Origin: Solirubrobacterales bacterium
GTDB taxonomy: Bacteria > Actinomycetota > Thermoleophilia > Solirubrobacterales > Thermoleophilaceae
DNA: 64,000 nt
NCBI GenBank assembly: GCA_012718975.1
Contig: JAAYBF010000121.1
Coordinates: 26,534 to 90,533 of the forward strand
Direction: 5' to 3'
In this document: positions 1-64,000 of the stretch, one piece after another
Layout of the letters: each line of letters begins with the position of its first letter
Position numbering within the stretch: the first letter of the stretch is position 1
The notes under the pieces: model-generated
What the model saw: only the letters and a program-made list of their open reading frames with translations
The model's database searches: none
Told to the model about the DNA's origin: nothing
Position numbers and translations under genes: made by a program

Positions 1-150
1 CGCGCGTCGGGCACCGTCGTCGCCGGCTCCTCGCTGCAGCTCGAGGGGCTCGACGTCCACGCCGCGGTGTTCCGCTGGCGGGTCGGCGACCGCGAGGGCG
101 CCGGCGCCTACGAGCTGATGGCCCGCAGCGAGGACCGGGCGGCGGCATGA
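1..150 (+). CDS. C-terminal fragment of an unidentified protein
   Basis: Only the last 49 codons are in the window, read in frame 1 and ending in TGA. The tail ends in MARSEDRAAA. It shows no motif that allows a family call. The stop overlaps the next start as ATGA, so it is very probably co-transcribed and translationally coupled with the HAD hydrolase. The sequence to the left would be needed to name it. Confidence 0.6.
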   Translation, partial: RASGTVVAGSSLQLEGLDVHAAVFRWRVGDREGAGAYELMARSEDRAAA

Positions 151-782
151 GCGCGCCGAAGGCCCTCGTCAGCGACTTCGGCGGCGTCCTCACCACGCCG
201 CTCGGCAACGCGTTCGCCGCCTGGTCGCAGGAGAGCGGCGTGCCGCTCGAGACGCTCGGCCAGGCGCTCGTGGCCTCCGCCGACCGCCACGGCGAGCACC
301 CGCTGTTCGTGCTCGAGCGCGGCGAGATCCCCGAGGCCGAGTTCATCGCCCGGATCGAGGCCGAGCTCGACGGCCACGTCCTCGACGGCATGACCGACGC
401 GCTGCTCGGCAACCTCGACCGCAACCAGCCGATGATCGACTTCGTCGCGACGCTGCCCGGCCGCGGCCTGCGGACGGCGCTGCTGACCAACAACGTGCGC
501 GAGTGGGAGGCGCAGTGGCGGGGCATGCTGCCCGAGCTCGACGAGATCTTCGAGGTCGTCGTCGACTCGGCGTTCGTCGGCATGCGCAAGCCCGAGCACG
601 ACATCTACCACCTCACCGTCGAGCGGCTCGGCGGCGGCCTCCGGCCCGAGGACTGCGTCTTCGTCGACGACATCGCGATCAACTGCGACGCCGCGCGCGA
701 GGTCGGGATGACCGCCGTCGTGTTCGAGACCACCGAGCAGGCGGTCGCCGAGATCGAGGCCGCGCTCGCCGGCGGCGGCTGA
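147..782 (+). CDS. HAD-superfamily hydrolase (subfamily IA-like)
   Basis: 211 aa. The HAD motifs appear in order: motif I DFGGVLTT near residue 10, motif II TNN near residue 113, the motif III lysine in MRKPEHDIY near 150, and motif IV FVDDIAIN near 175. Motif I has DFGG instead of DxDx(T/V), as in the HAD domain found in epoxide-hydrolase N-termini and ACAD10-like proteins, so classical phosphatase chemistry is uncertain. The start ATG overlaps the preceding stop (ATGA), which fixes it. Substrate unknown. The family call is firm, the reaction is not. Family knowledge: this HAD type often occurs with APH-like kinases and acyl-CoA dehydrogenases. Such a pair lies at 51-54 kb, too far away to be linked here. 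Confidence 0.85.
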   Translation: MSAPKALVSDFGGVLTTPLGNAFAAWSQESGVPLETLGQALVASADRHGEHPLFVLERGEIPEAEFIARIEAELDGHVLDGMTDALLGNLDRNQPMIDFVATLPGRGLRTALLTNNVREWEAQWRGMLPELDEIFEVVVDSAFVGMRKPEHDIYHLTVERLGGGLRPEDCVFVDDIAINCDAAREVGMTAVVFETTEQAVAEIEAALAGGG

Positions 783-797
783 CGGCCGGGGCCGCTC

Positions 798-2933
798 CTA
801 CGGCGCGAGCGGGTAGGTCTCGTTGCCTGCGTAGCGGAGGTTGGTCGGGTAGCTGACGCCACCGCTCTCGTACGGGCAGACCGAGAAGTAGCCCTCCGGC
901 GAGTACGGGACCAGCCCACCGGCGCTGATCAGCGCGTACTCGATGTTCGCGAGCGCCATCTGGACCGCCATCGGGGGCTGCTGCCAGCGGTTGTCGACGT
1001 AGGAGATGTCGCCGTAGGTCACGCAGCCGCCGCTGTCGGAGCCGTAGGGCAGGCCGTCGCCGAGGCTCGGCGCCGCCGGATAGGGCAGCGGGTCGCCGGC
1101 GCGCGGCGGCGGACCGAAGTCGGTCGCGCCGATCGGGTTCGAGTAGGAGGAGTTGCCGCTGACGGTCACGTAGCGGCTCCCGCCGTCGGTGTAGAAGGTG
1201 TTGCCGCCCGCGCCCGGCCGCTTGCCGTAGGCGGTGTTGCCGACGATCCGCAGGCCGTCGTCGGCGCTGGTTCCCTGGGCGCCGGTGGTGTAGATCGCGC
1301 CGCCGTCCCAGAGCTGGCCCAGGAAGCGGCGGATCGTGTTGCGGGCGATCAGGCCGCCCCCGCTCTCGGTCGGGGTCGTCCAGTCGCCCCACATGCCGGG
1401 CGTCGCCCCCGGCAGGCCCGGGAAGCCGCCCGGGTCGAGCAGCCCCCACCCCCAGCCGACGGCGATCCCGCTCCAGGGAACGTCCTGGATCGTGTTGGCG
1501 ATCACCCGCGTCCCGCTCGAGAAGCCGACGAAGATGCCCGCCGCGTCCGGGTAGCCGCGGCCGGCGCGCGCGACGAGGTTGCCCGCGATGCGGTTGGCGA
1601 CCGAGCGCTGGCCCGGTAGCCGCGGATGGTGGTCGGCCGTCGCGATCCCGCTCAGCGTGATCGCCGCCGAGCCGACGTCGACGAACGAGTTGGCGCGCAC
1701 GACGTTGCGCTGACTGCCGGTCCCGAGCGCCAGCCCGACCGCTCCGAGCTGGCGGAAGCGGTTGCCGACGAAGCGCACGTCGCGGCCGAAGCGGACCGAG
1801 ACGTTGCCGGGGGTCGCGGTGGGCTCGCGGACGTGGCCGATCACGTTCGGCTCGTTGCCGGAGCCGACGAGGCGGAAGCCCGACTGGTCGGCGACGTAGC
1901 CGTCGGACCCGCTCGGCGCCAGCCAGGTCGCGTGGCGGAACGTCAGCCCCCGGAAGTCGACGTGGCGCAGCGGTCGCCGCGCCGTCCCGCCGCCGCGCAC
2001 GAGCGCCTCGAGCACCGGCAGCTCGACCCGCGCCGCGCGCATCCGCTCCCACGGCCGCGGCATGTAGTAGAGCCAGCCGCTACCGCGATCCACGTACCAC
2101 TCCCCGGGCTCGTCGAGGAACTCGAGCGCGTTCTCGAGCCGCGTCACCTGCCAGAAGCTCCAGATGCCCGGCTCGCCGTCGGCGTCGCGGAAGAGGTTCG
2201 CGTTCGTCCACGCCGGCTCCACCATCCGCAGCAGGCCAGGCGCCGAGCCTGCCGGCGGCGTCACCGACTCGACCGGCACGGTCATCATCTTCCACTGGGT
2301 GAGGATCACCGCCTCGACGTCGGCCGGGCGGCGCCAGGCGGCAGGATCGCCCCATGCCGCCGGATTCAGGCCCTCCGGCGCGACCGTCGGCAGGTACTCG
2401 ATCCCGCTCGCGTCGCCGCCGCCGTTCCAGGCCGGGCGGAAGCCGGCCGGGTAGTCGCCGGTCGCCGCCCGCACCGCGCGCCGGCCGTTGACGTAGAGCT
2501 CGCGCGTCGCCACGTCGCCGACGCGGGCGCGCCAGATCCCGGCGCGGAACGGCCGCCACGACGAGCCGGGCACGGCGGCCGCGCCGGAGATCACCGGTCG
2601 CTCGCCAGGCTGAGCGCGGTAGACCGTCCGCGCTCCGGGCCGGCCCGAGTCGGCGGCGGTCAGCCGCAGCGGCGCGCCGAGCCGGTGGACGCCGCCGCGC
2701 AGGATCACCTGGACCCCCGCCGCGGGCCGTGAGCGCAGCGCCCGCCTGGCGCGGCGCTGCGCCTCGTGGAGGGTCGCCAGCGGCCGCGCCTTGGTGCCGG
2801 GTCCCGCGTCGGCCCCGCGCGGCGCGACCCAGATCCGCTCCGGCACGGCGCCGGCCGCGGCGGGCGCGACGGCGAGCGCCGCCGCCACGGCGGCGGCAGA
2901 CAGGAGCGCCGGCAGCGGGGAGAGTCGGCTCAA
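798..2933 (-). CDS. Secreted right-handed parallel beta-helix repeat protein
   Basis: 711 aa with a TTG start and a clear Sec signal peptide: MSRL, then a long Ala/Val/Leu core ending near AGAVP. The start of the mature part, WVAPRGADAGPGTKARPLATLHEAQRRA, is the typical opening of secreted pectate-lyase-like/NosD beta-helix proteins (quoted here in short: GPGTKARPLATL). The middle is rich in short Asn- and Gly-containing strands such as RNVVRANSF and ANRIAGNLVARAG, as expected for helix coils. Likely role: binding or cleavage of an extracellular polysaccharide. No catalytic residues can be assigned with confidence. It converges on the HAD gene with only 15 nt between stops. A TAGCGT hexamer lies 9 nt upstream of the TTG and may be a -10 box. 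Confidence 0.8.
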   Translation of the reverse strand: MSRLSPLPALLSAAAVAAALAVAPAAAGAVPERIWVAPRGADAGPGTKARPLATLHEAQRRARRALRSRPAAGVQVILRGGVHRLGAPLRLTAADSGRPGARTVYRAQPGERPVISGAAAVPGSSWRPFRAGIWRARVGDVATRELYVNGRRAVRAATGDYPAGFRPAWNGGGDASGIEYLPTVAPEGLNPAAWGDPAAWRRPADVEAVILTQWKMMTVPVESVTPPAGSAPGLLRMVEPAWTNANLFRDADGEPGIWSFWQVTRLENALEFLDEPGEWYVDRGSGWLYYMPRPWERMRAARVELPVLEALVRGGGTARRPLRHVDFRGLTFRHATWLAPSGSDGYVADQSGFRLVGSGNEPNVIGHVREPTATPGNVSVRFGRDVRFVGNRFRQLGAVGLALGTGSQRNVVRANSFVDVGSAAITLSGIATADHHPRLPGQRSVANRIAGNLVARAGRGYPDAAGIFVGFSSGTRVIANTIQDVPWSGIAVGWGWGLLDPGGFPGLPGATPGMWGDWTTPTESGGGLIARNTIRRFLGQLWDGGAIYTTGAQGTSADDGLRIVGNTAYGKRPGAGGNTFYTDGGSRYVTVSGNSSYSNPIGATDFGPPPRAGDPLPYPAAPSLGDGLPYGSDSGGCVTYGDISYVDNRWQQPPMAVQMALANIEYALISAGGLVPYSPEGYFSVCPYESGGVSYPTNLRYAGNETYPLAP

Positions 2934-3091
2934 GGGGGCGGCACGCTATCCCGCCGCTCGGCCAGATCCCCTCCGGGCCACGCGAGGACGGAGAGTCTGG
3001 ACCACGCGAAGCGGGCCAGCCCGCGACATTCTGACGCCGGCTGGCCCCGGACCCTGGCGGCGGGCCCGGATCTGACGTACCCTCGCCAGAG

Positions 3092-4525
3092 GTGAGGAGT
3101 GCTCTGGAGACCCCGGGGCGGGCCCTGGTCGCAGCGTTCGTGGCCGTAGCGGCGTGCCTAGCCTGGGCGGCCGCGCCGGCCGCGGCTGAGGTGAGAACCG
3201 AGACCTTCCGCTACGGACCGATCGAGATCGGGCCCTACCAGGTGCTGCAGAAGGACCTCCAGCTCGGGATCCCCAAGCCGCAGGTCGACGGCTACGTCAC
3301 CGACATGGAGGTCGACGTCGTCGACGCCGACGGCGTCCAGGTGCCGATCAGCCGGCTGATGCTCCACCACATCGTCTTCGCCAACCTCGGCGACCGGATC
3401 GGCGCCAAGCACGACGGCACCTGCAACTCGTTCACCGCGTTCGACTACCGCACCCAGATCCCGGCGCTCGGCGAGCGGTTCTACGCCGCCGGCGAGGAGC
3501 GCGCCAAGCTCAAGCTCCCCGACGGCTACGGCTACCCGATGAAGGGCGCCGACCAGTGGGCGATGACCCTGATGGTGATGAACCACCGGGCCGTCCGCGA
3601 CAGCGCCTTCGTCCAGTACACCGTCACCTACGACACCGAGCCGCGGACCCCCGTGACCCCCTACTGGCTCGACGTGCGCGACTGCCTCGCCGACCCCGTC
3701 TACGACGTCCCCGGCAACGGGCGCCGCGGCTCCACCCACACCGAGTCCAAGGCCTGGACCGTGCCGGCCAGCGGACGGCTGGTCGCCGCCGCCGGCCACG
3801 TCCACGGCGGCGCGCGCAACCTCACCCTCAACCGCGGCGACTGCCAGCTCTACGCCTCGCGGCCCACCTGGGGCGGCCGCGGACACCCCTTCTACCGCGT
3901 CAAGCCGATCCTCCACGAGCCCGGCCCGGTCCACATGACCGGCTTCACCAGCGAGGCCGGCTTCCCCGTCCGCGCCGGCGAGCGGCTGCGGCTCGACTCC
4001 AACTACGACAACAGCCGCCTCCACACCCGCGTCATGGGGATCATGATCGTCTTCCTCGCCGCCGACCCCGCCGCGCCGCCCCCGTCGGGCTGCGCCCCGC
4101 CGGCCGACCTCGTCGACCACCGCTCCGAGATCCCCGGCCGCAGGGTCGCGCCCCGCTTCGCAGTGCCGCTCACCGGGATCGGCCGCCGCGGCCGGGCCGT
4201 CAAGATCGCCAAGCCGCCCGGCCGGCGCGTCAAGGTGCGCAGCGGCGCGCGGATCGTCGTCGGCGACCGGTTCTTCTCCAAGCCGAACGTCACCCTCCCC
4301 CGCGGCGGCGTGCTGCGCTGGATCTTCAACTCGCGCGAGCTGCACAACGTCACCGTCGCCAACGGGCCGCGCGGATTCTCCTCACCCAACCTCGACGGCC
4401 GGCGCGCCTACAAGACCCGCCTGCGCGTCCCGGGCACCTACAAGCTCTTCTGCGGCCTCCATCCGGTCTCGATGACCCAGACGATCAAGGTTGTGGGGAA
4501 GAAGAAGTCGGGGCGTCGGCGTTGA
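3092..4525 (+). CDS. Secreted PHM-like copper protein fused to a cupredoxin domain
   Basis: 477 aa, GTG start, signal peptide to about residue 32. The N-terminal part carries every copper-ligand motif of peptidylglycine alpha-hydroxylating/dopamine beta-monooxygenases: LHHIVF (H92, H93), MNHRAV (H165), GHVHGG (H236, H238) and a Met in VMGIMIV (M315 or M318). Spacings of about 72, 71 and 77-80 residues resemble those of rat PHM. The C-terminal ~90 residues form a plastocyanin-like domain with type-1 copper ligands H418 (LHNVTV), C454, H457 and M461 (FCGLHPVSM). The protein then ends in a basic tail (KKKSGRRR). Inference: a copper monooxygenase or sensor with a built-in electron-transfer domain acting outside the membrane. 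A TACCCT hexamer 8 nt before the GTG suggests a leaderless transcript. No partner gene is adjacent. Confidence 0.8.
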   Translation: MRSALETPGRALVAAFVAVAACLAWAAAPAAAEVRTETFRYGPIEIGPYQVLQKDLQLGIPKPQVDGYVTDMEVDVVDADGVQVPISRLMLHHIVFANLGDRIGAKHDGTCNSFTAFDYRTQIPALGERFYAAGEERAKLKLPDGYGYPMKGADQWAMTLMVMNHRAVRDSAFVQYTVTYDTEPRTPVTPYWLDVRDCLADPVYDVPGNGRRGSTHTESKAWTVPASGRLVAAAGHVHGGARNLTLNRGDCQLYASRPTWGGRGHPFYRVKPILHEPGPVHMTGFTSEAGFPVRAGERLRLDSNYDNSRLHTRVMGIMIVFLAADPAAPPPSGCAPPADLVDHRSEIPGRRVAPRFAVPLTGIGRRGRAVKIAKPPGRRVKVRSGARIVVGDRFFSKPNVTLPRGGVLRWIFNSRELHNVTVANGPRGFSSPNLDGRRAYKTRLRVPGTYKLFCGLHPVSMTQTIKVVGKKKSGRRR

Positions 4526-4549
4526 CGTCCTAGGGTCGTGCCGCGTTTC

Positions 4550-5039
4550 CCCGCGGGTCCTGTCTCCGGTGTGGGTACTGACGCTAGCTACTGAGACGGA
4601 CGGCCTTCGGCCGAGAACCCGTGCTCGGCTTCGCTTAGCGCTCTCCCGATGATGGTGGTGCCGGCTGTCCGTGTGAGGGGTCTTCGGGAGTAGCTCCGCG
4701 CTTCGCCTGCGCGCGAAGGTCGACACCGTCGCCACCCGCGGAGGCCAACGCTTCAGGGCGCTACGCGCCGGCCGTTCCTTGGGTGGGAGAGCGGGAACCT
4801 GGAATGTGGGTCGTCCTAGGGCTTCAGGTCCGGCGTTTCCCCGTCCTCCGTAGGCCGATCCGATGTTCTCCGGCCCTGCCCGTCCGACGTTTCCCGGCCC
4901 GCGTGGCGCCGACCCGACCTTCTCTGGGCCCCCCTCCGCCGACCCGACGTTTCCCCCACTATGCGCGGCAAACGATGGACGGACAGAGGAATAGCCGGGA
5001 AATGATGGACCGACTCTGAAACGGCCGGGAAACAGCGGG
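4550..5039. repeat. Long dispersed intergenic repeat, copy 1
   Basis: This 634-nt gap (4526-5159) holds no convincing gene. Most of it matches the reverse complement of 14400-14892. The first ~260 nt are conserved with identical runs of 37 nt (4686-4722) and 27 nt. The rest is an array of a ~10-nt core (CGRCGTTTSC) at 4831, 4861, 4885, 4915 and 4945. It is followed by three reverse-oriented cores (GCAAACG near 4968, GGGAAATG at 4997, GGGAAACA at 5027), again about 30 nt apart. A perfect 18-nt palindrome (GCCGGACCCGGGTCCGGC, 5042-5059) follows. Indels between copies are not multiples of three, which argues against coding. Confidence 0.85.
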
Positions 5040-5074
5040 CCGCCGGACCCGGGTCCGGCTACTGACGTGACTGC

Positions 5075-5137
5075 GGGGCCGGCTGACAAGGACGCAGGGA
5101 GGCCATAGGCCGGTAGGCCATGGCCGACCGAGGACGC
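5075..5137 (-). repeat. Short dispersed intergenic element, copy 1
   Basis: The reverse complement reads GGCGTCCTCGG, a variable hairpin-forming middle (here built on GGCCATGGCC/GGCCTATGGCC), then TGCGTCCTTGTCAGCCGGCC. The same two ends and a similar hairpin middle of different sequence occur at 22690-22757. It lies just downstream of the gene ending at 5160 (minus strand would have to read through that stop), so a terminator role is possible. Confidence 0.65.
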
Positions 5138-5159
5138 CGTCAGGCGGTTCCGCAGGCCG

Positions 5160-5615
5160 TCAGTTGTCGGACCCTAAGCGGTCCCAGCAGTAGATCTCGA
5201 TCGCCTCCGCGGCCAGCTCGGCCATCCGCTCCTGGGAGAGGAATGGGAGGACGGTGTCGATCGCCTGCTCCTCGCTGACGCCGGACTCGAAGGCGTCCTC
5301 GCCGCGGAAGCCGGCGGCGATGCGCAGAGCCTCGCGGCGGTGCTCGCCGAGGTGGCCGAACGCCTTGAGGAGGAAGTCCTTGTTGGCGATCGGCTGGCCG
5401 ACCTCGAGCGACGCGTGCCAGGCGGCGAGCATCGAGAGGTCGTCGTCGTCGAGGACCTCGACGGCCTTGGCGTAGTGGACGGCGAGCTCGTCCTCGGGGA
5501 TCTCGTCGACCCATGCGCGGACGACTTCGCCGAGCAGCTGCCGGCGCGCCTCGCGCCCGACGGCGTCGGCTACGACCCGGATGGCCTCCTGCGGCTCGAT
5601 GAAGCACAAGGGCAT
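5160..5615 (-). CDS. Hypothetical acidic protein
   Basis: 151 aa, not recognised. It is rich in Glu, Asp and Ala and predicted mostly helical by eye, with no signal peptide or membrane segment. It contains one Cys near the start (MPLCFIEPQEAI) and one near the end (IEIYCWDRLGSDN). The ATG was chosen because a TACCTT hexamer lies 6 nt upstream, which fits a leaderless promoter, and because no start codon occurs just upstream in frame. It lies 38 nt downstream of addA on the same strand but appears to have its own promoter. Function unknown. Adjacency to addAB may be coincidental. Confidence 0.65.
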   Translation of the reverse strand: MPLCFIEPQEAIRVVADAVGREARRQLLGEVVRAWVDEIPEDELAVHYAKAVEVLDDDDLSMLAAWHASLEVGQPIANKDFLLKAFGHLGEHRREALRIAAGFRGEDAFESGVSEEQAIDTVLPFLSQERMAELAAEAIEIYCWDRLGSDN

Positions 5616-5653
5616 GCCGAGAAGGTAGGGATGGGCCTGGACGGAACCGGCGG

Positions 5654-8600
5654 TCAAGCGGGCGGCTCGGGCGCGAGGGTGCGCTCGGGGGGCCAGGAGC
5701 AGAGGCCGCCCTGGCCGGGGCAGTCGGCGCAGAGGCCGTGCCAGGGGCGGTCGGAGGGCTGGAAGCGGCCGTCGGCGAGTGGGCGGACGCGGTCGCGGAG
5801 GCGGTCGGCGAGGGCGGGCTGGTCGGTGGCGGCGTAGGTGGCCGAGACCGGCTCGGCGGGCCGGTCGAGGAAGAGGTAGGCGACCTCGACGGCGGGGGCG
5901 CCGGACTGCAGCGCCGCGAGCGCGTAGACGAGCCGCTGGGTCGCGTAGTGGGCGTCGACGAGCTCGGCGGGGTCCTGGCCGTCGAGCAGGCGGTCGGTCT
6001 TGTAGTCGACGATCAGCACCCGGCCGGGCTCGCTGGCGTGGACGTCGACGACGCCGTTGATCAGGGTTCCGCGCCCGCCCGGCCGCTCCGACGGGAGCTG
6101 GAAGACGAACGGCAGCTCGGTGCGGACGCGGTCGGCGGCGGCGAGCCGGGCGCGCAGCGGCGAGTCGGCGAACGCCTGGACGAGCGCGGCGACGTCGGCG
6201 ACCTCGTGGTCGCGGACGGGCTCGCCGGCGCGTTCGATCAACGCCGTGATCGCGTCCGCGGCCGGCACGGCGGGATCGGACAGGTCGATCTCCTCCAGGA
6301 GCTGGTGGACGAGCGAGCCGCGCAGCGTCGGTGCCATCGCCTCCGGCTCGGGCGCGACGGGCATCCCGGGGACCTGGGCGCCGACGGCCGGCGCCGCGGT
6401 CGCCTCGCCGCCCGCGGCTCCGGCTGGCGCGCCCCCGTCCGGCGCGGCCTCGGCGAGCCCCGCGGCAACGGCCCGCCTCGGCGAGCGCGGCAGCCGCAGC
6501 ACCCGCTCGAGATAGAAGCGGTAGCCGCAGGCGGCGTGGCGCGCGAGGCCGGAGTAGCTGGTGCGGCTGACCGGGAGCGCGGGCGGCGGTGGCACGGCCG
6601 CGAGCGCTGGGGCGTCGAGCGCCTCGAGCCCGGCGGGCGGCGGCTCGGCCCGTTCGGGCGCGCGGTCGGCGGCCGGCAGGACGGCGTCGACGGTGTCGGG
6701 GCGCAGGACGGTCACCCCGATCGGCACGGATCGGCCGTCGAGGTCGCGGACGACCGTCGCGGCGGTCTCGATCTCGGGCAGCTCGGGGGCGAGCGCGCGC
6801 CAGACCCAGCGCATCGGCTCCTCGAGCGGCTCCTCCTCGCGGAGCTTGTCGAGGTCGGTGCCGCCACTGAGGATCAGGTGGCGCTCGGCGCGGGTGGCCG
6901 CGACGTAGAAGACGCGCTTCTCCTCCTCCTCGTCGGCGAGCTTCTGGCGCTCGCGGATGTCGCGCAGGCGGCTGCTGGCGACGCTGCCGCCGCCGAGCTG
7001 GGCGAGGCTGATGCCGACCGCGCCGTCGTCGGAGATCTGCAGCGACGAGCGGTCCTCGCGGCCCGGCTTGCCGAGGTCGGCGACGCAGACGACGGGGAAC
7101 TCGAGCCCCTTGGCGCGGTGGACGGTCATCAGCCGCACCGCCTGGACGTCCTCGGGCTCGAGCGGCGCCTCGCCCTGGCGGTCGCCGAGCTCGTCGCGCT
7201 CGGCGACGTAGTCGATGAACCCGCGCAGGTCGCGCCCCTCCTCGGCCTCGTACTCGCGCGCCAGCCGCATCAGCTTGCGGACGTTGGCCATCCGCCGCCG
7301 GCCCTGCTCCTGGGCGAGCAGGTGGAGGTCGTAGCCGCTCTCGGTGACGGCGCGGTCGATCAGCGCCTCCAGCGACCGCCGCGGCGCCCCGGCGCGCTCG
7401 CCGGCGAGCAGGGCGGCGAAGCGGGCGATCCGCTCGGCGTCGCGGGCGCCGAGCCGGTCTGCGAGCGACGCGTCGAGGTCGGCGACGACCGTCCACGGCT
7501 CGCGGCCCCGCCGCCGCGCCTCGTCGGCGACGACGACGAGCGCGTCGAGCGACACCCCGCCGAGCGGCGAGGCGAGCGCGGTGTAGAGCGCGAGGTCGTC
7601 GAGCGGGTTGGCGAGCGCGCCGAGGTAGGCGCGCAGGTCGCCGACCTGCTGGGCCGACCAGTACCCCCGTCCGCCCATGACGTAGGTCGGGATGCCGCGG
7701 TCCTCGAGCGCCCGCTCGAAGGCGGCGAGGTGGGTGGTCGCGCGCACCAGCACGACGACGTCGCCGGCGGCGCACTCCCCCGCCGCGATCAGCTGGTCGA
7801 TCCGCTTGGCGAGCATCCGCGCCTCGGCCGCGCGGTGCGGGACCACCTCGCGCAGCGACTCGCCGAAGGCCAGCTCAGGGTCGGGGCCGGCTCCGGCCGC
7901 GGCGTCGGCATCGAATCGCTCGCGCCAGCGCGAGCCGTTGTGGGGCCGATCGGCGACGAGCAGCTCGACGGCCGGCCCGTCGCCGAGCGGCGTCGCCGCC
8001 CCGCCCGCCCGCAGGCGCGGGAACCGCGCGCCCCAGACCGCGCCGAACAGCAGGTCGATCGCGCCGAGGACGGCGGGCGCGCTGCGGAAGTTCGCCGTCA
8101 GCGCCTCGAAGCGGCCGGCGCCGCGCGCCCGCTCGGCCTGGTCGCGGAAGACCGACACGTCGGCGTGGCGGAAGCGGTAGATCGACTGGAACTCGTCGCC
8201 GACGCGGAACATCCGCTCGCCGGCGATCCGCTCGAGCAGCTCGTTCTGGAGCGGGTTGGTGTCCTGGAACTCGTCCACGAGCACGTGGCGGAAGCGGCCG
8301 GCCCAGCGGCCGCGGACGACCTCGTCGCCGGCCAGCAGCCGGTTGGCGACCAGCTCGAGGTCGTCGAAGTCGAGCCCGGAGCGGTCGCGCTTGAGCGCCG
8401 CGTAGCGGTCCCCGTAGGCGCGCAGCAGGACGCGCAGCAGCGCGTGGTCGCGCAGCTCGTGGAGGTGGGTGACATGGCCGTGCAGCGCCTCGAGCGCCTC
8501 GCGGTAGGCGTCGCAGGCCTCGGTCTTCAGCGCGCCCGCGGCGCGACTCAAGGTCAGCTTCGCGAGCGCCGCCGGGTCGAGCGCCCCCACGGCGTCGCCG

Positions 8601-9301
8601 TGGCCGGCGTCCGCGAGCAGCAGCAAGCACCGTTCGAGCCGTTCGCGGCCCTCCGACACGCGCACCCCGTCCCCGGCGCCCTCGAGCTCGGCGAGCGCCG
8701 CCCGCGCGGTCGCGACCACCCGCTCCGGCTCGCCGCCGCCGGCCGGCGGCTCGATCTCCGGCAGCTCCGGCGCCTCCTGGCCGCGGCTGCGCAGGTGGCC
8801 GTATGCGGTGCGGGTCATCGCCGCGAGACGGTCGGGCGTGTAGGCGGCGACGAGCCGCAGCCGGTCGGCGCCGGCGCCGTCGTGGAGGAACTCGGCGAGC
8901 GCGCCGTCGAAGGCCTCGCCACCGAGCCGGTCGGACTCGAGCTGGTCGAGCACGCGGAACTCGGGGTCGATCCCGGCCGCGAGCGCGTGGGCGCGCAGCA
9001 GCTGGGCGCAGAAGCCGTGGATCGTCGAGATGAACGCCCCCTCGGCGGCGCGCGCGTCGGCGTGTCGACCGGCGGCGGCGAACCGCTCGCGCACGCGCGC
9101 CTTCAGCTCGGCGGCGGCCTTCTCGGTGAAGGTGATCGCGAGGATCTCGTCGATCGCGCAGCCGTCGTCGATCACTGCGGCGGCGATCCGCTCGACGAGC
9201 ACCGAGGTCTTGCCCGAGCCGGCCCCGGCGGCGACCAGCAGGCCGCCGTCGCGGCGGTCGATCGCCCGCCGCTGCTCGTCGGTGAAGGCGCGCGCGCTCA
9301 C
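5654..9301 (-). CDS. addA: AddA-like UvrD/Rep helicase-nuclease subunit
   Basis: 1215 aa, close to the usual AddA length. It carries the superfamily 1A helicase motifs in order: Walker A AAGAGSGKTS at about residues 24-33, LAITFTEKAA, Walker B LVDEFQDTNP, the GDEFQSIYRFRHAD region, LMTVHRAKGLEFP and VAATRAERHL. The C-terminal RecB-type nuclease has GVVDVH and IVDYKTDR, supplying the Asp and Asp-x-Lys residues. It acts with AddB to resect double-strand breaks. The GTG start overlaps the addB stop (GTGA). Unusually for an AddA, the nuclease is framed by a Cys in AACGYRFYLERV and a C-terminal C-x2-C-x5-C (LCADCPGQGGLC), the Fe-S signature normally seen in AddB. AdnAB is the alternative, but the partner lacks a working helicase motor. 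Confidence 0.88.
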   Translation of the reverse strand: MSARAFTDEQRRAIDRRDGGLLVAAGAGSGKTSVLVERIAAAVIDDGCAIDEILAITFTEKAAAELKARVRERFAAAGRHADARAAEGAFISTIHGFCAQLLRAHALAAGIDPEFRVLDQLESDRLGGEAFDGALAEFLHDGAGADRLRLVAAYTPDRLAAMTRTAYGHLRSRGQEAPELPEIEPPAGGGEPERVVATARAALAELEGAGDGVRVSEGRERLERCLLLLADAGHGDAVGALDPAALAKLTLSRAAGALKTEACDAYREALEALHGHVTHLHELRDHALLRVLLRAYGDRYAALKRDRSGLDFDDLELVANRLLAGDEVVRGRWAGRFRHVLVDEFQDTNPLQNELLERIAGERMFRVGDEFQSIYRFRHADVSVFRDQAERARGAGRFEALTANFRSAPAVLGAIDLLFGAVWGARFPRLRAGGAATPLGDGPAVELLVADRPHNGSRWRERFDADAAAGAGPDPELAFGESLREVVPHRAAEARMLAKRIDQLIAAGECAAGDVVVLVRATTHLAAFERALEDRGIPTYVMGGRGYWSAQQVGDLRAYLGALANPLDDLALYTALASPLGGVSLDALVVVADEARRRGREPWTVVADLDASLADRLGARDAERIARFAALLAGERAGAPRRSLEALIDRAVTESGYDLHLLAQEQGRRRMANVRKLMRLAREYEAEEGRDLRGFIDYVAERDELGDRQGEAPLEPEDVQAVRLMTVHRAKGLEFPVVCVADLGKPGREDRSSLQISDDGAVGISLAQLGGGSVASSRLRDIRERQKLADEEEEKRVFYVAATRAERHLILSGGTDLDKLREEEPLEEPMRWVWRALAPELPEIETAATVVRDLDGRSVPIGVTVLRPDTVDAVLPAADRAPERAEPPPAGLEALDAPALAAVPPPPALPVSRTSYSGLARHAACGYRFYLERVLRLPRSPRRAVAAGLAEAAPDGGAPAGAAGGEATAAPAVGAQVPGMPVAPEPEAMAPTLRGSLVHQLLEEIDLSDPAVPAADAITALIERAGEPVRDHEVADVAALVQAFADSPLRARLAAADRVRTELPFVFQLPSERPGGRGTLINGVVDVHASEPGRVLIVDYKTDRLLDGQDPAELVDAHYATQRLVYALAALQSGAPAVEVAYLFLDRPAEPVSATYAATDQPALADRLRDRVRPLADGRFQPSDRPWHGLCADCPGQGGLCSWPPERTLAPEPPA

Positions 9302-12261
9302 TGCTCGATCCGGCAGATCGACGGGTGCGAGCAGCCGCCGCGGTAGGCGCAGGAGCCGGGGCACGAGCGGAGCCTGCCCTCCCCCATCTCGGCGGCGGCG
9401 GTCGCGATCGCGCCGCGCGCCCAGTCGCGCAGCTCCGCCAGCGCGGCGGGCTCGAGCACGTCGCCGCCGACGAAGTCGCCGCCGAGCGCGGCGGCGTGGT
9501 CGGCGTCGACGGCGCCGCGCGGGCGGCGGTCGTCGCCGGAGAGCGGCACGTAGAGGCCGGCGACCGCCTCGACGCCGAGCAGCCGCTCGGCGACCAGCAT
9601 GTAGAGCGCCGCCTGGAGGCGGCCCTTCGGCTCCCACTTCTCGGCGCTGTAGTCGTTGACGCGGCCGCTCTTGTAGTCGAGCACGGCGACCGCGTCGCCG
9701 CGGCGGTCGACGCGGTCGATCTTGCCGCGCACGCGCAGCCCGTCGCCGAGGTCGACCTCGGGGTGGTCGGCGTCGGGCAGGCCGAACGCCAGCTCGAGCG
9801 CCGCCGGCTCGAACTCGGACTCGACACGGGCCTCGTGGTCGAGGTGGCGCAGCAGCTGGAACTCGAGCCGCCGCAGCGCGGCGCGCATCCGCGGCGCGCG
9901 CAGCGTCGCGCCGCGCCGCTCGGCCTCCTCGGCGAGCGCCTCGAGCAGGATCTCCTCGGCGCGCGGCAGGTTGGCGGGCGTGGGCCGGCGGTCTCCGGTG
10001 CGCTCGTGCAGGCGGCGGTAGGTGAGCTCGAGCACCGTGTGCGCGAAGGCGCCCTGGACGAGCCGCTCGGGGTCGGGCTCGAGCGCGACGGGCCGCAGCA
10101 CGTCCTCGACGAGCCAGTTGACCGGGCAGCCGGCGAACCGCTCGATCGCCCCGGCGGAGACGGCGCCACGCGCGCCCAGCGCGGCGAGCGCGGCCTCGAG
10201 CGCGACCGGCCCGATCGGCGCGGGGGGCGGGTCGCGGCGGCCGGCGGCGACGGCCCGCTCCCACTCGGCCGGCGTCGGGGCGTCGTCGGGAGTCCAGGTG
10301 ACGTCGGCGAGCGACCGCCGCCGCGCCCGCTCGCGCAGGCCGGGCAGCACCCGCTCGACGTCGGCGAGGAAGAACGACGGCCGCTCGGACTCCCCCTCCT
10401 CGCCGGAGGTGCGGGCGCTGAGCACCAGCAGCCGCTCGGCGCGCGAGGCGCAGACGTAGAGGAGGTAGCGCTCGCGGTCGAGCTGGGACTCGCGCAGCGG
10501 CAGCGCGAGCCCGGACGCGGCGGCGATCTCGCGCCGGTCGGCGTCGGAGAGGAACGGGTCGGCGCCGCCCCCGGCGGGGAACTCGCCCTCCTGCAGGCCG
10601 CAGACGAAGACCGCCTGGTAGCGGCGGGCGCGGATCTCGGTCGGCGCGGCGACCGCGACGCGGCCCGGCTGGGGCTCCTCGCCGACGCGCAGCTCCTGGG
10701 CGGCGAGGGTGTCCGCGACGGTCGCGAGGTCGACGGCGATCCCGCCGCCGCGGGCGAGGCCGCGCAGGTCCGCGAGCGCGGCGCCGACGGCCGCGACGGC
10801 GCGCGCGTCGTCGACCTCCGCCCCGGCGAGGACGTGCGCGGCGCGCAGGTGCGGCGCGGCGAGCAGCGCGTCGGCGCGGCGGCGGACCTCGTCGAGGAGG
10901 TCGTCGCCGCGCGCCGCCGCGAGGCGGTCGAGCTCGCGCAGCGGGAACGGGCCGATGCCCCTGGTCGCGTCGTCGCCCTCCCACAGCTCGCGGGCGCGGG
11001 CGGCGCTGGCCGCGCCGTCGCGGCGGACGGCGACCTCGAGCCGGTCGGCGTAGACCGGCTCGCGCAGCCGGCCCGGGGTGCGCAGGTAGGCGAGCAGGTC
11101 GTCGGCGGTCCCGGTCCCGGCGGCGCAGCGCAGCAGCGCGAGCAGGCCGCGGCCGAGGGCGGTGTGTCCAAGCGCCAGCCGGCGGTCGATCGAGTACGGG
11201 ATGCCGTAGGCGCCGAAGACCTGCTCGATCGTCGTCGCGTAGGCGCGCGGGTCGCGCAGCACGACAGCGACCTCGCCGGCCGGCGTGCCGGCGCGCAGCA
11301 GCGCCAGCACCTCGGCGGCGCACAGCTCGACCTCGGCGCGGCGGCCGCCGGCGAGGTGGAGCCGGACCGTTCCCCCGGGGTCGGCGACCGTCGGCGGCGC
11401 GTCCTCGAAGAGCCCGCGCTCGAGCGCCGACAGGACGGCGCGCGAGTCTTCGTCGTAGTAGTCGTCGAGCGGCGCCAGCTCGGTCTCCTCGGCGCCGGCG
11501 TCGAGCAGCCGGCGGCGGGCGTGGGCGGTCGCCTCGAAGGCGGTCCGGCCGTGCTCGTAGGGCAGCGAGACGCAGACGTCGGCACCGGCGTCGCCGGCGA
11601 GCGCGGAGAGCGCGGCCAGCTCGAGCGGGGTGAAGTCGTCGAAGCCGTAGACGAAGACGGGCGTGGAGCCCCAGCTCGCCGGCCGTTGACGCAGCGCGGC
11701 GACGGCGTTCCAGGCGTACAGCTCGTCGTCGAGCAGGCCGGCGGCGTCGAGGCGCTCGCGGTAGCGGCGGTAGATCGCGGCGACCTCGTCGGCGTAGCGG
11801 CGGCGCGGGCCGTCGCCGGCCCAGGCGCGCAGCGCGGCGGTCAGGCGGGCCGGCTCGACGAGCGCGGGGCCGGCGGCGGTGCGCTCGGCCAGCGACCGCT
11901 CGACCTCGGCGACGAACCGTGTGGCAGCCCGGGCGAACCCGGGCCGCGCCGCCGACTCGGCGAGCGCCTCGAGCCCGGCCGACGCGGCCGCCTCGGCGAC
12001 GATCAGCTCGCGCTGGAGCCGGGTCGCGACGCGGCCGCCGGCGCCGGCGCGGCGGGCGATCTCGACGAACAGCCGCTTGAAGCGCAGCACCCCGACGCCG
12101 AACACCGCCCCGCGCTCGGCCAGCTCGCGCTGGTTGTGCTCGACGTCCTCGAAGGCGGGCACGACGAGCAGCGGCTGCTCGTCGACGCGGGCGCGCAGGC
12201 CGCCGAGGACCGCGCCGGCCTTGGCGGCGTTCGCGGGACCGGTTACGAGCTTCAGCGGCAC
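9298..12261 (-). CDS. addB: AddB-like nuclease subunit
   Basis: 987 aa, GTG start. The N-terminus (KLVTGPANAAKAG) sits where AddB has its Walker A loop but has lost the GK(S/T) core, so ATP binding there is unlikely. Middle motifs VFVCGLQEGEFPA and LYVCASRAERL are the degenerate helicase remnants typical of AddB. The C-terminal PD-(D/E)xK nuclease has RGKIDRVDR and VLDYKSGRV. The Fe-S cysteines are one in RFAGCPVNW and a C-terminal cluster CPGSCAYRGGCSHPSIC. It heads the addBA pair, downstream of the small zinc-ribbon gene (24-nt gap), and its stop overlaps the addA GTG. Role: partner of AddA in break resection and recognition of a Chi-like site (family knowledge). Confidence 0.85.
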   Translation of the reverse strand: MPLKLVTGPANAAKAGAVLGGLRARVDEQPLLVVPAFEDVEHNQRELAERGAVFGVGVLRFKRLFVEIARRAGAGGRVATRLQRELIVAEAAASAGLEALAESAARPGFARAATRFVAEVERSLAERTAAGPALVEPARLTAALRAWAGDGPRRRYADEVAAIYRRYRERLDAAGLLDDELYAWNAVAALRQRPASWGSTPVFVYGFDDFTPLELAALSALAGDAGADVCVSLPYEHGRTAFEATAHARRRLLDAGAEETELAPLDDYYDEDSRAVLSALERGLFEDAPPTVADPGGTVRLHLAGGRRAEVELCAAEVLALLRAGTPAGEVAVVLRDPRAYATTIEQVFGAYGIPYSIDRRLALGHTALGRGLLALLRCAAGTGTADDLLAYLRTPGRLREPVYADRLEVAVRRDGAASAARARELWEGDDATRGIGPFPLRELDRLAAARGDDLLDEVRRRADALLAAPHLRAAHVLAGAEVDDARAVAAVGAALADLRGLARGGGIAVDLATVADTLAAQELRVGEEPQPGRVAVAAPTEIRARRYQAVFVCGLQEGEFPAGGGADPFLSDADRREIAAASGLALPLRESQLDRERYLLYVCASRAERLLVLSARTSGEEGESERPSFFLADVERVLPGLRERARRRSLADVTWTPDDAPTPAEWERAVAAGRRDPPPAPIGPVALEAALAALGARGAVSAGAIERFAGCPVNWLVEDVLRPVALEPDPERLVQGAFAHTVLELTYRRLHERTGDRRPTPANLPRAEEILLEALAEEAERRGATLRAPRMRAALRRLEFQLLRHLDHEARVESEFEPAALELAFGLPDADHPEVDLGDGLRVRGKIDRVDRRGDAVAVLDYKSGRVNDYSAEKWEPKGRLQAALYMLVAERLLGVEAVAGLYVPLSGDDRRPRGAVDADHAAALGGDFVGGDVLEPAALAELRDWARGAIATAAAEMGEGRLRSCPGSCAYRGGCSHPSICRIEQ

Positions 12262-12285
12262 GGGGCCGTCAGGTATACGGCCAGC

Positions 12286-12930
12286 TCAGGACGGCTGACG
12301 GTCGCCGGCGGCGAGCGCGCCGCGGCGCAGCGCGTCGGCGAGCGCCTCGGCGTAGCGCTGGGCGGGCAGCATCGGCGGGGCGTCCTGCAGCTCCCAGCCG
12401 ACCGCGGGGCGCTGGACCCAGCGGGCGACGCGAACGGCGCCGTCATCTAGCGGCTCGACGCGCAGCTCCTCCTTGAAGTCGCCGCTGCGGCCGCGGCTGA
12501 CCCCGGAGCCGCCGTCGCCGCCGTCGGCGGGCTCGGTCTGCAGCGCGCCGGTCAGCTTGGCGGCGTCGCGCGCCTGGAGGGCCTCGCCGCTGCGCTCGAC
12601 CAGGTCGAGCAGCTCGCCGGCGGCGAGGACGGGCGCCTCGGGGACGAGCGCCGAGCCGCGCCAGCGGCCGAGCCGGACACCGCCGGGGACCCGCTCGAGC
12701 CGGACGAGCGAGCGCATGCCCTCGTCGTCGACGTGGACCGGCGTGGCGACGTGCGGGCCGCTGAAGGCGGGCGCCGCGGGAGCCTTCTCGCCGCTGGCTC
12801 TGCGCCGGGCCGACTGGCCCGATCCGCCGCTGCGCCGCCGCGTGGCGGAGCGGTCCGGGTCGAGCACCGTGCCCTTGGAGCAGATCTGGCAGTCGGCGGT
12901 GAACCGGTTGTGGCGGCAGAACAGCGACAC
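12286..12930 (-). CDS. Hypothetical protein with N-terminal Cys/His cluster
   Basis: 214 aa, GTG start. The extreme N-terminus MSLFCRHNRFTADCQICSKG has C-x8-C-x2-C with a His after the first Cys, a likely small zinc-binding knuckle. It is followed by a basic Arg/Ser-rich linker to about residue 55. Two Trp-containing stretches follow (VRLGRWRGSALVPEAP; VRVARWVQRPAVGWELQ), which may form a repeated fold. Not recognised. It is 24 nt upstream of addB on the same strand and divergent from the metallophosphatase with a 35-nt gap, so it is probably the first gene of the addBA transcript. DNA-repair relevance is inferred from context only. Confidence 0.7.
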   Translation of the reverse strand: MSLFCRHNRFTADCQICSKGTVLDPDRSATRRRSGGSGQSARRRASGEKAPAAPAFSGPHVATPVHVDDEGMRSLVRLERVPGGVRLGRWRGSALVPEAPVLAAGELLDLVERSGEALQARDAAKLTGALQTEPADGGDGGSGVSRGRSGDFKEELRVEPLDDGAVRVARWVQRPAVGWELQDAPPMLPAQRYAEALADALRRGALAAGDRQPS

Positions 12931-12965
12931 GGCTGTCGCAGGATAGTGGGCGCGGGCCTGCCAAG

Positions 12966-14087
12966 ATGCGCGCGGTGGCTACGGCGATCGTGTCCGACCT
13001 GCACCTCGGGACCGTCTCGGGCGCCGACCTGGCGCGCGGCGGACCGGCGCTCGACCGGCTGCTCGACGTGCTGGCGGGCGCGGAGCGGATCGTGCTCCTC
13101 GGCGACCTGCTCGAGCTGCGCGAGCGTCCGGCGGCGGCGGTGCTCGAGGACGTCGCGCCGGCGCTGCGGCGGATCGGCGAGGCGGCCGCCGGCAAGCGGC
13201 TGACGGTCGTGCCGGGCAACCACGACCACCAGCTCGTGGCGCCGGCGCTCGAGCGGGCGCGGCTGGCCGGCGGGACGCTCGCGATCGCAGCGGAGCATCC
13301 GCCCGAGCCGGGCGAGCTGGCGGCGCGGGTGGCGGAGCTGATGCCGGCGACCGACGTCGCGTTCTCCTACCCGGGCGTCTGGCTGCGCGACGACGTGTTC
13401 GCCACCCACGGCCACTACCTCGACGCCCATCTGACGGTGCCGCGCGTCGAGTGCCTGATCGCGGCGGCGGTCGAGCGGTTCGCGACGGGCGTCGGCCCGG
13501 AGGGGCCGCAGGCGGCGGCCGACTACGAGGCGATCCTCGCCCCGATCTACGCGCTCTCGCACGCGGTCGCCCAGAACGCCCGCGCGCATCCGCCGGCGCG
13601 CCGCAACAACCTCTCGCGCGACGTCTGGCGGATCGCCGCGACCGACGGCGACGGCCGGCTGCCTGACCGGCTGCGCCGCCGCTTCGTCGGCCAGCTCGCG
13701 ATCCCGGCGGCGGTTGCGGCCGTCAACGCGGTCGGCCTCGGTCCCTTCAGCGCCGAGCTGACGCCGACCGAGCTGCGCGCCGCGGGCCTGCGCGCAATCG
13801 CGACGGTCGCCGACCGCCTCGGCATCGCCGACGCCCACGTCGTCTTCGGCCACACCCACCGCGCCGGCCCGCTGCCCGCCGACGACGCCTCCACCTGGAC
13901 GCTTCCCGGCGGCGGAACCCTCACCAACACCGGCAGCTGGGTCGACGAGGCCCACTTCACCGCCTCCGACGGCCCCTCCAACCCCTACTGGCCCGGCCGC
14001 ATCGCCTGGGTACACGCCGGCGGCGGCCCACCCAGCCTCGAGACGGTCATCGAGCCGACCGAGCGCTCCGCAGCGCGCCGGGGCTAG
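12966..14087 (+). CDS. Calcineurin-like metallophosphoesterase
   Basis: 373 aa. It has the five metallophosphatase signature blocks: SDLHLG near residue 9, GDLLE near 43, GNHDH near 83, a His in ATHGHYLD near 140, and GHTHRAG near 297. A two-metal centre hydrolysing a phosphoester is therefore expected. A long helical insert between blocks 4 and 5 (roughly residues 150-280) is larger than in compact family members such as UDP-2,3-diacylglucosamine hydrolase. No signal peptide. Substrate unknown. The ATG was taken from the track; a GTG nine nucleotides later is an alternative and neither has a good ribosome-binding site. It diverges from the addBA-side operon, so a joint DNA-repair role is possible but unproven. 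Confidence 0.85.
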   Translation: MRAVATAIVSDLHLGTVSGADLARGGPALDRLLDVLAGAERIVLLGDLLELRERPAAAVLEDVAPALRRIGEAAAGKRLTVVPGNHDHQLVAPALERARLAGGTLAIAAEHPPEPGELAARVAELMPATDVAFSYPGVWLRDDVFATHGHYLDAHLTVPRVECLIAAAVERFATGVGPEGPQAAADYEAILAPIYALSHAVAQNARAHPPARRNNLSRDVWRIAATDGDGRLPDRLRRRFVGQLAIPAAVAAVNAVGLGPFSAELTPTELRAAGLRAIATVADRLGIADAHVVFGHTHRAGPLPADDASTWTLPGGGTLTNTGSWVDEAHFTASDGPSNPYWPGRIAWVHAGGGPPSLETVIEPTERSAARRG

Positions 14088-14103
14088 CCGCGCCCGATCA
14101 GCG

Positions 14104-14144
14104 CGGTGAGAGTTACGGCCAATATTTGGCCGTAACTCTCACCG
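14104..14144. repeat. Palindromic element, family B, copy 1
   Basis: A 41-nt perfect inverted repeat: two 19-nt arms starting CGGTGAGAGTTACGGCC with a 3-nt TAT centre, so the core reads CCAATATTTGG. It lies 16 nt downstream of the metallophosphatase stop and could form a hairpin, but it lacks a U-tract. It opens the 845-nt gap 14088-14932, which contains no convincing gene. Confidence 0.8.
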
Positions 14145-14308
14145 GGCATCTTGGGCGGGGTGGCGTTCCGCTCGGGGCGGACGGGCGAGGGCTGGGACGG
14201 GGCCCGGTTGGCTGGGTAGGGAGGGGAGCGGTCCGGAACGGGTCTGATTTGACCGTTTCGCTCCCGGGTTCGGGCGCCGCCCGCTGTTTCCCGGCCTCCG
14301 AAAGCTCG

Positions 14309-14347
14309 GGTGAGAGTTACGGCCAGTATTTGGCCGAAACTCTCACC
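14309..14347. repeat. Palindromic element, family B, copy 2
   Basis: A second copy of the GGTGAGAGTTACGGCCA palindrome with one arm mismatch (TTACGG opposite CCGAAA) and a GTATT centre. It stands 205 nt from copy 1, and the stretch between them shows nothing else recognisable. The right end is close to the long repeat copy 2. Confidence 0.75.
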
Positions 14348-14399
14348 GCGCTCCTGAGCGGAGGCCATTGGGCCTCGGCGCCGAGCCCACCTTCACCGC

Positions 14400-14892
14400 C
14401 CCGCCGTTTCCCGGCCGTCTTCAGGGTCCATCCATCATCTCCCGGCTATCTCTCAGCCCATCCATCGTTTGCCGCGCATAGACCGGCAAACGCCGGACCG
14501 GCGCCGGGAGGGCCTGAAAACACCGGGTTGGCATGCGGAAGGCCAGCAAACGTCGGACCGGCGCGGGGAGGCCGGAAAGGTCGGGGCGGGTGTCGAACGA
14601 TCGGCAAACGCCGGACCCGAAGCCCAAGGACACACCCACGCCTGGACCTCCGCTCCCACCCAAAAAAGGGCCGGCGCGTAGCGCCCCTCCACCGTTGGCC
14701 TCCGCGGGTGGCGACGGTGACGACCTTCGCGCGCAGGCGAAGCGCGGAGCTACTCCCCAGCCAACGCCCCACGGACCGCCGGCACCACGCTCGTGGAGAG
14801 CGCTAAGCGCAGCCGAGCACGGGACCTCGGCCGCAGGCCGTCCGTCTCAGTAGCGAAGCGTCAGTCCCAACACCGGAGACAGGACCCGCGGG
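14400..14892. repeat. Long dispersed intergenic repeat, copy 2 (inverted)
   Basis: Reverse-complement match to 4550-5039. Three GTTTCCCGG/ATCTCCCGG/GTTTGCCG cores (14406, 14436, 14467) are followed by five oppositely oriented cores ending at 14495, 14525, 14555, 14583 and 14613 (spacing 30, 30, 28, 30). The long unique segment follows to 14892. The 28-nt step and a single-base insertion near 14685 break every reading frame shared with copy 1. It lies downstream of topB, whose stop is at 14933. Confidence 0.85.
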
Positions 14893-14932
14893 CAGAGCGG
14901 CCAGACCCTCGGCCGCGACGACCACCGACCTC

Positions 14933-17203
14933 CTACGCCGCCGGCTCCTCGATCGCCGGCTGGTCCGCCGCCACCTTGTCCTCGGCCGCGGCCGCCGCCT
15001 CCTCGCGCTCCTTCATCGGCCGGTTGGCCCACTCCTCGTCGAACTCGACCTTCCAGCGGCCGGGGGCGTCGTCGCGCGGCTCGATCTTGAGCTTGGCGCG
15101 GAACGAGCGGCCGGAGCGGCCGCGGAACCCGGTGACCTGCTTGGCGGTGCGGCCGATCGGCGGCTCGTCGCCGCGGTCGATCGACTCCTTGAGGCTGGCC
15201 ATCAGCTCCTTGGCGACGGTGACGGGCAGGTTCTTGCGCGCCTTCTGCTTCCAGATGACGAAGCCGCAGCCGGGGTCGTCGCGCGACCAGCAGGAGTAGC
15301 CCTTGCGGTTCTCGGTGACCTCGCGGCCGCAGACGGGGCAGGGGCCGAGCTTGGCGCGCTCGATCTTGACGCCCTTGAGCTTGTCGAGCTCCTCGACGGT
15401 GGAGCCGATGAACTTGGCGATGTCGCGCATGAACGCGGGCCGGGAGTCCTCGCCCTTCTCGATCAGGGCGAGCCGGCGCTCCCAGTCGCCGGTGAGCTCG
15501 GCGGAGGTGAGGGCGTGCTGGCCGAGCAGGCGGATGACCTGGACGCCCTTCTCGGTGGCGTGGAGGGCGCGGCCCTCGCGCTCGATGTAGCCGACGTCGA
15601 TCAGCCGCTCGATGATCGAGGCGCGGGTGGCGGGGGTGCCGATCCCGGAGTCCTTCATCGCCTCGCGCAGCTCGGCGTCCTCGATCTCCTTGCCGGCGGT
15701 CTCCATGGCGGCGAGCAGGGATGCCTCGGTGAAGCGCCTGGGCGGCTGGGTCTCCTTGCGTAGCGACTCGACCTTCAGGGTGGCGACGGTCTCGCCCTGC
15801 TCGAGCTTGGGCAGGAGCTGGTCGCCGCCGGAGTCGTCGTCGCCCTTGCCCTCGCCCTGGGCCTCCTCGCCGTAGACGGCGCGCCAGCCGGGGACGACGA
15901 GGACCCGGCCGCTGGTGCGGAAGACGTTGTCCTCGACGGTGGTCTCGACGCGGGTGCGCTCGAACTCGGCGTCGGGGTGGAAGACGGCGAGGAACCGCTT
16001 GGCGACGAGGTCGTAGATCTTGAGCTCGTCGGCGCCCATCTTGGAGAGGTTGTGCTCGGACTTGGTCGGGATGATCGCGTGGTGGTCCTCGACCTTGGCG
16101 TCGTTGACGACGCGGCCGAGCGGCAGCTCGGCGAGCGACTGGACGTACTCGGAGGCCTTGCGGTAGGCGGGGTTGTGGCCGACGAGGCCGGCGATCGGCC
16201 GGATGTCGGGGACCATGTCGCCGGTCAGGAAGCGGGAGTTGGTGCGCGGGTAGGTGAGCGCCTTGTGCTCCTCGTAGAGGCGCTGGGCGGCGGCGAGGGT
16301 GCGGCGGGCGGAGAAGCCGTGGAGGGTGTTGGCGTGGCGCTGCAGCGACGTGAGGTCGTAGAGCAGTTGCGCCCGCTCGGTCTCCTTCTTCTTCTCGAGC
16401 TTGGTGATCGCGCCGTCGCGCTCGAGGCAGGCGGCGACGATCTTCTTCGCCTCGTCCTCGGGGAGCCGCTTGCCGCCCATGTAGCGGCCGGCGTAGCGGC
16501 GGTCGCCCTCGGCGGCGAAGCGTGCCTCGACGAGCCAGTAGGGCTCGGGCTTGAAGGCGCGGATCTCCTCCTCGCGGCGGGCGACGAGCGCGAGCGTGGG
16601 CGTCTGGACGCGGCCGAGCGACACGGCGCCGTCGAAGGCGGCGCGGAGGCGGATCGACGCGGCGCGGGTGGCGTTCATGCCGACGATCCAGTCGGCCTCC
16701 GAGCGTGAGCGGGCGGCGGCCTCCAGCGACTCCATCTCCTCGCCGGGGCGCAGCGAGGCGAAGGCCTGCTCGATCGCGGTGCGGGTCATCGACGACAGCC
16801 AGAGCCGCTTGACGGGCGGCTTGATCTTGGCGGTGTCGTAGACGTAGGCGAAGATCAGCTCGCCCTCGCGGCCGGCGTCGCAGGCGTTGATGACGTCGTC
16901 GACGTCGTCGCGGGCCATCAGCCGGTGGATGACCTTGAGCTGCTTGCCGGAGCGCTCGTCGTTGGGGACGAGCTTGAACTCGTCGGGGACGATCGGCAGG
17001 TCGGCGAAGCGCCACTTCTTGAGCTTGGGGTCGTAGGCGTCGGGCTCGGCGAGGCCGACGAGGTGGCCGACGGCCCAGGTGATGACGTAGTCGTCGCCCT
17101 CGAGGAACGCCTTGTCCTTGCCCTGCTTGAACGATCCGGGCAGCGCGGACGCGAGGTCACGCGCGACGGACGGCTTCTCTGCGACTACGAGTGTCTTGCC
17201 CAT
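14933..17203 (-). CDS. topB: DNA topoisomerase III (type IA)
   Basis: 756 aa. It opens with KTLVVAEKPSVARDLA, the TopB-type TOPRIM start, followed by the acidic TOPRIM motif NACDAGREGELIF near residue 110. The active-site tyrosine is in ALTYPRTNSRFL near residue 320. A helix-hairpin region with SGIGTPATRASIIERL follows, then one C-terminal zinc finger (CPVCGREV...CWSRDDPGC). The last ~100 residues are charged and end in an Ala/Glu-rich tail. Function: relaxes or decatenates DNA by single-strand passage. A TAAGGT hexamer 12 nt upstream of the ATG could be a -10 box, and the purine run after it is a weak ribosome-binding site. Whether a separate TopA exists cannot be seen here. Confidence 0.92.
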   Translation of the reverse strand: MGKTLVVAEKPSVARDLASALPGSFKQGKDKAFLEGDDYVITWAVGHLVGLAEPDAYDPKLKKWRFADLPIVPDEFKLVPNDERSGKQLKVIHRLMARDDVDDVINACDAGREGELIFAYVYDTAKIKPPVKRLWLSSMTRTAIEQAFASLRPGEEMESLEAAARSRSEADWIVGMNATRAASIRLRAAFDGAVSLGRVQTPTLALVARREEEIRAFKPEPYWLVEARFAAEGDRRYAGRYMGGKRLPEDEAKKIVAACLERDGAITKLEKKKETERAQLLYDLTSLQRHANTLHGFSARRTLAAAQRLYEEHKALTYPRTNSRFLTGDMVPDIRPIAGLVGHNPAYRKASEYVQSLAELPLGRVVNDAKVEDHHAIIPTKSEHNLSKMGADELKIYDLVAKRFLAVFHPDAEFERTRVETTVEDNVFRTSGRVLVVPGWRAVYGEEAQGEGKGDDDSGGDQLLPKLEQGETVATLKVESLRKETQPPRRFTEASLLAAMETAGKEIEDAELREAMKDSGIGTPATRASIIERLIDVGYIEREGRALHATEKGVQVIRLLGQHALTSAELTGDWERRLALIEKGEDSRPAFMRDIAKFIGSTVEELDKLKGVKIERAKLGPCPVCGREVTENRKGYSCWSRDDPGCGFVIWKQKARKNLPVTVAKELMASLKESIDRGDEPPIGRTAKQVTGFRGRSGRSFRAKLKIEPRDDAPGRWKVEFDEEWANRPMKEREEAAAAAEDKVAADQPAIEEPAA

Positions 17204-17392
17204 GAGGAGTTCCCCACCTTATGCGGGTTCGGGGTCCGCGAGGGTAGACGACGCGGCGTAATTCCGGCGCCGGATGCCCGTTGGAGGGGTGCGATGCCGC
17301 TCTCCGAGTCGATCCTCCCGCCGCCTCTCGCCCTCGCCGGCGCGGGTGGCGGGCGCTGGAACGTCGCGCCCCGGCGCGCTACCTTGCGGAGG

Positions 17393-18874
17393 ATGTCGGC
17401 GGCGGCAGCATCCGGGGAGGCGCCCGAGCCGGACCTGGTCGCGGACGAGGCGCGCCTGGCGCGCGCGGCGGCGGGTGGCGACGGCGGTGCGTTCGCGACC
17501 CTGTACGAGCGCTACGAGCGGCGCGCCTACAACCTCGCCTACCGGGTCTCGGGCTCCGAGGACGACGCGGCCGACGCGGTCCAGGACGCGTTCGTGAGCG
17601 TGTTGCGGCGGCTGCCCTCGTTGGAGGGCCGCGAGCTGGCGTTCGGCTCCTACCTGTTCACCGCGACCCGCAACGCCTGCTACGACCTGATGGCCAAGCG
17701 CAAGCGGGCGGAGCCGAGCGACGCGATCCCCGAGAGCGCGGCCCCGATCGGCGCGGCGGCCGGCGGCGGCTTCGGCCTCGATCCGGGCGACCCCGACGAG
17801 GATCCCGATCGCCGGCTGCTGCTGGAGAGCCAGCAGGAGGAGATCCGGGCGGCGAACGCGCGGCTGCCGGAGCGCCAGCGCGAGGTGCTGGCGCTGCGCG
17901 AGCTGGAGGAGCTCTCCTACGACGAGATCGCCGAGATCATGGGGATGAACCGCAACTCGGTCGCCCAGCTGATCTCGCGTGCCCGGATCAAGCTGCGCGA
18001 CGAGTTGCGCGGCACGGCGCTGGCGTCGGTCGCGGCCTCCTCGCCGGACTGCGAGCGGGCGCTGCCGCTGATCGCCCTGCGCGACGACGGCCAGCTCGCC
18101 GAGGGCGGCGAGGACGCCGCCTGGCTCGACGCCCACATGGGCGGCTGCCACACCTGCCGGCTGGGGATGGAGGCGATGCAGGAGGCGGGTACCTCCTACC
18201 GTGCCTGGGTCCCGCTGGCGGCGGCTCCGTTCCTGTTCCGCGACACGCTCGCCAAGGCGGCGGAGCTGACCGGCGCGGATTGGAGCGAGACGATCGCCGA
18301 GCGCGCCCCGCGTCACGATCCGACGGCCTTCCACCCGGGCATGCCGCCGCTGTACCGGACGGCGACGGCGGCGGCCGGCCGGCGGCGCCGGCGCGGGCTC
18401 TGGGTCGCGGGCGGCCTGGGGACCGCGGCGCTGCTGGCGCTGGTGGTCGGCATCGCGGCGGGTGGCGACTCCCCCACTCCCCGCCCGGCGGCCGAGACGG
18501 TCGACGCGCCGGCGCAGCAGCAGCCACCGCCGACGACCGCCGAGAAGCCCGACGAGCCGCGCAAGCGCGCCAAGCGGCGCAAGCCCGCCGCCGACCCCGA
18601 GCCCGCCCCGGCGGCCGCCGCGCCGACGCCGGAGCCGGAGCCTTCGGCCGCCGCGCCGGCGCCCGCCGCGCCGGGTCCGGCCCCCGAGCCGGCCCCCGCC
18701 CCCACGCCGAAGCCGACGCCGCGGCCGCAGAGCCCGCCGGCGCGAACGCCGCCGCCCCCCGCCCCCGACCCTGAGCCGCCGCCGGTGGTCGAGGAGCCGC
18801 CGGTGGTCGAGGAGCCGCCGCCGGCGCCGGAGCCGCCGCCGCGATCGCCGAACGACCCGCCGACGATCGACTGA
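17393..18874 (+). CDS. ECF sigma factor fused to zinc-finger, TM and Pro-rich tail
   Basis: 493 aa. Residues ~20-105 are sigma region 2 (LYERYERRAYNLAYRV, DAVQDAFVSVLRRL) and ~150-205 region 4 (LPERQREVLALRELEELSYDEIAE). Without a stop the chain continues into a ZAS-type anti-sigma zinc finger (C220, then H248-x3-C252-x2-C255, HMGGCHTC), an amphipathic stretch, one membrane helix (~336-357, LWVAGGLGTAALLALVVGIA) and about 135 residues of Pro/Ala/Glu-rich extracytoplasmic tail. The result is a membrane-tethered sigma factor carrying its own inhibitor-like module, probably activated by proteolysis. ECF groups with fused C-terminal zinc fingers are known. The ATG follows TACCTT by 7 nt, and the only GGAGG touches the ATG, so a leaderless start is favoured. 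Confidence 0.87.
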   Translation: MSAAAASGEAPEPDLVADEARLARAAAGGDGGAFATLYERYERRAYNLAYRVSGSEDDAADAVQDAFVSVLRRLPSLEGRELAFGSYLFTATRNACYDLMAKRKRAEPSDAIPESAAPIGAAAGGGFGLDPGDPDEDPDRRLLLESQQEEIRAANARLPERQREVLALRELEELSYDEIAEIMGMNRNSVAQLISRARIKLRDELRGTALASVAASSPDCERALPLIALRDDGQLAEGGEDAAWLDAHMGGCHTCRLGMEAMQEAGTSYRAWVPLAAAPFLFRDTLAKAAELTGADWSETIAERAPRHDPTAFHPGMPPLYRTATAAAGRRRRRGLWVAGGLGTAALLALVVGIAAGGDSPTPRPAAETVDAPAQQQPPPTTAEKPDEPRKRAKRRKPAADPEPAPAAAAPTPEPEPSAAAPAPAAPGPAPEPAPAPTPKPTPRPQSPPARTPPPPAPDPEPPPVVEEPPVVEEPPPAPEPPPRSPNDPPTID

Positions 18875-18877
18875 GCC

Positions 18878-19753
18878 TCAGTAGGCGATCGGGTCGAAGC
18901 CGCCCCAGCCGGACGGGTCGGCGGGCTTGCGCCCGGGACAGCGCTGGATGCCGGTCTCAAACGGCAGCCGGACCATCACCGACCCGGTGTTGTTGCGCTC
19001 GTTGGACTCGTAGATCCCGTCGCGCGGGTCGGCGGTGTGGACGAGGTCGAAGCAGCCGCGCAGGCCGGTCACGTCGATCCACTGCTCGTGGTAGCCGGGC
19101 GGGTAGACGTCCGACCAGCCGACCGAGGTCCCGAGCACGACCCGCTGCCGTGACGGCGACTGGTTGCAGGCCGGGTAGACGAACCGCCGCGGCGAGCGCG
19201 GCAGCCGCGGCCGGCTGTGGTCGAGGTCGCGCAGGCAGTAGCTGACCTTCGGCCCGCGGCGGACCCTCTTGCGCCGCTCGCCGCGACGGTCGAGCCGCCA
19301 GAGCTCGAAGCGCGCCGCCCACTGGAACTTCCAGTAGGCGCCCTGGCCGGGGATCGCCTTGAACAGCAGCCGCGCGCCGGTGTCGATCCAGAGCCGCCCG
19401 CCGCCGCGGCGGTGGATCCGCTGGCGGGCGCGCATCCCGCGCGGGCGGTCGCGCACGCCGAGCAGCTCGGCGGGCCCGCGGCCGATGCTGTCGATCGAGT
19501 TGCCGGCGCGCAGCACCACTCGGCCGGGGCGCACGAACGGGTCGGTCACCAGGCCGAACGGGGGCTTCATCCGCAGGTCCGGACAGAGCAGCTTGGCCCG
19601 CTGCTCGCGGTCGAGGCACGGGTTGGGCGGCTTGCCGGCCCGCTCGCGGCGGTCCTGCGCGGAGGCGGCGGGGGCGGCGAGCGCCGCGGCGGCCGCGACG
19701 GCGACCAGCAGCAGCGCGGCCACCGTCCGGGGTGCGGGGAGGAAACGGGGCAA
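18878..19753 (-). CDS. Secreted lysyl-oxidase-like protein lacking the His cluster
   Basis: 291 aa, TTG start with TACAAC 7 nt upstream, signal peptide to about residue 32 (AAPAASAQ). The C-terminal half matches the bacterial lysyl-oxidase fold: SVGWSDVYPPGYHEQWIDVTGL, then HTADPRDGIYESNERNNTGS. In active members a cluster of histidines binds copper just before RYEL. Here that segment reads AYWKFQWAARFELWRL, with no His. Paired cysteines (SYCLRD, YPACNQ, RGCFDL, IQRCPG) fit an extracellular disulfide-bonded protein. Inference: a structural or binding protein with no copper-amine-oxidase activity. It converges on the sigma factor gene (3 nt between stops). Confidence 0.75.
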   Translation of the reverse strand: MPRFLPAPRTVAALLLVAVAAAAALAAPAASAQDRRERAGKPPNPCLDREQRAKLLCPDLRMKPPFGLVTDPFVRPGRVVLRAGNSIDSIGRGPAELLGVRDRPRGMRARQRIHRRGGGRLWIDTGARLLFKAIPGQGAYWKFQWAARFELWRLDRRGERRKRVRRGPKVSYCLRDLDHSRPRLPRSPRRFVYPACNQSPSRQRVVLGTSVGWSDVYPPGYHEQWIDVTGLRGCFDLVHTADPRDGIYESNERNNTGSVMVRLPFETGIQRCPGRKPADPSGWGGFDPIAY

Positions 19754-19792
19754 GACGTCTGTTGTAGCGGACCGCGCCGCCGGAGCGTCCGG

Positions 19793-20941
19793 TCAGCGGA
19801 CGCAGGGGCCCGTGTCGACGGGGCCGGACGCCCGCTGCAGCGCCGCGGCGACGACCGCGTTGGGGACCCCGAACCCGGAGGGGCGCGCGCTCTCGCTCGC
19901 CGAGGCGAAGACGGTCGCCAGCACCCGCCCGTCGCCGTCGACGACCGGCCCGCCGGAGTTGCCGGAGCGCACCAGCGCGCGGAAGGAGACGATCTCCCGC
20001 TCGACCGGCCCGCGGCCGTAGGCGTCCTGGCTGATGGCGGAGCGGGTCGCGCCGATCCGCGCGGGGCGGACGTCGAAGGGACCGTTCTCGGGGAAGCCGA
20101 GCACCGCCCCGGCGGTGCCCGAGCCGGGGTCGGCGACCAGCTCGAGCGCCGCGACGCCGCGCGCGTCGGGTACGGCGAGCAGCGCGAGGTCGTTGCCGAC
20201 GTCGAACCAGACCGCCTCGGCGTCCAGCTCGCCGCCGTCGCCGCCGACGTCGACGGTCGTGTCGTCCTGCCCGGCGACGACGTGCGCGTTGGTGACGACG
20301 ATCCCGTCGGCGACGACCCAACCGGTGCCCTGGACGCCGAGGCCGCAGGCGGTGCCGAGCACCCGCACGACGCTCTCGCCGGCGCGGCGGACCTCGGGGT
20401 CCCGGGCGACGGCCGAGTCGGGCGGGGCGACGTCGGCGCCGGGACCGTCGATCCGCGGGAACGGGTCGAAGCGGGCGAGCGTCCGCAGCAGCGGCCCCGA
20501 CGGCGGCAGGACCGCGTTGAGCTCGCGCAGGATCAGCGAGCGCTGGATCGGCTCGCGCAGCTCGCGCGCGCCGGGGGTGTGCAGCGCGACGGCGCCGACG
20601 ATCCAGGCGAGGCCGAGCGCGAGCGCCGCCGCGAGCAGCGCCCCGCCGATCCCGTCGATGACCCCGAGCGTCTCGCCGAACCGGCGCCGCAGCCGCCAGC
20701 CGAGCACCTCCGCGAGCGAGGCGACAAGCGCCCCCAGGAACAGCGCGGCGATCAACGCGACCAGCGGCGCCCAGGGCGATTGCGACCCCTCCGAGAGCAG
20801 CGTCGGAGCAAGACGCGCGCCGGCGAAGGCCCCCGCCGCGAAGCCCGCCAGGGTGAGCGCGCCGACGACGAGTCCGCGCCGGAAGCCGATCGCGAGCGCG
20901 ATGCCGGCGACGGCGACGATCACCCAGTCGAGCGGAGTCAT
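19793..20941 (-). CDS. MarP-like membrane serine protease (CvpA plus trypsin-like)
   Basis: 382 aa. Four membrane helices at roughly 5-25, 28-46, 58-80 and 96-120 form a CvpA/colicin-V-like domain, followed by a chymotrypsin-fold protease. Catalytic residues are visible: H220 in VTNAHVV, D251 in DVGNDLALL and S329 in RSGNSGGP. C199 (GTACGLG) and C380 (TGPCVR) correspond to the regulatory disulfide pair of mycobacterial MarP. MarP protects cells against acid and oxidative stress by cleaving envelope proteins (family knowledge). It diverges from the penicillin-binding protein gene with a 29-nt gap. It faces the same way as the lysyl-oxidase-like gene, 39 nt downstream. Confidence 0.88.
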   Translation of the reverse strand: MTPLDWVIVAVAGIALAIGFRRGLVVGALTLAGFAAGAFAGARLAPTLLSEGSQSPWAPLVALIAALFLGALVASLAEVLGWRLRRRFGETLGVIDGIGGALLAAALALGLAWIVGAVALHTPGARELREPIQRSLILRELNAVLPPSGPLLRTLARFDPFPRIDGPGADVAPPDSAVARDPEVRRAGESVVRVLGTACGLGVQGTGWVVADGIVVTNAHVVAGQDDTTVDVGGDGGELDAEAVWFDVGNDLALLAVPDARGVAALELVADPGSGTAGAVLGFPENGPFDVRPARIGATRSAISQDAYGRGPVEREIVSFRALVRSGNSGGPVVDGDGRVLATVFASASESARPSGFGVPNAVVAAALQRASGPVDTGPCVR

Positions 20942-20970
20942 GGGCGCTTGACGGTAGCCTCCCCTCTACG

Positions 20971-22668
20971 GTGGCGCGTGAGATGACCCTGGAGCGGAGG
21001 CGGCGCCTGACGCGCCGCGCCCTGCCCGCCGCCGGGGCGGTCGCCGCCGTCGCGTTCTTCGCCGGCCTGGCGGTCGGCGGCGGCGGCGAGTCCGAGGCGG
21101 CGCGCGTCGCGCGCGACTTCTCCGCCGCCTGGGTCCGCGGCGACTACGGCGCGATGCACGGGATGCTGACCCCGCAGACGCGTGCGGCCGTCACCGCGGA
21201 GCAGTTCGCCGACAGCTATCGCGGCGCGGCCGAGACGGCCACCCAGCGGCGGATGGCGGTCGCGGCGCCCCAGACCGACGGCGACCGTGCGCTGATCGCG
21301 GTCGACGTCGAGACGGCGGTCTTCGGGCCGGTCGCGGGCCAGGTCGCCTTCGCGGTGCTGGAGGACGGCATCGACTGGCGCCCGCATCTCGTCTTCCCCG
21401 GGCTGCGTCCCGGCGAGTCGCTCGACCGCCGGACCGAGGCCCCGGAGCGCGCGCCGCTGCTCGCGGCCGACGGCCAGACGATCGCCGAGGGCCCGGCCGA
21501 CGCGCGCGTCCAGCCGCTGACCGCGACCGCGTCGATCGCCGGCACGCTCGCCGCGAGCGACGACGCGGCGGTCCGCGAGTCGCTCTACGCGCGTGGCTTC
21601 CCGGAGGACACGCCGGTCGGGTCCAACGGTCTGGAGCGGGTCTTCGAGGAGCAGCTCGCGGGCCGGCCGGGCGGCGAGCTGCTCGCGGGGTCGCGCGTGC
21701 TGGCCTCGAGCGAGCCGCGGCCGGCGGCGCCGGTGGAGACGACGATCGTGCCGTCGGTGCAGGAGGCGGCCGATGTCGGCCTCGCCGGCCGGCTCGGCGG
21801 GGTCGCGGCGATGGACCCGCGCAGCGGCGAGATCCTCGCGCTGGCGGGGATCGCCTTCTCCGCCCCCCAGCCGCCCGGCTCGACGTTCAAGATCGTGACG
21901 ACCGCCGCCGCGCTCGAGGACGGCAAGGTGAAGATGTCCGACGAGTACCCGATCGAGACGGCGGCGACGATCGACGGGGTCGAGCTCGAGAACGCCAACG
22001 GCGAGTACTGCGGCGGCACGCTCGCCGAGGCGTTCGCGCACTCCTGCAACTCGGTGTTCGCCCCGATGGGGGTCGAGGTCGGGGCCGAGCGGCTGGTCGA
22101 GGAGGCCGAGCAGTTCGGCTGGAACGCCGATCCGGGGATCCCCGGCGCCGCCGAGAGCACGATCCCGCCGGCGAGCGAGATCACCTCGCCGCTGGAGGTG
22201 GGCTCGACCGCGATCGGCCAGTACAAGACGCTCGCGACGACGCTGGAGATGGCGACGGTCGCCCAGACGATCGCCAACGGCGGCGTGCGGCTGCCGGCGA
22301 CGCTCGCCCCGCGCCGGGGCCGCGGTGACGGGGTCCGGGCGGTATCGCCGAAGGTCGCCCGCCAGATCACCGAGCTGATGACCGGCGTCGTCGCCTACGG
22401 CACCGGCACCCTGGCCGCCGTCGAGGGCGTCGAGGTGGCGGGCAAGACCGGCACCGCCGAGCTGGGCGACACCCGCGGCGACGACCCCGAGGCCGCCGCC
22501 CGCGACGGCGACCCGTCGAACACCGACGCCTGGTTCACAGCCTTCGCCCCCGCCGACGACCCGCGCGTCGTGGTCAGCGTGATGCTCGTCCGCAACGGCT
22601 CCGGCGGCGCGACCGCCGCCCCAGCCGCCCAGGGCGTCCTCGTCGCCGGGCTCAAGCGCGAGAGCTGA
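20971..22668 (+). CDS. Penicillin-binding protein, class B transpeptidase
   Basis: 565 aa. One N-terminal membrane anchor (about residues 17-37) precedes an NTF2-like MecA_N-type domain (~40-150) and the transpeptidase. Catalytic motifs: S304-x-x-K307 (PPGSTFKIV), S358-C-N360 and K492-T-G (AGKTGTAE). It should cross-link peptidoglycan on the outer face of the membrane. The short spacer before SxxK and the NTF2-like domain resemble PbpA/PBP2a-type proteins rather than FtsI. GTG (20971) is followed in frame by ATG at 20983, either of which could be used. The short gap to marP-like suggests divergent control from a shared region. Confidence 0.88.
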   Translation: MAREMTLERRRRLTRRALPAAGAVAAVAFFAGLAVGGGGESEAARVARDFSAAWVRGDYGAMHGMLTPQTRAAVTAEQFADSYRGAAETATQRRMAVAAPQTDGDRALIAVDVETAVFGPVAGQVAFAVLEDGIDWRPHLVFPGLRPGESLDRRTEAPERAPLLAADGQTIAEGPADARVQPLTATASIAGTLAASDDAAVRESLYARGFPEDTPVGSNGLERVFEEQLAGRPGGELLAGSRVLASSEPRPAAPVETTIVPSVQEAADVGLAGRLGGVAAMDPRSGEILALAGIAFSAPQPPGSTFKIVTTAAALEDGKVKMSDEYPIETAATIDGVELENANGEYCGGTLAEAFAHSCNSVFAPMGVEVGAERLVEEAEQFGWNADPGIPGAAESTIPPASEITSPLEVGSTAIGQYKTLATTLEMATVAQTIANGGVRLPATLAPRRGRGDGVRAVSPKVARQITELMTGVVAYGTGTLAAVEGVEVAGKTGTAELGDTRGDDPEAAARDGDPSNTDAWFTAFAPADDPRVVVSVMLVRNGSGGATAAPAAQGVLVAGLKRES

Positions 22669-22689
22669 GGCGCGCTAGGGGCCGCCTGG

Positions 22690-22757
22690 CGGCGTCCTCG
22701 GCCCCCTCACGTGCCAGAGGCACGCCACGGGGGCCTGCGTCCTTGCCAGCCGGCCCC
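22690..22757 (+). repeat. Short dispersed intergenic element, copy 2
   Basis: It shares its ends (GGCGTCCTCGG; TGCGTCCTTGCCAGCCGGCC) with the reverse complement of 5075-5137. The middle forms a different hairpin (GGCCCCCTC / GGGGGCC with inner GTGCC / GGCAC). It lies in the 121-nt gap between two convergent genes, so it could end transcription, though it has no T-tract. Confidence 0.65.
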
Positions 22758-22789
22758 TTTCGCACCTCAGGGACTGGGCGGCAAGTGGA

Positions 22790-23362
22790 CTACAAGTCCA
22801 GGAAGAAGGACTTCGTCTCAGCCGGATGGTCGTCCGTGCCGGGGCTCGTGACCTCGAGGACCAGCGGGCGGTTCTCGGTGTTCTCGAGCGGGAAGTCGAA
22901 GAGCAGCATCGAGCCGGCGGTCGGGCCCTGCTGGGCGACGCTGCCGTCCTGGGGGATGCACTCGCCGGGGGTCAGCTCGCGCTGGTTGTAGGCGAAGGCG
23001 TTCTCCTCGGGGAGCTCGATCGGCTCGAACTCCTCGCCCTGGTTGTCGGTGACGACGAAGTCGGCGGCGCTGAGGATGGTCTCGTCCTCGGTCGGGTTGC
23101 AGACCAGGATGAAGACGCCGTAGAGCGTGTTGCCCGGCTCGGCGGGCGGACCCTCGTAGTAGGCCTTGTCGGGCGTGATCGCGAGGTTGAGCTGGCGGGT
23201 GATGAAGACGTTGTAGTTGAGGCCGCCGATCTCGATCGAGAGTCCCTCGCGGGCTGGCTCCTCGACGCCGAGGTCGTGGTGGTCGGAGCCGCAGGCGGTG
23301 AGAGTCGCGGCGAGGGTGAGCGCGAGCGCGCAGGCGGCGAGTGTGCGGTTGCGGAGGGCCAT
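22790..23362 (-). CDS. Lipoprotein of unknown function
   Basis: 190 aa. A basic start (MALRNR), hydrophobic core and lipobox LTAC (Cys at about residue 27) predict a lipid-anchored exported protein. It would be processed by Lgt, which is encoded at 44.2-44.9 kb. The mature part has two Cys (LVCNPTED, GECIPQD), probably a disulfide. It also has an immunoglobulin-like strand pattern (AADFVVTDNQGEEFEPIELP) similar to DUF4352-type or telomeric-repeat-like surface proteins. Ligand unknown. The ATG follows TAGACT by 11 nt. It is 14 nt downstream of the SRPBCC gene stop. Confidence 0.72.
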   Translation of the reverse strand: MALRNRTLAACALALTLAATLTACGSDHHDLGVEEPAREGLSIEIGGLNYNVFITRQLNLAITPDKAYYEGPPAEPGNTLYGVFILVCNPTEDETILSAADFVVTDNQGEEFEPIELPEENAFAYNQRELTPGECIPQDGSVAQQGPTAGSMLLFDFPLENTENRPLVLEVTSPGTDDHPAETKSFFLDL

Positions 23363-23376
23363 GAGCGGCGGGCAGT

Positions 23377-23937
23377 CTACCGGTCGGCGACCGCGAGGCT
23401 GTCTCGCGGCTCGATGTGAGCTCCGAAGCGTGGTGCCTTGCCGGGGTCGTAGCCGGCGACGGTGGCGCCCTGGACGTCGGCGGCGCGGCCCTCCTCGAAG
23501 AGGTCGCGCAGCCGTCGCAGCGCCTTGGCGGAGCGGCGGCGGATCGAGCCGCTGGCGCCGAAGTGCTTGATCTTGTCGACGAAGTGGCGCTGCTCGGCGT
23601 AGACGGTCAGCTCGACGCGGGTGGTGCCGGCGGCCTCGGGGACGAAGTCGTAGACGGCGACCAGGCGCGAGCGGCCGAGGCGGCCGATCGGCCCCTCCTC
23701 GACGATCCTGCGCGGGCGGTCGCAGACGCGGATGTCGATCTCGGCCCACTCCCTGGCCAGCGGCAGCCGCAGCTGGAAGCGGGCGGCGGCGCCGAGCCCG
23801 ACCGGGTTGGCGCGCGCGAGCCGGTAGTGGCGCTGGTAGTGGTCGCAGTAGGAGGGCCGCTTCGAGAGGTCGGCGACGAAGTCGAAGATCTCCTCGCGCG
23901 GGGCGGATATCACCGTCTTGACCGTGACCTGGCGCAT
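23377..23937 (-). CDS. SRPBCC/START-like lipid-binding fold protein
   Basis: 186 aa. The opening VTVKTVISAPREEIFDFVADLSKRPSY and the Pro-rich turn region are the standard start of SRPBCC (polyketide-cyclase/coenzyme-Q-binding) proteins. The C-terminal helix DKIKHFGASGSIRRRSAKALRRL closes the fold and is unusually basic. A ligand cannot be predicted. The last ~40 residues (VQGATVAGYDPGKAPRFG) extend past the usual domain. ATG chosen as the first residue of the domain. It lies 13 nt downstream of the TetR gene stop and is probably in the same transcript as TetR and the exporter. Confidence 0.78.
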   Translation of the reverse strand: MRQVTVKTVISAPREEIFDFVADLSKRPSYCDHYQRHYRLARANPVGLGAAARFQLRLPLAREWAEIDIRVCDRPRRIVEEGPIGRLGRSRLVAVYDFVPEAAGTTRVELTVYAEQRHFVDKIKHFGASGSIRRRSAKALRRLRDLFEEGRAADVQGATVAGYDPGKAPRFGAHIEPRDSLAVADR

Positions 23938-23950
23938 CGGGAGCTGGAGT

Positions 23951-24577
23951 CTACGGGCAAGCGGCGCCGGAGCGCCCGGCGGGGCCGGGGGCGGCGGCGC
24001 CGAACAGGCGCGGCACGCTGACGGCGAGCTGGCGCCCCGCGTCGGGCCGGGCGAGCCGGCCGGCCGCCACCTCGTCGGCGGCGGCGTGCATGAGGCCGAC
24101 GAAGGCGGCGGCGAGCCAGCCGGGGGCGCTGTCGGCGGCGAACGCGCCGCTGTCCTGGCCGCGCCGCGCCAGCGCTTCGATCCGGGCTCGTATGGGCGCA
24201 TGGAGGGCATGGACGTCGCCGCGGTCGGGGTAGGCGGCCGCGAGCGCGCCGAGCACCTCGGCGTGGCGGACGACGGCGGACCACCACGCGTCGGTGAGGC
24301 GCGCGAGCGCCTCGGCGGGCGGGCCGCGCTCGGGGTCGGACCCGTCGATCGCGGCGAGGGTCTCGGCGAGGGCGCGTTCGGCGACCGCCTCGAGCAGCGC
24401 CTCGCGCGAGGCGAAGTGGCCGTAGACGGTCTGGCGCGAGACCCCGGCGGCCGCGGCTACCTGCGACATGCTGGCGTCGGGCCGGGAGGCGAGCAGGTCG
24501 ATCGCGGCGTCGAGGATGCGCGCCACGTTGCGCTCTGCGTCGGCGCGGCGGCGCGGTCTCGCGGTCGGGCTCGACAT
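23951..24577 (-). CDS. TetR-family transcriptional regulator
   Basis: 208 aa. The N-terminal helix-turn-helix is clear: RILDAAIDLLASRPDASMSQVAAAAGVSRQTVYGHFASREALLEAV (core quoted: AAAAGVSRQTVYGHF). The C-terminal half is the variable ligand-binding domain. The start was placed at MSSPTARPRRRAD, within the larger open frame of the track. It lies 26 nt downstream of the MFS exporter gene in the same orientation, so the two probably form an operon. It likely binds the palindrome in the promoter upstream of the exporter (26071-26086), which would make the operon autoregulated. Inducer unknown. Confidence 0.88.
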   Translation of the reverse strand: MSSPTARPRRRADAERNVARILDAAIDLLASRPDASMSQVAAAAGVSRQTVYGHFASREALLEAVAERALAETLAAIDGSDPERGPPAEALARLTDAWWSAVVRHAEVLGALAAAYPDRGDVHALHAPIRARIEALARRGQDSGAFAADSAPGWLAAAFVGLMHAAADEVAAGRLARPDAGRQLAVSVPRLFGAAAPGPAGRSGAACP

Positions 24578-24603
24578 CGTCGGCAAGCTAGCTGGCGGAG
24601 CGG

Positions 24604-26019
24604 TCAGTGGTGCGCCATGGCGGGGGCGGTGCCGGGTGCGACGTCGCCGCTGCGCAGCGCCACCAGCGCCAGCGCGGCGGCGCCGAAGGCGATCGCGGCG
24701 GCGGCCGTGAACGCGTCGCCGAAGGCCGCCGTCGCGACGGCGGGATCGAGCGCGCTCGCGGTGTCCAGGGTCGCCGCGCCGATGCCGGCGACGGCGATCG
24801 TCGAGAGCACGGGCAGGACGATCGCCGCCCCGAGCTCGTGCGCGGTCGTGACGAGGCCCGAGACGAGGCCGGCCTCCCGCTCGCCGACGCCGGCGAGCGC
24901 GGTGATGAAGATGCCCGCGGCGGCGAGGCCGATGCCGGCGTCGAGCACGAGCAGGCCGGGCAGCACGTCGGACAGGTAGGCCCCGTCGGCGTCGATGCGG
25001 CTGAGCAGCAGCGCACCGGTCCCGCCGAGCGCCATGCCGGCCACGAGCACGGGCTTGGCGCCGTGGCGGCCGACGAGGTGGCCGCCGGCGTGCGCGGTGG
25101 CGACGAGGACCAGTGCGCCGGGCAGGAACTGGAGTCCGGTCTCGAGCGCCGTGTGGCCGAGGACCTGCTGGAGGTAGAGGGTGAGGAAGAAGAAGGCCGA
25201 GAGCACGGTTCCCATCCCGGCGACCATCAGCACGACCGCGACGACCGTCGGCCGGCGGCGGAACACGCCGAGCTGGACGAGCGGGCGCGCGACGTTGGCC
25301 TCGACGGCGACGAAGGCGGCCAGGCCGGCGCCGGCCGCCACGAGGAGGCCTACGGTCTGGGTCGACCCCCAGCCGGCCGCGGGCGCCTCGACGAGCGCGT
25401 AGATCAGCGTCGCGAGGCTGGCGGTGACGAGTGCCGCGCCGGCGAGGTCGACCCCGCGCTCGCGCGTCGTGGGGCGGGCGGCGGGCAGCAGTCGCGGGGC
25501 GGCGAGCGCCGCGGCGATCCCGACCGGGACGTTGATCAGGAAGACCGCGGGCCAGTCGAGGGTCTCGGTGATCACGCCGCCGGCCAGCACGCCGAACGCC
25601 CCGCCGCTGGCGGCGACGGCTGCCCAGGCGGCGAGCGCGCGGCGGCGGTCCGGGCCGTCGGGGAAGATCGTCGTGACGAGGGAGAGCGCGGCCGGCGAAA
25701 GCAGAGCCGCCCCGACCCCCTGGGCCGCGCGGGCGGCGAGCAGGGTCGTGCTCGACTCGGCGAGCGCAGCCGCGAGCGAGGCGGCGGTGAAGACGGCTAG
25801 GCCGGCCAGGAAGACGCTGCGGCGGCCGAGCAGGTCGGCGGCCCGACCGCCGAGCAGCAGCAGGCCGCCGAAGGCGACGGTGTAGGCGGTGATGACCCAT
25901 TGCAGGTCCTCGACGGCGATCCCGAGGTCGGCCTGGATCGTGGGGAGCGCGACGTTGACGACGGTGATGTCCAGGATCACCATGAACTGGGCGGTGCAGA
26001 GCAGGATCAGAGCGGGCAT
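24604..26019 (-). CDS. MFS drug exporter, DHA2 (EmrB/QacA) family
   Basis: 471 aa with 14 predicted membrane helices. DHA2 hallmarks are the first helix ending in MVILDITVVNVALPTIQADL, motif A GGRAADLLGRRSV near residue 60, and motif C GVLAGGVITETLDWPAVFLI near 150. Proton-driven export of hydrophobic drugs is expected. The track starts at a TTG (26040), but the ATG at 26019 has GGAGG five nt upstream (GCGGAGGCCCTGATG), so that start is used. It heads a unit with the TetR regulator and possibly the SRPBCC and lipoprotein genes. C-terminal His pair (MAHH) is probably incidental. Confidence 0.9.
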   Translation of the reverse strand: MPALILLCTAQFMVILDITVVNVALPTIQADLGIAVEDLQWVITAYTVAFGGLLLLGGRAADLLGRRSVFLAGLAVFTAASLAAALAESSTTLLAARAAQGVGAALLSPAALSLVTTIFPDGPDRRRALAAWAAVAASGGAFGVLAGGVITETLDWPAVFLINVPVGIAAALAAPRLLPAARPTTRERGVDLAGAALVTASLATLIYALVEAPAAGWGSTQTVGLLVAAGAGLAAFVAVEANVARPLVQLGVFRRRPTVVAVVLMVAGMGTVLSAFFFLTLYLQQVLGHTALETGLQFLPGALVLVATAHAGGHLVGRHGAKPVLVAGMALGGTGALLLSRIDADGAYLSDVLPGLLVLDAGIGLAAAGIFITALAGVGEREAGLVSGLVTTAHELGAAIVLPVLSTIAVAGIGAATLDTASALDPAVATAAFGDAFTAAAAIAFGAAALALVALRSGDVAPGTAPAMAHH

Positions 26020-26057
26020 CAGGGCCTCCGCGGACGACAACCTTTACAAGTCAGTCC

Positions 26058-26086
26058 ACCTTACTCAAGGTTGACATGCCTGTCAA
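26058..26086 (-). promoter_or_regulatory. Promoter and probable TetR operator of the exporter
   Basis: On the minus strand TTGACA (26086-26081) and TAAGGT (26063-26058) stand 17 nt apart, an almost ideal sigma-70-type promoter about 40 nt upstream of the exporter ATG. The -35 box is one arm of a palindrome, TTGACAtgccTGTCAA (26071-26086). A second small inverted repeat (ACCTTactcAAGGT, 26058-26071) covers the -10. Repressor binding would block polymerase directly. Confidence 0.75.
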
Positions 26087-26185
26087 GTTTGTTCGGACAC
26101 GGCCGTCGCGCCCCGCGCGCCGAGGCATCCTCGACCTCCGGGTCGTAGACCGCCGTCGGGGGCGACACCTACCTAGAGGCGGCGA

Positions 26186-26590
26186 CTAGCTGGGAGCGGT
26201 GGCGAGCTGACCGGTGAGGCCGAGCATGTCCACCTCGTCCCAGGCGGCGGCGATCTCGCCGCCGGCGATCCGCAGGATCGCGGTCGAGGTGAACTCGACG
26301 CGGCGCCCGGTCGGCTCGAAGCCGGCGAAGGGTCCGTCGTGGGTGCCGGTCCAGCGCTGGTGGGCGGCGACGAGGTCGTCCTCGGCGAGGATCGTCAGTA
26401 CCTCGTTGCGCAGGTCGGAGAAGCCGGCGAGGAACGCCTCGACAGCGGCGCGCTGACCGGCGCGGCCGCGCGGCTCGTCGTCGTGGGTGAAGTCCTCGGC
26501 GAGCAGCCGGTCGACGGCGCCGAGGTCGCGCGCGTTGATCGCCTCGGCGTAGAAGCGCCGAACGAGGTCCTTGTTGGCCTGAAGCGTCAA
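26186..26590 (-). CDS. SnoaL-like / NTF2-fold polyketide-cyclase family protein
   Basis: 134 aa. The pattern NKDLVRRFYAEAINARDLGAVDRLLAEDFTHDD, then QRWTGTHDGPFAGFEPTGRRVEF and AAWDEVDMLGLTGQL (core quoted: HDGPFAGFEPTGRRVEF), is typical of SnoaL-like ester-cyclase/NTF2 proteins. The enzymatic role in this branch is generally unknown. The only workable start is a TTG that overlaps the upstream stop (TTGA), so it is translationally coupled to the zinc-ribbon gene. The gap 26091-26185 shows nothing beyond the exporter promoter. Confidence 0.8.
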   Translation of the reverse strand: MTLQANKDLVRRFYAEAINARDLGAVDRLLAEDFTHDDEPRGRAGQRAAVEAFLAGFSDLRNEVLTILAEDDLVAAHQRWTGTHDGPFAGFEPTGRRVEFTSTAILRIAGGEIAAAWDEVDMLGLTGQLATAPS

Positions 26591-26847
26591 GCCGCGGCGC
26601 GGCGCTCGACCGCGAGGTGCCGCTCGGAGGCGTGCATCCGCCGGACGCTCACGACGTGGCGGTCGGCGGGCAGGTCGAGCACGCACAGCTCGCAGAGCTG
26701 GCGGCCCCCGTCGGTCTCGTGCAGCCGCTCGCCGACCAGCGGCGTGCGGTGGCACTTCGAGCAGCAGGCCCGCTCCTTGGAGAGATTGCCGACGCAGCGG
26801 CGGACGATGATCGAGGCCATGTCGGGCATGTCCCCCCACTTCGGCAT
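26587..26847 (-). CDS. Small zinc-ribbon-like protein
   Basis: 86 aa from the ATG of MPKWGDMPDM, chosen because AGGTGG lies a few nt upstream; the track ORF begins 17 codons earlier. It carries two CxxC pairs, CSKC and CELC, about 25 residues apart, with a further Cys in VRRCVG and ACC, so it is probably a zinc-binding mini-protein. The C-terminus is basic (RRMHASERHLAVERRAAA). Not recognised. It overlaps the SnoaL-like gene by four nt. The direct repeat pair at 26908-27032 lies in its upstream region. Confidence 0.65.
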   Translation of the reverse strand: MPKWGDMPDMASIIVRRCVGNLSKERACCSKCHRTPLVGERLHETDGGRQLCELCVLDLPADRHVVSVRRMHASERHLAVERRAAA

Positions 26848-26907
26848 CGGACCACCTGTCCCTGCGCGCTGCAACCGATCGCCCCCACCGTCCCGCAAGC
26901 CCCGGCC

Positions 26908-27032
26908 GGGGCCTGTGGTGAGAAACGTCCGTCATATGGACGCAAACGCACACACCCCGATCGAACGCGTGGCCGACGGGGGCCTGTGGTGAGAAACGTC
27001 CACCATGCGGACGGAAGTGCGCACACCCCGAC
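26908..27032. repeat. Pair of 55-nt direct repeats, 70-nt period (family C)
   Basis: Copies at 26908-26962 and 26978-27032 both start GGGGCCTGTGGTGAGAAACG and end GCRCACACCCCGAYCG. The left half is identical. The middle differs (GTCATAT against ACCATGC) between conserved GTCC/GGAC arms. They occupy the 231-nt gap between gltD and the zinc-ribbon gene, upstream of the latter. The GGTGAGA core resembles family B at 14.1-14.3 kb. Confidence 0.75.
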
Positions 27033-27055
27033 CGGCCAGGCACCTGAGAGGGGGT

Positions 27056-27076
27056 CCGGGGGCGCGAGACCCCCGG
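27056..27076 (-). terminator. Hairpin after gltD
   Basis: A 7-bp perfect GC stem (CCGGGGG/CCCCCGG, 7-nt loop) lies 2 nt after the gltD stop on the minus strand. There is no T-tract, as is common in GC-rich actinobacteria. It is a plausible terminator for gltBD. Confidence 0.55.
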
Positions 27077-27078
27077 TT

Positions 27079-28640
<1,562 letters not shown>

Positions 28641-28641
<1 letters not shown>

Positions 28642-31600
28642 CAGGCCGGCGCTCCCAGCTCGTTGGACTCGGCGGCGGCCAGCTCGGCCAGCGCCCGCTT
28701 GTAGTCGCGCGGCATCACCTTCACGAACCTCCCGGACTCGCGCTCCCAGGCCGCCAGCAGCCCGCCCGCGACCGGCGAGCCGGTCCGCTCGGCGTGCTCT
28801 GCGAGCAGCTCGCGGACCTCTTCGAGGTCGTCGGCGTCGGGCTCCTCGAGCTCGACCAGCTCCATGTTGCAGCGGCGGGCGAAGCCGCCGTCGACGTCGA
28901 GCACGTAGGCGACGCCGCCGCTCATGCCGGCGGCGAAGTTCAGCCCGGTCGGTCCGATCACGACAACGCGGCCGCCGGTCATGTACTCGCAGCCGTGGTC
29001 GCCGACGCCCTCGACGACGGTCGCCGCGCCGGAGTTGCGGACCGCGAAGCGCTCGCCGGCGAGGCCGCGGAAGAACGCCTTGCCGCCGGTCGCGCCGTAG
29101 AGCACGGTGTTGCCGACGATCACGTTCGACTCGGCGGCGAAGGTTGCCTCGGGCGCGGGCCGGACGACGACGGTGCCGCCGGCGAGGCCCTTGCCGACGT
29201 AGTCGTTGGCGTCGCCGTCGAGGGTGAGCGTGACGCCGGGTGCCAGCCAGGCGCCGAAGCTCTGTCCGGCCGAGCCGCGCAGGGCGACCTCGATCGCGCC
29301 GTCGGGCAGACCGGCGGCGCCGTGGACGCGCGCGATCGCGTTGGAGAGCAGCCCGCCGACGGTGCGGTTCTTGTTCTCGACCGTTCGCCGCACGGTGACG
29401 CGCTCGCCGCCGTGGATCGCCGGCTCGCACTCGGCGATCAGCTCGTGGTCGAGCGCGTCGTCGAGCACCGGCGGCGGCGGGTCGGTGTTGCGCCGGGCGC
29501 GGCCGTCGGCGGCCTCCTCGGGCACCGTCAGCAGCGCGCGCAGGTCGATCCCGCGCGCCTTCCAGTGGTCGACCTTGTCGTCGGGGACGAGCAGGTCGGT
29601 GCGGCCGATCGCCTCGTTCATGCTGCGCAGGCCGAGCGAGGCGAGGATCTCGCGCGCCTCCTCGGCGACCATCACCAGGTAGTTGACGACGTGGTCGGGC
29701 TCGCCGGCGAAGCGGGCGCGCAGCGCCGGGTCCTGGGTCGCGACGCCGACCGGGCAGGTGTTGAGGTGGCAGACGCGCATCATCACGCAGCCGAGCGCGA
29801 TCAGCGGGGCGGTCGAGAAGCCGTACTCGTCGGCGCCGAGCAGCGCGGCGACGACGACGTCGCGGCCGGTGCGCATCTGGCCGTCGGTCTCGACGACGAT
29901 CCGCGAGCGCAGGTCGTTGCGCAGCAGCGTCTGCTGGGTCTCGGCGAGGCCGATCTCCCACGGGATGCCGGCGTGCTGGATCGACGACTGCGGCGAGGCG
30001 CCGGTGCCGCCGTCGTGGCCGGCGATCACGACGTGGTCGGCGTTGGCCTTGGCGACGCCGGCGGCGACGGTGCCGACACCGACCTCGGAGACCAGCTTGA
30101 CCGAGATCCGCGCCTTCGGGTTGGCGCAGCGCAGGTCGTAGATGAGCTGCTTGAGGTCCTCGATCGAGTAGATGTCGTGGTGCGGCGGCGGCGAGATCAG
30201 CGTCACGCCCGGCGTCGAGTGACGCAGGCCGGCGATGTAGCCGTCGACCTTGTGGCCGGGCAGCTGGCCGCCCTCGCCGGGCTTGGCGCCCTGGGCGACC
30301 TTGATCTGGATCTCGTCGGCGTTGACGAGGTACTCGATCGTCACGCCGAAGCGGCCGGAGGCGACCTGCTTGATCGACGAGCGGCGCTCGTCGGCGAACC
30401 GCGACGGGTCCTCCCCGCCCTCGCCGGTGTTCGACTTGCCGCCGAGGCGGTTCATCGCGACCGCGAGCCCCTCGTGGGCCTCGGGCGAGAGCGCGCCGAG
30501 GCTCATGCCGCCGCTCTTGAACCGCTTGACGATCTCGGACGCCGGCTCGACCTCGTCGAGCGGGACCGGCTCGGCGTCCGGCTCGAAGCCGAGCAGCCCG
30601 CGCAGCGTCGAGCTCTTGACCGCGACGTCGTTGACGTAGTGGCGGAACCGCTCGTAGGAGGTCGGCTCCTCGCCGCGCGCGGCGTGCTGGAGGTTGGCGA
30701 TCGTCTCGGGGTTCCAGCCGTGGAACTCGCCGTCGCGGCGCCAGGCGTAGATGCCGCCGACCGGCAGCCGCTCCGACGCGGCGGCCGGGTAGGCGCGGCG
30801 GTGGCGGTCGAGCGCCTCGGCGGCGAGCACGTCGAAGCCGACGCCGCCGATCCTCGACGCGGTGCCGGTGAAGTGGCGCTCGACCATCTCGGCGTCGAGG
30901 CCGATCGCCTCGAAGATCTGCGCGCCGGTGTAGGAGCGCATCGTCGAGATGCCCATCTTCGAGAGCACCTTCAGCAGGCCCTTGCCGATCGCCTTGACGA
31001 CGTTGCGCTCGGTCTCCTCGATGCTGAGGTCCTCGCCGAGCTCGCCGCCGGCGCGGAGGTTGCCGAGCGACTCGAACATCAGGTAAGGGTTGACGGCGGC
31101 CGCGCCGTAGCCGGTGAGGCAGGCGATGTGGTGGACCTCGCGCGCCTCGCCGGTCTCGACGACCAGGCCGCAGCGCAGGCGGGTGGCCTCGCGCACGAGG
31201 TGGTGGTGGACGGCGGCGGTCGCCAGCAGCGACGGGATCGGCGCACGGTCCTTGCCGACGTTGCGGTCGGAGAGGATCAGGATCGTCATCCCCTCGGCGA
31301 CCAGCTCGGAGGCCTGCGCGCAGATCTCCTCGATGCGGCGCTCCATGCCGCGCACGCCGTCGCGCACCGGCCAGGTGATGTCGATCGTCCGCGCCTCGAA
31401 GACCTCGTGGTCGACCTGGCGCAGCTTCTCCAGCTCGGAGTTGCTCAGGATCGGCTGCGCCATGACCAGCTGGTGGCAGTGGTCGGGCGTCTCGCCGAGC
31501 AGGTTGATCTCCGGGCCGACGCAGGCCTGCAGGCTCATCACGATCGACTCGCGGATCGGGTCGATCGCCGGGTTGGTGACCTGGGCGAACAGCTGCTTGA

Positions 31601-33155
31601 AGTAGGAGAACAGCGGCGGCCGCTTGTCGGAGAGCACCGCGAGCGCGGTGTCGTTGCCCATCGAGCCGGTCGGCTCGACACCGTCGCGGGCCATCGGCGC
31701 GAGCAGGACGCGCAGGTCCTCCTGGCTCCAGCCGAAGGCGAGCTGGCGGGCGCGCAGCGGCTCGACGCGCGGCACCCGCGGCGTCTTCTCCGGCAGGTCC
31801 TCGATCCGCACGACCCGCTCGGCCATCCACTCGCCGTAGGGCTGGCGGGCGGCGAGCTCGCGCTTGAGCTCGGAGTCGGGGATCACCCGCTCGCGCTCGA
31901 GGTCGACGAGGAACAGCTTGCCGGGGTGCAGGCGGCCCTTGCCGACGATCTCCTCCTCCGGGAACGGCAGCACGCCGGTCTCCGAGGCGAAGACGACCCA
32001 GCCGTCGTGGGTGTGCAGCCAGCGGCCGGGCCGCAGGCCGTTGCGGTCGAGCGTGGCGCCGATCGCGCGGCCGTCGGTGAACGCGACCGCCGCCGGACCG
32101 TCCCACGGCTCGATCAGCGAGTCGTGGTAGGCGAAGAAGTCGTTGACCGGCTGGGGCAGCTCGCCGCGGCCCTGGTAGGCCTCGGGGATCAGCATCGAGA
32201 CCGCGTGCGCGAGCGAGCGCCCACCCAGCGTGAGCAGCTCGAAGGCCGCGTCGAGCGACGCGGAGTCCGACATCTCGTCGTGCAGCAGCGGGTCGAGGTC
32301 GGCCAGCGAGTCGCCGAACAGCGGCGAGGAGATCTGCGCCTCGCGGGCGCGCATCCAGTTGCGGTTGCCGCGCACGGTGTTGATCTCGCCGTTGTGGGCG
32401 AGCATCCGGTAGGGGTGCGCGAGCTCCCAGCTCGGGAAGGTGTTGGTCGAGAAGCGCGAGTGGACCAGCGCCAGCCGGCTGACGACGCGCTCGTCCTGGA
32501 GGTCGGGGAAGTAGCGCGGCAGCTGCGGCGCGATCAGCATCCCCTTGTAGACCACGGTGCGCGACGAGCAGCTCGGGACCGCGAAGCCGGCGATCCGCTC
32601 GCGCTCGGCGGCACGCCGCACGACGTAGAGCCGGCGCTCGAGCGCGTCCTGGTCGGAGACGCCTTCGGGCGCGCCGACGAACAGCTGGGCGATGTGCGGC
32701 GCGGCCGCGGCGGCGGTGCGGCCGCAGGCGTCCTGGTCGACGGGGACCTCGCGCCAGCCCAGCGACCACAGCCCCTGCGCCTCGACAGCGGCCTCGAGCG
32801 CGGCGACGGCCCGCTCACGGTCGGCCTCCGCGCGCGGCAGGAAGCACATCGCGACGCCGTAGCGGCCGGGGGGCGGCAGCTCGAAGCCGACCTCGGCGCG
32901 CAGGAACGCGTCGGGGAGCTGGATCAGGATCCCGGCGCCGTCGCCGGTCTCGGGATCGGCGCCCTCCGCCCCGCGGTGCTCCATGCGGTCGAGCACGTCG
33001 AGCGCCCGTACGACGACCTCGTGCGAGGCCGGCGCGTGCAGGCGCGCGACGAAGCCGACGCCACAGGCGTCGTGCTCGTACCTTTGGTCATGTAGCCCGC
33101 TGACAGCCAAGGGCGCCGGTGCCCTGCCGCCCGGCGGGTAGACGGGATGTGGCAA
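28641..33155 (-). CDS. gltB: Glutamate synthase large subunit
   Basis: 1504 aa. It contains the N-terminal glutaminase with catalytic Cys in [11 protein letters not shown], the central and FMN-binding synthase domains ([26 protein letters not shown]), the 3Fe-4S site [19 protein letters not shown] and the GltS C-terminal beta-helix. It converts 2-oxoglutarate and glutamine to two glutamates. The track start (33194) was rejected: a TTG at 33155 has GGAGGAAGG just upstream. This places the nucleophile at residue 31, preceded by a 30-residue propeptide, a normal length for this self-cleaving family. It diverges from parA across 178 nt. Confidence 0.95.
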
Positions 33156-33333
33156 TGTCCTTCCTCCGGGTCGCGCGGTGCGCCGAGCGGGCACGCGTGA
33201 GCAAGGGAGCGCGCAATCTTAGCGTCGCGGCGGCCGCCTGCGGGGCCAAGGGGCCGTGAACCGCCGCGTATCCCGCTCCAGAGCGGACGGGGCGCGGCGT
33301 CGGTCCGCGGCCGTCTCTGTATCTTCGGCGCGC

Positions 33334-34119
33334 ATGGCAACGACGATCACCGTGCTGTCGCAGAAGGGCGGGACCGGCAAGACCACGACGACGCGGACGC
33401 TCGTCGACGTCTTCCGCCGCGTCGGGCTGCGCGTGCTGGCGGTCGACATGGACCCGCAGGGCAACCTGACCGACTACTTCGCCGTCGGCGACGACCTCGA
33501 CCCGACGCTCGCCGACGTCCTGGCCGGCAGGGCCGACGCGGCCGCGGCGATCCACGAGGACGTCCTGCCGGCGAGCATCCACCTGGCCGAGGCCGAGCTG
33601 CTGCTGAGCGGCAAGATCGGCCGCGAGCTGACGCTGCGCCGCGCGCTCGGCGAGGTCGCCGGCGACTACGACCTGATCCTGGTGGACTGCCCGCCCGCGC
33701 TCGGGCTGCTGACCGTCAACGCGCTCGTCGCCGCCGATGCCGCGCTGATCTCGACCGAGGCCGAGTACTTCTCGCTCCAGGGCGTCGAGCAGGCGCTCGA
33801 GGTCGTCGAGGCGGCGCGCGCGCTGAGCCCGGACCTCACCTGGATCGGCGCGGTGCTCAACATCGCCGACATGCGCACCGTCCACGCGCGCGAGGCGCTC
33901 GAGCAGCTGCGCGAGGGCTTCGGGGCGAAGATCTTCGAGACGCCGATCCGCCGGTCGGTGGCCTACGCCGAGTCGGCCGAGCGGGCGGTGTCGATCGTCG
34001 ACTACCGGCCCGACCTCGGCGCCGACTACCTCGCGCTCGCCGACGAGGTGCTCGACCGCCTCGGCCGCCAGGGCGACCGCGAGGCCCTGGCGCAGCTGCG
34101 CGCCGACCTCGGCGTCTGA
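33334..34119 (+). CDS. ParA/Soj-family ATPase (orphan)
   Basis: 261 aa from the ATG of MATTITVLSQKGG; the track ORF adds 26 unlikely residues. The deviant Walker A KGGTGKTTTT begins near residue 11, the A-prime Asp is in AVDMDPQGNLT, and Walker B is in LILVDCPPALG. These define a ParA-type dimerising ATPase. No parB gene or parS-like site was seen nearby, so it may position something other than the chromosome, or act with a distant ParB. TATCTT lies 8 nt before the ATG (leaderless arrangement). It is followed 24 nt later by the amidase. Confidence 0.87.
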   Translation: MATTITVLSQKGGTGKTTTTRTLVDVFRRVGLRVLAVDMDPQGNLTDYFAVGDDLDPTLADVLAGRADAAAAIHEDVLPASIHLAEAELLLSGKIGRELTLRRALGEVAGDYDLILVDCPPALGLLTVNALVAADAALISTEAEYFSLQGVEQALEVVEAARALSPDLTWIGAVLNIADMRTVHAREALEQLREGFGAKIFETPIRRSVAYAESAERAVSIVDYRPDLGADYLALADEVLDRLGRQGDREALAQLRADLGV

Positions 34120-34143
34120 CCGTCGCCGTATAGGGTCGGCGGC

Positions 34144-35580
34144 ATGGGAGACGACCTGCTGAGAAGGTCCGCGAGTGAGCTGGCGGGGATGGTCCGGACG
34201 GGCGAGCTGTCGGCGCGGGAGCTGGCCGAGGCGTCGCTGGCGCGGATCGAGGCGACCGCGGACCTCAACCACTGGACGCTGGTCGACGCCGACGGGGCGC
34301 TCGCCGCCGCCGACGCGGTCGCGCCCGGCGACGCGCGGCCGTTCGCGGGCGTGCCGATCGCGATCAAGGACCTCTTCGCGCCGGTCGCGGGGCTGCGCAT
34401 GGCCCAGGGCTCGGAGCTGCTCGGCGAGTTCACGCCCGACTACGACTACGCCCAGGTCCGGCGGCTCAAGGAGGCCGGCTTCGTGATCGTCGGCAAGACC
34501 CAGACGCCCGAGTTCGGCATCACCCCGGTGACCAACCCGCGCCGCTTCGGCCCGGCGCGCAACCCCTGGGACCCCGAGCGCACGACCGGCGGCTCCAGCG
34601 GCGGCTCGGCCGGCGCCGTGGCGGCCGGCGCGGTGCCGATCGCCCACGCCTCCGACGGCGGCGGCTCGATCCGCATCCCGGCCGCCTGCTGCGGCCTGCT
34701 CGGGCTCAAGCCCGCCCGCGGCCGCGTCTCGCGCGCGCCCGACCTCGGCGACCACTTCCTCTCCACCGACGGCGTGCTCGCGCGCACCGTCGAGGACGTC
34801 GCGGCGCTGCTCGACCTGATGTCCGGGCCCGAGCTGGGCGACGCGACCTGGGCGCCGCCGCCGGAGGCTCCGTTCGCCGAGCTGGCCCGGCGGGACCCCG
34901 GCCGGCTGCGCGTCGGCCTGGTGACCGAGCTGCCGCTCGCCGGTGCCGAGCTCGACCCCGAGTGCGAGCGCGGCGCGCGCGAGGCGGCTGCGCTGCTCGA
35001 GGGCCTCGGCCACGACGTCGAGGAGATCCCGTCGCCGATCCCCTCCGACGAGACGCTGGTCGGCGTCTTCACCGCGCTCTGGGCCGGCAACGTCGCCGCC
35101 AGCATGCTCCACGGCCAGATGGTCACCGGCCGCGAGCCGAGCGCCGAGAACGTCGAGCCGCTGTCGCTGTGGCTCTGGGAGATGGGCCAGTCGATCCCCT
35201 CCCCCACCTACATCGGCGCGCTCGCGACCGGTCAGGCGATCGCGCGCGGGATGATCGCGACGATGTCCGCCTACGACGTCGTCGTGACGCCGGCGCTCGC
35301 CCAGCGGCCGGTCCGCCACGCGGAGATCGACCCATGCGCCGACGACCCGGCGGCCACGTTCCGCCGCGCCGCGGAGTTCACCCCCTACACCCCGCCGATC
35401 AACCTGACCGGCCAGCCGGCCGTCTCGGTGCCGGTCGCCCAAGGCGACGACGGCCTGCCGACCGCCGCCCAGCTGATCGGCCGCCCGGCCCGCGAGGACG
35501 TCCTGCTCCAGCTCAGCCGCCAGCTCGAGCAGGCGGCGCCGTGGGCCGACCGCTTCCCCGCCGACCAGGCCGCCGCCTGA
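34144..35580 (+). CDS. Amidase signature family hydrolase
   Basis: 478 aa. It has the Ser-cisSer-Lys triad of the family: Lys in VPIAIKDLF near residue 79, cis-Ser in TTGGSSGGSAGAVAAG near 155, and nucleophilic Ser in SDGGGSIRIPA near 178. It cleaves an amide bond. The missing GatB/GatC neighbours and short C-terminus argue against GatA, and the substrate is unknown. TAGGGT lies 7 nt before the ATG, so the transcript is probably leaderless and separate from parA despite the 24-nt gap. Confidence 0.88.
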   Translation: MGDDLLRRSASELAGMVRTGELSARELAEASLARIEATADLNHWTLVDADGALAAADAVAPGDARPFAGVPIAIKDLFAPVAGLRMAQGSELLGEFTPDYDYAQVRRLKEAGFVIVGKTQTPEFGITPVTNPRRFGPARNPWDPERTTGGSSGGSAGAVAAGAVPIAHASDGGGSIRIPAACCGLLGLKPARGRVSRAPDLGDHFLSTDGVLARTVEDVAALLDLMSGPELGDATWAPPPEAPFAELARRDPGRLRVGLVTELPLAGAELDPECERGAREAAALLEGLGHDVEEIPSPIPSDETLVGVFTALWAGNVAASMLHGQMVTGREPSAENVEPLSLWLWEMGQSIPSPTYIGALATGQAIARGMIATMSAYDVVVTPALAQRPVRHAEIDPCADDPAATFRRAAEFTPYTPPINLTGQPAVSVPVAQGDDGLPTAAQLIGRPAREDVLLQLSRQLEQAAPWADRFPADQAAA

Positions 35581-35696
35581 CCGATCGCCTCCCGACATGG
35601 GCCGCATGACCCACGCCGGGGGCGCTCGTTGGCGAGCTGCGCCGACGGCTTCTAGGGTCGCTCGCGGGACTAGCGACCAGGGAAGGTGAGGCAGCT

Positions 35697-36422
35697 TTGA
35701 AGCGGAGCATCCTGCTCGCGATCGTCGCGGCGGTCGCGCTCGCCGTCGGCATGAGCACGGCGGCCAGCGCCGGGCCCGCCGGCGGCGCCGAGGCGGCGGC
35801 GAAGAAGAAGGCCGGCAAGGGCGGCAAGTGCAAGGCCGACCGCAAGGCGCAGCGCCGCGCGCAGCGCCGCGCGCAGCGCCGCAACGCCCGCGCCAAGGCC
35901 AGGGGCCGGGCCCGGGAGCGCTCGCGCTCCCAGCGGCGCGCCCGCGGCGCCGGCGCCGAGGCGGCCGCGAAGCGCAAGGCCAAGCGCCGCGCGGCGGCCC
36001 GCTGCAAGCAGGGCAAGGCCAGGGGCCGCGGCAAGGCCAAGGGCAAGGGCAAGCGCAACGCCAAGGGCAAGGGCAAGGGCAAGGCCGGCGGGGCCTTCGC
36101 CGACGGCAGCTACCGCGACGAGAGCTCGGCGGTCAGCGTCGAGATCATGGGCGGCGGCACGCGGGTCGAGGTCTACCTCAAGCCCGTGGAGTGCTCGGGC
36201 CGCGTCGCGATCCCCGTCAAGAGCGACCTCGCCGTGTCGGGCGGGACGGGAAGCGCGGGCAACCCGAGCCAGTCGGTCTTCAGCGGCGCCGGGACCGTCG
36301 GCTGGTCGCTGACCCTGGAGGCCGACCTCCGCTACACGCTGACGGCCGACTGGGACGTCACGTTCCCCGGCATGTCGCCGTGCCGCGAGCGCTCGGAGAC
36401 GCGCGGCCGGCTCACGAAGTAG
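35697..36422 (+). CDS. Secreted Lys/Arg-rich protein
   Basis: 241 aa, TTG start with GGAAGGTGAGG a few nt upstream. Signal peptide to about residue 25 (STAASA). Residues ~35-130 are almost entirely Lys, Arg, Ala, Gly and Gln in short tandem units (QRRAQRRAQRR; KGKGKRNAKGKGKGK), resembling histone-H1-like tails. A folded-looking C-terminal domain of ~110 residues follows, with a Cys pair (VECSGR, SPCRER) and a beta-rich pattern. Inference: a surface protein whose cationic segment binds polyanions such as teichoic or nucleic acids. Not recognised as a family. The 116-nt gap before it shows only a TAGGGT hexamer. Confidence 0.75.
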   Translation: MKRSILLAIVAAVALAVGMSTAASAGPAGGAEAAAKKKAGKGGKCKADRKAQRRAQRRAQRRNARAKARGRARERSRSQRRARGAGAEAAAKRKAKRRAAARCKQGKARGRGKAKGKGKRNAKGKGKGKAGGAFADGSYRDESSAVSVEIMGGGTRVEVYLKPVECSGRVAIPVKSDLAVSGGTGSAGNPSQSVFSGAGTVGWSLTLEADLRYTLTADWDVTFPGMSPCRERSETRGRLTK

Positions 36423-36441
36423 TCCCGAACGCCTGCCTCCT

Positions 36442-36470
36442 GGCTCCGGGGCGCAAGCCGCCCCGGAGCC
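36442..36470. terminator. Bidirectional terminator hairpin
   Basis: A perfect 11-bp stem (GGCTCCGGGGC/GCCCCGGAGCC, 7-nt loop) sits between the convergent Lys/Arg-rich gene (stop 36422) and the nudix gene (stop 36478). It would serve both strands. Confidence 0.8.
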
Positions 36471-36477
36471 GCGCTGC

Positions 36478-36876
36478 TCAGATCGAGCGCAGCAGCTCGC
36501 GGTCGCGCTCGTAGGTGAGCAGCTCCGCGGCGTCCGCGGCGGGCAGCCAGCGCAGCTCGTCGCACTCGTCGTTGGGCTCGAAGCCCGGATCGGAGACGAC
36601 CCGCATCAGCCAGTAGCGGACGACCTTCGGCCGGCCCTCCTGGTCGCTGTAGCGGGCCGAGGCCAGCTCGGCGCCGAGGGCGCACACCAGGCCGGTCTCC
36701 TCGTGGACCTCGCGCAGCGCCGCGTCCTCGGAGGTCTCGCCCGGATCGAGCTTGCCCTTCGGGAAGCTCCAATCGCCGTAGCGCGGACGGTGCACGACGC
36801 ATACCTCCGGCCCGGCGTCGGCCTCGCGGACGACGACCCCACCGGCCGCGCGGACCTCCTCCCCCGCCCCGGTCAC
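36478..36876 (-). CDS. NUDIX hydrolase
   Basis: 132 aa, GTG start overlapping the thrB stop (GTGA). A complete Nudix box GX5EX7REVHEETG begins near residue 40 (GKLDPGETSEDAALREVHEE), preceded by DWSFPKGK. It hydrolyses a nucleoside-diphosphate-linked substrate. The SFPKGK context is common in Ap4A-hydrolase/MutT-like members, but the substrate is not certain. It is the last gene of the lysA-hom-thrC-thrB transcript. It ends just before a strong terminator. Confidence 0.88.
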   Translation of the reverse strand: MTGAGEEVRAAGGVVVREADAGPEVCVVHRPRYGDWSFPKGKLDPGETSEDAALREVHEETGLVCALGAELASARYSDQEGRPKVVRYWLMRVVSDPGFEPNDECDELRWLPAADAAELLTYERDRELLRSI

Positions 36877-37727
36877 GCGATCGCCTCGACGTCGGCGCCG
36901 GCGGCCGCGAACTGGACCCGCCGCACGTCCCACTCCGGCGCCGCGTCGCGCAGCCCGTCGACGACCGTGCCCGTCTGCTCCCAGTTGCACCAGAACAGCA
37001 CCGTCGGGCCGGCGCCGGAGATCGTCGCGCCGAGCGCGCCGAGCTGCGGGGCGTGGTCGATCAGCTCGATCGAGCGCGGGTACAGGTGGGCGCGGCGGCC
37101 CTGGTGGAGGCGGTCGGAGAGGCCGCGCGCGACGATGCCGAGGTCGCCGCGGGCCAGCCCGACGGCGAGCAGCGCCCCGTGGGCGACGTTGTGGACGGCG
37201 TCGAAGAGCGGCACGTCGGCGGGCAGCGCGGCGCGCGCGTCGGCGGTCGAGACGGGCCGCGACGGGGTGGCGACGACGCCCTCCAGGCCGGTCGGCGGAT
37301 CGAGCCGGACCGGGTCGCCGCCGGCGCAGATCACGAAGCCGCCGAGCAGCGCGGCGGCGACGTTGTCGGGGTGGCCCTCGAGCGCGACCGCGTGGTCGAG
37401 CAGCGGCGCGTCGAGCTCGAAGAGGTGGTCGGCGGCGGTGAGACCGGCGACGATCGCCGCCGCGCTCGACCCGAGGCCGGCCGCCGCCGGGATCGCCGAG
37501 CGGATCCGGAACGCGAGCCCGTCGGCGGGGTGGAGCCGCTCGAAGGCCCGCACGCAGAGGTTGTCGCGGTCGAGCGGCACGCCCGCCACGTCGCACTCGA
37601 CCGAGAACGCGCCGGTCTCCTCCACCTCCAGCTCGAGCGACAGCGACAGCGCGGCCGCCATGACGTCGTAGCCGGGGCCGAGGTTCGCCGACGACGCCGG
37701 CACGCGCACGGTCCGGCGGCGGTTCAC
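36873..37727 (-). CDS. thrB: Homoserine kinase
   Basis: 284 aa, GTG start overlapping the thrC stop (GTGA). GHMP-kinase motifs: [13 protein letters not shown] at the N-terminus, [16 protein letters not shown] (phosphate loop) near residue 85, and [11 protein letters not shown] near 240. It phosphorylates homoserine for threonine synthesis. Length is typical for the family, and no residue is missing. Confidence 0.93.
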
Positions 37728-38722
37728 TCGCCCCCCAGGACCGCCGCCTCGACGCTGGCGATGTCCGGCTCGCACGGTACGACCGAGGCCGCGCGATCCA
37801 TCGCGGTCTGCGGGTCCTTGAGGCCGTTGCCGGTCAGCACGCAGACGACGCGGCCCTCCGCCCCGTGGGCGAGCAGGCCGGCGACCGAGGCCGCCGACGC
37901 CGGCTCGCAGAAGACCCCCTCGCGGGCGGCGAGCAGCTTGTAGGCGTCGAGGATCTGCTCGTCGCTGACGGCGCGCACCGCACCGCGTGACGCCGTGAAG
38001 GCGCCCATCGCGTCCTCCCAGCGGGCCGGGTTGCCGATCCGGATCGCCGAGGCGACCGTCTCCGGCGCGGCGACCGGGGCGCCCTCGACCAGCGGCGCGG
38101 CGCCCGCCGCCTGGTAGCCGTGCAGCTTCGGCGCCGCGTCGTACTCGCCGAACCCGCGCCACCAGGCGGTCACGTTGCCGGCGTTGCCGACCGGGATGCA
38201 GAGCACGTCGGGCGCCTCGCCGAGCTGGTCGCAGACCTCGAAGGCGCCCGTCTTCTGGCCCTCGATGCGGTACTCGTTGACGGAGTTGACGAGCGCGATC
38301 GGATGGCGGTCGCAGAGCTCGCGGACGAGCTTCAGCGCCTCGTCGAAGTTGCCGCGCAGCGCGACCACGCGCGCGCCGTGCATCAGTGCCTGGGCGAGCT
38401 TGCCGGTCGCGATCTTGCCCTCCGGGACGATCACCGCGCCGCGCAGGCCGGCGCGCGCCGCGTAGGCGGCGGCGCTCGCGGCGGTGTTGCCCGTCGACGC
38501 GCAGACGACCGCCTGCGCCCCCTCGGCGATCGCCGCCGATACCGCGACGGTCATGCCGCGGTCCTTGAACGAGCCGGTCGGGTTGGCACCCTCGACCTTG
38601 AGGTAGACCTCGCAGCCGGTGCGCTCCGACAGCCACGGGGCCGGCACCAGCGGCGTGTCCCCCTCCTCCAGCGTGACCAGCGGCTCGACCGGCAGCCGGT
38701 CGCGGTAGCGCCAGAGGCTCAC
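37724..38722 (-). CDS. thrC: Threonine synthase
   Basis: 332 aa, GTG start. A PLP enzyme with the cofactor Lys in [13 protein letters not shown] near residue 54 and the phosphate-binding glycine loop [12 protein letters not shown] near 182. It converts O-phosphohomoserine to threonine. It is the short, class-II-like actinobacterial form. It lies 85 nt downstream of hom and overlaps thrB, so it is co-transcribed and coupled. Confidence 0.94.
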
Positions 38723-38807
38723 AGCGAGCGGAGGGTCGCAGACGGACCGGTCCCACGACCCCGATCGCGCCCTAGCTGGAGCGAGGTCCGGCGAGCACCG
38801 CAGCAGG

Positions 38808-40067
38808 TCACTCGAAGACCTCGTCGATCACGTGGATCGCGCGCGGGCGGGCGCGGACGTAGTCGAGTCGCTCGATCATGTCCACGGCGGCGCGGAAGCG
38901 CGACTCGAGCACGGGGTGCATCACCATCACCAGGCGGGCGTCGTCGCCGATGCCGCGCTGGACGACCGACTTGATCGAGACGCCCTGCAGGCCGAGGATC
39001 TCGGCGACCTGGGCGAGCACGCCCGGCTGGTCGGCGACCTCGACGTGGAGGTAGAAGGCGGAGGCGACGTCGGGGACGACCGGCAGGTCGATCGCGGGCG
39101 GCAGCTGGCCGGCCGGCGGCGTGATCGCCGAGACGACGTCGCCGAGCACCGCCGAGGCGGTCTGGCTGCCGCCCGCCCCCGGCCCCGAGAGCGTGATCTC
39201 GGTGATCGCCGGAGACTCGACGGTGACGGCGTTGAAGGACCCCGACACCGAGGCGAGCGGGTGGCCGCCGTAGAGGAACGCGGGGTAGACGCGCACGGCG
39301 ATCCCGCCGTCGATCCGCTCGGCGCTGCCGATCAGCTTCAGCGACAGGCCGAGCTCGCGGGCGTAGGCGATGTCGTCGGCGGTGACGTGCTCGATCCCCT
39401 CGTAGGGGACGTCGTCGAGCGAGACGGCGGCGCCGAAGGCGAGCCGGGCGAGGATCGCCATCTTGGCGGCGGCGTCCTTGCCGGTGACGTCCTCGGTCGG
39501 GTCGGCCTCGGCGAAGCCGAGCCGCTGGGCCTCGGCGAGCGCCTCGTCGTAGCCGGCGCCGGTCCGCGCCATCGCGGTCAGGATGAAGTTGGTGGTGCCG
39601 TTGACGATCCCGTGGACCCGCTCGATGTGGGCGGCGGCGAGCGACTCGCGGATCACCCGGATCGCCGGCACGACGCCCGCGACGGCGGCCTCGAAGCCGA
39701 GCTGGACGTCGGCGGCGGCCGCGGCCGCGTAGAGCCGCTCGCCGTGCTGGGAGAGCAGCTGCTTGTTGGCGGTCACCACGTGCCGGCCGGCCTCGAGCGC
39801 GCGCAGCACGTAGTCGTCGGTCGGGTCGATGCCGCCCATCACCTCGACGATCAGGTCGCTGCCGGCGAGGATCTCGTCGAAGTCGCCCTCGTCGCGGCGC
39901 AGCACGCCGGAGATCTCGGGCCGGCGGCCGGTGGCGGCGGCGATCGCCTCGGCGCGCTCGCCGAGCAGGTCGTAGAAGGCGCCGCCGACGGTCCCCCGGC
40001 CGAGCAGGCCGACACGGAACGGCGCGCCCTCGCGGCCGCGGCTCTCGCCCGGGCTAGTCGAGCTCAC
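38808..40067 (-). CDS. hom: Homoserine dehydrogenase
   Basis: 419 aa, GTG start, overlapping lysA by 14 nt. The Rossmann motif [12 protein letters not shown] lies near residue 20, the catalytic-domain block [14 protein letters not shown] near 150, and the Lys/Asp region [17 protein letters not shown] near 183. The C-terminal ACT domain ([18 protein letters not shown], near 345) should give feedback control by threonine. It reduces aspartate semialdehyde to homoserine. Confidence 0.95.
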
Positions 40068-41355
40068 GCGCCGTCAGGTCGTCGTAGGTCTCGCGCCGCA
40101 CGACGACGCGCGCGTCGCCGTCGCGGCAGAAGATCACCGGCGGGCGCGGCACCGCGTTGTAGTTGCTGGCCATCGCGTGACCATATGCGCCGGTGGCCGG
40201 CATCACCACCACGTCCCCCACGCGCGGCTGCGCGAGCGCCGCCTCCTTGACGAGCACGTCGCCGGACTCGCAGTGCATCCCGACCAGCCGGCACGGCGTC
40301 GTGTCGCCGAAGCGGTCGGCGATCTCGGCCTCGTAGACGGCGTCGTAGAGCATCGGACGGATGTTGTCGGCCATGCCGCCGTCGACGGCGACGTAGGTCC
40401 GCACGCCCGGGATCTCCTTGACGGTGCCGACGGTGTAGAGCGTCACGCCGGCGTTGGCGACCAGCGACCGGCCGGGCTCGCAGAGCACCTTCACGCCGGC
40501 GGGCAGCCGCTCGACCATCTTCTCGGCGAACTCGGCCGCGGTCGGGGGACGCTGGTCGCGCGTGTAGGCGCAGGCGAAGCCGCCGCCCATGTTGACGACC
40601 GGGAACTCGCCGGCGGCGGCGAGCACCTCGCCGAGCGTGTCGTAGACGTCGAGCTCGAAGACCTGGGAGCCGATGTGGGCGTGCAGGCCGCGGACCTCGA
40701 GGCCGGCGCCGGTCGCGCGGTCGAGCGCGGCGGGCAGCTGCGCCAGCGCCAGCCCGAACTTCGAGTCCTCCTGGCCGGTGGCGATCTTGTGGTGGGTGTC
40801 GGGCCGGATGCCCGGGGTGACGCGCAGCAGGACGCGCTGGCGGCGGCCGGCGGCGGCGGCGATCGGCCCGAGCCGGTCGATCTCGTCGAAGGAGTCGACG
40901 ATCACGTGCCCGACGCCGGCGGCGACCGCCTGCTCGAGCTCGCACGCGGTCTTGTTGTTGCCGTGCAGGTAGATCCGCTCGGGGTCGAAGCCGGCGCGCA
41001 GCGCGAGGTGCAGCTCGCCGCCGGAGGCGACGTCGACCGACAGCCCCTCCTCGGCGAAGATCCGCAGCGCCGCGGTGCAGGGGAACGACTTGCTGGCGAA
41101 GAGCACCTCGGAGTCGGCCGCGCGCTCGGCGAACGCGGCGCGGGTGGCGCGCGCCCGCCGGCGCAGGTCGTCCTCGGCGTAGACGTAGGCGGGCGTGCCG
41201 TGCTCGCGCGCCAGCTCGATCACGTCGCAGCCGCCGACCTCGAGCCGGCCGGCCGCGTTGATCCGCGATCCGAGCGGATAGAGATGCCCGACGCCGCCGG
41301 GCAGCGCGTCCGCCTGCCCGGGGTCCGCCACGGCCTGGTCCCCTTCGTCTGCCAT
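40054..41355 (-). CDS. lysA: Diaminopimelate decarboxylase
   Basis: 433 aa from ATG 41355; the track also offers a GTG nine codons earlier. A fold-type-III PLP enzyme with cofactor Lys in VLFASKSFPC near residue 70, HIGSQ near 210, the glycine loop NMGGGFACAY near 240 and the partner-subunit Cys in GMHCESGD near 338. It makes lysine from meso-DAP, competing with peptidoglycan synthesis. It is the first gene of the aspartate-family operon. It diverges from the zinc transporter across ~190 nt that shows nothing else except the Zur-like box. Confidence 0.94.
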   Translation of the reverse strand: MADEGDQAVADPGQADALPGGVGHLYPLGSRINAAGRLEVGGCDVIELAREHGTPAYVYAEDDLRRRARATRAAFAERAADSEVLFASKSFPCTAALRIFAEEGLSVDVASGGELHLALRAGFDPERIYLHGNNKTACELEQAVAAGVGHVIVDSFDEIDRLGPIAAAAGRRQRVLLRVTPGIRPDTHHKIATGQEDSKFGLALAQLPAALDRATGAGLEVRGLHAHIGSQVFELDVYDTLGEVLAAAGEFPVVNMGGGFACAYTRDQRPPTAAEFAEKMVERLPAGVKVLCEPGRSLVANAGVTLYTVGTVKEIPGVRTYVAVDGGMADNIRPMLYDAVYEAEIADRFGDTTPCRLVGMHCESGDVLVKEAALAQPRVGDVVVMPATGAYGHAMASNYNAVPRPPVIFCRDGDARVVVRRETYDDLTARELD

Positions 41356-41510
41356 CCAGCCGCCGATTATGCCCGACCCCACCTTGCGGGGCCGGTCGGT
41401 GGGCCGGCCCTCCCGGCCGTCCCCGGCTCGACCTCGCCGATGCGGCCGCGTGCCGTCCCCGGCGTCGAGCTCGCGTGGCGCGAGGCGGTGGGCGGCGGCC
41501 GTCGCCGCGC

Positions 41511-41537
41511 TAAACGAGAACGATTCCCGTTTACAGT
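41511..41537 (+). promoter_or_regulatory. Zur-like operator overlapping a leaderless promoter
   Basis: TAAACGAGAACGATTCCCGTTTA (here in parts: TAAACGAGAAC, ATTCCCGTTTA around a central G) is an imperfect 23-nt palindrome resembling actinobacterial Zur/Fur boxes. It runs into a TACAGT -10 hexamer (41532-41537), which stands 6 nt before the GTG start of the first permease. Zinc-bound Zur would block this promoter. Confidence 0.7.
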
Positions 41538-41543
41538 CTGTCC

Positions 41544-42401
41544 GTGGACCCCGCCGCCCTGCCAGCCCCGACCGACCTCGTCGAGCTGCGGTTCATGCGC
41601 ACGGCGCTGGTCGAGCTGGCGCTGCTCGGCGTCGCGGGCGGGCTGCTGGGCGCCTGGATCGTGCTGCGCCGGCTCGCCTTCTTCGCCCACGCGACCGGGA
41701 CCGCCACCTTCCCCGGCCTGGTCGTCGCCGACGCGACCGGCTTCAGCGCGACGCTCGCCGCGCTCGCGGTCGCGCTCGGCTACGCCGGCGGCGTCGAGCG
41801 GGCCGGCCGCGCCGGCCGCGACCCCGGCGACGTCGCGACGGCGCTGCTGCTGGTCGTCGCGCTCGCCGGCGGCGTCGTGCTGGCCAGCGACGTCTTCGAG
41901 TCCGGCGCCGCCGTCGACCGGCTGCTGTTCGGCACCGCGCTCGGCCTCGGCGCCGGCGACCTCTGGATCGCCGCGGGCGCCGCCGCGGCGGCGCTGGCCG
42001 CGACGCTCCTGCTCGGCCGCGCCTGGACGGCGGTCGGCTTCGACGGGGCGGGCGGCGAGGCGCTCGGCGTGCCCGTCCGGACCGCCGACCGGCTGCTGCT
42101 CGGGCTGGTGGCGGTGGCCGCGGTCGCCGCGCTGCCGGCGGTCGGGGCGCTGCTGGTCGCGTCGCTGTTCGTCGTCCCGGCGGCGACGGCGCGGCTGCTG
42201 ACGCGCTCGGTCGGCGGGCTGCTCGCGGCCGCCGTCGCGGTCGCGGTCGTCCAGGGCGCCGCCGGCCTCTACGTCTCGCTCTGGCTCGACGCCCCGCCCG
42301 GCCCGGCGGTCGCCGTCGTCGGCTCCCTCCTCTACGTCGCAGCCGCGCTGGCCACCGCCGCCCGTGCCACCGCCCGCCCCGCCCCGCTGGAGGCCGCGTG
42401 A
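41544..42401 (+). CDS. Metal (zinc-type) ABC transporter permease
   Basis: 285 aa, GTG start, about eight membrane helices. The topology and motifs GAWIVLRRLAFFAHATGTATFPG near residue 40 (quoted: RRLAFFAHATGTATFPGL) and GALLVASLFVVPAATARLL near 210 are those of ZnuB/MntB-type permeases. The promoter carries a Zur-like box, which supports zinc. It is followed by an ATPase and a second, different permease but no substrate-binding protein, so the binding protein must be encoded elsewhere, or the two permeases form a heterodimer. Confidence 0.85.
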   Translation: MDPAALPAPTDLVELRFMRTALVELALLGVAGGLLGAWIVLRRLAFFAHATGTATFPGLVVADATGFSATLAALAVALGYAGGVERAGRAGRDPGDVATALLLVVALAGGVVLASDVFESGAAVDRLLFGTALGLGAGDLWIAAGAAAAALAATLLLGRAWTAVGFDGAGGEALGVPVRTADRLLLGLVAVAAVAALPAVGALLVASLFVVPAATARLLTRSVGGLLAAAVAVAVVQGAAGLYVSLWLDAPPGPAVAVVGSLLYVAAALATAARATARPAPLEAA

Positions 42402-42414
42402 CCGCCGCACACGC

Positions 42415-42463
42415 ATCGATGTCGACGTTGCGGCGAAATATTCGCCGCAACGTCGACATCGAT
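42415..42463. repeat. Palindromic element, family A, copy 1
   Basis: A perfect 49-nt inverted repeat: 23-nt arms beginning ATCGATGTCGACGTTGCGGC around a central ATA (GAAATATTC). It sits inside the zinc transporter operon, between the first permease stop and the ribosome-binding site of the ATPase. There it would form a very stable mRNA hairpin and could adjust expression of the downstream genes. Confidence 0.85.
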
Positions 42464-42477
42464 CAGGAGGCTCGGCG

Positions 42478-43242
42478 GTGACCGCGGCGGTCGCGGCTTC
42501 GGGCCTCGCGGTCGCCTACGGCGGCGGCCGGCCGGCGCTCGAGCGCGTCGAGTTCGAGCTGGCGGCCGGCAGCTCGCTCTGCGTGCTCGGCCCCAACGGC
42601 GGTGGCAAGACGACCCTCTTCCGCGCCCTGACCGGCGAGCTCGCGCCGCTGCGCGGGACCGTGTCGGTCGCCGGCGGCCGACCCGCCTACCTCGCCCAGA
42701 CCGAGCGGACGCGGCTCGACTTCCCGGTCAGCGCGCTCGACGTCGCGCTGATGGGCTCGCTCGCCAACGGCCGCTGGTGGCTGCCGGCGCGCCGCTCCGA
42801 CCGCGCCACCGCACGGGCGGCACTCGACCGCGTCGGGCTCGCCGACCGCGCCGGCGACCGCTTCGGCGAGCTGTCCGGCGGTCAGCGCCAGCGGGTGCTG
42901 CTTGCCCGCGCGATCGTCCAGGACGCGCGCGTGCTGCTGCTCGACGAGCCGCTGGCCGGCGTCGACCCGGCCAGCGCCGAGCGGATCGAGCGGCTCTTCG
43001 GCGAGCTGCGCGACGAGGGACGGGCGCTGCTGGTCTCCACCCACGACGTCGACAGCGCCCGCGCCTTCGACCGCGTGCTCTGCGTCAACCACGACCAGAT
43101 CGCCTTCGGCGCGCCCGCCGACGTGCTGAGCCGCGAGGTGCTCGAGCGGACCTACGGCGCCGAGATCGTCGTCCTCGACGAGCCCGGCCCCGACGGCACG
43201 GTCCGCGCCGTCACCGTCCAGCACCACCACCACGACCACTGA
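42478..43242 (+). CDS. znuC: Metal (zinc-type) ABC transporter ATP-binding protein
   Basis: 254 aa from GTG 42478, chosen because AGGAGG lies 7 nt upstream; the track ORF starts earlier. Walker A GPNGGGKTT near residue 37, signature LSGGQRQRVLLARA near 130, Walker B VLLLDEPLAG near 150 and the switch His in VSTHDV. The C-terminus ends in QHHHHDH, a His-rich metal-binding tail common in zinc-transport ATPases. It powers the flanking permeases. Its stop overlaps the next start (TGATG). Confidence 0.9.
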   Translation: MTAAVAASGLAVAYGGGRPALERVEFELAAGSSLCVLGPNGGGKTTLFRALTGELAPLRGTVSVAGGRPAYLAQTERTRLDFPVSALDVALMGSLANGRWWLPARRSDRATARAALDRVGLADRAGDRFGELSGGQRQRVLLARAIVQDARVLLLDEPLAGVDPASAERIERLFGELRDEGRALLVSTHDVDSARAFDRVLCVNHDQIAFGAPADVLSREVLERTYGAEIVVLDEPGPDGTVRAVTVQHHHHDH

Positions 43243-44075
43243 TGGACCTGCTCGAGCCGCTCCAGTCGGGGATCGAGCGCCGCGCGCTCGCCGAGGTGGT
43301 GCTGCTCGGCGCGTTCTGCGGCGCCTTCGGCTGCTGGGTGACGACGTTCCGGCTCAGCTATCCCGCCGAGTCGCTCGCGCACGGGCTGCTGCCCGGTCTC
43401 GTCGTTGCGGCGCTGGCCGGCATTCCGCTGCTGCTCGGCGGTGTCGCCGGCGTCGCGGTCGCGGCGCTGGCGGTCGCGGTCGCCGGCCGCGACGCGCGTG
43501 TGGGATCGGACACCGCCACCGCGGTCGCGGTCACCGGCCTGCTCGGACTCGGCAGCCTGCTCGCGCTGACCCCGGACGCCCCGGCGAGGCTCGAGGAGCT
43601 GCTGTTCGGCGACCCGCTCGGGGTGACCGACGGCGACCTCGCCGCCGCGGCCGCGCTGGCGCTCGCGGGGGGCCTCGCCCTGGTGGCGCTGCACCGGCCG
43701 CTGGCGGCGGTCGCCCTCGACGCGGGTGGCGCGCGCTCGCTGGGGATCAGCGCGACGGCCGTCCGCTTCGCCCTGCTGGCGCTGCTTGCGGCGGCGCTCG
43801 CAGTCGCCGTCCAGGGTCTCGGCTCGCTGCTCGTCCTCGCGGTGCTGATCGGCCCCGCGGTCGCCGTCCGCGGCCACTTCTCGACTCCGGGCCGGTCGAT
43901 GGCCGCGGCGGCCGTCGTCGCCGCGCTCGCCGGCGTCGCCGGCATCTACGCCTCCGCATGGCTGGGCACCGCCGCCGGCGCCTCGGTCGCGCTCGCGCTC
44001 TGTGCCGCGGCCGCGCTCGGCGCGCTGGTGCGCGGGGTCGCCGGCCGCCGCGCCGCCGCCTCGCCGTCGCCCTGA
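43242..44075 (+). CDS. Second metal ABC transporter permease
   Basis: 277 aa, about eight membrane helices, ZnuB/MntB-type (FRLSYPAESLAHGLLPGLVV; GSLLVLAVLIGPAVAVRGHF). It differs clearly from the first permease of the operon. The ATG overlaps the ATPase stop by one nt. An operon with two distinct permeases and one ATPase suggests a heterodimeric channel. The 105-nt gap to lgt holds only weak inverted repeats (CCCGCC/GGCGGG). Confidence 0.85.
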   Translation: MDLLEPLQSGIERRALAEVVLLGAFCGAFGCWVTTFRLSYPAESLAHGLLPGLVVAALAGIPLLLGGVAGVAVAALAVAVAGRDARVGSDTATAVAVTGLLGLGSLLALTPDAPARLEELLFGDPLGVTDGDLAAAAALALAGGLALVALHRPLAAVALDAGGARSLGISATAVRFALLALLAAALAVAVQGLGSLLVLAVLIGPAVAVRGHFSTPGRSMAAAAVVAALAGVAGIYASAWLGTAAGASVALALCAAAALGALVRGVAGRRAAASPSP

Positions 44076-44180
44076 CCGACGGAACCCGACCGTCCCAGCG
44101 CCCGCCCGACGAATGCCGCACCATGCGCGGGTTTCGGCGGGTCGGTCGCCGTGGCGCCGGTGAACGACGGACGCGGCTGT

Positions 44181-44945
44181 CTAGGCCGGCCGCAGGCCCG
44201 AGCCGGGGCCCGAGCCGCCGCGCAGGCGGGCGAGCCAGATCGCGCCGGCGCCGATCATCACGACGCTGATCAGCTGGGCCTGGCTGAGCCCGATCAGGAC
44301 CGCGTCGTTGCGGCGGATGATCTCGACCAGCAGCCGCTCGAAGCCGGCGAGCACGAGGTAGAGCGCGAACAGCGCGCCGGGCCGGACCCGGTCGCGCAGC
44401 TGCCAGAGCGCGAGCGCGATCAGCCCCATCGCGAGCGTCTCGAAGATCGGCGTCGGGTGGACCTCCTCGGTGGTGGGGACGGTCCCCTCCGGGTAGGCCA
44501 TCCCCCAGGGCATCGACGTCGCGACGCCGTAGTCGCCGTCGCCGGAGAGCTGGCAGCCGACGCGGCCGATCGCGTTGCCGAGCGCCAGCGCCGGCGCGCA
44601 CATGTCGAGCAACGCGAGCTGGAGGAAGCCGCGCCAGCGCGCCCACAGGAGGACCGCGAGCGCCCCGCCGATCACCCCGCCGAGCCAGACCAGGCCGGTG
44701 CCGCCGAACAGCGTGCCGAGCAGGTCGTCGGAGGCGCGGTCCCAGTTCTGCAGGACGTAGTCGATCCGGGCGCCGACGAGGCCGCCGACGAGCGCCGCGA
44801 AGACCATCTCGTAGGCCCAGTCGCGCGGCTTGCCGATCTCCACCAGCCGCCGCGCCACGAGCGCGCCGGACGCGAGGAAGCCGAGCGCGAAGCAGATCCC
44901 GAACGTCTGGAGGGTGATCGGGCCGAGGCTGATCTCCGGCAGCAC
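44181..44945 (-). CDS. lgt: Prolipoprotein diacylglyceryl transferase
   Basis: 254 aa, GTG start, about seven membrane helices. The Lgt signature region appears as GNAIGRVGCQLSGDGDYG near residue 125, where most bacteria have GRIGNFINGE, and the essential Arg and Gly residues are kept. The later HPTPIFE and the C-terminal RRNDAVL region also match. It transfers diacylglycerol to the lipobox Cys of exported prolipoproteins, three of which are encoded in this window. TAGGGT stands 6 nt before the GTG, a leaderless arrangement. Confidence 0.9.
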   Translation of the reverse strand: MLPEISLGPITLQTFGICFALGFLASGALVARRLVEIGKPRDWAYEMVFAALVGGLVGARIDYVLQNWDRASDDLLGTLFGGTGLVWLGGVIGGALAVLLWARWRGFLQLALLDMCAPALALGNAIGRVGCQLSGDGDYGVATSMPWGMAYPEGTVPTTEEVHPTPIFETLAMGLIALALWQLRDRVRPGALFALYLVLAGFERLLVEIIRRNDAVLIGLSQAQLISVVMIGAGAIWLARLRGGSGPGSGLRPA

Positions 44946-45010
44946 GCGGTCACCCTAGCGACCGCCGTCCGGTCACAACTTCGCCGCTGCGGCAAGTAAC
45001 AGGACAGGGG

Positions 45011-45568
45011 ATGGACTACGGGAGGCTGACCGACGACGAGCTGCTCGGCGCGACGCGTGACGATCCGGACGCCTTCGGGGCGTTCTACGAGCGTCACTGC
45101 CGCGGCGTGCTGGCGTTCCTCGCGCGCCGCTGTGGCGACCACGAGACGGCGCTCGACCTGACCGCAGAGGTGTTCGCATCGGCGCTGGCGGCGAGCGGCC
45201 GCTACCGGCCGGGCGAGGCGCCGGCGCGCGTCTGGCTGCTCGGAATCGCCCAGAACAAGCTGGCGGAGCTGCGCCGCGGCCGGGCGCGCGCCGACGCGGC
45301 TCGCCGCCGGCTCGGGATGCCGCGCCTGACCTTCGGCGACGCGGCGCTCGAGCGGGTCGAGGAGGTCCTCGACGCGGCCGGCTCGGGCTACCTCGACGGG
45401 CTCGGCGACCTCCCGCCGGACGAGCGAGCGGCGGTCACCGCGCGGGTGATCGACGAGCGCGGCTACACGGAGGCGGCACAGGAGGCGGGGACAACCGAGG
45501 CGACGCTGCGCAAGAGGGTCAGTCGCGGCCTCGCCAAGCTCGCCCAGCGAGGAGGAGAGACCCAGTGA
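45011..45568 (+). CDS. ECF-type RNA polymerase sigma factor
   Basis: 185 aa. Region 2 lies at ~20-90 (FGAFYERHCRGVLAFLARR, ALDLTAEVFASAL, RVWLLGIAQNKLAEL) and region 4 at ~125-180 (LPPDERAAVTARVIDERGYTEAAQ, ending in a helix-turn-helix). CAGGACAGGGG precedes the ATG. Upstream, GTCACAACTT and an imperfect GCCGC/GCGGC inverted repeat may be its own promoter. It is coupled by GTGA overlap to the membrane protein that follows, the usual arrangement for a sigma factor with its regulator. Confidence 0.85.
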   Translation: MDYGRLTDDELLGATRDDPDAFGAFYERHCRGVLAFLARRCGDHETALDLTAEVFASALAASGRYRPGEAPARVWLLGIAQNKLAELRRGRARADAARRRLGMPRLTFGDAALERVEEVLDAAGSGYLDGLGDLPPDERAAVTARVIDERGYTEAAQEAGTTEATLRKRVSRGLAKLAQRGGETQ

Positions 45569-46359
45569 ACCGCAGCGACTTCGCACGACAGGACGACCCG
45601 CTGGCCGCGATCGGCGCCTCGCTGACCGCCGCCGCCCACCGCCGCAGCGCCCGCCTGCGCCGCCGCCGCCACGGCCTGTTCGCCGCGGTCGCGACCACCG
45701 CCACGCTCGCGGTGGCGGGTGGCGCGTTCGCCGTGACCGGTACCTCGACCGGCGTTCCCGCCTTGGACCGAGCGATCGGCAACTATGCGGCGGACGACCC
45801 ATGGGAGGGACACGAGGGACCCGGCGGCCCACGGGTACCCGTCGACCGCCGCCCGTACGGTGGCCTGAGCCCGACGATCGACATCCCCCTGCCGGACGGA
45901 CAGCGGGTCGCCGCCGCTGCGTACGAGACCCGGGACGGAATGATCTGCAGCACGATCGTCGACCCCAAGGACACCACGGCGAATCCCAGAGGCGGCTTCG
46001 GGTGCACGAACATCAGGATCCTGAAGAAGTGGCTGCAGGGCGACGGCCCCGCGCACATTCAGGGAGGCGGAGGCTCGCCAGTATCGCCCGAGCGATGGGG
46101 CATTCACGGCGGGATCGCTCGCGGGGACGTCGTCGGCGTGACCGTCGGCGTCGAGGGCGGTCCGCCGATCGACGCTGTCGTCTCGGGCGCGTGGCAGCCC
46201 CCGAGTTGGAACGGCACGCCGCTGCGTGTCTTCTTCGCGGTCCTGCCGAGTCCGCCGCGGGGGGCGATCCGAGCCGAGCGGGACTTCCACCGCTGGTTCC
46301 CGACCGTGCGCAGCGCCCGTCTCGCCGACGGCACGGTCATCGAGACCCCCACGCGCTGA
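45565..46359 (+). CDS. Single-pass membrane protein paired with the ECF sigma factor
   Basis: 264 aa, GTG start overlapping the sigma factor stop. A ~35-residue cytoplasmic part with many Arg (RRSARLRRRRHG) is followed by one membrane helix (~38-60, LFAAVATTATLAVAGGAFAV) and a ~200-residue extracytoplasmic domain with Cys in MICSTIV and GFGCTN. By position it should be an anti-sigma factor or a sigma-controlled surface sensor. It lacks a ZAS zinc finger, so this rests on context. Base composition is a little less GC-rich than that of its neighbours. Confidence 0.72.
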   Translation: MNRSDFARQDDPLAAIGASLTAAAHRRSARLRRRRHGLFAAVATTATLAVAGGAFAVTGTSTGVPALDRAIGNYAADDPWEGHEGPGGPRVPVDRRPYGGLSPTIDIPLPDGQRVAAAAYETRDGMICSTIVDPKDTTANPRGGFGCTNIRILKKWLQGDGPAHIQGGGGSPVSPERWGIHGGIARGDVVGVTVGVEGGPPIDAVVSGAWQPPSWNGTPLRVFFAVLPSPPRGAIRAERDFHRWFPTVRSARLADGTVIETPTR

Positions 46360-46428
46360 CGAAGCGAGAGTTGTGGTGGCTCACCACCACACGGAACGCG
46401 CCTCGGCGGCGCGCCCGCGAGCAGCGGC

Positions 46429-47598
46429 CTAGAGGTAGCCCATCGGGTCCACCGGAGCCCCGCCGACGCGGGTCTCGAAGTGGAGGTGGTCGCCGTAGCA
46501 GTGGCCGGTGCAGCCGATGTAGCCGATCACCTGGCCCTGCTGGACCGAGGCGCCCTGCGAGGTGGCGAAGCTCGACTGGTGGGCGTAGCAGGTGGAGAGC
46601 GAGCCGGTGTGCTGGATGCAGGTGTAGTTGCCGTAGCCGCCGACCCAGCCGAGCAGCACGACGGTGCCGCCGTCGGCCGCGCGGATCGGCGTGCCGGCGG
46701 GCACGGCGATGTCGACGCCGGCGTGCAGGCGGCCCCAACGCTGGCCGAACGGCGAGACCAGCGGGCCGTTGACGGGCCAGATCAGCTGGCCGGTGCCGTG
46801 CTTGATCGGGCCGGCGGGGGTCGAGCCCTGGAGCTGCCCGGTCACGCGCGCGGCGGCCGCCTCGAGCTCCTGGAGATCGCCCTCGAGCTTGGACCGGCTC
46901 GAGCGGACGGCGGCGAGGGTCGTCGAGCGCTCGTTGCGCGCCATCCGCAGCTCGCCCTGCGTGGAGGCGAGCCGGTCGCGCGCGGCGGCGATCTCGTCGC
47001 GCTGCTCGAGCACGGCGACCGCGATCGCCTCCTTGCGCTCCTCGAGCGCGGCGAGCGTCCGCTCCTGCTCGGTCAGCCGCTCCTTGAGCCGCTGGACGTA
47101 GGCGACGACCTTGCGGTCCTGGTCGGAGATCCGCTCGAGGAACTCGGTCCGGTCGAGCAGGTCGGAGAAGCCGTCGGCCTCGAGCACGACGGTGAGCGCG
47201 TCGGGCCGGTCAGCCTTGTAGAGCTCGACGAGCCGCTCGGCGAGCGCGACGCGACCCTCGGCGAGCCGCTTGCGGGCGCGGGCGAGCTTGTCGCGCGCGA
47301 CCTCGAGATCGTCGCGGACCGCGAGCAGCTCGGCGCGTCGCTGGTCGAGCTCGCTCTGCACCGCCCCGAGCCGCTGCTCGGTGCTGTCGATCTGGCCCTC
47401 GAGGCCGCCGATGCGGTCGTTGAGGCCGGAGATCGTCTCGGTGAGCACGCCCTCCTGCTGCTTCTTGTCCTCGACCTGGGCGCGCTTGGCCTCGATCCGC
47501 TCCGACAGCGGCGCCGACTGCCCGGGCAGCGGCGCGAGGACGTATGCCGCGTAGGCGGCCACGCCGAGGACGATCGCGATCGGGAGGTACTTGCGCAT
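46429..47598 (-). CDS. Coiled-coil M23 peptidase (EnvC/NlpD-like)
   Basis: 389 aa. An N-terminal membrane anchor or signal (PIAIVLGVAAYAAYVLA) precedes a long coiled coil (~30-245, Glu/Arg/Leu heptads) and a LytM domain with zinc ligands HAGVD, YAHQS and HLHFE. All LytM ligands seem present, so it may cut peptidoglycan itself rather than only activate amidases. Two Cys in the domain (YTCIQH, STCYAH; also GCTGHC) could form disulfides. It is probably involved in cell separation. It diverges from htpX across 149 nt. Confidence 0.85.
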   Translation of the reverse strand: MRKYLPIAIVLGVAAYAAYVLAPLPGQSAPLSERIEAKRAQVEDKKQQEGVLTETISGLNDRIGGLEGQIDSTEQRLGAVQSELDQRRAELLAVRDDLEVARDKLARARKRLAEGRVALAERLVELYKADRPDALTVVLEADGFSDLLDRTEFLERISDQDRKVVAYVQRLKERLTEQERTLAALEERKEAIAVAVLEQRDEIAAARDRLASTQGELRMARNERSTTLAAVRSSRSKLEGDLQELEAAAARVTGQLQGSTPAGPIKHGTGQLIWPVNGPLVSPFGQRWGRLHAGVDIAVPAGTPIRAADGGTVVLLGWVGGYGNYTCIQHTGSLSTCYAHQSSFATSQGASVQQGQVIGYIGCTGHCYGDHLHFETRVGGAPVDPMGYL

Positions 47599-47703
47599 TC
47601 GGAAAGGGGGCCAGCGTCCCGCCGCCTGCGTCGATTGCCGCCGTGTGCAGGCAAATCGACTGGCGGGCCGTCGTCAAGCTAACACGCGTCCCTGCCTGGC
47701 GGC

Positions 47704-47731
47704 GGGGGGTGCAATGGATCGTGCACCCCCC
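47704..47731. promoter_or_regulatory. Perfect palindrome over the htpX promoter
   Basis: 10-nt arms GGGGGGTGCA/TGCACCCCCC around an 8-nt centre. The palindrome ends 3 nt before a TAGACT -10 hexamer (47735-47740) that is 7 nt before the htpX ATG. It covers the expected -35 and spacer, which suits a repressor or activator site. A hairpin role is unlikely if the transcript starts at the ATG. Confidence 0.65.
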
Positions 47732-47747
47732 TACTAGACTCAAGGGC

Positions 47748-48656
47748 ATGGCGACTCAGAAGACCTCGTTCGGCCGCGACACGGGCCTCCAGATCCGGAT
47801 GCTGACGACGATGTTCCTGCTGGGTCTGCTGTACGTCGCCTTCGTCGGGGTGCTGTTCGCCGCCGGCGCCAGTGCCGTGCTGATGCTCGTCGTGGTCGGC
47901 GCGCTGACGCTGTCGCAGCTGTTCCTCTCCGACAAGCTGGCGATGGCCTCGATGGGTGCCAAGGAGGTCTCGCCGGAGGAGGCGCCGGGCCTGCACGCGA
48001 TGATCGAGCGCCTCTGCATCCAGGCGGACCTGCCGAAGCCGCGGATCGCCGTCGCCGACACCGACGTCCCGAACGCGTTCGCGATGGGCCGCTCCCAGAA
48101 GAGCGCCACGGTGTGCGCGACGACGGGGGTCATGCGCCGCCTCTCCCCCGCCGAGCTCGAGGGCGTGATGGCCCACGAGCTCGCCCACGTCAAGAACCGC
48201 GACGTGATGATCATGACGATCGCCAGCTTCTTCGCCTCGGTCGCCGCGATGATCATGCAGTTCGCCTTCTTCTTCGGCGGCGACGACGACGAGGGCGGCG
48301 CGCCGGTGCTGCTGATCCTCGCCGCCTCGTTCGCCGTCTACGCGATCTCCTTCTTCCTGATGCTGGCGCTGTCGCGCTACCGCGAGTTCACCGCCGACCG
48401 CGGCGCCGCGCTGATCACCGGCCGGCCGAGCGCGCTCAGCTCGGCGCTGATGAAGATCTCCGGCGCGATGGAGTCGATCCCGCAGCGTGACCTGCGCGCC
48501 GCCGAGGAGATGAACGCCTTCTTCATCGTGCCGGCGCGCGCGAAGGGGGCCCTGCAGGCGCTGTTCGCGACCCACCCGCCGATGGAGCAGCGGATCGAGC
48601 GGCTCAACCAGCTCGAGATCGAGCTGCAGGCGTCGGGCCGGGCGCTCGCCGCCTGA
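47748..48656 (+). CDS. htpX: HtpX-type membrane metalloprotease
   Basis: 302 aa from the ATG of MATQKTSFG. Two N-terminal membrane helices, the zinc motif HELAH in VMAHELAHVKNRD near residue 143, two more helices, and the third ligand Glu in REFTADRGAA near 208. It degrades misfolded membrane proteins. TAGACT 7 nt upstream of the ATG implies a leaderless message. It overlaps pspAB (TGATG), linking it to the phage-shock-like envelope stress system whose pspA-pspAA genes lie 5.3 kb downstream. Confidence 0.93.
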   Translation: MATQKTSFGRDTGLQIRMLTTMFLLGLLYVAFVGVLFAAGASAVLMLVVVGALTLSQLFLSDKLAMASMGAKEVSPEEAPGLHAMIERLCIQADLPKPRIAVADTDVPNAFAMGRSQKSATVCATTGVMRRLSPAELEGVMAHELAHVKNRDVMIMTIASFFASVAAMIMQFAFFFGGDDDEGGAPVLLILAASFAVYAISFFLMLALSRYREFTADRGAALITGRPSALSSALMKISGAMESIPQRDLRAAEEMNAFFIVPARAKGALQALFATHPPMEQRIERLNQLEIELQASGRALAA

Positions 48657-49228
48657 TGGGCTTCCTCGACGCGATACTCGGCGGCAAGAAGAAGCTGCAG
48701 GGCGTCGCGCCCGACCGGCTGTTCGCGATGTCGACGGCCTACATCACGCTCGAGACGGCGCTCGACATCCACAGCGCCGGCGCGGCCGGGATCGTCTTCC
48801 AGCCGCTTGCGACCGGCGACTTCGCCCAGATCCTCAAGGACGCCGAGGAGCTGCTGCAGAGCACCGCGGCCGAGCAGGGGTCGAAGCTGGAGAGCAGCGA
48901 CGACGAGTTCGGCTACCGCTGGCTGATCCTGCGCGACAACGACTTCGAGGACCTCGTCGTCTCGCTGAACACGATCTCGACCGAGCTGCAGGCCGGCGGC
49001 TACGGCGACCGGCTGCTCGCCGCGGTGTTCGCCTTCGAGGAGCAGGGCCGGCGGCTGTACCTGATCTACAACTTCAAGCGCGGCGCGTTCTACCCGTTCG
49101 TCCCGGCGCCGGGCGAGCGTCAGCGCGACAACGAGCGTGAGATGCGGCTCAAGGCCCAGCTCGGCGACGAGGTGCCGTTCGAGCCGGAGATGACACGCTG
49201 GTTCCCGCTGTGGGAGATCCCGCTCTAA
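48656..49228 (+). CDS. pspAB: PspA-associated protein PspAB
   Basis: 190 aa. The opening GFLDAILGGKKKL, then RLFAMSTAYITLE and the middle DEFGYRWLILRDNDFEDLV match the PspAB family found beside HtpX and PspA in actinobacteria. No membrane segment. Its biochemical role is unknown, and association with PspA-based membrane stress control is known from gene context. It is translationally coupled to htpX and followed 16 nt later by the deaminase gene. Confidence 0.85.
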   Translation: MGFLDAILGGKKKLQGVAPDRLFAMSTAYITLETALDIHSAGAAGIVFQPLATGDFAQILKDAEELLQSTAAEQGSKLESSDDEFGYRWLILRDNDFEDLVVSLNTISTELQAGGYGDRLLAAVFAFEEQGRRLYLIYNFKRGAFYPFVPAPGERQRDNEREMRLKAQLGDEVPFEPEMTRWFPLWEIPL

Positions 49229-49244
49229 CGCCGAACGGGTAGCG

Positions 49245-50249
49245 ATGAGCTACCCGAAGATCGAGCTGCACGTCCACCTCGAGGGGGCGGTGTCGGCGGA
49301 GGCGCTGATCGCGGCGGCCGCGCGCAACGGCTTCGAGCTCCCGGCGACCACGCCGGCCGAGCTGGCCGAGTTCATGCGCTTCCGCGACTTCGCCCACTTC
49401 ATGAAGGCCTGGTTCGCGACGACCCCGGCGCTGAAGACCGAGCGCGACTACCGCGAGCTGGTCGTCGACTACGCCCGCCGCGCCGCCGCCCACGGAGCGG
49501 TCTACGTCGAGGGGATCTTCTCCCCGACCGACAAGGTCTCGCAGGGGGTCGCGCAGGAGACTGTCTTCGAGGGGTTCTGCGACGGCGCCACCCAGGCGCG
49601 CGAGGAGACGGGCGTCGAGGTCTTCCTGACGCCGGACATCACGCGCAGCGTGCCGCTCGAGCTGGCGGTCGAGACGGCCGAGCTTGCGGTCCGCTACCGC
49701 GACCGCGGCGTCGTCGGCCTCGGGCTCGGCGGGCCGGAGGCGGAGTGGCCGCCGGAGCCCTACCGGGCGGCGTTCGACGTCGCTCGCGACGGCGGGATCG
49801 GCTCGGTGCCCCACGCCGGCGAGACCGCCGGGCCCGACTCGATCCGCGGCGCGCTCGACGCGCTCGGCGCCGACCGCATCCGCCACGGCGTCCGCGCGGT
49901 CGAGGACCCCGACCTGCTCGCCGAGCTGGCCGAGCGCCAGATCGTCTGCGACGTCTGCGTGCTGTCCAACATCCGGCTCGGCGTCGCTCCCTCGGTCGAG
50001 GAGCACCCGCTGCCCCAGCTGCTCGCGGCCGGCGTCCCGTGCACGGTCAACACCGACGACCCGACCTTCTTCGACTGCGACCTGGAGTCCGAGCACGCCG
50101 CCGCCCGCTCGATCGGCGCCGACCCGCGCGCCGCCTTCGACGCCGGCGTCGCCGGCGCGCTCTGCGACGCCGCCGTCAAGGCCCGCCTGCGCGAGATCGC
50201 CGCCGAGCACGACTGGGACGCCGACACCGCCGCCCCGGCCGCGGGCTGA
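49245..50249 (+). CDS. add: Adenosine deaminase family protein
   Basis: 334 aa. Zinc and catalytic motifs of the family: ELHVHLEGA near residue 8, the His-Glu of PHAGET near 188, IRHG near 210 and NTDDP near 268. It deaminates adenosine or a related purine (aminodeoxyfutalosine is an alternative in some actinobacteria). Full length. It may be co-transcribed with htpX-pspAB because the gap is only 16 nt. It converges on the following membrane protein gene. Confidence 0.85.
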   Translation: MSYPKIELHVHLEGAVSAEALIAAAARNGFELPATTPAELAEFMRFRDFAHFMKAWFATTPALKTERDYRELVVDYARRAAAHGAVYVEGIFSPTDKVSQGVAQETVFEGFCDGATQAREETGVEVFLTPDITRSVPLELAVETAELAVRYRDRGVVGLGLGGPEAEWPPEPYRAAFDVARDGGIGSVPHAGETAGPDSIRGALDALGADRIRHGVRAVEDPDLLAELAERQIVCDVCVLSNIRLGVAPSVEEHPLPQLLAAGVPCTVNTDDPTFFDCDLESEHAAARSIGADPRAAFDAGVAGALCDAAVKARLREIAAEHDWDADTAAPAAG

Positions 50250-50261
50250 GGCGGTACGCGG

Positions 50262-51011
50262 TCAGTCGGCGCTGCTCGGCTTCGCGATCGCGACGGTCGC
50301 GACGTCCTTGCGGCGCAGCCGCAGGTCGACCTCGTCCGAGCCGCAGACCCCGGCGGCGACCTCGACCGGCACGAAGGCATCGCCGAGGTCGCCTGGGTCG
50401 AGCCTGCCCCGCACCGCGCGCCGGGTCTCGTCGCAGCTCGCCGCGAAGGCGGCGGCCCCGTCGGCGGTCAGCGTGACGGTCGCGGCCCGCTTGGGGTCGG
50501 GGCTGTCCTGAAGCAGGATGCCGCCGACGGTCAGCAGCGTCAGCGCCATCGCGACGCCGACTGCCCCCGTCGCGATCGCGAGCCACCGCTCGACGGCGGC
50601 CCGCTCCTGCTTGGCGTCGCCCATCACGTCGCGAACGAAGGCGAGCGCGCCGACGTTCTCCTGCGGGCTGGTGGGGTCCTCGTCCTCCTGCGGGGTGGGA
50701 CGGCGGCGCGACACCGCGACCATGAAGCCGAGCGCGGCGGCCAGCCAGCCGAGGAGCGCCGCGAAGCCGAGGCCCTGCACGACCGCCGGAAGCTCGGCGA
50801 AGTCGGCGAAGATCCCGGCGGCGACCAGCGCCGCCGCGACAGCGCTGGCGATCGTGTAGCCGGCCTGGGCGCGCGTGCGCGCATGGTCGGCCGCGGCGAC
50901 CGCCAGCGGGTAGTACGCCTTGGCGACCTCGGTCACCATCGTCTCCGCGGCCTTGGGTGCCTCGACCGGCGCCGGTCGACCGTCGTCGCGCCGGCGGCAT
51001 CGGCGGGTCAC
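50262..51011 (-). CDS. Unrecognised membrane protein
   Basis: 249 aa. GTG 51011 was chosen because it overlaps the upstream stop (GTGA); the track ORF starts 24 nt earlier. Two adjacent membrane helices (~50-67 and 73-96, IASAVAAALVAAGIFADF; VQGLGFAALLGWLAAALGFMVAV) are followed by a cytoplasmic acidic/helical segment and a third helix (~143-167). The ~70-residue C-terminal domain has two Cys (AASCDE, AGVCGS) and would face outside. Family unknown. It is tightly coupled to the preceding small gene, and both lie beside an AT-richer gap. Confidence 0.7.
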   Translation of the reverse strand: MTRRCRRRDDGRPAPVEAPKAAETMVTEVAKAYYPLAVAAADHARTRAQAGYTIASAVAAALVAAGIFADFAELPAVVQGLGFAALLGWLAAALGFMVAVSRRRPTPQEDEDPTSPQENVGALAFVRDVMGDAKQERAAVERWLAIATGAVGVAMALTLLTVGGILLQDSPDPKRAATVTLTADGAAAFAASCDETRRAVRGRLDPGDLGDAFVPVEVAAGVCGSDEVDLRLRRKDVATVAIAKPSSAD

Positions 51012-51379
51012 CGACCGCCTCCCTCGAGCCCCCACTCGACCGCCGAGTCGCTGGTGAGCTTGACCTCGGCGGTTGCGCCCGCGCCACGCGCCTGGCCCTC
51101 TCGCTGCGCGCGCTGGAGAAAGCGCCGCTCGTCGAAGACCAGCGCTCCACCCGGGAGGTCGCTGGTGTCGAGAACGACGTGGAACGGGTCGATTCCCAGC
51201 GTGATCCAGATGTCACGGTCGTCGTCGCTGTCGCCCGGCGGTCCTCCCGATCGCTGGCCGGGCGTCACGACCGTTGCCGGCGCATCACCCGACTTGAGCA
51301 TTATCAGTGAACGGTCACGGCTCGCATCGACCAGCGAGATAGTGCCTCCACTGCCCTTATGGACGACCCTGATCGACAT
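51008..51379 (-). CDS. Small unrecognised protein, partner of the membrane protein
   Basis: 123 aa, soluble, no Cys. It has a beta-rich first half (MSIRVVHKGSGG, RSLIMLKSG), an acidic turn (GDSDDDRDIW) and an amphipathic helix (FDERRFLQRAQREGQARG). No known motif. It starts next to a gap of ~55-57% GC (51301-51490), far below the window average, which suggests recent acquisition of the pair or a regulatory region. The 117-nt gap upstream (51380-51496) shows no other gene. Confidence 0.65.
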   Translation of the reverse strand: MSIRVVHKGSGGTISLVDASRDRSLIMLKSGDAPATVVTPGQRSGGPPGDSDDDRDIWITLGIDPFHVVLDTSDLPGGALVFDERRFLQRAQREGQARGAGATAEVKLTSDSAVEWGLEGGGR

Positions 51380-51496
51380 CCCACCCCTACCGTCGGATTC
51401 GCGATAGTCAACATCATCAAGTCCTGTTACGCAAATCTTCGAGTGGCATCCTGCCAGCTGTCAGTCAAGCTCCAGGCAGGCTCCGCGAGGTTAATG

Positions 51497-52570
51497 TCAG
51501 CCCGCCGCGCGGATCGCCGCCCGGCAGCGGCGGTCGAGGTAGTTGACCATCAGCCAGAAGTGGCGGAAGGCCGGGTTGCGGGTCTGGCGGTGGTGGTAGC
51601 GGTAGTAGATCTGCTGGAGGATCGTCGCGAGGCGGAAGAGGCCGAAGACCTCGTAGAAGGCCCAGTCGCCGATCTCGATCCCGGTCCGCTCGCGGTAGCG
51701 GGCGACGATCTCCGCGCGGGTGAGCATCCCGGGGGCGTCGCTGGGCTGGCGGCCCATCGCCCGCAGGAAGCGCCCGTCGCCGGCCTCGATCCAGTAGGAG
51801 AGGGCGCCGCCGAGGTCCATCAGCGGGTCGCCGACCGTCGCCATCTCCCAGTCGAGCACCGCGACGATCCGGCGCGGATCGTCCGGCGCGAGGACGAGGT
51901 TGTCGAGCCGGTAGTCGTTGTGGATCACGCACGCGCCGACATCGGGTGGCTGCTCGCGGTCGAGCCAGCGCATCACCCGCTCGAACGACGGCACGTTCCA
52001 GGTCTTCGCCGCCCGGTAGCGGCGCGACCAGCCCTCGACCTGGCGGCCGACGTAGCCGGGGCCGCGGCCGAGCCGCTCGAGGCCGGCCGCCGCCGGGTCG
52101 ACGGCGTGCAGCTCGGCGAGGCGGTCGACCGCCGCCTCGCAGAGCGCCCGCGTGCCGGCCGCGTCGAGCCCCAGCTCGGGCGGGATCGAGCGGCGCAGGA
52201 TCGTGCCCTCGACGCGCTCCATCACGTAGAAGTCGCTGCCGATCACCGCCTCGTCCTGGCAGAGCGCGACCATCGCCGGCACGTACGGGAAGACCGGCGC
52301 CAGCGCCGCCTGGACGTCGTGCTCGCGGCGCATGTCGTGCGCCGATGCGGCCTTCGTGCCGGCCGGCGGGCGGCGCAGGATCAGGTCGCGCTCGGGGTAG
52401 CGCAGCAGGTAGGTGAGGTTCGACGCCCCGCCCGCGAACTGACGCACCGCGGGCGGCCCGGTCAGGCCGTCGACGCGTCCGCGCAGCCAGGCGTCGACGG
52501 CGGCGACGTCGAAGGCGTCCTCGTCGCGGACCGCCCGCGCGCCGGCCGGGTCGGCCGGGACCGCGCTCAC
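51497..52570 (-). CDS. APH-family phosphotransferase (ACAD10/11-associated type)
   Basis: 357 aa, GTG start. Kinase-like motifs: FAGGASNLTYLL near residue 47, LILRRPPAG (nucleotide-site Lys replaced by Arg), Brenner motif HNDYRLDN near 218 and DWEMATVGDP near 240. It belongs to the group found next to acyl-CoA dehydrogenases. In ACAD10/11 the equivalent kinase domain phosphorylates 4-hydroxyacyl-CoAs before elimination (family knowledge). It lies 40 nt downstream of the dehydrogenase, so the pair probably catabolises hydroxy fatty acids. Confidence 0.85.
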   Translation of the reverse strand: MSAVPADPAGARAVRDEDAFDVAAVDAWLRGRVDGLTGPPAVRQFAGGASNLTYLLRYPERDLILRRPPAGTKAASAHDMRREHDVQAALAPVFPYVPAMVALCQDEAVIGSDFYVMERVEGTILRRSIPPELGLDAAGTRALCEAAVDRLAELHAVDPAAAGLERLGRGPGYVGRQVEGWSRRYRAAKTWNVPSFERVMRWLDREQPPDVGACVIHNDYRLDNLVLAPDDPRRIVAVLDWEMATVGDPLMDLGGALSYWIEAGDGRFLRAMGRQPSDAPGMLTRAEIVARYRERTGIEIGDWAFYEVFGLFRLATILQQIYYRYHHRQTRNPAFRHFWLMVNYLDRRCRAAIRAAG

Positions 52571-52610
52571 CGGACCGGGTCCGCCGGCGCGCCGGCGACG
52601 GCCGGGACGG

Positions 52611-53831
<1,221 letters not shown>

Positions 53832-53887
53832 GCCGAGACCCTAACCCGACCCCGCCCCCCGCGGCGAGCGTCAACCGCCACCACGAG

Positions 53888-53936
53888 ATCGATGTCGACA
53901 TTGCGGCGAAATATTCGCCGCAATGTCGACATCGAT
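53888..53936. repeat. Palindromic element, family A, copy 2
   Basis: A perfect 49-nt inverted repeat (24-nt arms if the flanking G/C is counted) of the same family as 42415-42463. Relative to copy 1 it has GACATTG for GACGTTG in the left arm and CAATGTC for CAACGTC in the right, so the pairing is preserved. It lies between pspAA (stop) and the dehydrogenase start. Confidence 0.85.
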
Positions 53937-53971
53937 CGCCGCGCGCGCTGACCGGGAGGGCTGGGCGCGGC

Positions 53972-54250
53972 TCAGTCGGGGATCAGGCCGTCGCCGGTGA
54001 ACTCGGCGGCGGCCTCGGCGAAGCTGACGTCGCGCGGCGGCAGGATCACGTCCGAGACGACGAGCTCGTCGTCGGCGATCGCGTCGCCGTCGGCCTCGAC
54101 GAGCGCGAGCATCTGCCCCCAGAGGTCGGCGAAGCCGTCGTGGTCGCCGGCCTCGACCGCCGCCACGGCCCGGTTGTCGAGATCGTTGAGGCGCTCCGCG
54201 TCGGCGTCCGGAAGGCGGTACTGGCCCTCGCCCGAGATCCGGACGATCAC
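53972..54250 (-). CDS. pspAA: PspA-associated protein PspAA
   Basis: 92 aa, GTG start overlapping the pspA stop (GTGA). The start IVRISGEGQYRLPDADAERLNDLD and the acidic helix AAVEAGDHDGFADLWGQML match PspAA, a small acidic partner encoded with PspA in actinobacteria (quoted: VRISGEGQYRLPDADAERL). It is thought to modulate PspA. Co-transcribed with pspA. Confidence 0.88.
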   Translation of the reverse strand: MIVRISGEGQYRLPDADAERLNDLDNRAVAAVEAGDHDGFADLWGQMLALVEADGDAIADDELVVSDVILPPRDVSFAEAAAEFTGDGLIPD

Positions 54251-55008
54251 TTGCCGTCCTCCCCGTCGCCGAGCTGCTGGGGCGCGTCGCCGCCCTCGCC
54301 GGAGCCGAGCTCGGCCTTCATCGCCGCCAGCTCGTCCTCGACCTGGGAGTCGGCGCCGAGCTGGGCGAGCTCGCGCTCGATGTCGTCCTGACCGCCGCCG
54401 AGCTGGGTGAGGTCATCGAAGGTGCCGGCCGCCTCGAGCTCCTCGACCGCCGACGCGCGCGCCCGCATCTGCTCGGTCTTGTCCTCGGCGCGCTGGATCG
54501 CGAGGCCGAGATCGGCCATCTCCTCGCCGACGCCGTTGGCCGCCTCGGAGATCTGGACCTGCGCCTCGGCCGCCGAGTACTGCGCCTTGATGACCTCCTT
54601 CTTGGTCCGGAAGGCCTCGATCTTCGCGCGCAGCTTGCGCTCGTTCTCGGCGAGCTGCTCCTGCTGGCTCTCGAGCTCGGTGACCTGGGCGTCGAGCGAC
54701 TGCAGCTCGGTCTGGGCGACGGTCTTGCGCTCGAGCGCGACGCGGGCGAGGTCCTCGCGGCCCTGCGACAGCGCCTGGCGGGCCTGGGTGTCGAGCTTGA
54801 CGACCTGCTGCTCGATCTTCTGCGACTGCATCTGCAGGCGCTTCTTCGACGTGGTGACGTCGGCGATGCCCTTCTTGACGTTCTGCAGCAGCTCGATCTG
54901 CTTCTGGTAGCCGTAGTCGAGCGTCTCGGCCGGGTCCTCCGCGCGGTCGAGCAACTTCGAGATCTTGGCCTTCACGACCGTTGACATCCGTCCGCCGAGG
55001 CCTGCCAT
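54247..55008 (-). CDS. pspA: PspA/IM30 family membrane-stress protein
   Basis: 253 aa from ATG 55008, which has AAAGGAG 8 nt upstream; a GTG just before it is the track start. An almost all-helical, highly charged coiled coil (KISKLLDRAEDPAETLDYGYQKQ at the front, typical of PspA; quoted: LLDRAEDPAETLDYGYQKQ). The first ~20 residues form the membrane-binding amphipathic helix. PspA assembles into ESCRT-III-like scaffolds on damaged membranes. The Gly/Asp-rich tail is species-specific. It overlaps pspAA and precedes ctaG-like genes in the other direction of the operon. Confidence 0.93.
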   Translation of the reverse strand: MAGLGGRMSTVVKAKISKLLDRAEDPAETLDYGYQKQIELLQNVKKGIADVTTSKKRLQMQSQKIEQQVVKLDTQARQALSQGREDLARVALERKTVAQTELQSLDAQVTELESQQEQLAENERKLRAKIEAFRTKKEVIKAQYSAAEAQVQISEAANGVGEEMADLGLAIQRAEDKTEQMRARASAVEELEAAGTFDDLTQLGGGQDDIERELAQLGADSQVEDELAAMKAELGSGEGGDAPQQLGDGEDGK

Positions 55009-55055
55009 CACGTATCTCCTTTGGCGCGCAAGTCGAGAATGAGCACGAGTCCGTC

Positions 55056-55877
55056 CTACCCTAGACGCTCGGGCAGCGCCGCGGACCTCGCTCGCGCCGC
55101 CTCACGGTCGTGGTCCTCGGCCGAGCGGTAGAAGAAGAAGCCGGTCGCGAAGAGCATCACGAGCAGGTCGAGGCCGAGCATCATCGCGCCCGCGACCTGC
55201 TGGTCGGTGATCGGCGATATCCCGTGCGCGGCGGCGTTGAGCGCGTACTGCTCGTAGGCGGGCGAGCGCATGATGATGAACGCCATCCCGAGGAACATCC
55301 CGGCGAGCCGGGCGCCGAGCAGGTAGGGCACCTTCCACAGCCCGCCCGGCACGCGCCGCTTCTTCGGCTCGATCACCGACCACCACACAAGCAGCGAGGC
55401 GGCGACGAACGACCAGTGCTGCAGCGCGTGGACGGCCCCGCTCTCGAGCGCGCCCTCGAACATGAAGCCGATGTGCCAGCCGTAGAGCGTCACGATCCAG
55501 ACGGGGATCGCGACGACCGGCTGGCGCAGCCAGCGGAAGATCGCCCGCAGCCGCCGGCGCCGGGCGACGGCGACCATCGCCGGGCGCGGCAGCAGGAAGG
55601 CGTAGACCGGCGAGCGCAGGCCGATCAGCAGCAGCGGCGCGGCGATGTCGGCGATCAGCAGGTGCTGGCCCATGTGGGCGATCAGCAGGTCCTCGGCGAG
55701 CGGGTCGACCGGTCCCATCAGGCCGATCGCGACGCAGACCACGGCGGTGTGCCAGGACACCTGCTGCCAGAACGGGACCTCGTAGCCGCGGCCGCCGAGG
55801 ATCCGCACGGCGCGCAGGTAGAGGACCTCCGCGAGGAGGATCCAGATGATCGGCCCGGGGGCGAGCGCCAGCTCCAC
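55056..55877 (-). CDS. ctaG: Cytochrome c oxidase assembly protein, caa3-type CtaG
   Basis: 273 aa, GTG start, about seven membrane helices. Conserved His/Met-containing helices (AHMGQHLLIADIAAPLLL near residue 68; YGWHIGFMFEG near 130; ALQHWSFVAASLLVWW near 150) match the CtaG_Cox family, which helps insert copper into heme-copper oxidase. The candidate copper ligands are kept. The oxidase genes are not in the window. It lies 47 nt upstream of pspA on the same strand. Confidence 0.87.
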   Translation of the reverse strand: MELALAPGPIIWILLAEVLYLRAVRILGGRGYEVPFWQQVSWHTAVVCVAIGLMGPVDPLAEDLLIAHMGQHLLIADIAAPLLLIGLRSPVYAFLLPRPAMVAVARRRRLRAIFRWLRQPVVAIPVWIVTLYGWHIGFMFEGALESGAVHALQHWSFVAASLLVWWSVIEPKKRRVPGGLWKVPYLLGARLAGMFLGMAFIIMRSPAYEQYALNAAAHGISPITDQQVAGAMMLGLDLLVMLFATGFFFYRSAEDHDREAARARSAALPERLG

Positions 55878-55953
55878 TGCCCCGATTGTCGCTCGCGAGC
55901 GCGCCGCTGGCTACCCGCACCGCCACATGCGTCCGCCCGGCCGCCCAACTCGA

Positions 55954-55997
55954 AGTGGAATCCCGGCGGGCCAGTGGCCCCCCGCCGCGATTCCACT
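55954..55997. repeat. 44-nt imperfect palindrome after an acyl-CoA dehydrogenase gene
   Basis: Outer arms AGTGGAATC/GATTCCACT enclose CGGCGGG/CCCGCCG and an inner CCA/TGG, with two small bulges. It lies 14 nt downstream of the dehydrogenase stop (56012, minus strand) and upstream of ctaG. It could be a terminator, although the AT-containing outer arm is unusual for one here. Confidence 0.65.
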
Positions 55998-56011
55998 CTG
56001 GCGGGAGAGCG

Positions 56012-57253
56012 CTACGCGGAGGCGGCGGCGAGCTGCTCGGAGGCGGCCTTCAGGCGCTCCTGGTACTCGCGCCGCTGCATCCGCGAGATCACCAGCCGCT
56101 GGACCTGGGCGGTGCCCTCGAAGAGCTGGTAGATCTTCGCGTCGCGGAAGAACTTCTCGAGCGGGCAGTCGGTCGACTGCGCCTCCTCGCCGACGAGGTC
56201 CATCAGCGTGGTGGTCGCCCACATCGCGACGTCGCCGCCCTTGAGCTTGGACATCGAGCCCTGGCCGCCGGTCATCGGCACGCCGTTGCGGCCCATCCAG
56301 GCCGCGCGCCAGACCAGCAGCCGCGCCGCCTCGATCTCGGTCGCGACGTCGGCGAGCGTCTGCTGGATCCGCTGCTGCTCGAGCAGCGGGCCGTCGGCGT
56401 CGGAGCGCTGCTCGAGGTGCTCGAGCGTCCACTCGTAGGCGGCCTGGGCGATCCCGAGCGCCGACGCGCCGACCAGCGGCCGCGTGATCTCGAAGGTCGC
56501 GAGCGCGTTCGACGAGCCGGCGTGCTGGCCGTTGCGGGCCCGCTCGAGCTTGCGCTCCAGCTTGTCCATCCCGCCGAGCAGGTAGTCGACCGGGATCCGG
56601 CAGTCCTCGAAGACGACCTCGGCGGTGTGCGAGGCGCGGATGCCGATCTTGTCCTCCTTCTTGCCCTGACTCATGCCGGGGGTGTCCTTGGGGACGACGA
56701 AGGACGCCTGGCCGCGGTGCCCGAGCTCGGGCGCGACGTTGGCGACCACGACGGTGACGTCGGCGATGCCGCCGTTGGTGATGAAGACCTTGGTGCCGTC
56801 GAGTACCCACTCGTCGCCGTCGAGCTTGGCGGTGGTGCGCAGCGACTTGACGTCGGAGCCGGCCTGGGCCTCGGTGACCGCGTAGGCGCCGAGCTTGATC
56901 TCGTCGCCCTCGCCGTAGCACTCCATCGCCCAGCGGCCGACCTGCTCGGGGGTGCCGGACGCGGCGATGCCGGCGGCGGCGAGGCCCGATCCGGCGATCG
57001 CCAGCGCGATCCCGGCGCAGCCCCAGTGCAGCTCCTCGCCGTAGATCACGCCCATGATCCCCTCGGGGTCGGAGCCGAGCCGCTCGAGCTGGGGCGCCCC
57101 GTGCAGGCCCCACTCGCGCGCCTGGCGGATGACCTCCCACGGCACCGACTGCTCGCGGTCGTGCTCGGCGGCGACGGGACGGATGACCTCGCGCGCGAAG
57201 CGGCGGCAGTAGCGCTGGAACTCGAGCTGGTCGTCGTTGAGCCGGAAATCCAC
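56012..57253 (-). CDS. Acyl-CoA dehydrogenase
   Basis: 413 aa. FAD loop YAVTEAQAGSDVKSL near residue 123, DEWVLDGTKVFITNGG near 150, and the catalytic Glu in QLFEGTAQVQRLVISR near 380 are all in canonical places, so a straight-chain or short-chain acyl-CoA substrate is likely. It is distinct from the ACAD10/11-like copy. A double operator (57292-57331) sits just upstream of its start, so expression is probably fatty-acid controlled by a TetR/FadR-type regulator encoded elsewhere. Confidence 0.92.
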   Translation of the reverse strand: MDFRLNDDQLEFQRYCRRFAREVIRPVAAEHDREQSVPWEVIRQAREWGLHGAPQLERLGSDPEGIMGVIYGEELHWGCAGIALAIAGSGLAAAGIAASGTPEQVGRWAMECYGEGDEIKLGAYAVTEAQAGSDVKSLRTTAKLDGDEWVLDGTKVFITNGGIADVTVVVANVAPELGHRGQASFVVPKDTPGMSQGKKEDKIGIRASHTAEVVFEDCRIPVDYLLGGMDKLERKLERARNGQHAGSSNALATFEITRPLVGASALGIAQAAYEWTLEHLEQRSDADGPLLEQQRIQQTLADVATEIEAARLLVWRAAWMGRNGVPMTGGQGSMSKLKGGDVAMWATTTLMDLVGEEAQSTDCPLEKFFRDAKIYQLFEGTAQVQRLVISRMQRREYQERLKAASEQLAAASA

Positions 57254-57291
57254 GTGGTCCTCCTGGTCGCGTCGGGACGGCCTGCGCGGCC

Positions 57292-57331
57292 GTTGACTGG
57301 TCAGTCAACCAAGTATTGACTGACCAGTCAA
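57292..57331 (-). promoter_or_regulatory. Double TetR-type operator upstream of the dehydrogenase
   Basis: Two 16-nt palindromes, TTGACTGGTCAGTCAA (57293-57308) and TTGACTGACCAGTCAA (57316-57331), are exact reverse complements of each other, so the whole 40-nt block is itself a palindrome. The spacing of 23 nt places them on similar helix faces. They resemble KstR/FadR-like TetR operators. They begin 39 nt upstream of the minus-strand start codon. Confidence 0.8.
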
Positions 57332-57377
57332 CCAACATAGCGACCGGCTCGGTTCGGCCCCGCCAGCGCGCCGGACG

Positions 57378-57426
57378 ATCGATGTCGACGTTGCGGCGAA
57401 ATATTCGCCGGAACGTCGACATCGAT
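57378..57426. repeat. Palindromic element, family A, copy 3
   Basis: Same 49-nt palindrome as copy 1 except for one unpaired change in the right arm (GCCGGAAC for GCCGCAAC). It lies between divergent genes, 44 nt from the dehydrogenase operator and 44 nt from the lipoprotein start. Confidence 0.85.
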
Positions 57427-57470
57427 CCGGACGGCGCGCGCCGACGGGCGCGGCGGCTACGCTCCCCGGC

Positions 57471-58652
57471 GTGCGCGGGAAGGCAACGATCGCGGTGCTG
57501 GCCGCCGCGGGGGCGGCGCTGCTGGCCGCCGGCTGCGGCGGGATCGGCGACGACTCCTCCAGCCGGCCGCCCCAGCTCGGTCCGCCCTCCGACGCCGACG
57601 ACGCCGTCGTCGACCTCGGCTTCCCGTCCAGCGCGACCCGCAACACCGTCCGCGTCGGGGGCTCCGACGCCGCCGGCGACGCCGCCGGCGTCGCCAACGC
57701 CGCCTTCCCCGCCACCACCCGCGTCAATCGGCCCAACGCCGTCGTGCTCGTCGACGCCGACGACTGGCAGGGCGCGGTCAGCGCCGCCGTGCTCGCCGGC
57801 CGGCCGATCGGCGCGCCGCTGCTGATCTCAGACGACGGCGACCTGCCGGCCGTCACCGCCGACACCCTCGAGCGGCTCGAGCCGCGCGGCTCCGACCTCT
57901 CCGAGGACGCCCAGGTGATCCGCATCGGCGACGAGCCCGCCCAGCCCGACGGCTACCGCACCGCCCGCATCGAGGGCCCCGACCCCTACGAGCGCGCCGC
58001 GGCGATCGACCGCTTCGTGTCGGCCGTCCGCGGCGGGCCGTCGCGCAACGTCGTCGTCGTCTCCGGCGAGCACCCCGAGCACGCGATGCCCGCCGCCGCC
58101 TGGGCCGCCCGCTCCGGCGACTCGGTCCTGCTCACCCAGCCGAAGCGGCTGCCAGCCGCCACCCGCAAGGCGATCGCCACCCACGACCGGCCGAACATCT
58201 ACGTCCTCGGGCCCCCGTCGACCGTGTCGGCGGCGGTCGTCACCGAGCTGCGCAAGCTCGGCCCGGTCCAGCGGATCGGCGCGCGCGACCCGGTCGCCAA
58301 CGCGATCGCCTTCGCCCGCTACGAGGACGGCGAGTTCGGTTGGGGGGCCACCGTGCCCGGCTACAACTTCACCGTCGCCAACGTCGGCCGCCCGCTCGAC
58401 GCCGCCCCCGCCGCCACGCTCGCCACGCGCGGCGTGTTCGCGCCGCTCCTGCTCACCGACGACGCCGCCGAGCTGCCGGCCGCCCTCGAGCGCTACTTCC
58501 TCAGCGTCCAGCCCGGCTACGAGGACGACCCCGGCCAGGCGGTCTACAACCGCGTCTGGATCCTCGGCGACGACGGGGAGGTCTCGATCGACGAGCAGGC
58601 ACAGATCGACGCCGTCACCGAGCTGATCCCGGTCCAGGCCAACGCCCCTTGA
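57471..58652 (+). CDS. Lipoprotein with cell-wall-binding repeats (CWB2-like)
   Basis: 393 aa, GTG start, lipobox LAAGC (Cys at about residue 23). The mature part is built of repeated Rossmann-like units with blocks such as NAVVLVDADDWQGAVSAAVLAGRPIGAPLLI (quoted: VSAAVLAGRPIGAPLLIS), IYVLGPPSTVSAAVVTEL and VQRIGARDPVANAIAFA. These are the hallmarks of the cell-wall-binding repeat 2 family that anchors proteins to the wall through anionic polymers. No catalytic domain is fused, so it may be an anchor or adhesin. TACGCT stands 7 nt before the GTG. Confidence 0.82.
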   Translation: MRGKATIAVLAAAGAALLAAGCGGIGDDSSSRPPQLGPPSDADDAVVDLGFPSSATRNTVRVGGSDAAGDAAGVANAAFPATTRVNRPNAVVLVDADDWQGAVSAAVLAGRPIGAPLLISDDGDLPAVTADTLERLEPRGSDLSEDAQVIRIGDEPAQPDGYRTARIEGPDPYERAAAIDRFVSAVRGGPSRNVVVVSGEHPEHAMPAAAWAARSGDSVLLTQPKRLPAATRKAIATHDRPNIYVLGPPSTVSAAVVTELRKLGPVQRIGARDPVANAIAFARYEDGEFGWGATVPGYNFTVANVGRPLDAAPAATLATRGVFAPLLLTDDAAELPAALERYFLSVQPGYEDDPGQAVYNRVWILGDDGEVSIDEQAQIDAVTELIPVQANAP

Positions 58653-58700
58653 CCTCTCCCGTACGGCCGCTCGGCCGGCCGGCCGCCTAGAATCGCGGCC

Positions 58701-58976
58701 GTGAGCGAGTACGAGCAGCCCAACCGCGTCGGGCGCGAGCCGACGATGGAGGACCTCCACCAGCTGATGGGCGCCTCCACCCCCCACTTCGCGCTCCAGC
58801 TGCGCAACCGCATCCGCTCGCTGATCTCGACGCTGCCGGCCGACCACCCGGTCCGCCGCACCGGCGAGCGCGAGATCGCGCGCCTCGAGCAGATCGCCGT
58901 CGGCTCCGAGCGGCGCGGCGAGCCCGGCCAGGGCGAGCCGGCGATGCCGTCGCTGGCCGGCCGCGACGCCATCTGA
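58701..58976 (+). CDS. Small hypothetical protein
   Basis: 91 aa, GTG start with TAGAAT 7 nt upstream, so leaderless. The core MEDLHQLMGASTPHFALQLRNRIRSLISTLPADHPVRRTGEREI (quoted: HFALQLRNRIRSLISTLP) is one long amphipathic helix with conserved-looking basic residues, followed by a Gly/Pro-rich tail. No Cys, no signal. Not recognised. The 48-nt gap from the lipoprotein gene and its own promoter suggest an independent unit. Confidence 0.6.
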   Translation: MSEYEQPNRVGREPTMEDLHQLMGASTPHFALQLRNRIRSLISTLPADHPVRRTGEREIARLEQIAVGSERRGEPGQGEPAMPSLAGRDAI

Positions 58977-59119
58977 CCACCGCCGCGCGAAAGCCGGCTA
59001 CGGCGGTGAGAGACACCATCGTACGCCTGGCGTGAAAGGATTCCGCGCGCGGGAGGCGGCGCGCTCGAGGCGTGCCACTCCAGTCACCCTGGCCCTCTAA
59101 CGAATGGAGTGACACCCCC

Positions 59120-60373
59120 ATGAGTTCCCTCAGACCGCCGCGCCTGCTCGGCGCGGCACTGGCGTGCGCGGTGGCGCTCGGCCTCGCCGCCTGCGGCAGC
59201 GACGACGACAGCCCGTCGACGGCAGGCGCGTCCGGCGGCGAGACCGTCAAGGTCGGCGCGATCGTCTCGGCCTCCGGCCCGCGCGCATATGGCGCCGAGG
59301 CCTCGCAGGGCGCGCGCGCCTTCTTCGAGGCCGCGAACGCCGACGGCGGCATCGCCGGCCACCAGATCGAGTACATCGTCGAGGACGACGGCGCCGACCC
59401 GGCCCGCGCGGCCGCCGCGGCGCGCAAGCTGCTCCAGGAGGACGTCGTCGCGATCGTCGGCGGGGCGAGCCTCGTGGAGTGCCAGGCCAACGACCGCCTC
59501 TACCAGCAGCGCGACATCACCGACCTCATCGCGCTGCCGTCGAACCCCGTCTGCTTCCAGTCGCCGAACATCGTCCCGATCATCTCCGGGCCGATCCAGA
59601 CGACGGTGTCGAACATCAACTACGCGATCGACGAGCTGGGCGCGAAGAAGATCCAGTTCGTGGCCGTCGACGCCCCGACCGGGCACAGCGTCGATCCGAT
59701 CATCCAGGGCTACCTGGACAAGAAGGGCGTCTCGGCCGGGCCGACGGAGTTCCTCGCCCCGGACCAGGACCCGACCCCGGCGCTGGTGCGGATCAAGCGC
59801 CGCAATCCCGACGCGCTCGTCCAGGTGATCCCGCCGCAGCAGGCGATCGGCCTCCTGCGCGCGTCCGCCGAGCAGGGCATCGGCCCCGCCGACGTCCCGA
59901 CCCTCGCCGGCGGCGTCGTCTACGACGACCAGTTCGTCGACGCGGTCGGCAAGGACGCCGACGGCCTCTACGCCTCGATCGACTACCGCCCGCTGCAGGC
60001 CAAGCCGCAGCCGGAGTCGATGCGCAACTGGCTCGCCGCGATGGACGAGCACATCCCGGCCGAGGACACCAACCTGTTCCTCTCGCAGGCCGGCTGGATC
60101 TCGGCCGAGATCTTCGCGGAGGCGCTGAGCAGCATCGACGGCGAGGTCACCGCGGCGAGCGTCACCGAGGCGATCCGCGCGATCACCGACTTCGACAACG
60201 GGATGAACGGCAACGTGTTCGACCTGTCGCCGAAGGATCCGCCGCAGGCGCCGAACCGGTCGCAGTTCATCGTCCAGGTCGTCGACGGGGAGTGGACCCA
60301 CATCGCCGACTACGACGTGCCGGAGTTCCCGCCGGCCGACTTCGAGCCGCCCGCGCCGAGCGGCGACGAGTAG
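59120..60373 (+). CDS. Branched-chain amino-acid type ABC substrate-binding lipoprotein
   Basis: 417 aa from the ATG 59120, which has GGAG 11 nt upstream; the track start (59072) lies before a plausible signal peptide and was rejected. Lipobox LAAC (Cys near residue 24). The rest is a type-I periplasmic-binding fold (VKVGAIVSASGPRAYGAEAS, then ADGGIAGHQIEYIVEDDGADP; quoted: KVGAIVSASGPRAYG). It delivers a ligand to the Liv-type transporter encoded convergently. The real ligand may be an amino acid, amide or aromatic acid. The 143-nt gap before it has a weak inverted repeat (CACTCCA/TGGAGTG). Confidence 0.88.
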   Translation: MSSLRPPRLLGAALACAVALGLAACGSDDDSPSTAGASGGETVKVGAIVSASGPRAYGAEASQGARAFFEAANADGGIAGHQIEYIVEDDGADPARAAAAARKLLQEDVVAIVGGASLVECQANDRLYQQRDITDLIALPSNPVCFQSPNIVPIISGPIQTTVSNINYAIDELGAKKIQFVAVDAPTGHSVDPIIQGYLDKKGVSAGPTEFLAPDQDPTPALVRIKRRNPDALVQVIPPQQAIGLLRASAEQGIGPADVPTLAGGVVYDDQFVDAVGKDADGLYASIDYRPLQAKPQPESMRNWLAAMDEHIPAEDTNLFLSQAGWISAEIFAEALSSIDGEVTAASVTEAIRAITDFDNGMNGNVFDLSPKDPPQAPNRSQFIVQVVDGEWTHIADYDVPEFPPADFEPPAPSGDE

Positions 60374-60386
60374 GCAGCCGCGCCGT

Positions 60387-60412
60387 GCCGTCCCGGGCCC
60401 GCCCCGGGACGG

Positions 60413-60413
<1 letters not shown>
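60387..60413. terminator. Bidirectional terminator hairpin
   Basis: A perfect 11-bp stem (GCCGTCCCGGG/CCCGGGACGGC, 5-nt loop) fills the gap between the convergent substrate-binding protein gene and livF, overlapping the last base of the livF stop. No T-tract. Confidence 0.8.
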
Positions 60414-61149
<736 letters not shown>

Positions 61150-61150
<1 letters not shown>

Positions 61151-61872
61151 CAGGCCGCCTCCCAGTCGGTGCCGAGGTAGGCGTCGATGACCAGCTGGGA
61201 GCTGCGGACCTCCTCCGGCGTCCCGGCGAAGATCCGCTTGCCGAAGTCGAGCACGTGGACGGTGTCGCTGGCTTGCAGCACCAGATCCATGTCGTGGTCG
61301 ATCAGCAGCACCGCCAGCTCCAGCTCGGCGGTCAGACGGCCGATCGCAACGCGCAGCTCGGCGACCTCGGTCGGCACCAGGCCGGCCGCGGGCTCGTCGA
61401 GCAGCAGCAGCCGCGGCCGCTGGACGAGCGCACGGGCGATCTCGGCGAGCGTCTGCTCGTGGGCGCTCAGCTCCCGGCAGGGCGCGTCCAGCGGCGCGGC
61501 GAGGCCGACCGCCTCGACCGCGCCAGCCGGCGCGAGCGCGTCGCCGGGCGCGTGGTCGGCCGCGACCCGCAGGTGGTCGAGCAGCGTCTGGTCGCCGAAC
61601 ATGCGCGGCTGCTGGAAGGTTCGCGCGATCCCCAGGCGCGCCCGCGCCACGGGCGACCGGTCGAGCAGCTCGCGGCCGTCGAACGCGATCGAGCCCGCCG
61701 CACGCACGAACCCGGAGATGGCGTTGAGCAGCGTCGTCTTGCCGGCGCCGTTGGGACCGATCAGGCCGATCGTCCCGCGGGCCGGGACGTCGAAGCCGAC
61801 CGCGTCGACGGCCGTGACCGCGCCGAAGGCGACGGTCAGGTCCTCGATCCGCAGCAGCGGGCCGTCAGCCAT
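61150..61872 (-). CDS. livG: Branched-chain amino-acid ABC transporter ATPase LivG
   Basis: 240 aa from the ATG of MADGPLLRIED (the track ORF runs 25 codons further upstream into livM). Walker A GPNGAGKTT near residue 37, GIARTFQQPRMF (LivG-type), a signature region LSAHEQTLAEIARAL in which the usual LSGG is LSAH, and Walker B LLLLDEPAAGL. The altered ABC signature (SAH for SGG/SYG) is a little unusual but occurs in some LivG proteins. It overlaps livM by 8 nt. Confidence 0.9.
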
Positions 61873-62875
61873 CGGCCCCACCGCCCTCGACCGCGGGCCG
61901 CGGCGGCCCGCCGATCCCGCGCCCGCCGCGCCGGCCGGCGCGCGCACGCAGTGCGCTGGCGGCGTGACGGACGCCTCCGACGATGCCGTCGTGGCCCTTG
62001 AGCGAGGTGAGCACCCCGAACGCGAACAGCAGCGGCACGACCTTGCCGGTGATCGCGAGCTCGATCAGCAGCTCCGGCAGCGCGGCGAGCAGCAGGCCGG
62101 CGAGCACCGCCCCGGCGACGCTGCGGGTGCCGGCGGTCATCGCGGCGGCGAAGATCAGCAGCGACGCGAACGTGGTGAACGACTCGACGTTCGCCTGGCC
62201 CTGCACGGTGATGAACAGCGCGCCGGCGACGCCGCCGACGGCGCCCGAGAGCGCGGCCGCCCAGATCCGGTAGAGGCCGACCCGCGCGCCGAGCGTCATC
62301 GCCGCGACCTCGTCGTCGCGAATCGCGCGCCACGTCCGGCCCGGCCGCGCCCGCTCGTGCAGCGCGACGACGGCCCAGGTTACGACCGCGACCGCGAGCA
62401 CCAGGTAGTAGACGCTCACGTCGTCGATGAAATCGACCCCGAGCAGGACCGGCCGGTCGAGGGTCGCGCCGAACGCCGGGTCGATCCCGAGGAAGCCGTG
62501 CCGGAAGGCGACCGCCTCCATCGCGAGCGCGAAGGCGAGTGTCACGATGCCGAACGCCATCCCGCGCAGGCGGGTCCCGGTGACGCCGACGACGGCGCCG
62601 ACGGCGAGGCAGACCGCGGCGGCGGCCAGCACGGCGAGCACCCAGCTGCCCGTCTCGCCGGCGACGATCGCCGCGAAGTATGCGCCGAGGCCGACAAACG
62701 CGGCCGGGAAGAGCCCGACCATGCCCGCCTGGCCGAGCAGGACGTTGACGCTCAGCGCGGCGACCATGTAGGCGACCGCGGTCGCGAGCACGAAGACCCA
62801 GAACGGGCTGGCGAGTTGTGGCACCAGCGCCAGCGCGGCGAGCAGCGCGAGCCCGCCGACCAGCCGCCCGGTCAC
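61865..62875 (-). CDS. livM: Branched-chain amino-acid ABC transporter permease LivM
   Basis: 336 aa, GTG start overlapping the livH stop (GTGA); the track ORF extends 172 codons upstream without support. About nine or ten membrane helices. The permease-loop motif is present in RTWRAIRDDEVAAMTLGARV near residue 190, with the LivM-type LGQAGMVGLFPAAFVGLGAY near 48. A basic cytoplasmic tail (RARAGRRGGRG) follows. It forms the translocation pore with LivH. Confidence 0.9.
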   Translation of the reverse strand: MTGRLVGGLALLAALALVPQLASPFWVFVLATAVAYMVAALSVNVLLGQAGMVGLFPAAFVGLGAYFAAIVAGETGSWVLAVLAAAAVCLAVGAVVGVTGTRLRGMAFGIVTLAFALAMEAVAFRHGFLGIDPAFGATLDRPVLLGVDFIDDVSVYYLVLAVAVVTWAVVALHERARPGRTWRAIRDDEVAAMTLGARVGLYRIWAAALSGAVGGVAGALFITVQGQANVESFTTFASLLIFAAAMTAGTRSVAGAVLAGLLLAALPELLIELAITGKVVPLLFAFGVLTSLKGHDGIVGGVRHAASALRARAGRRGGRGIGGPPRPAVEGGGADG

Positions 62876-63756
62876 GCCCGCCCCCCGCTCTCCTCGAGCG
62901 CCGGCACGAGCACGTTGCGCTGACGCCAGAGCAGCACCACCAGCAGCACGACGAACGGGACCGCGAGCGCGTTCTCGGCCGCCTTCGCCCAGAGGCCGGT
63001 CTCCGCCTCCACTACTCCGAGCACCAGCCCGCCGGCGACGACGCCCGCCGGGCTGCGCAGGTTGCCGATCACCGCCGCCGCCAGCCCCGGGATGACGAGC
63101 AGCCCGAGCGTCGCGGCGTCCGGGCCGCGCGACGGTGCGACGAGCACCAGCGCGAGCGCCGCGATCGACGCGCTGAGGCCCCAGATCAGCGGCGTCAGGC
63201 GGCCGATCGGGATGCCGACGAGCGCCGCGGTGCCGCGGTCGCCGGCCATCGCGCGCAGCGCCACGCCCGTCCGCGTGTGGGTGAACAGGTACCAGAGCAC
63301 GGCCAGCACCACGGCGACGACGCCGAGGACGATCAGCCGGTCCGACGGGAGCACCGCGCCGCTCACCTCGATGTTCCAGTCGGGCAGCCACTGGGGGATG
63401 CTGCGCAGGCCGCCGCCCCAGATCAGGCCGACCACCCCGATCATGCCGATCAGCAGCCCGATCGTCGCCACCGCCTTGGTCGTCTGGTCCTCGTCGCGGA
63501 AGCGGCGCATGATCAGCAGGTCGAGCAGCATCCCGAACGGGAACGCGGCGACCACCACGCCCACGAACGCGAGGCCGGCGGGGACACCGGCATCGACCAG
63601 GCTGGCGAAGGAGTAGACGGCGAGCACGCCGATCGCTCCGAACGCGAAGTTGAGCACGCCGGTCGCGCGGTACAGCGTCATGATGCCCAGGCCGAGCAGC
63701 CCGTAGACCGCCCCCAGGCCCAGGCCGGCCACGAGGAATGCGACAGCGTCTCCCAC
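62872..63756 (-). CDS. livH: Branched-chain amino-acid ABC transporter permease LivH
   Basis: 294 aa, GTG start, about eight membrane helices. LivH motifs: GLGAVYGLLGLGIMTLYRATGVLNFAFGAIG near the start (quoted: YRATGVLNFAFGAIG) and TRTGVALRAMAGDRGTAALVGI near 165. It is the first gene of livHMGF. The upstream 111 nt (63757-63867) carry a TGTAATCT stretch that may be the -10 region. Confidence 0.92.
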   Translation of the reverse strand: MGDAVAFLVAGLGLGAVYGLLGLGIMTLYRATGVLNFAFGAIGVLAVYSFASLVDAGVPAGLAFVGVVVAAFPFGMLLDLLIMRRFRDEDQTTKAVATIGLLIGMIGVVGLIWGGGLRSIPQWLPDWNIEVSGAVLPSDRLIVLGVVAVVLAVLWYLFTHTRTGVALRAMAGDRGTAALVGIPIGRLTPLIWGLSASIAALALVLVAPSRGPDAATLGLLVIPGLAAAVIGNLRSPAGVVAGGLVLGVVEAETGLWAKAAENALAVPFVVLLVVLLWRQRNVLVPALEESGGRA

Positions 63757-63867
63757 CCGAGACGCGAGATTACAGTCGCGCGCGGCGCGACGTCGTCATG
63801 GTGCGGGCCGACCGCCCCACCGAGCCGATCCGCCGAGATCCGGCGGCGCCCTCGCGACGCGCTGGCG

Positions 63868-64000
63868 CTAGACGCCGGAGAGCGCGGCGACGCGCTCGCG
63901 GTGCTCGGCCGCGGAGCCGAAGAGGGCGCCGTCGACCTTGGCCCGCTTGAGCAGGAAGTGGAGGTCGTGCTCCCAGGTGAAGCCGATCCCGCCGTGGACC
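63868..64000 (-). CDS. Acyl-CoA dehydrogenase, C-terminal fragment
   Basis: Only the last 43 codons are inside the window. The stretch VHGGIGFTWEHDLHFLLKR is diagnostic of the C-terminal domain of acyl-CoA dehydrogenases, where HGG-xG-(F/Y)T interacts with FAD. The stop TAG is at 63868-63870. It lies upstream of livHMGF on the same strand, which may mean that this transporter serves an acyl-CoA or aromatic-acid catabolic cluster extending beyond the window. Confidence 0.85.
   Translation of the reverse strand, partial: VHGGIGFTWEHDLHFLLKRAKVDGALFGSAAEHRERVAALSGV

What the first reader, a model, noticed from the sequence alone, without database searches (positions are those of the whole stretch)
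17393..18874. Sigma factor that carries its own anti-sigma-like zinc finger and membrane anchor
One open frame joins ECF sigma regions 2 and 4, a ZAS motif (HMGGCHTC), a membrane helix and a ~135-residue Pro-rich external tail. It would be held at the membrane until cut. The Pro-rich tail probably reaches into the wall and may sense it. Fused zinc-finger ECF groups are known, so novelty lies in the tail and the signal.
Basis: partly seen in the sequence, partly recalled or inferred. Interest (0 to 1): 0.58.

Follow-up and report, generated by a model that had tools for sequence, protein, structure and literature searches.

The report
Membrane-tethered sigma factor with built-in inhibitor
This actinobacterium makes a gene switch fused to its own brake and membrane anchor, a design already known in other actinobacteria, but relatives reveal an unreported DNA address that this switch probably uses to turn on itself and a handful of secreted surface proteins.

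Summary
Window 17393-18874 (+) is one 493-residue frame: ECF sigma regions 2 and 4, a class-I-type anti-sigma domain (C220, H248, C252, C255), one membrane helix, and a 137-residue tail that is 38% proline. Seventeen of 232 genomes of the order hold it. Every copy complete across the join is fused; the one frameshift found lies inside sigma, in an error-prone locus.

The design is not new: ECF52/48/53 are described as sigma + zinc finger + membrane helix, and ECF52 even has a Pro-rich tail. This protein lacks the ECF52 carbohydrate-binding domain and is no closer to ECF52 than to ordinary ECFs. Zinc ligands are lost in two relative genera, so zinc is not the general signal.

The new part is a candidate promoter, GTAA(T/G/C)-N16-(C/G)GTT. 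It lies before sigma here (17258-17282), and in relatives before sigma or an exported-protein gene preceding it. It also precedes exported beta-propeller, collagen-like and lipoprotein genes elsewhere. Sites number one to a few per genome.

Most likely the protein is held inactive at the membrane, freed by proteolysis, then activates itself and a small surface-protein regulon. Release and signal are inferred, not shown.

The parts
17258..17282 (+). Candidate ECF-type promoter of the sigma gene itself: GTAAT-N16-CGTT (-35 17258-17262, -10 17279-17282)
   Evidence: Only GTAAN17-18CGTT match in 64 kb, both strands, 0.09 expected; same motif before sigma or the exported gene ahead of it in relatives
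17294..17296 (+). Alternative in-frame ATG, 11 nt after the candidate -10 (would give a 526-aa form)
   Evidence: sequence and ORF listing
17380..17385 (+). TACCTT, housekeeping-type TANNNT -10 element 7 nt before ATG 17393 (leaderless mRNA)
   Evidence: TANNNT 6-7 nt before the start in 13 orthologues, 9 nt in two more; background 0.48% of ATG/GTG
17393..18874 (+). CDS: ECF sigma - anti-sigma domain - membrane helix - Pro-rich tail, 493 aa
17501..17707 (+). sigma region 2 (residues 37-105)
   Evidence: PF04542 3.5e-17
17837..17995 (+). sigma region 4 (residues 149-201)
   Evidence: PF08281 3.8e-17
18032..18283 (+). anti-sigma domain, about residues 214-297: helices 218-231, 240-251 and a continuous 253-293
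   Evidence: AlphaFold model from 15 sequences; zf-HC2 in orthologues
18050..18157 (+). zinc-ligand span C220...H248-x3-C252-x2-C255
   Evidence: alignment; cysteine ligands absent in L130, L137, L138, L139
18404..18460 (+). membrane helix (residues 338-356), preceded by RRRRR
   Evidence: hydropathy 2.15 over 19 residues; helix 329-356 in model; net +5 on the inner side
18461..18871 (+). extracytoplasmic Pro-rich tail (residues 357-493), no recognisable domain
18560..18583 (+). basic patch RKRAKRRK (residues 390-397) about 33 residues outside the membrane; a similar patch in most orthologues

Best explanation
It is a single-polypeptide ECF sigma/anti-sigma switch. A housekeeping-type (TANNNT) leaderless promoter makes a basal amount of protein. 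The C-terminal four-helix anti-sigma domain folds back on sigma2 and sigma4 of the same chain and, with the membrane helix, keeps sigma off RNA polymerase. The outer Pro-rich tail reaches toward or into the wall. An envelope event exposes the tail or juxtamembrane segment to a site-1 protease; an M50 site-2 protease then cuts in the membrane and the sigma-bearing part is freed. Free sigma recognises GTAA(T/G/C)-N16-(C/G)GTT, amplifies its own gene and turns on a very small regulon of exported surface proteins: beta-propellers, collagen-like proteins and a lipoprotein. Shown here: the fusion, the domain order, the conserved basal -10, the motif and its placement. Inferred: cis-inhibition, topology, proteolytic release, that this sigma is what reads the motif, and the signal, which remains unknown.
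For: Found in 17 of 232 genomes of the order, fused wherever complete. The model gives the class-I anti-sigma helix order, with pLDDT near or above 90 over most of sigma2, sigma4 and ASD helices 1-2; nearest solved structures are ECF sigmas, several solved with RseA, MucA or RsiW. In known class I anti-sigmas helices 1-3 bind sigma4 and helix 4 binds sigma2 (PMC7406223). Motif: 12 hits in 475 kb of strand over 17 loci, 11 of them directly before sigma or before the exported gene preceding sigma; shuffles of the 25 upstream regions give a mean of 0.05 regions against 10 observed. Genome-wide the motif is rare: each of the five sigma+ genomes of genus g17 that were scanned has one site at the sigma locus and one 32-46 nt before a homologous exported collagen-like protein, with one further site in two of them. 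Two genomes without an orthologue at E<=1e-30 (G033 of the same genus, G052) show no site before an exported gene. In the window's own genome the motif stands 8-34 nt before an exported Vgb-type propeller and a lipoprotein. Only 1 of 48 other ECF-relative loci carries it, and that one (L145) is among the nearest relatives outside the order. M50 proteases are present.
Against: The motif was found after the fact in the same data, although it then recurred genome-wide at sensible places. No expression, binding or cleavage data exist. CGTT-form sites in the own genome number 8 against 6 for the reversed control, so most sites there are chance. L128, L136, L137, L138 and L141 have no exact motif. 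Domain packing in the model is uncertain (pTM 0.34). No protease was linked to this protein specifically. The gene is absent from the syntenic site in a sister species, so it is dispensable.
Confidence: 0.7

Rival explanations
1. Same fused switch, but released without proteolysis: the signal changes the fold (zinc loss or tail tension) and sigma works while still tethered.
For: Zinc site present here; some zinc anti-sigmas are redox sensors (PMC7406223).
Against: The cysteine ligands are lost in two relative genera while the rest is kept (L130/L139 and L137/L138), so zinc is not the general sensor; membrane-bound anti-sigmas are usually released by proteolysis (PMC8103513).
Confidence: 0.12
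2. The gene is an artefact: two genes (sigma and anti-sigma) joined by a sequencing error.
For: G225 shows a frameshift in this gene.
Against: All orthologues complete across the junction are fused; the G225 break is in the sigma2-sigma4 linker and its neighbour gene loses its frame too.
Confidence: 0.02
3. The gene is on its way out and no longer works in this genome.
For: In sister species G007 the sigma half is decayed (27 of 58 conserved sigma positions changed against 3 of 14 in the anti-sigma domain); in G006 the gene is missing between topA and the lysyl-oxidase-like gene.
Against: In the window the sigma regions score well and are 47-79% identical to those of other families, and the motif is intact before sigma and before an exported gene elsewhere.
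Confidence: 0.1
4. The GTAA-N16-GTT element belongs to another regulator or sigma factor, and this sigma gene is only one of its targets.
For: The promoter assignment is by position and co-occurrence only.
Against: Rare motif with one copy at the sigma locus in each scanned g17 genome that has sigma, and no exported-gene site in the two genomes without it that were checked; absent before 47 of 48 other ECF-relative loci.
Confidence: 0.15

Closest known systems
ECF52 (SCO4117 of Streptomyces coelicolor)
   Same: Sigma2-sigma4, HxxxCxxC zinc finger, membrane region and Pro-rich outer segment in one chain; two promoters, one proposed to be autoregulated; proposed proteolytic release (PMC5826349). 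ECF52-type proteins L194 and L195 recovered here show the same order.
   Different: ECF52 ends in a carbohydrate-binding (NPCBM) domain, absent here; sequence is remote (102-110 bits to the orthologue profile, no better than unfused ECFs at about 100-125 bits); its proposed motif CSGYN-17-SRHA differs from GTAAN-16-SGTT.
ECF48 and ECF53
   Same: Actinobacterial ECFs with a C-terminal fusion of zinc finger and one or two membrane helices, expected to be freed by proteolysis (PMC8999054).
   Different: Not testable by sequence here: the group models were not available.
IutY (ECF243, Pseudomonas putida)
   Same: Sigma fused to its own membrane anti-sigma; proteolysis by Prc and RseP shown by experiment (PMC8999054).
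   Different: Iron-uptake cell-surface signalling in a Gram-negative; different regulator domain and signal.
Class I anti-sigma factors (RseA, RsiW, ChrR, MucA)
   Same: Predicted helix order of the anti-sigma domain; HxxxCxxC; groups mixing zinc-binding and zinc-less members are also known there (PMC7406223).
   Different: Separate proteins there, in cis here.

Membership tests
ECF sigma factors | Region 2 and region 4 joined by a short linker, no region 3 | tested here: met
   PF04542, PF08281, TIGR02937 3e-32
Class I anti-sigma domain (ASDI) | Four-helix domain, often with HxxxCxxC | tested here: met
   Helices 218-231, 240-251, 253-293 (third and fourth continuous) in the model; zf-HC2 significant in some orthologues, weak (E=1.2) in this copy
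ECFs with fused membrane anti-sigma (general kind) | Sigma, anti-sigma domain and membrane helix in one conserved frame | tested here: met
   all orthologues complete across the junction
ECFs with fused membrane anti-sigma (general kind) | Activation by proteolytic release | not testable with these tools
   M50 proteases present in the genome, nothing more
ECF52 | Zinc finger, membrane helix and Pro-rich segment after sigma | tested here: met
ECF52 | C-terminal carbohydrate-binding module | tested here: not met
   No domain after residue 356; NPCBM present in ECF52-like L194/L195
ECF52 | Sequence clade | tested here: inconclusive
   ECF52-like rows attach near the window row only on a branch of length 1.5, with 56/93 support at the fork; profile scores 102-110 bits, as for unfused ECFs
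ECF48 / ECF53 | Group-specific sequence model | not tested
   The classification paper and its models were not held

The most novel reading that the evidence does not exclude
This clade is a separate fused-ECF group with its own promoter code (GTAA-N16-SGTT). It controls a tiny, near-private regulon of surface proteins (beta-propeller, collagen-like) that differs by lineage: the same switch and address are kept while the exported targets are swapped between families. If the propeller or collagen-like product is also what the Pro-rich tail senses, it would be a closed surface-homeostasis loop run by one polypeptide.
Probability: 0.35. Interest if true: 0.65.

Novelty: new variant of a known kind. 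Interest (0 to 1): 0.5.

Why it matters
Fused sigma/anti-sigma proteins are common in Actinobacteria, but the papers read here describe regulons for few of them (SCO4117, IutY), and for SCO4117 the proposed motifs disagree. Here a predicted promoter is short, rare and placed before a handful of exported genes, so the target list and the autoregulation can be tested with two reporters. Natural variants (zinc ligands lost in two genera, a sigma half decayed while the anti-sigma half stays) separate which parts the system needs.

Tried and rejected
Frameshift or two-gene explanation: rejected. Autoregulation through a classical GGAAC...CGTC promoter: none at the sigma, MarP-like, PBP, lysyl-oxidase-like or topA genes; the GGAAC at 17358 is not conserved. 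Link to the window's neighbours (MarP-like protease, PBP, lysyl-oxidase-like protein): rejected, since the same neighbours sit together in G006 without the sigma gene and orthologues elsewhere have other neighbours. Shine-Dalgarno start at 17294 as the sole start: not preferred, because the TANNNT-to-start spacing at 17393 is what relatives conserve. Zinc as the sensor: unlikely for the family. Filing as ECF52: not done, the carbohydrate-binding feature was tested and not met. Presence/absence test of the Vgb-type propeller's promoter in sister species: not possible, because no clear orthologue of that propeller exists in G006 or G007. Homology between the exported propellers of different families: none by BLAST.

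Full report
What is there. Window 17393-18874 (+) encodes 493 residues in one frame. Residues 37-105 are sigma region 2 and 149-201 region 4. They are followed by C220...H248xxxC252xxC255, one membrane helix (338-356, RRRRR on its inner side) and a 137-residue tail with 38% proline and no domain. For this copy the zinc finger is below Pfam's cut-off (E=1.2); in orthologues the same stretch reaches 1.2e-4 and 2e-4, so the assignment is sound.

Related proteins. A search of the order gives this protein in 17 of 232 genomes at E<=1e-30. One named record is a Solirubrobacteraceae metagenome bin (JAUXSD010000281), so the window is probably from the Solirubrobacterales (inference). Every orthologue complete across the join has sigma, anti-sigma domain and membrane helix in one frame. 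The outer tail is mostly Pro-rich where it is not cut short, but differs in length and sequence. A basic patch roughly 26-48 residues outside the membrane recurs in most. The cysteine zinc ligands are replaced in two genera (L130/L139; L137/L138). The wider phylum holds many other fused ECFs, some with real outer domains (Big_7 in L148, CARDB in L149, BACON in L187), and the window's own genome has at least three more zinc-finger ECF fusions with a membrane helix (L200-L202).

Fold. AlphaFold on a 15-sequence alignment gives confident sigma2, sigma4 and anti-sigma helices (218-231, 240-251, 253-293) and a long membrane helix, but pTM is 0.34, so how the domains pack is not known. Foldseek's best hits are ECF sigmas, including those solved with RseA, MucA and RsiW.

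Evolution in the genus. The gene lies between topA and a lysyl-oxidase-like gene. In G007 the same place holds an orthologue whose sigma half has decayed: 27 of 58 strongly conserved sigma positions changed, against 3 of 14 in the anti-sigma domain, and Pfam sigma scores fall below cut-off. In G006 the two flanking genes abut with about 50 nt between and the gene is absent. So it is accessory here, and its neighbours are not its partners.

Basal expression. In 13 orthologues TANNNT stands 6 or 7 nt before the start codon and in two more 9 nt; by chance 0.48% of ATG/GTG have it at 6-7 nt. TANNNT is the main -10 element mapped in Mycobacterium tuberculosis, where leaderless mRNAs are common (PMC3898074). 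This points to basal, leaderless expression and supports the start at 17393.

A second, rarer element was found while comparing upstream regions: GTAA(T/G/C)-N16-(C/G)GTT. In the window it is at 17258-17282, the only CGTT-form match in 64 kb (expected 0.09). In relatives it stands before sigma (L126, with a spacer of 17; L131) or before an exported protein gene that lies just upstream of sigma (L127, L129, L130, L132-L135, L139). In all 17 loci there are 12 matches on both strands and 11 are these; shuffled upstream regions give 0.05 on average against 10 observed. Only 1 of 48 other ECF-relative loci has it.

Regulon. Genome-wide scans find one to a few sites per genome. In each of the five scanned sigma+ genomes of genus g17, one site is at the sigma locus and another stands 32-46 nt before a homologous exported protein with a short collagen-like stretch (61-74% identical); two of the five genomes have one further site. 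In two genomes without an orthologue (G033, same genus, and G052) no site precedes an exported gene. In the f4 genomes sites precede the sigma-linked propeller and further exported proteins, among them a second propeller-like family (L266, L268). In the window's genome, besides sigma, the element stands 8 nt before the ATG of an exported Vgb-lyase-type propeller (PF24684, 5e-42) and 34 nt before a lipoprotein; the remaining five hits look like chance, and the reversed control pattern has 6 hits. The motif was derived from these data, so the genome-wide recurrence, not the shuffle figure, is the main support.

Interpretation. The simplest reading is a cis-inhibited, membrane-tethered sigma with basal housekeeping expression and autoregulated amplification, controlling a small set of surface proteins. 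Cis-inhibition follows from the known way class I anti-sigmas bind (PMC7406223). Proteolytic release is what a review expects for ECF48/52/53 and is shown for IutY (PMC8999054). The M50 proteases it would need are present. The signal is unknown; the Pro-rich tail is best seen as a stalk or wall-reaching segment.

Comparison. The kind is known. Against ECF52 the carbohydrate-binding domain is missing, sequence closeness is no more than to unfused ECFs, and the promoter differs. I therefore call it a new variant of a known kind, not an ECF52 member. The ECF classification paper and its models were not held, so this clade may already have a group number.

Noticed in passing
L141:7442-8995 (G007, same genus): Syntenic orthologue whose sigma half has lost 27 of 58 conserved positions while the anti-sigma domain, membrane helix and tail stay intact in an open frame: a possible pseudo-sigma.
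   Followed up: partly
L215 (G006:C13), between 4920 and 4973: The site without the gene: topA and the lysyl-oxidase-like gene abut with about 50 nt between them.
   Followed up: yes
L131-L135, around the sigma start codon: In genus g17 the -10 and start codon of sigma are flanked by an inverted repeat (for example GGACCCGGAGCG ... CGCTCCGGGTCC) whose changes look compensatory by eye; possible operator.
   Followed up: no
window 18878-22668: Lysyl-oxidase-like exported protein, MarP-like membrane serine protease (Colicin_V + Trypsin_2) and a penicillin-binding protein in a row, conserved in G006 and G007 whether or not the sigma gene is there.
   Followed up: partly
L249, L254, L255, L257, L258: Exported ~200-aa proteins with a short collagen-like GxY stretch behind the motif; distant relatives of their N-terminal part lie near the sigma gene in L136 and L137.
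   Followed up: partly
G000:C224 (L224/L225); G000:C116:3-356; G000:C12:160-570: Exported Vgb-type propeller whose C-terminal ~120-140 residues recur elsewhere in the genome (95% identical copy on C116), perhaps a shared export or surface module.
   Followed up: no
window 14105-14147 and 14309-14351: Two near-identical 43-nt palindromic elements (GGTGAGAGTTACGGCC...GGCCGTAACTCTCACC), 204 nt apart, downstream of a metallophosphoesterase-like gene.
   Followed up: no
window 17294: In-frame ATG 11 nt after the candidate ECF -10; L126 and L131 also have in-frame starts shortly after theirs, so the induced mRNA may encode an N-terminally longer sigma.
   Followed up: no
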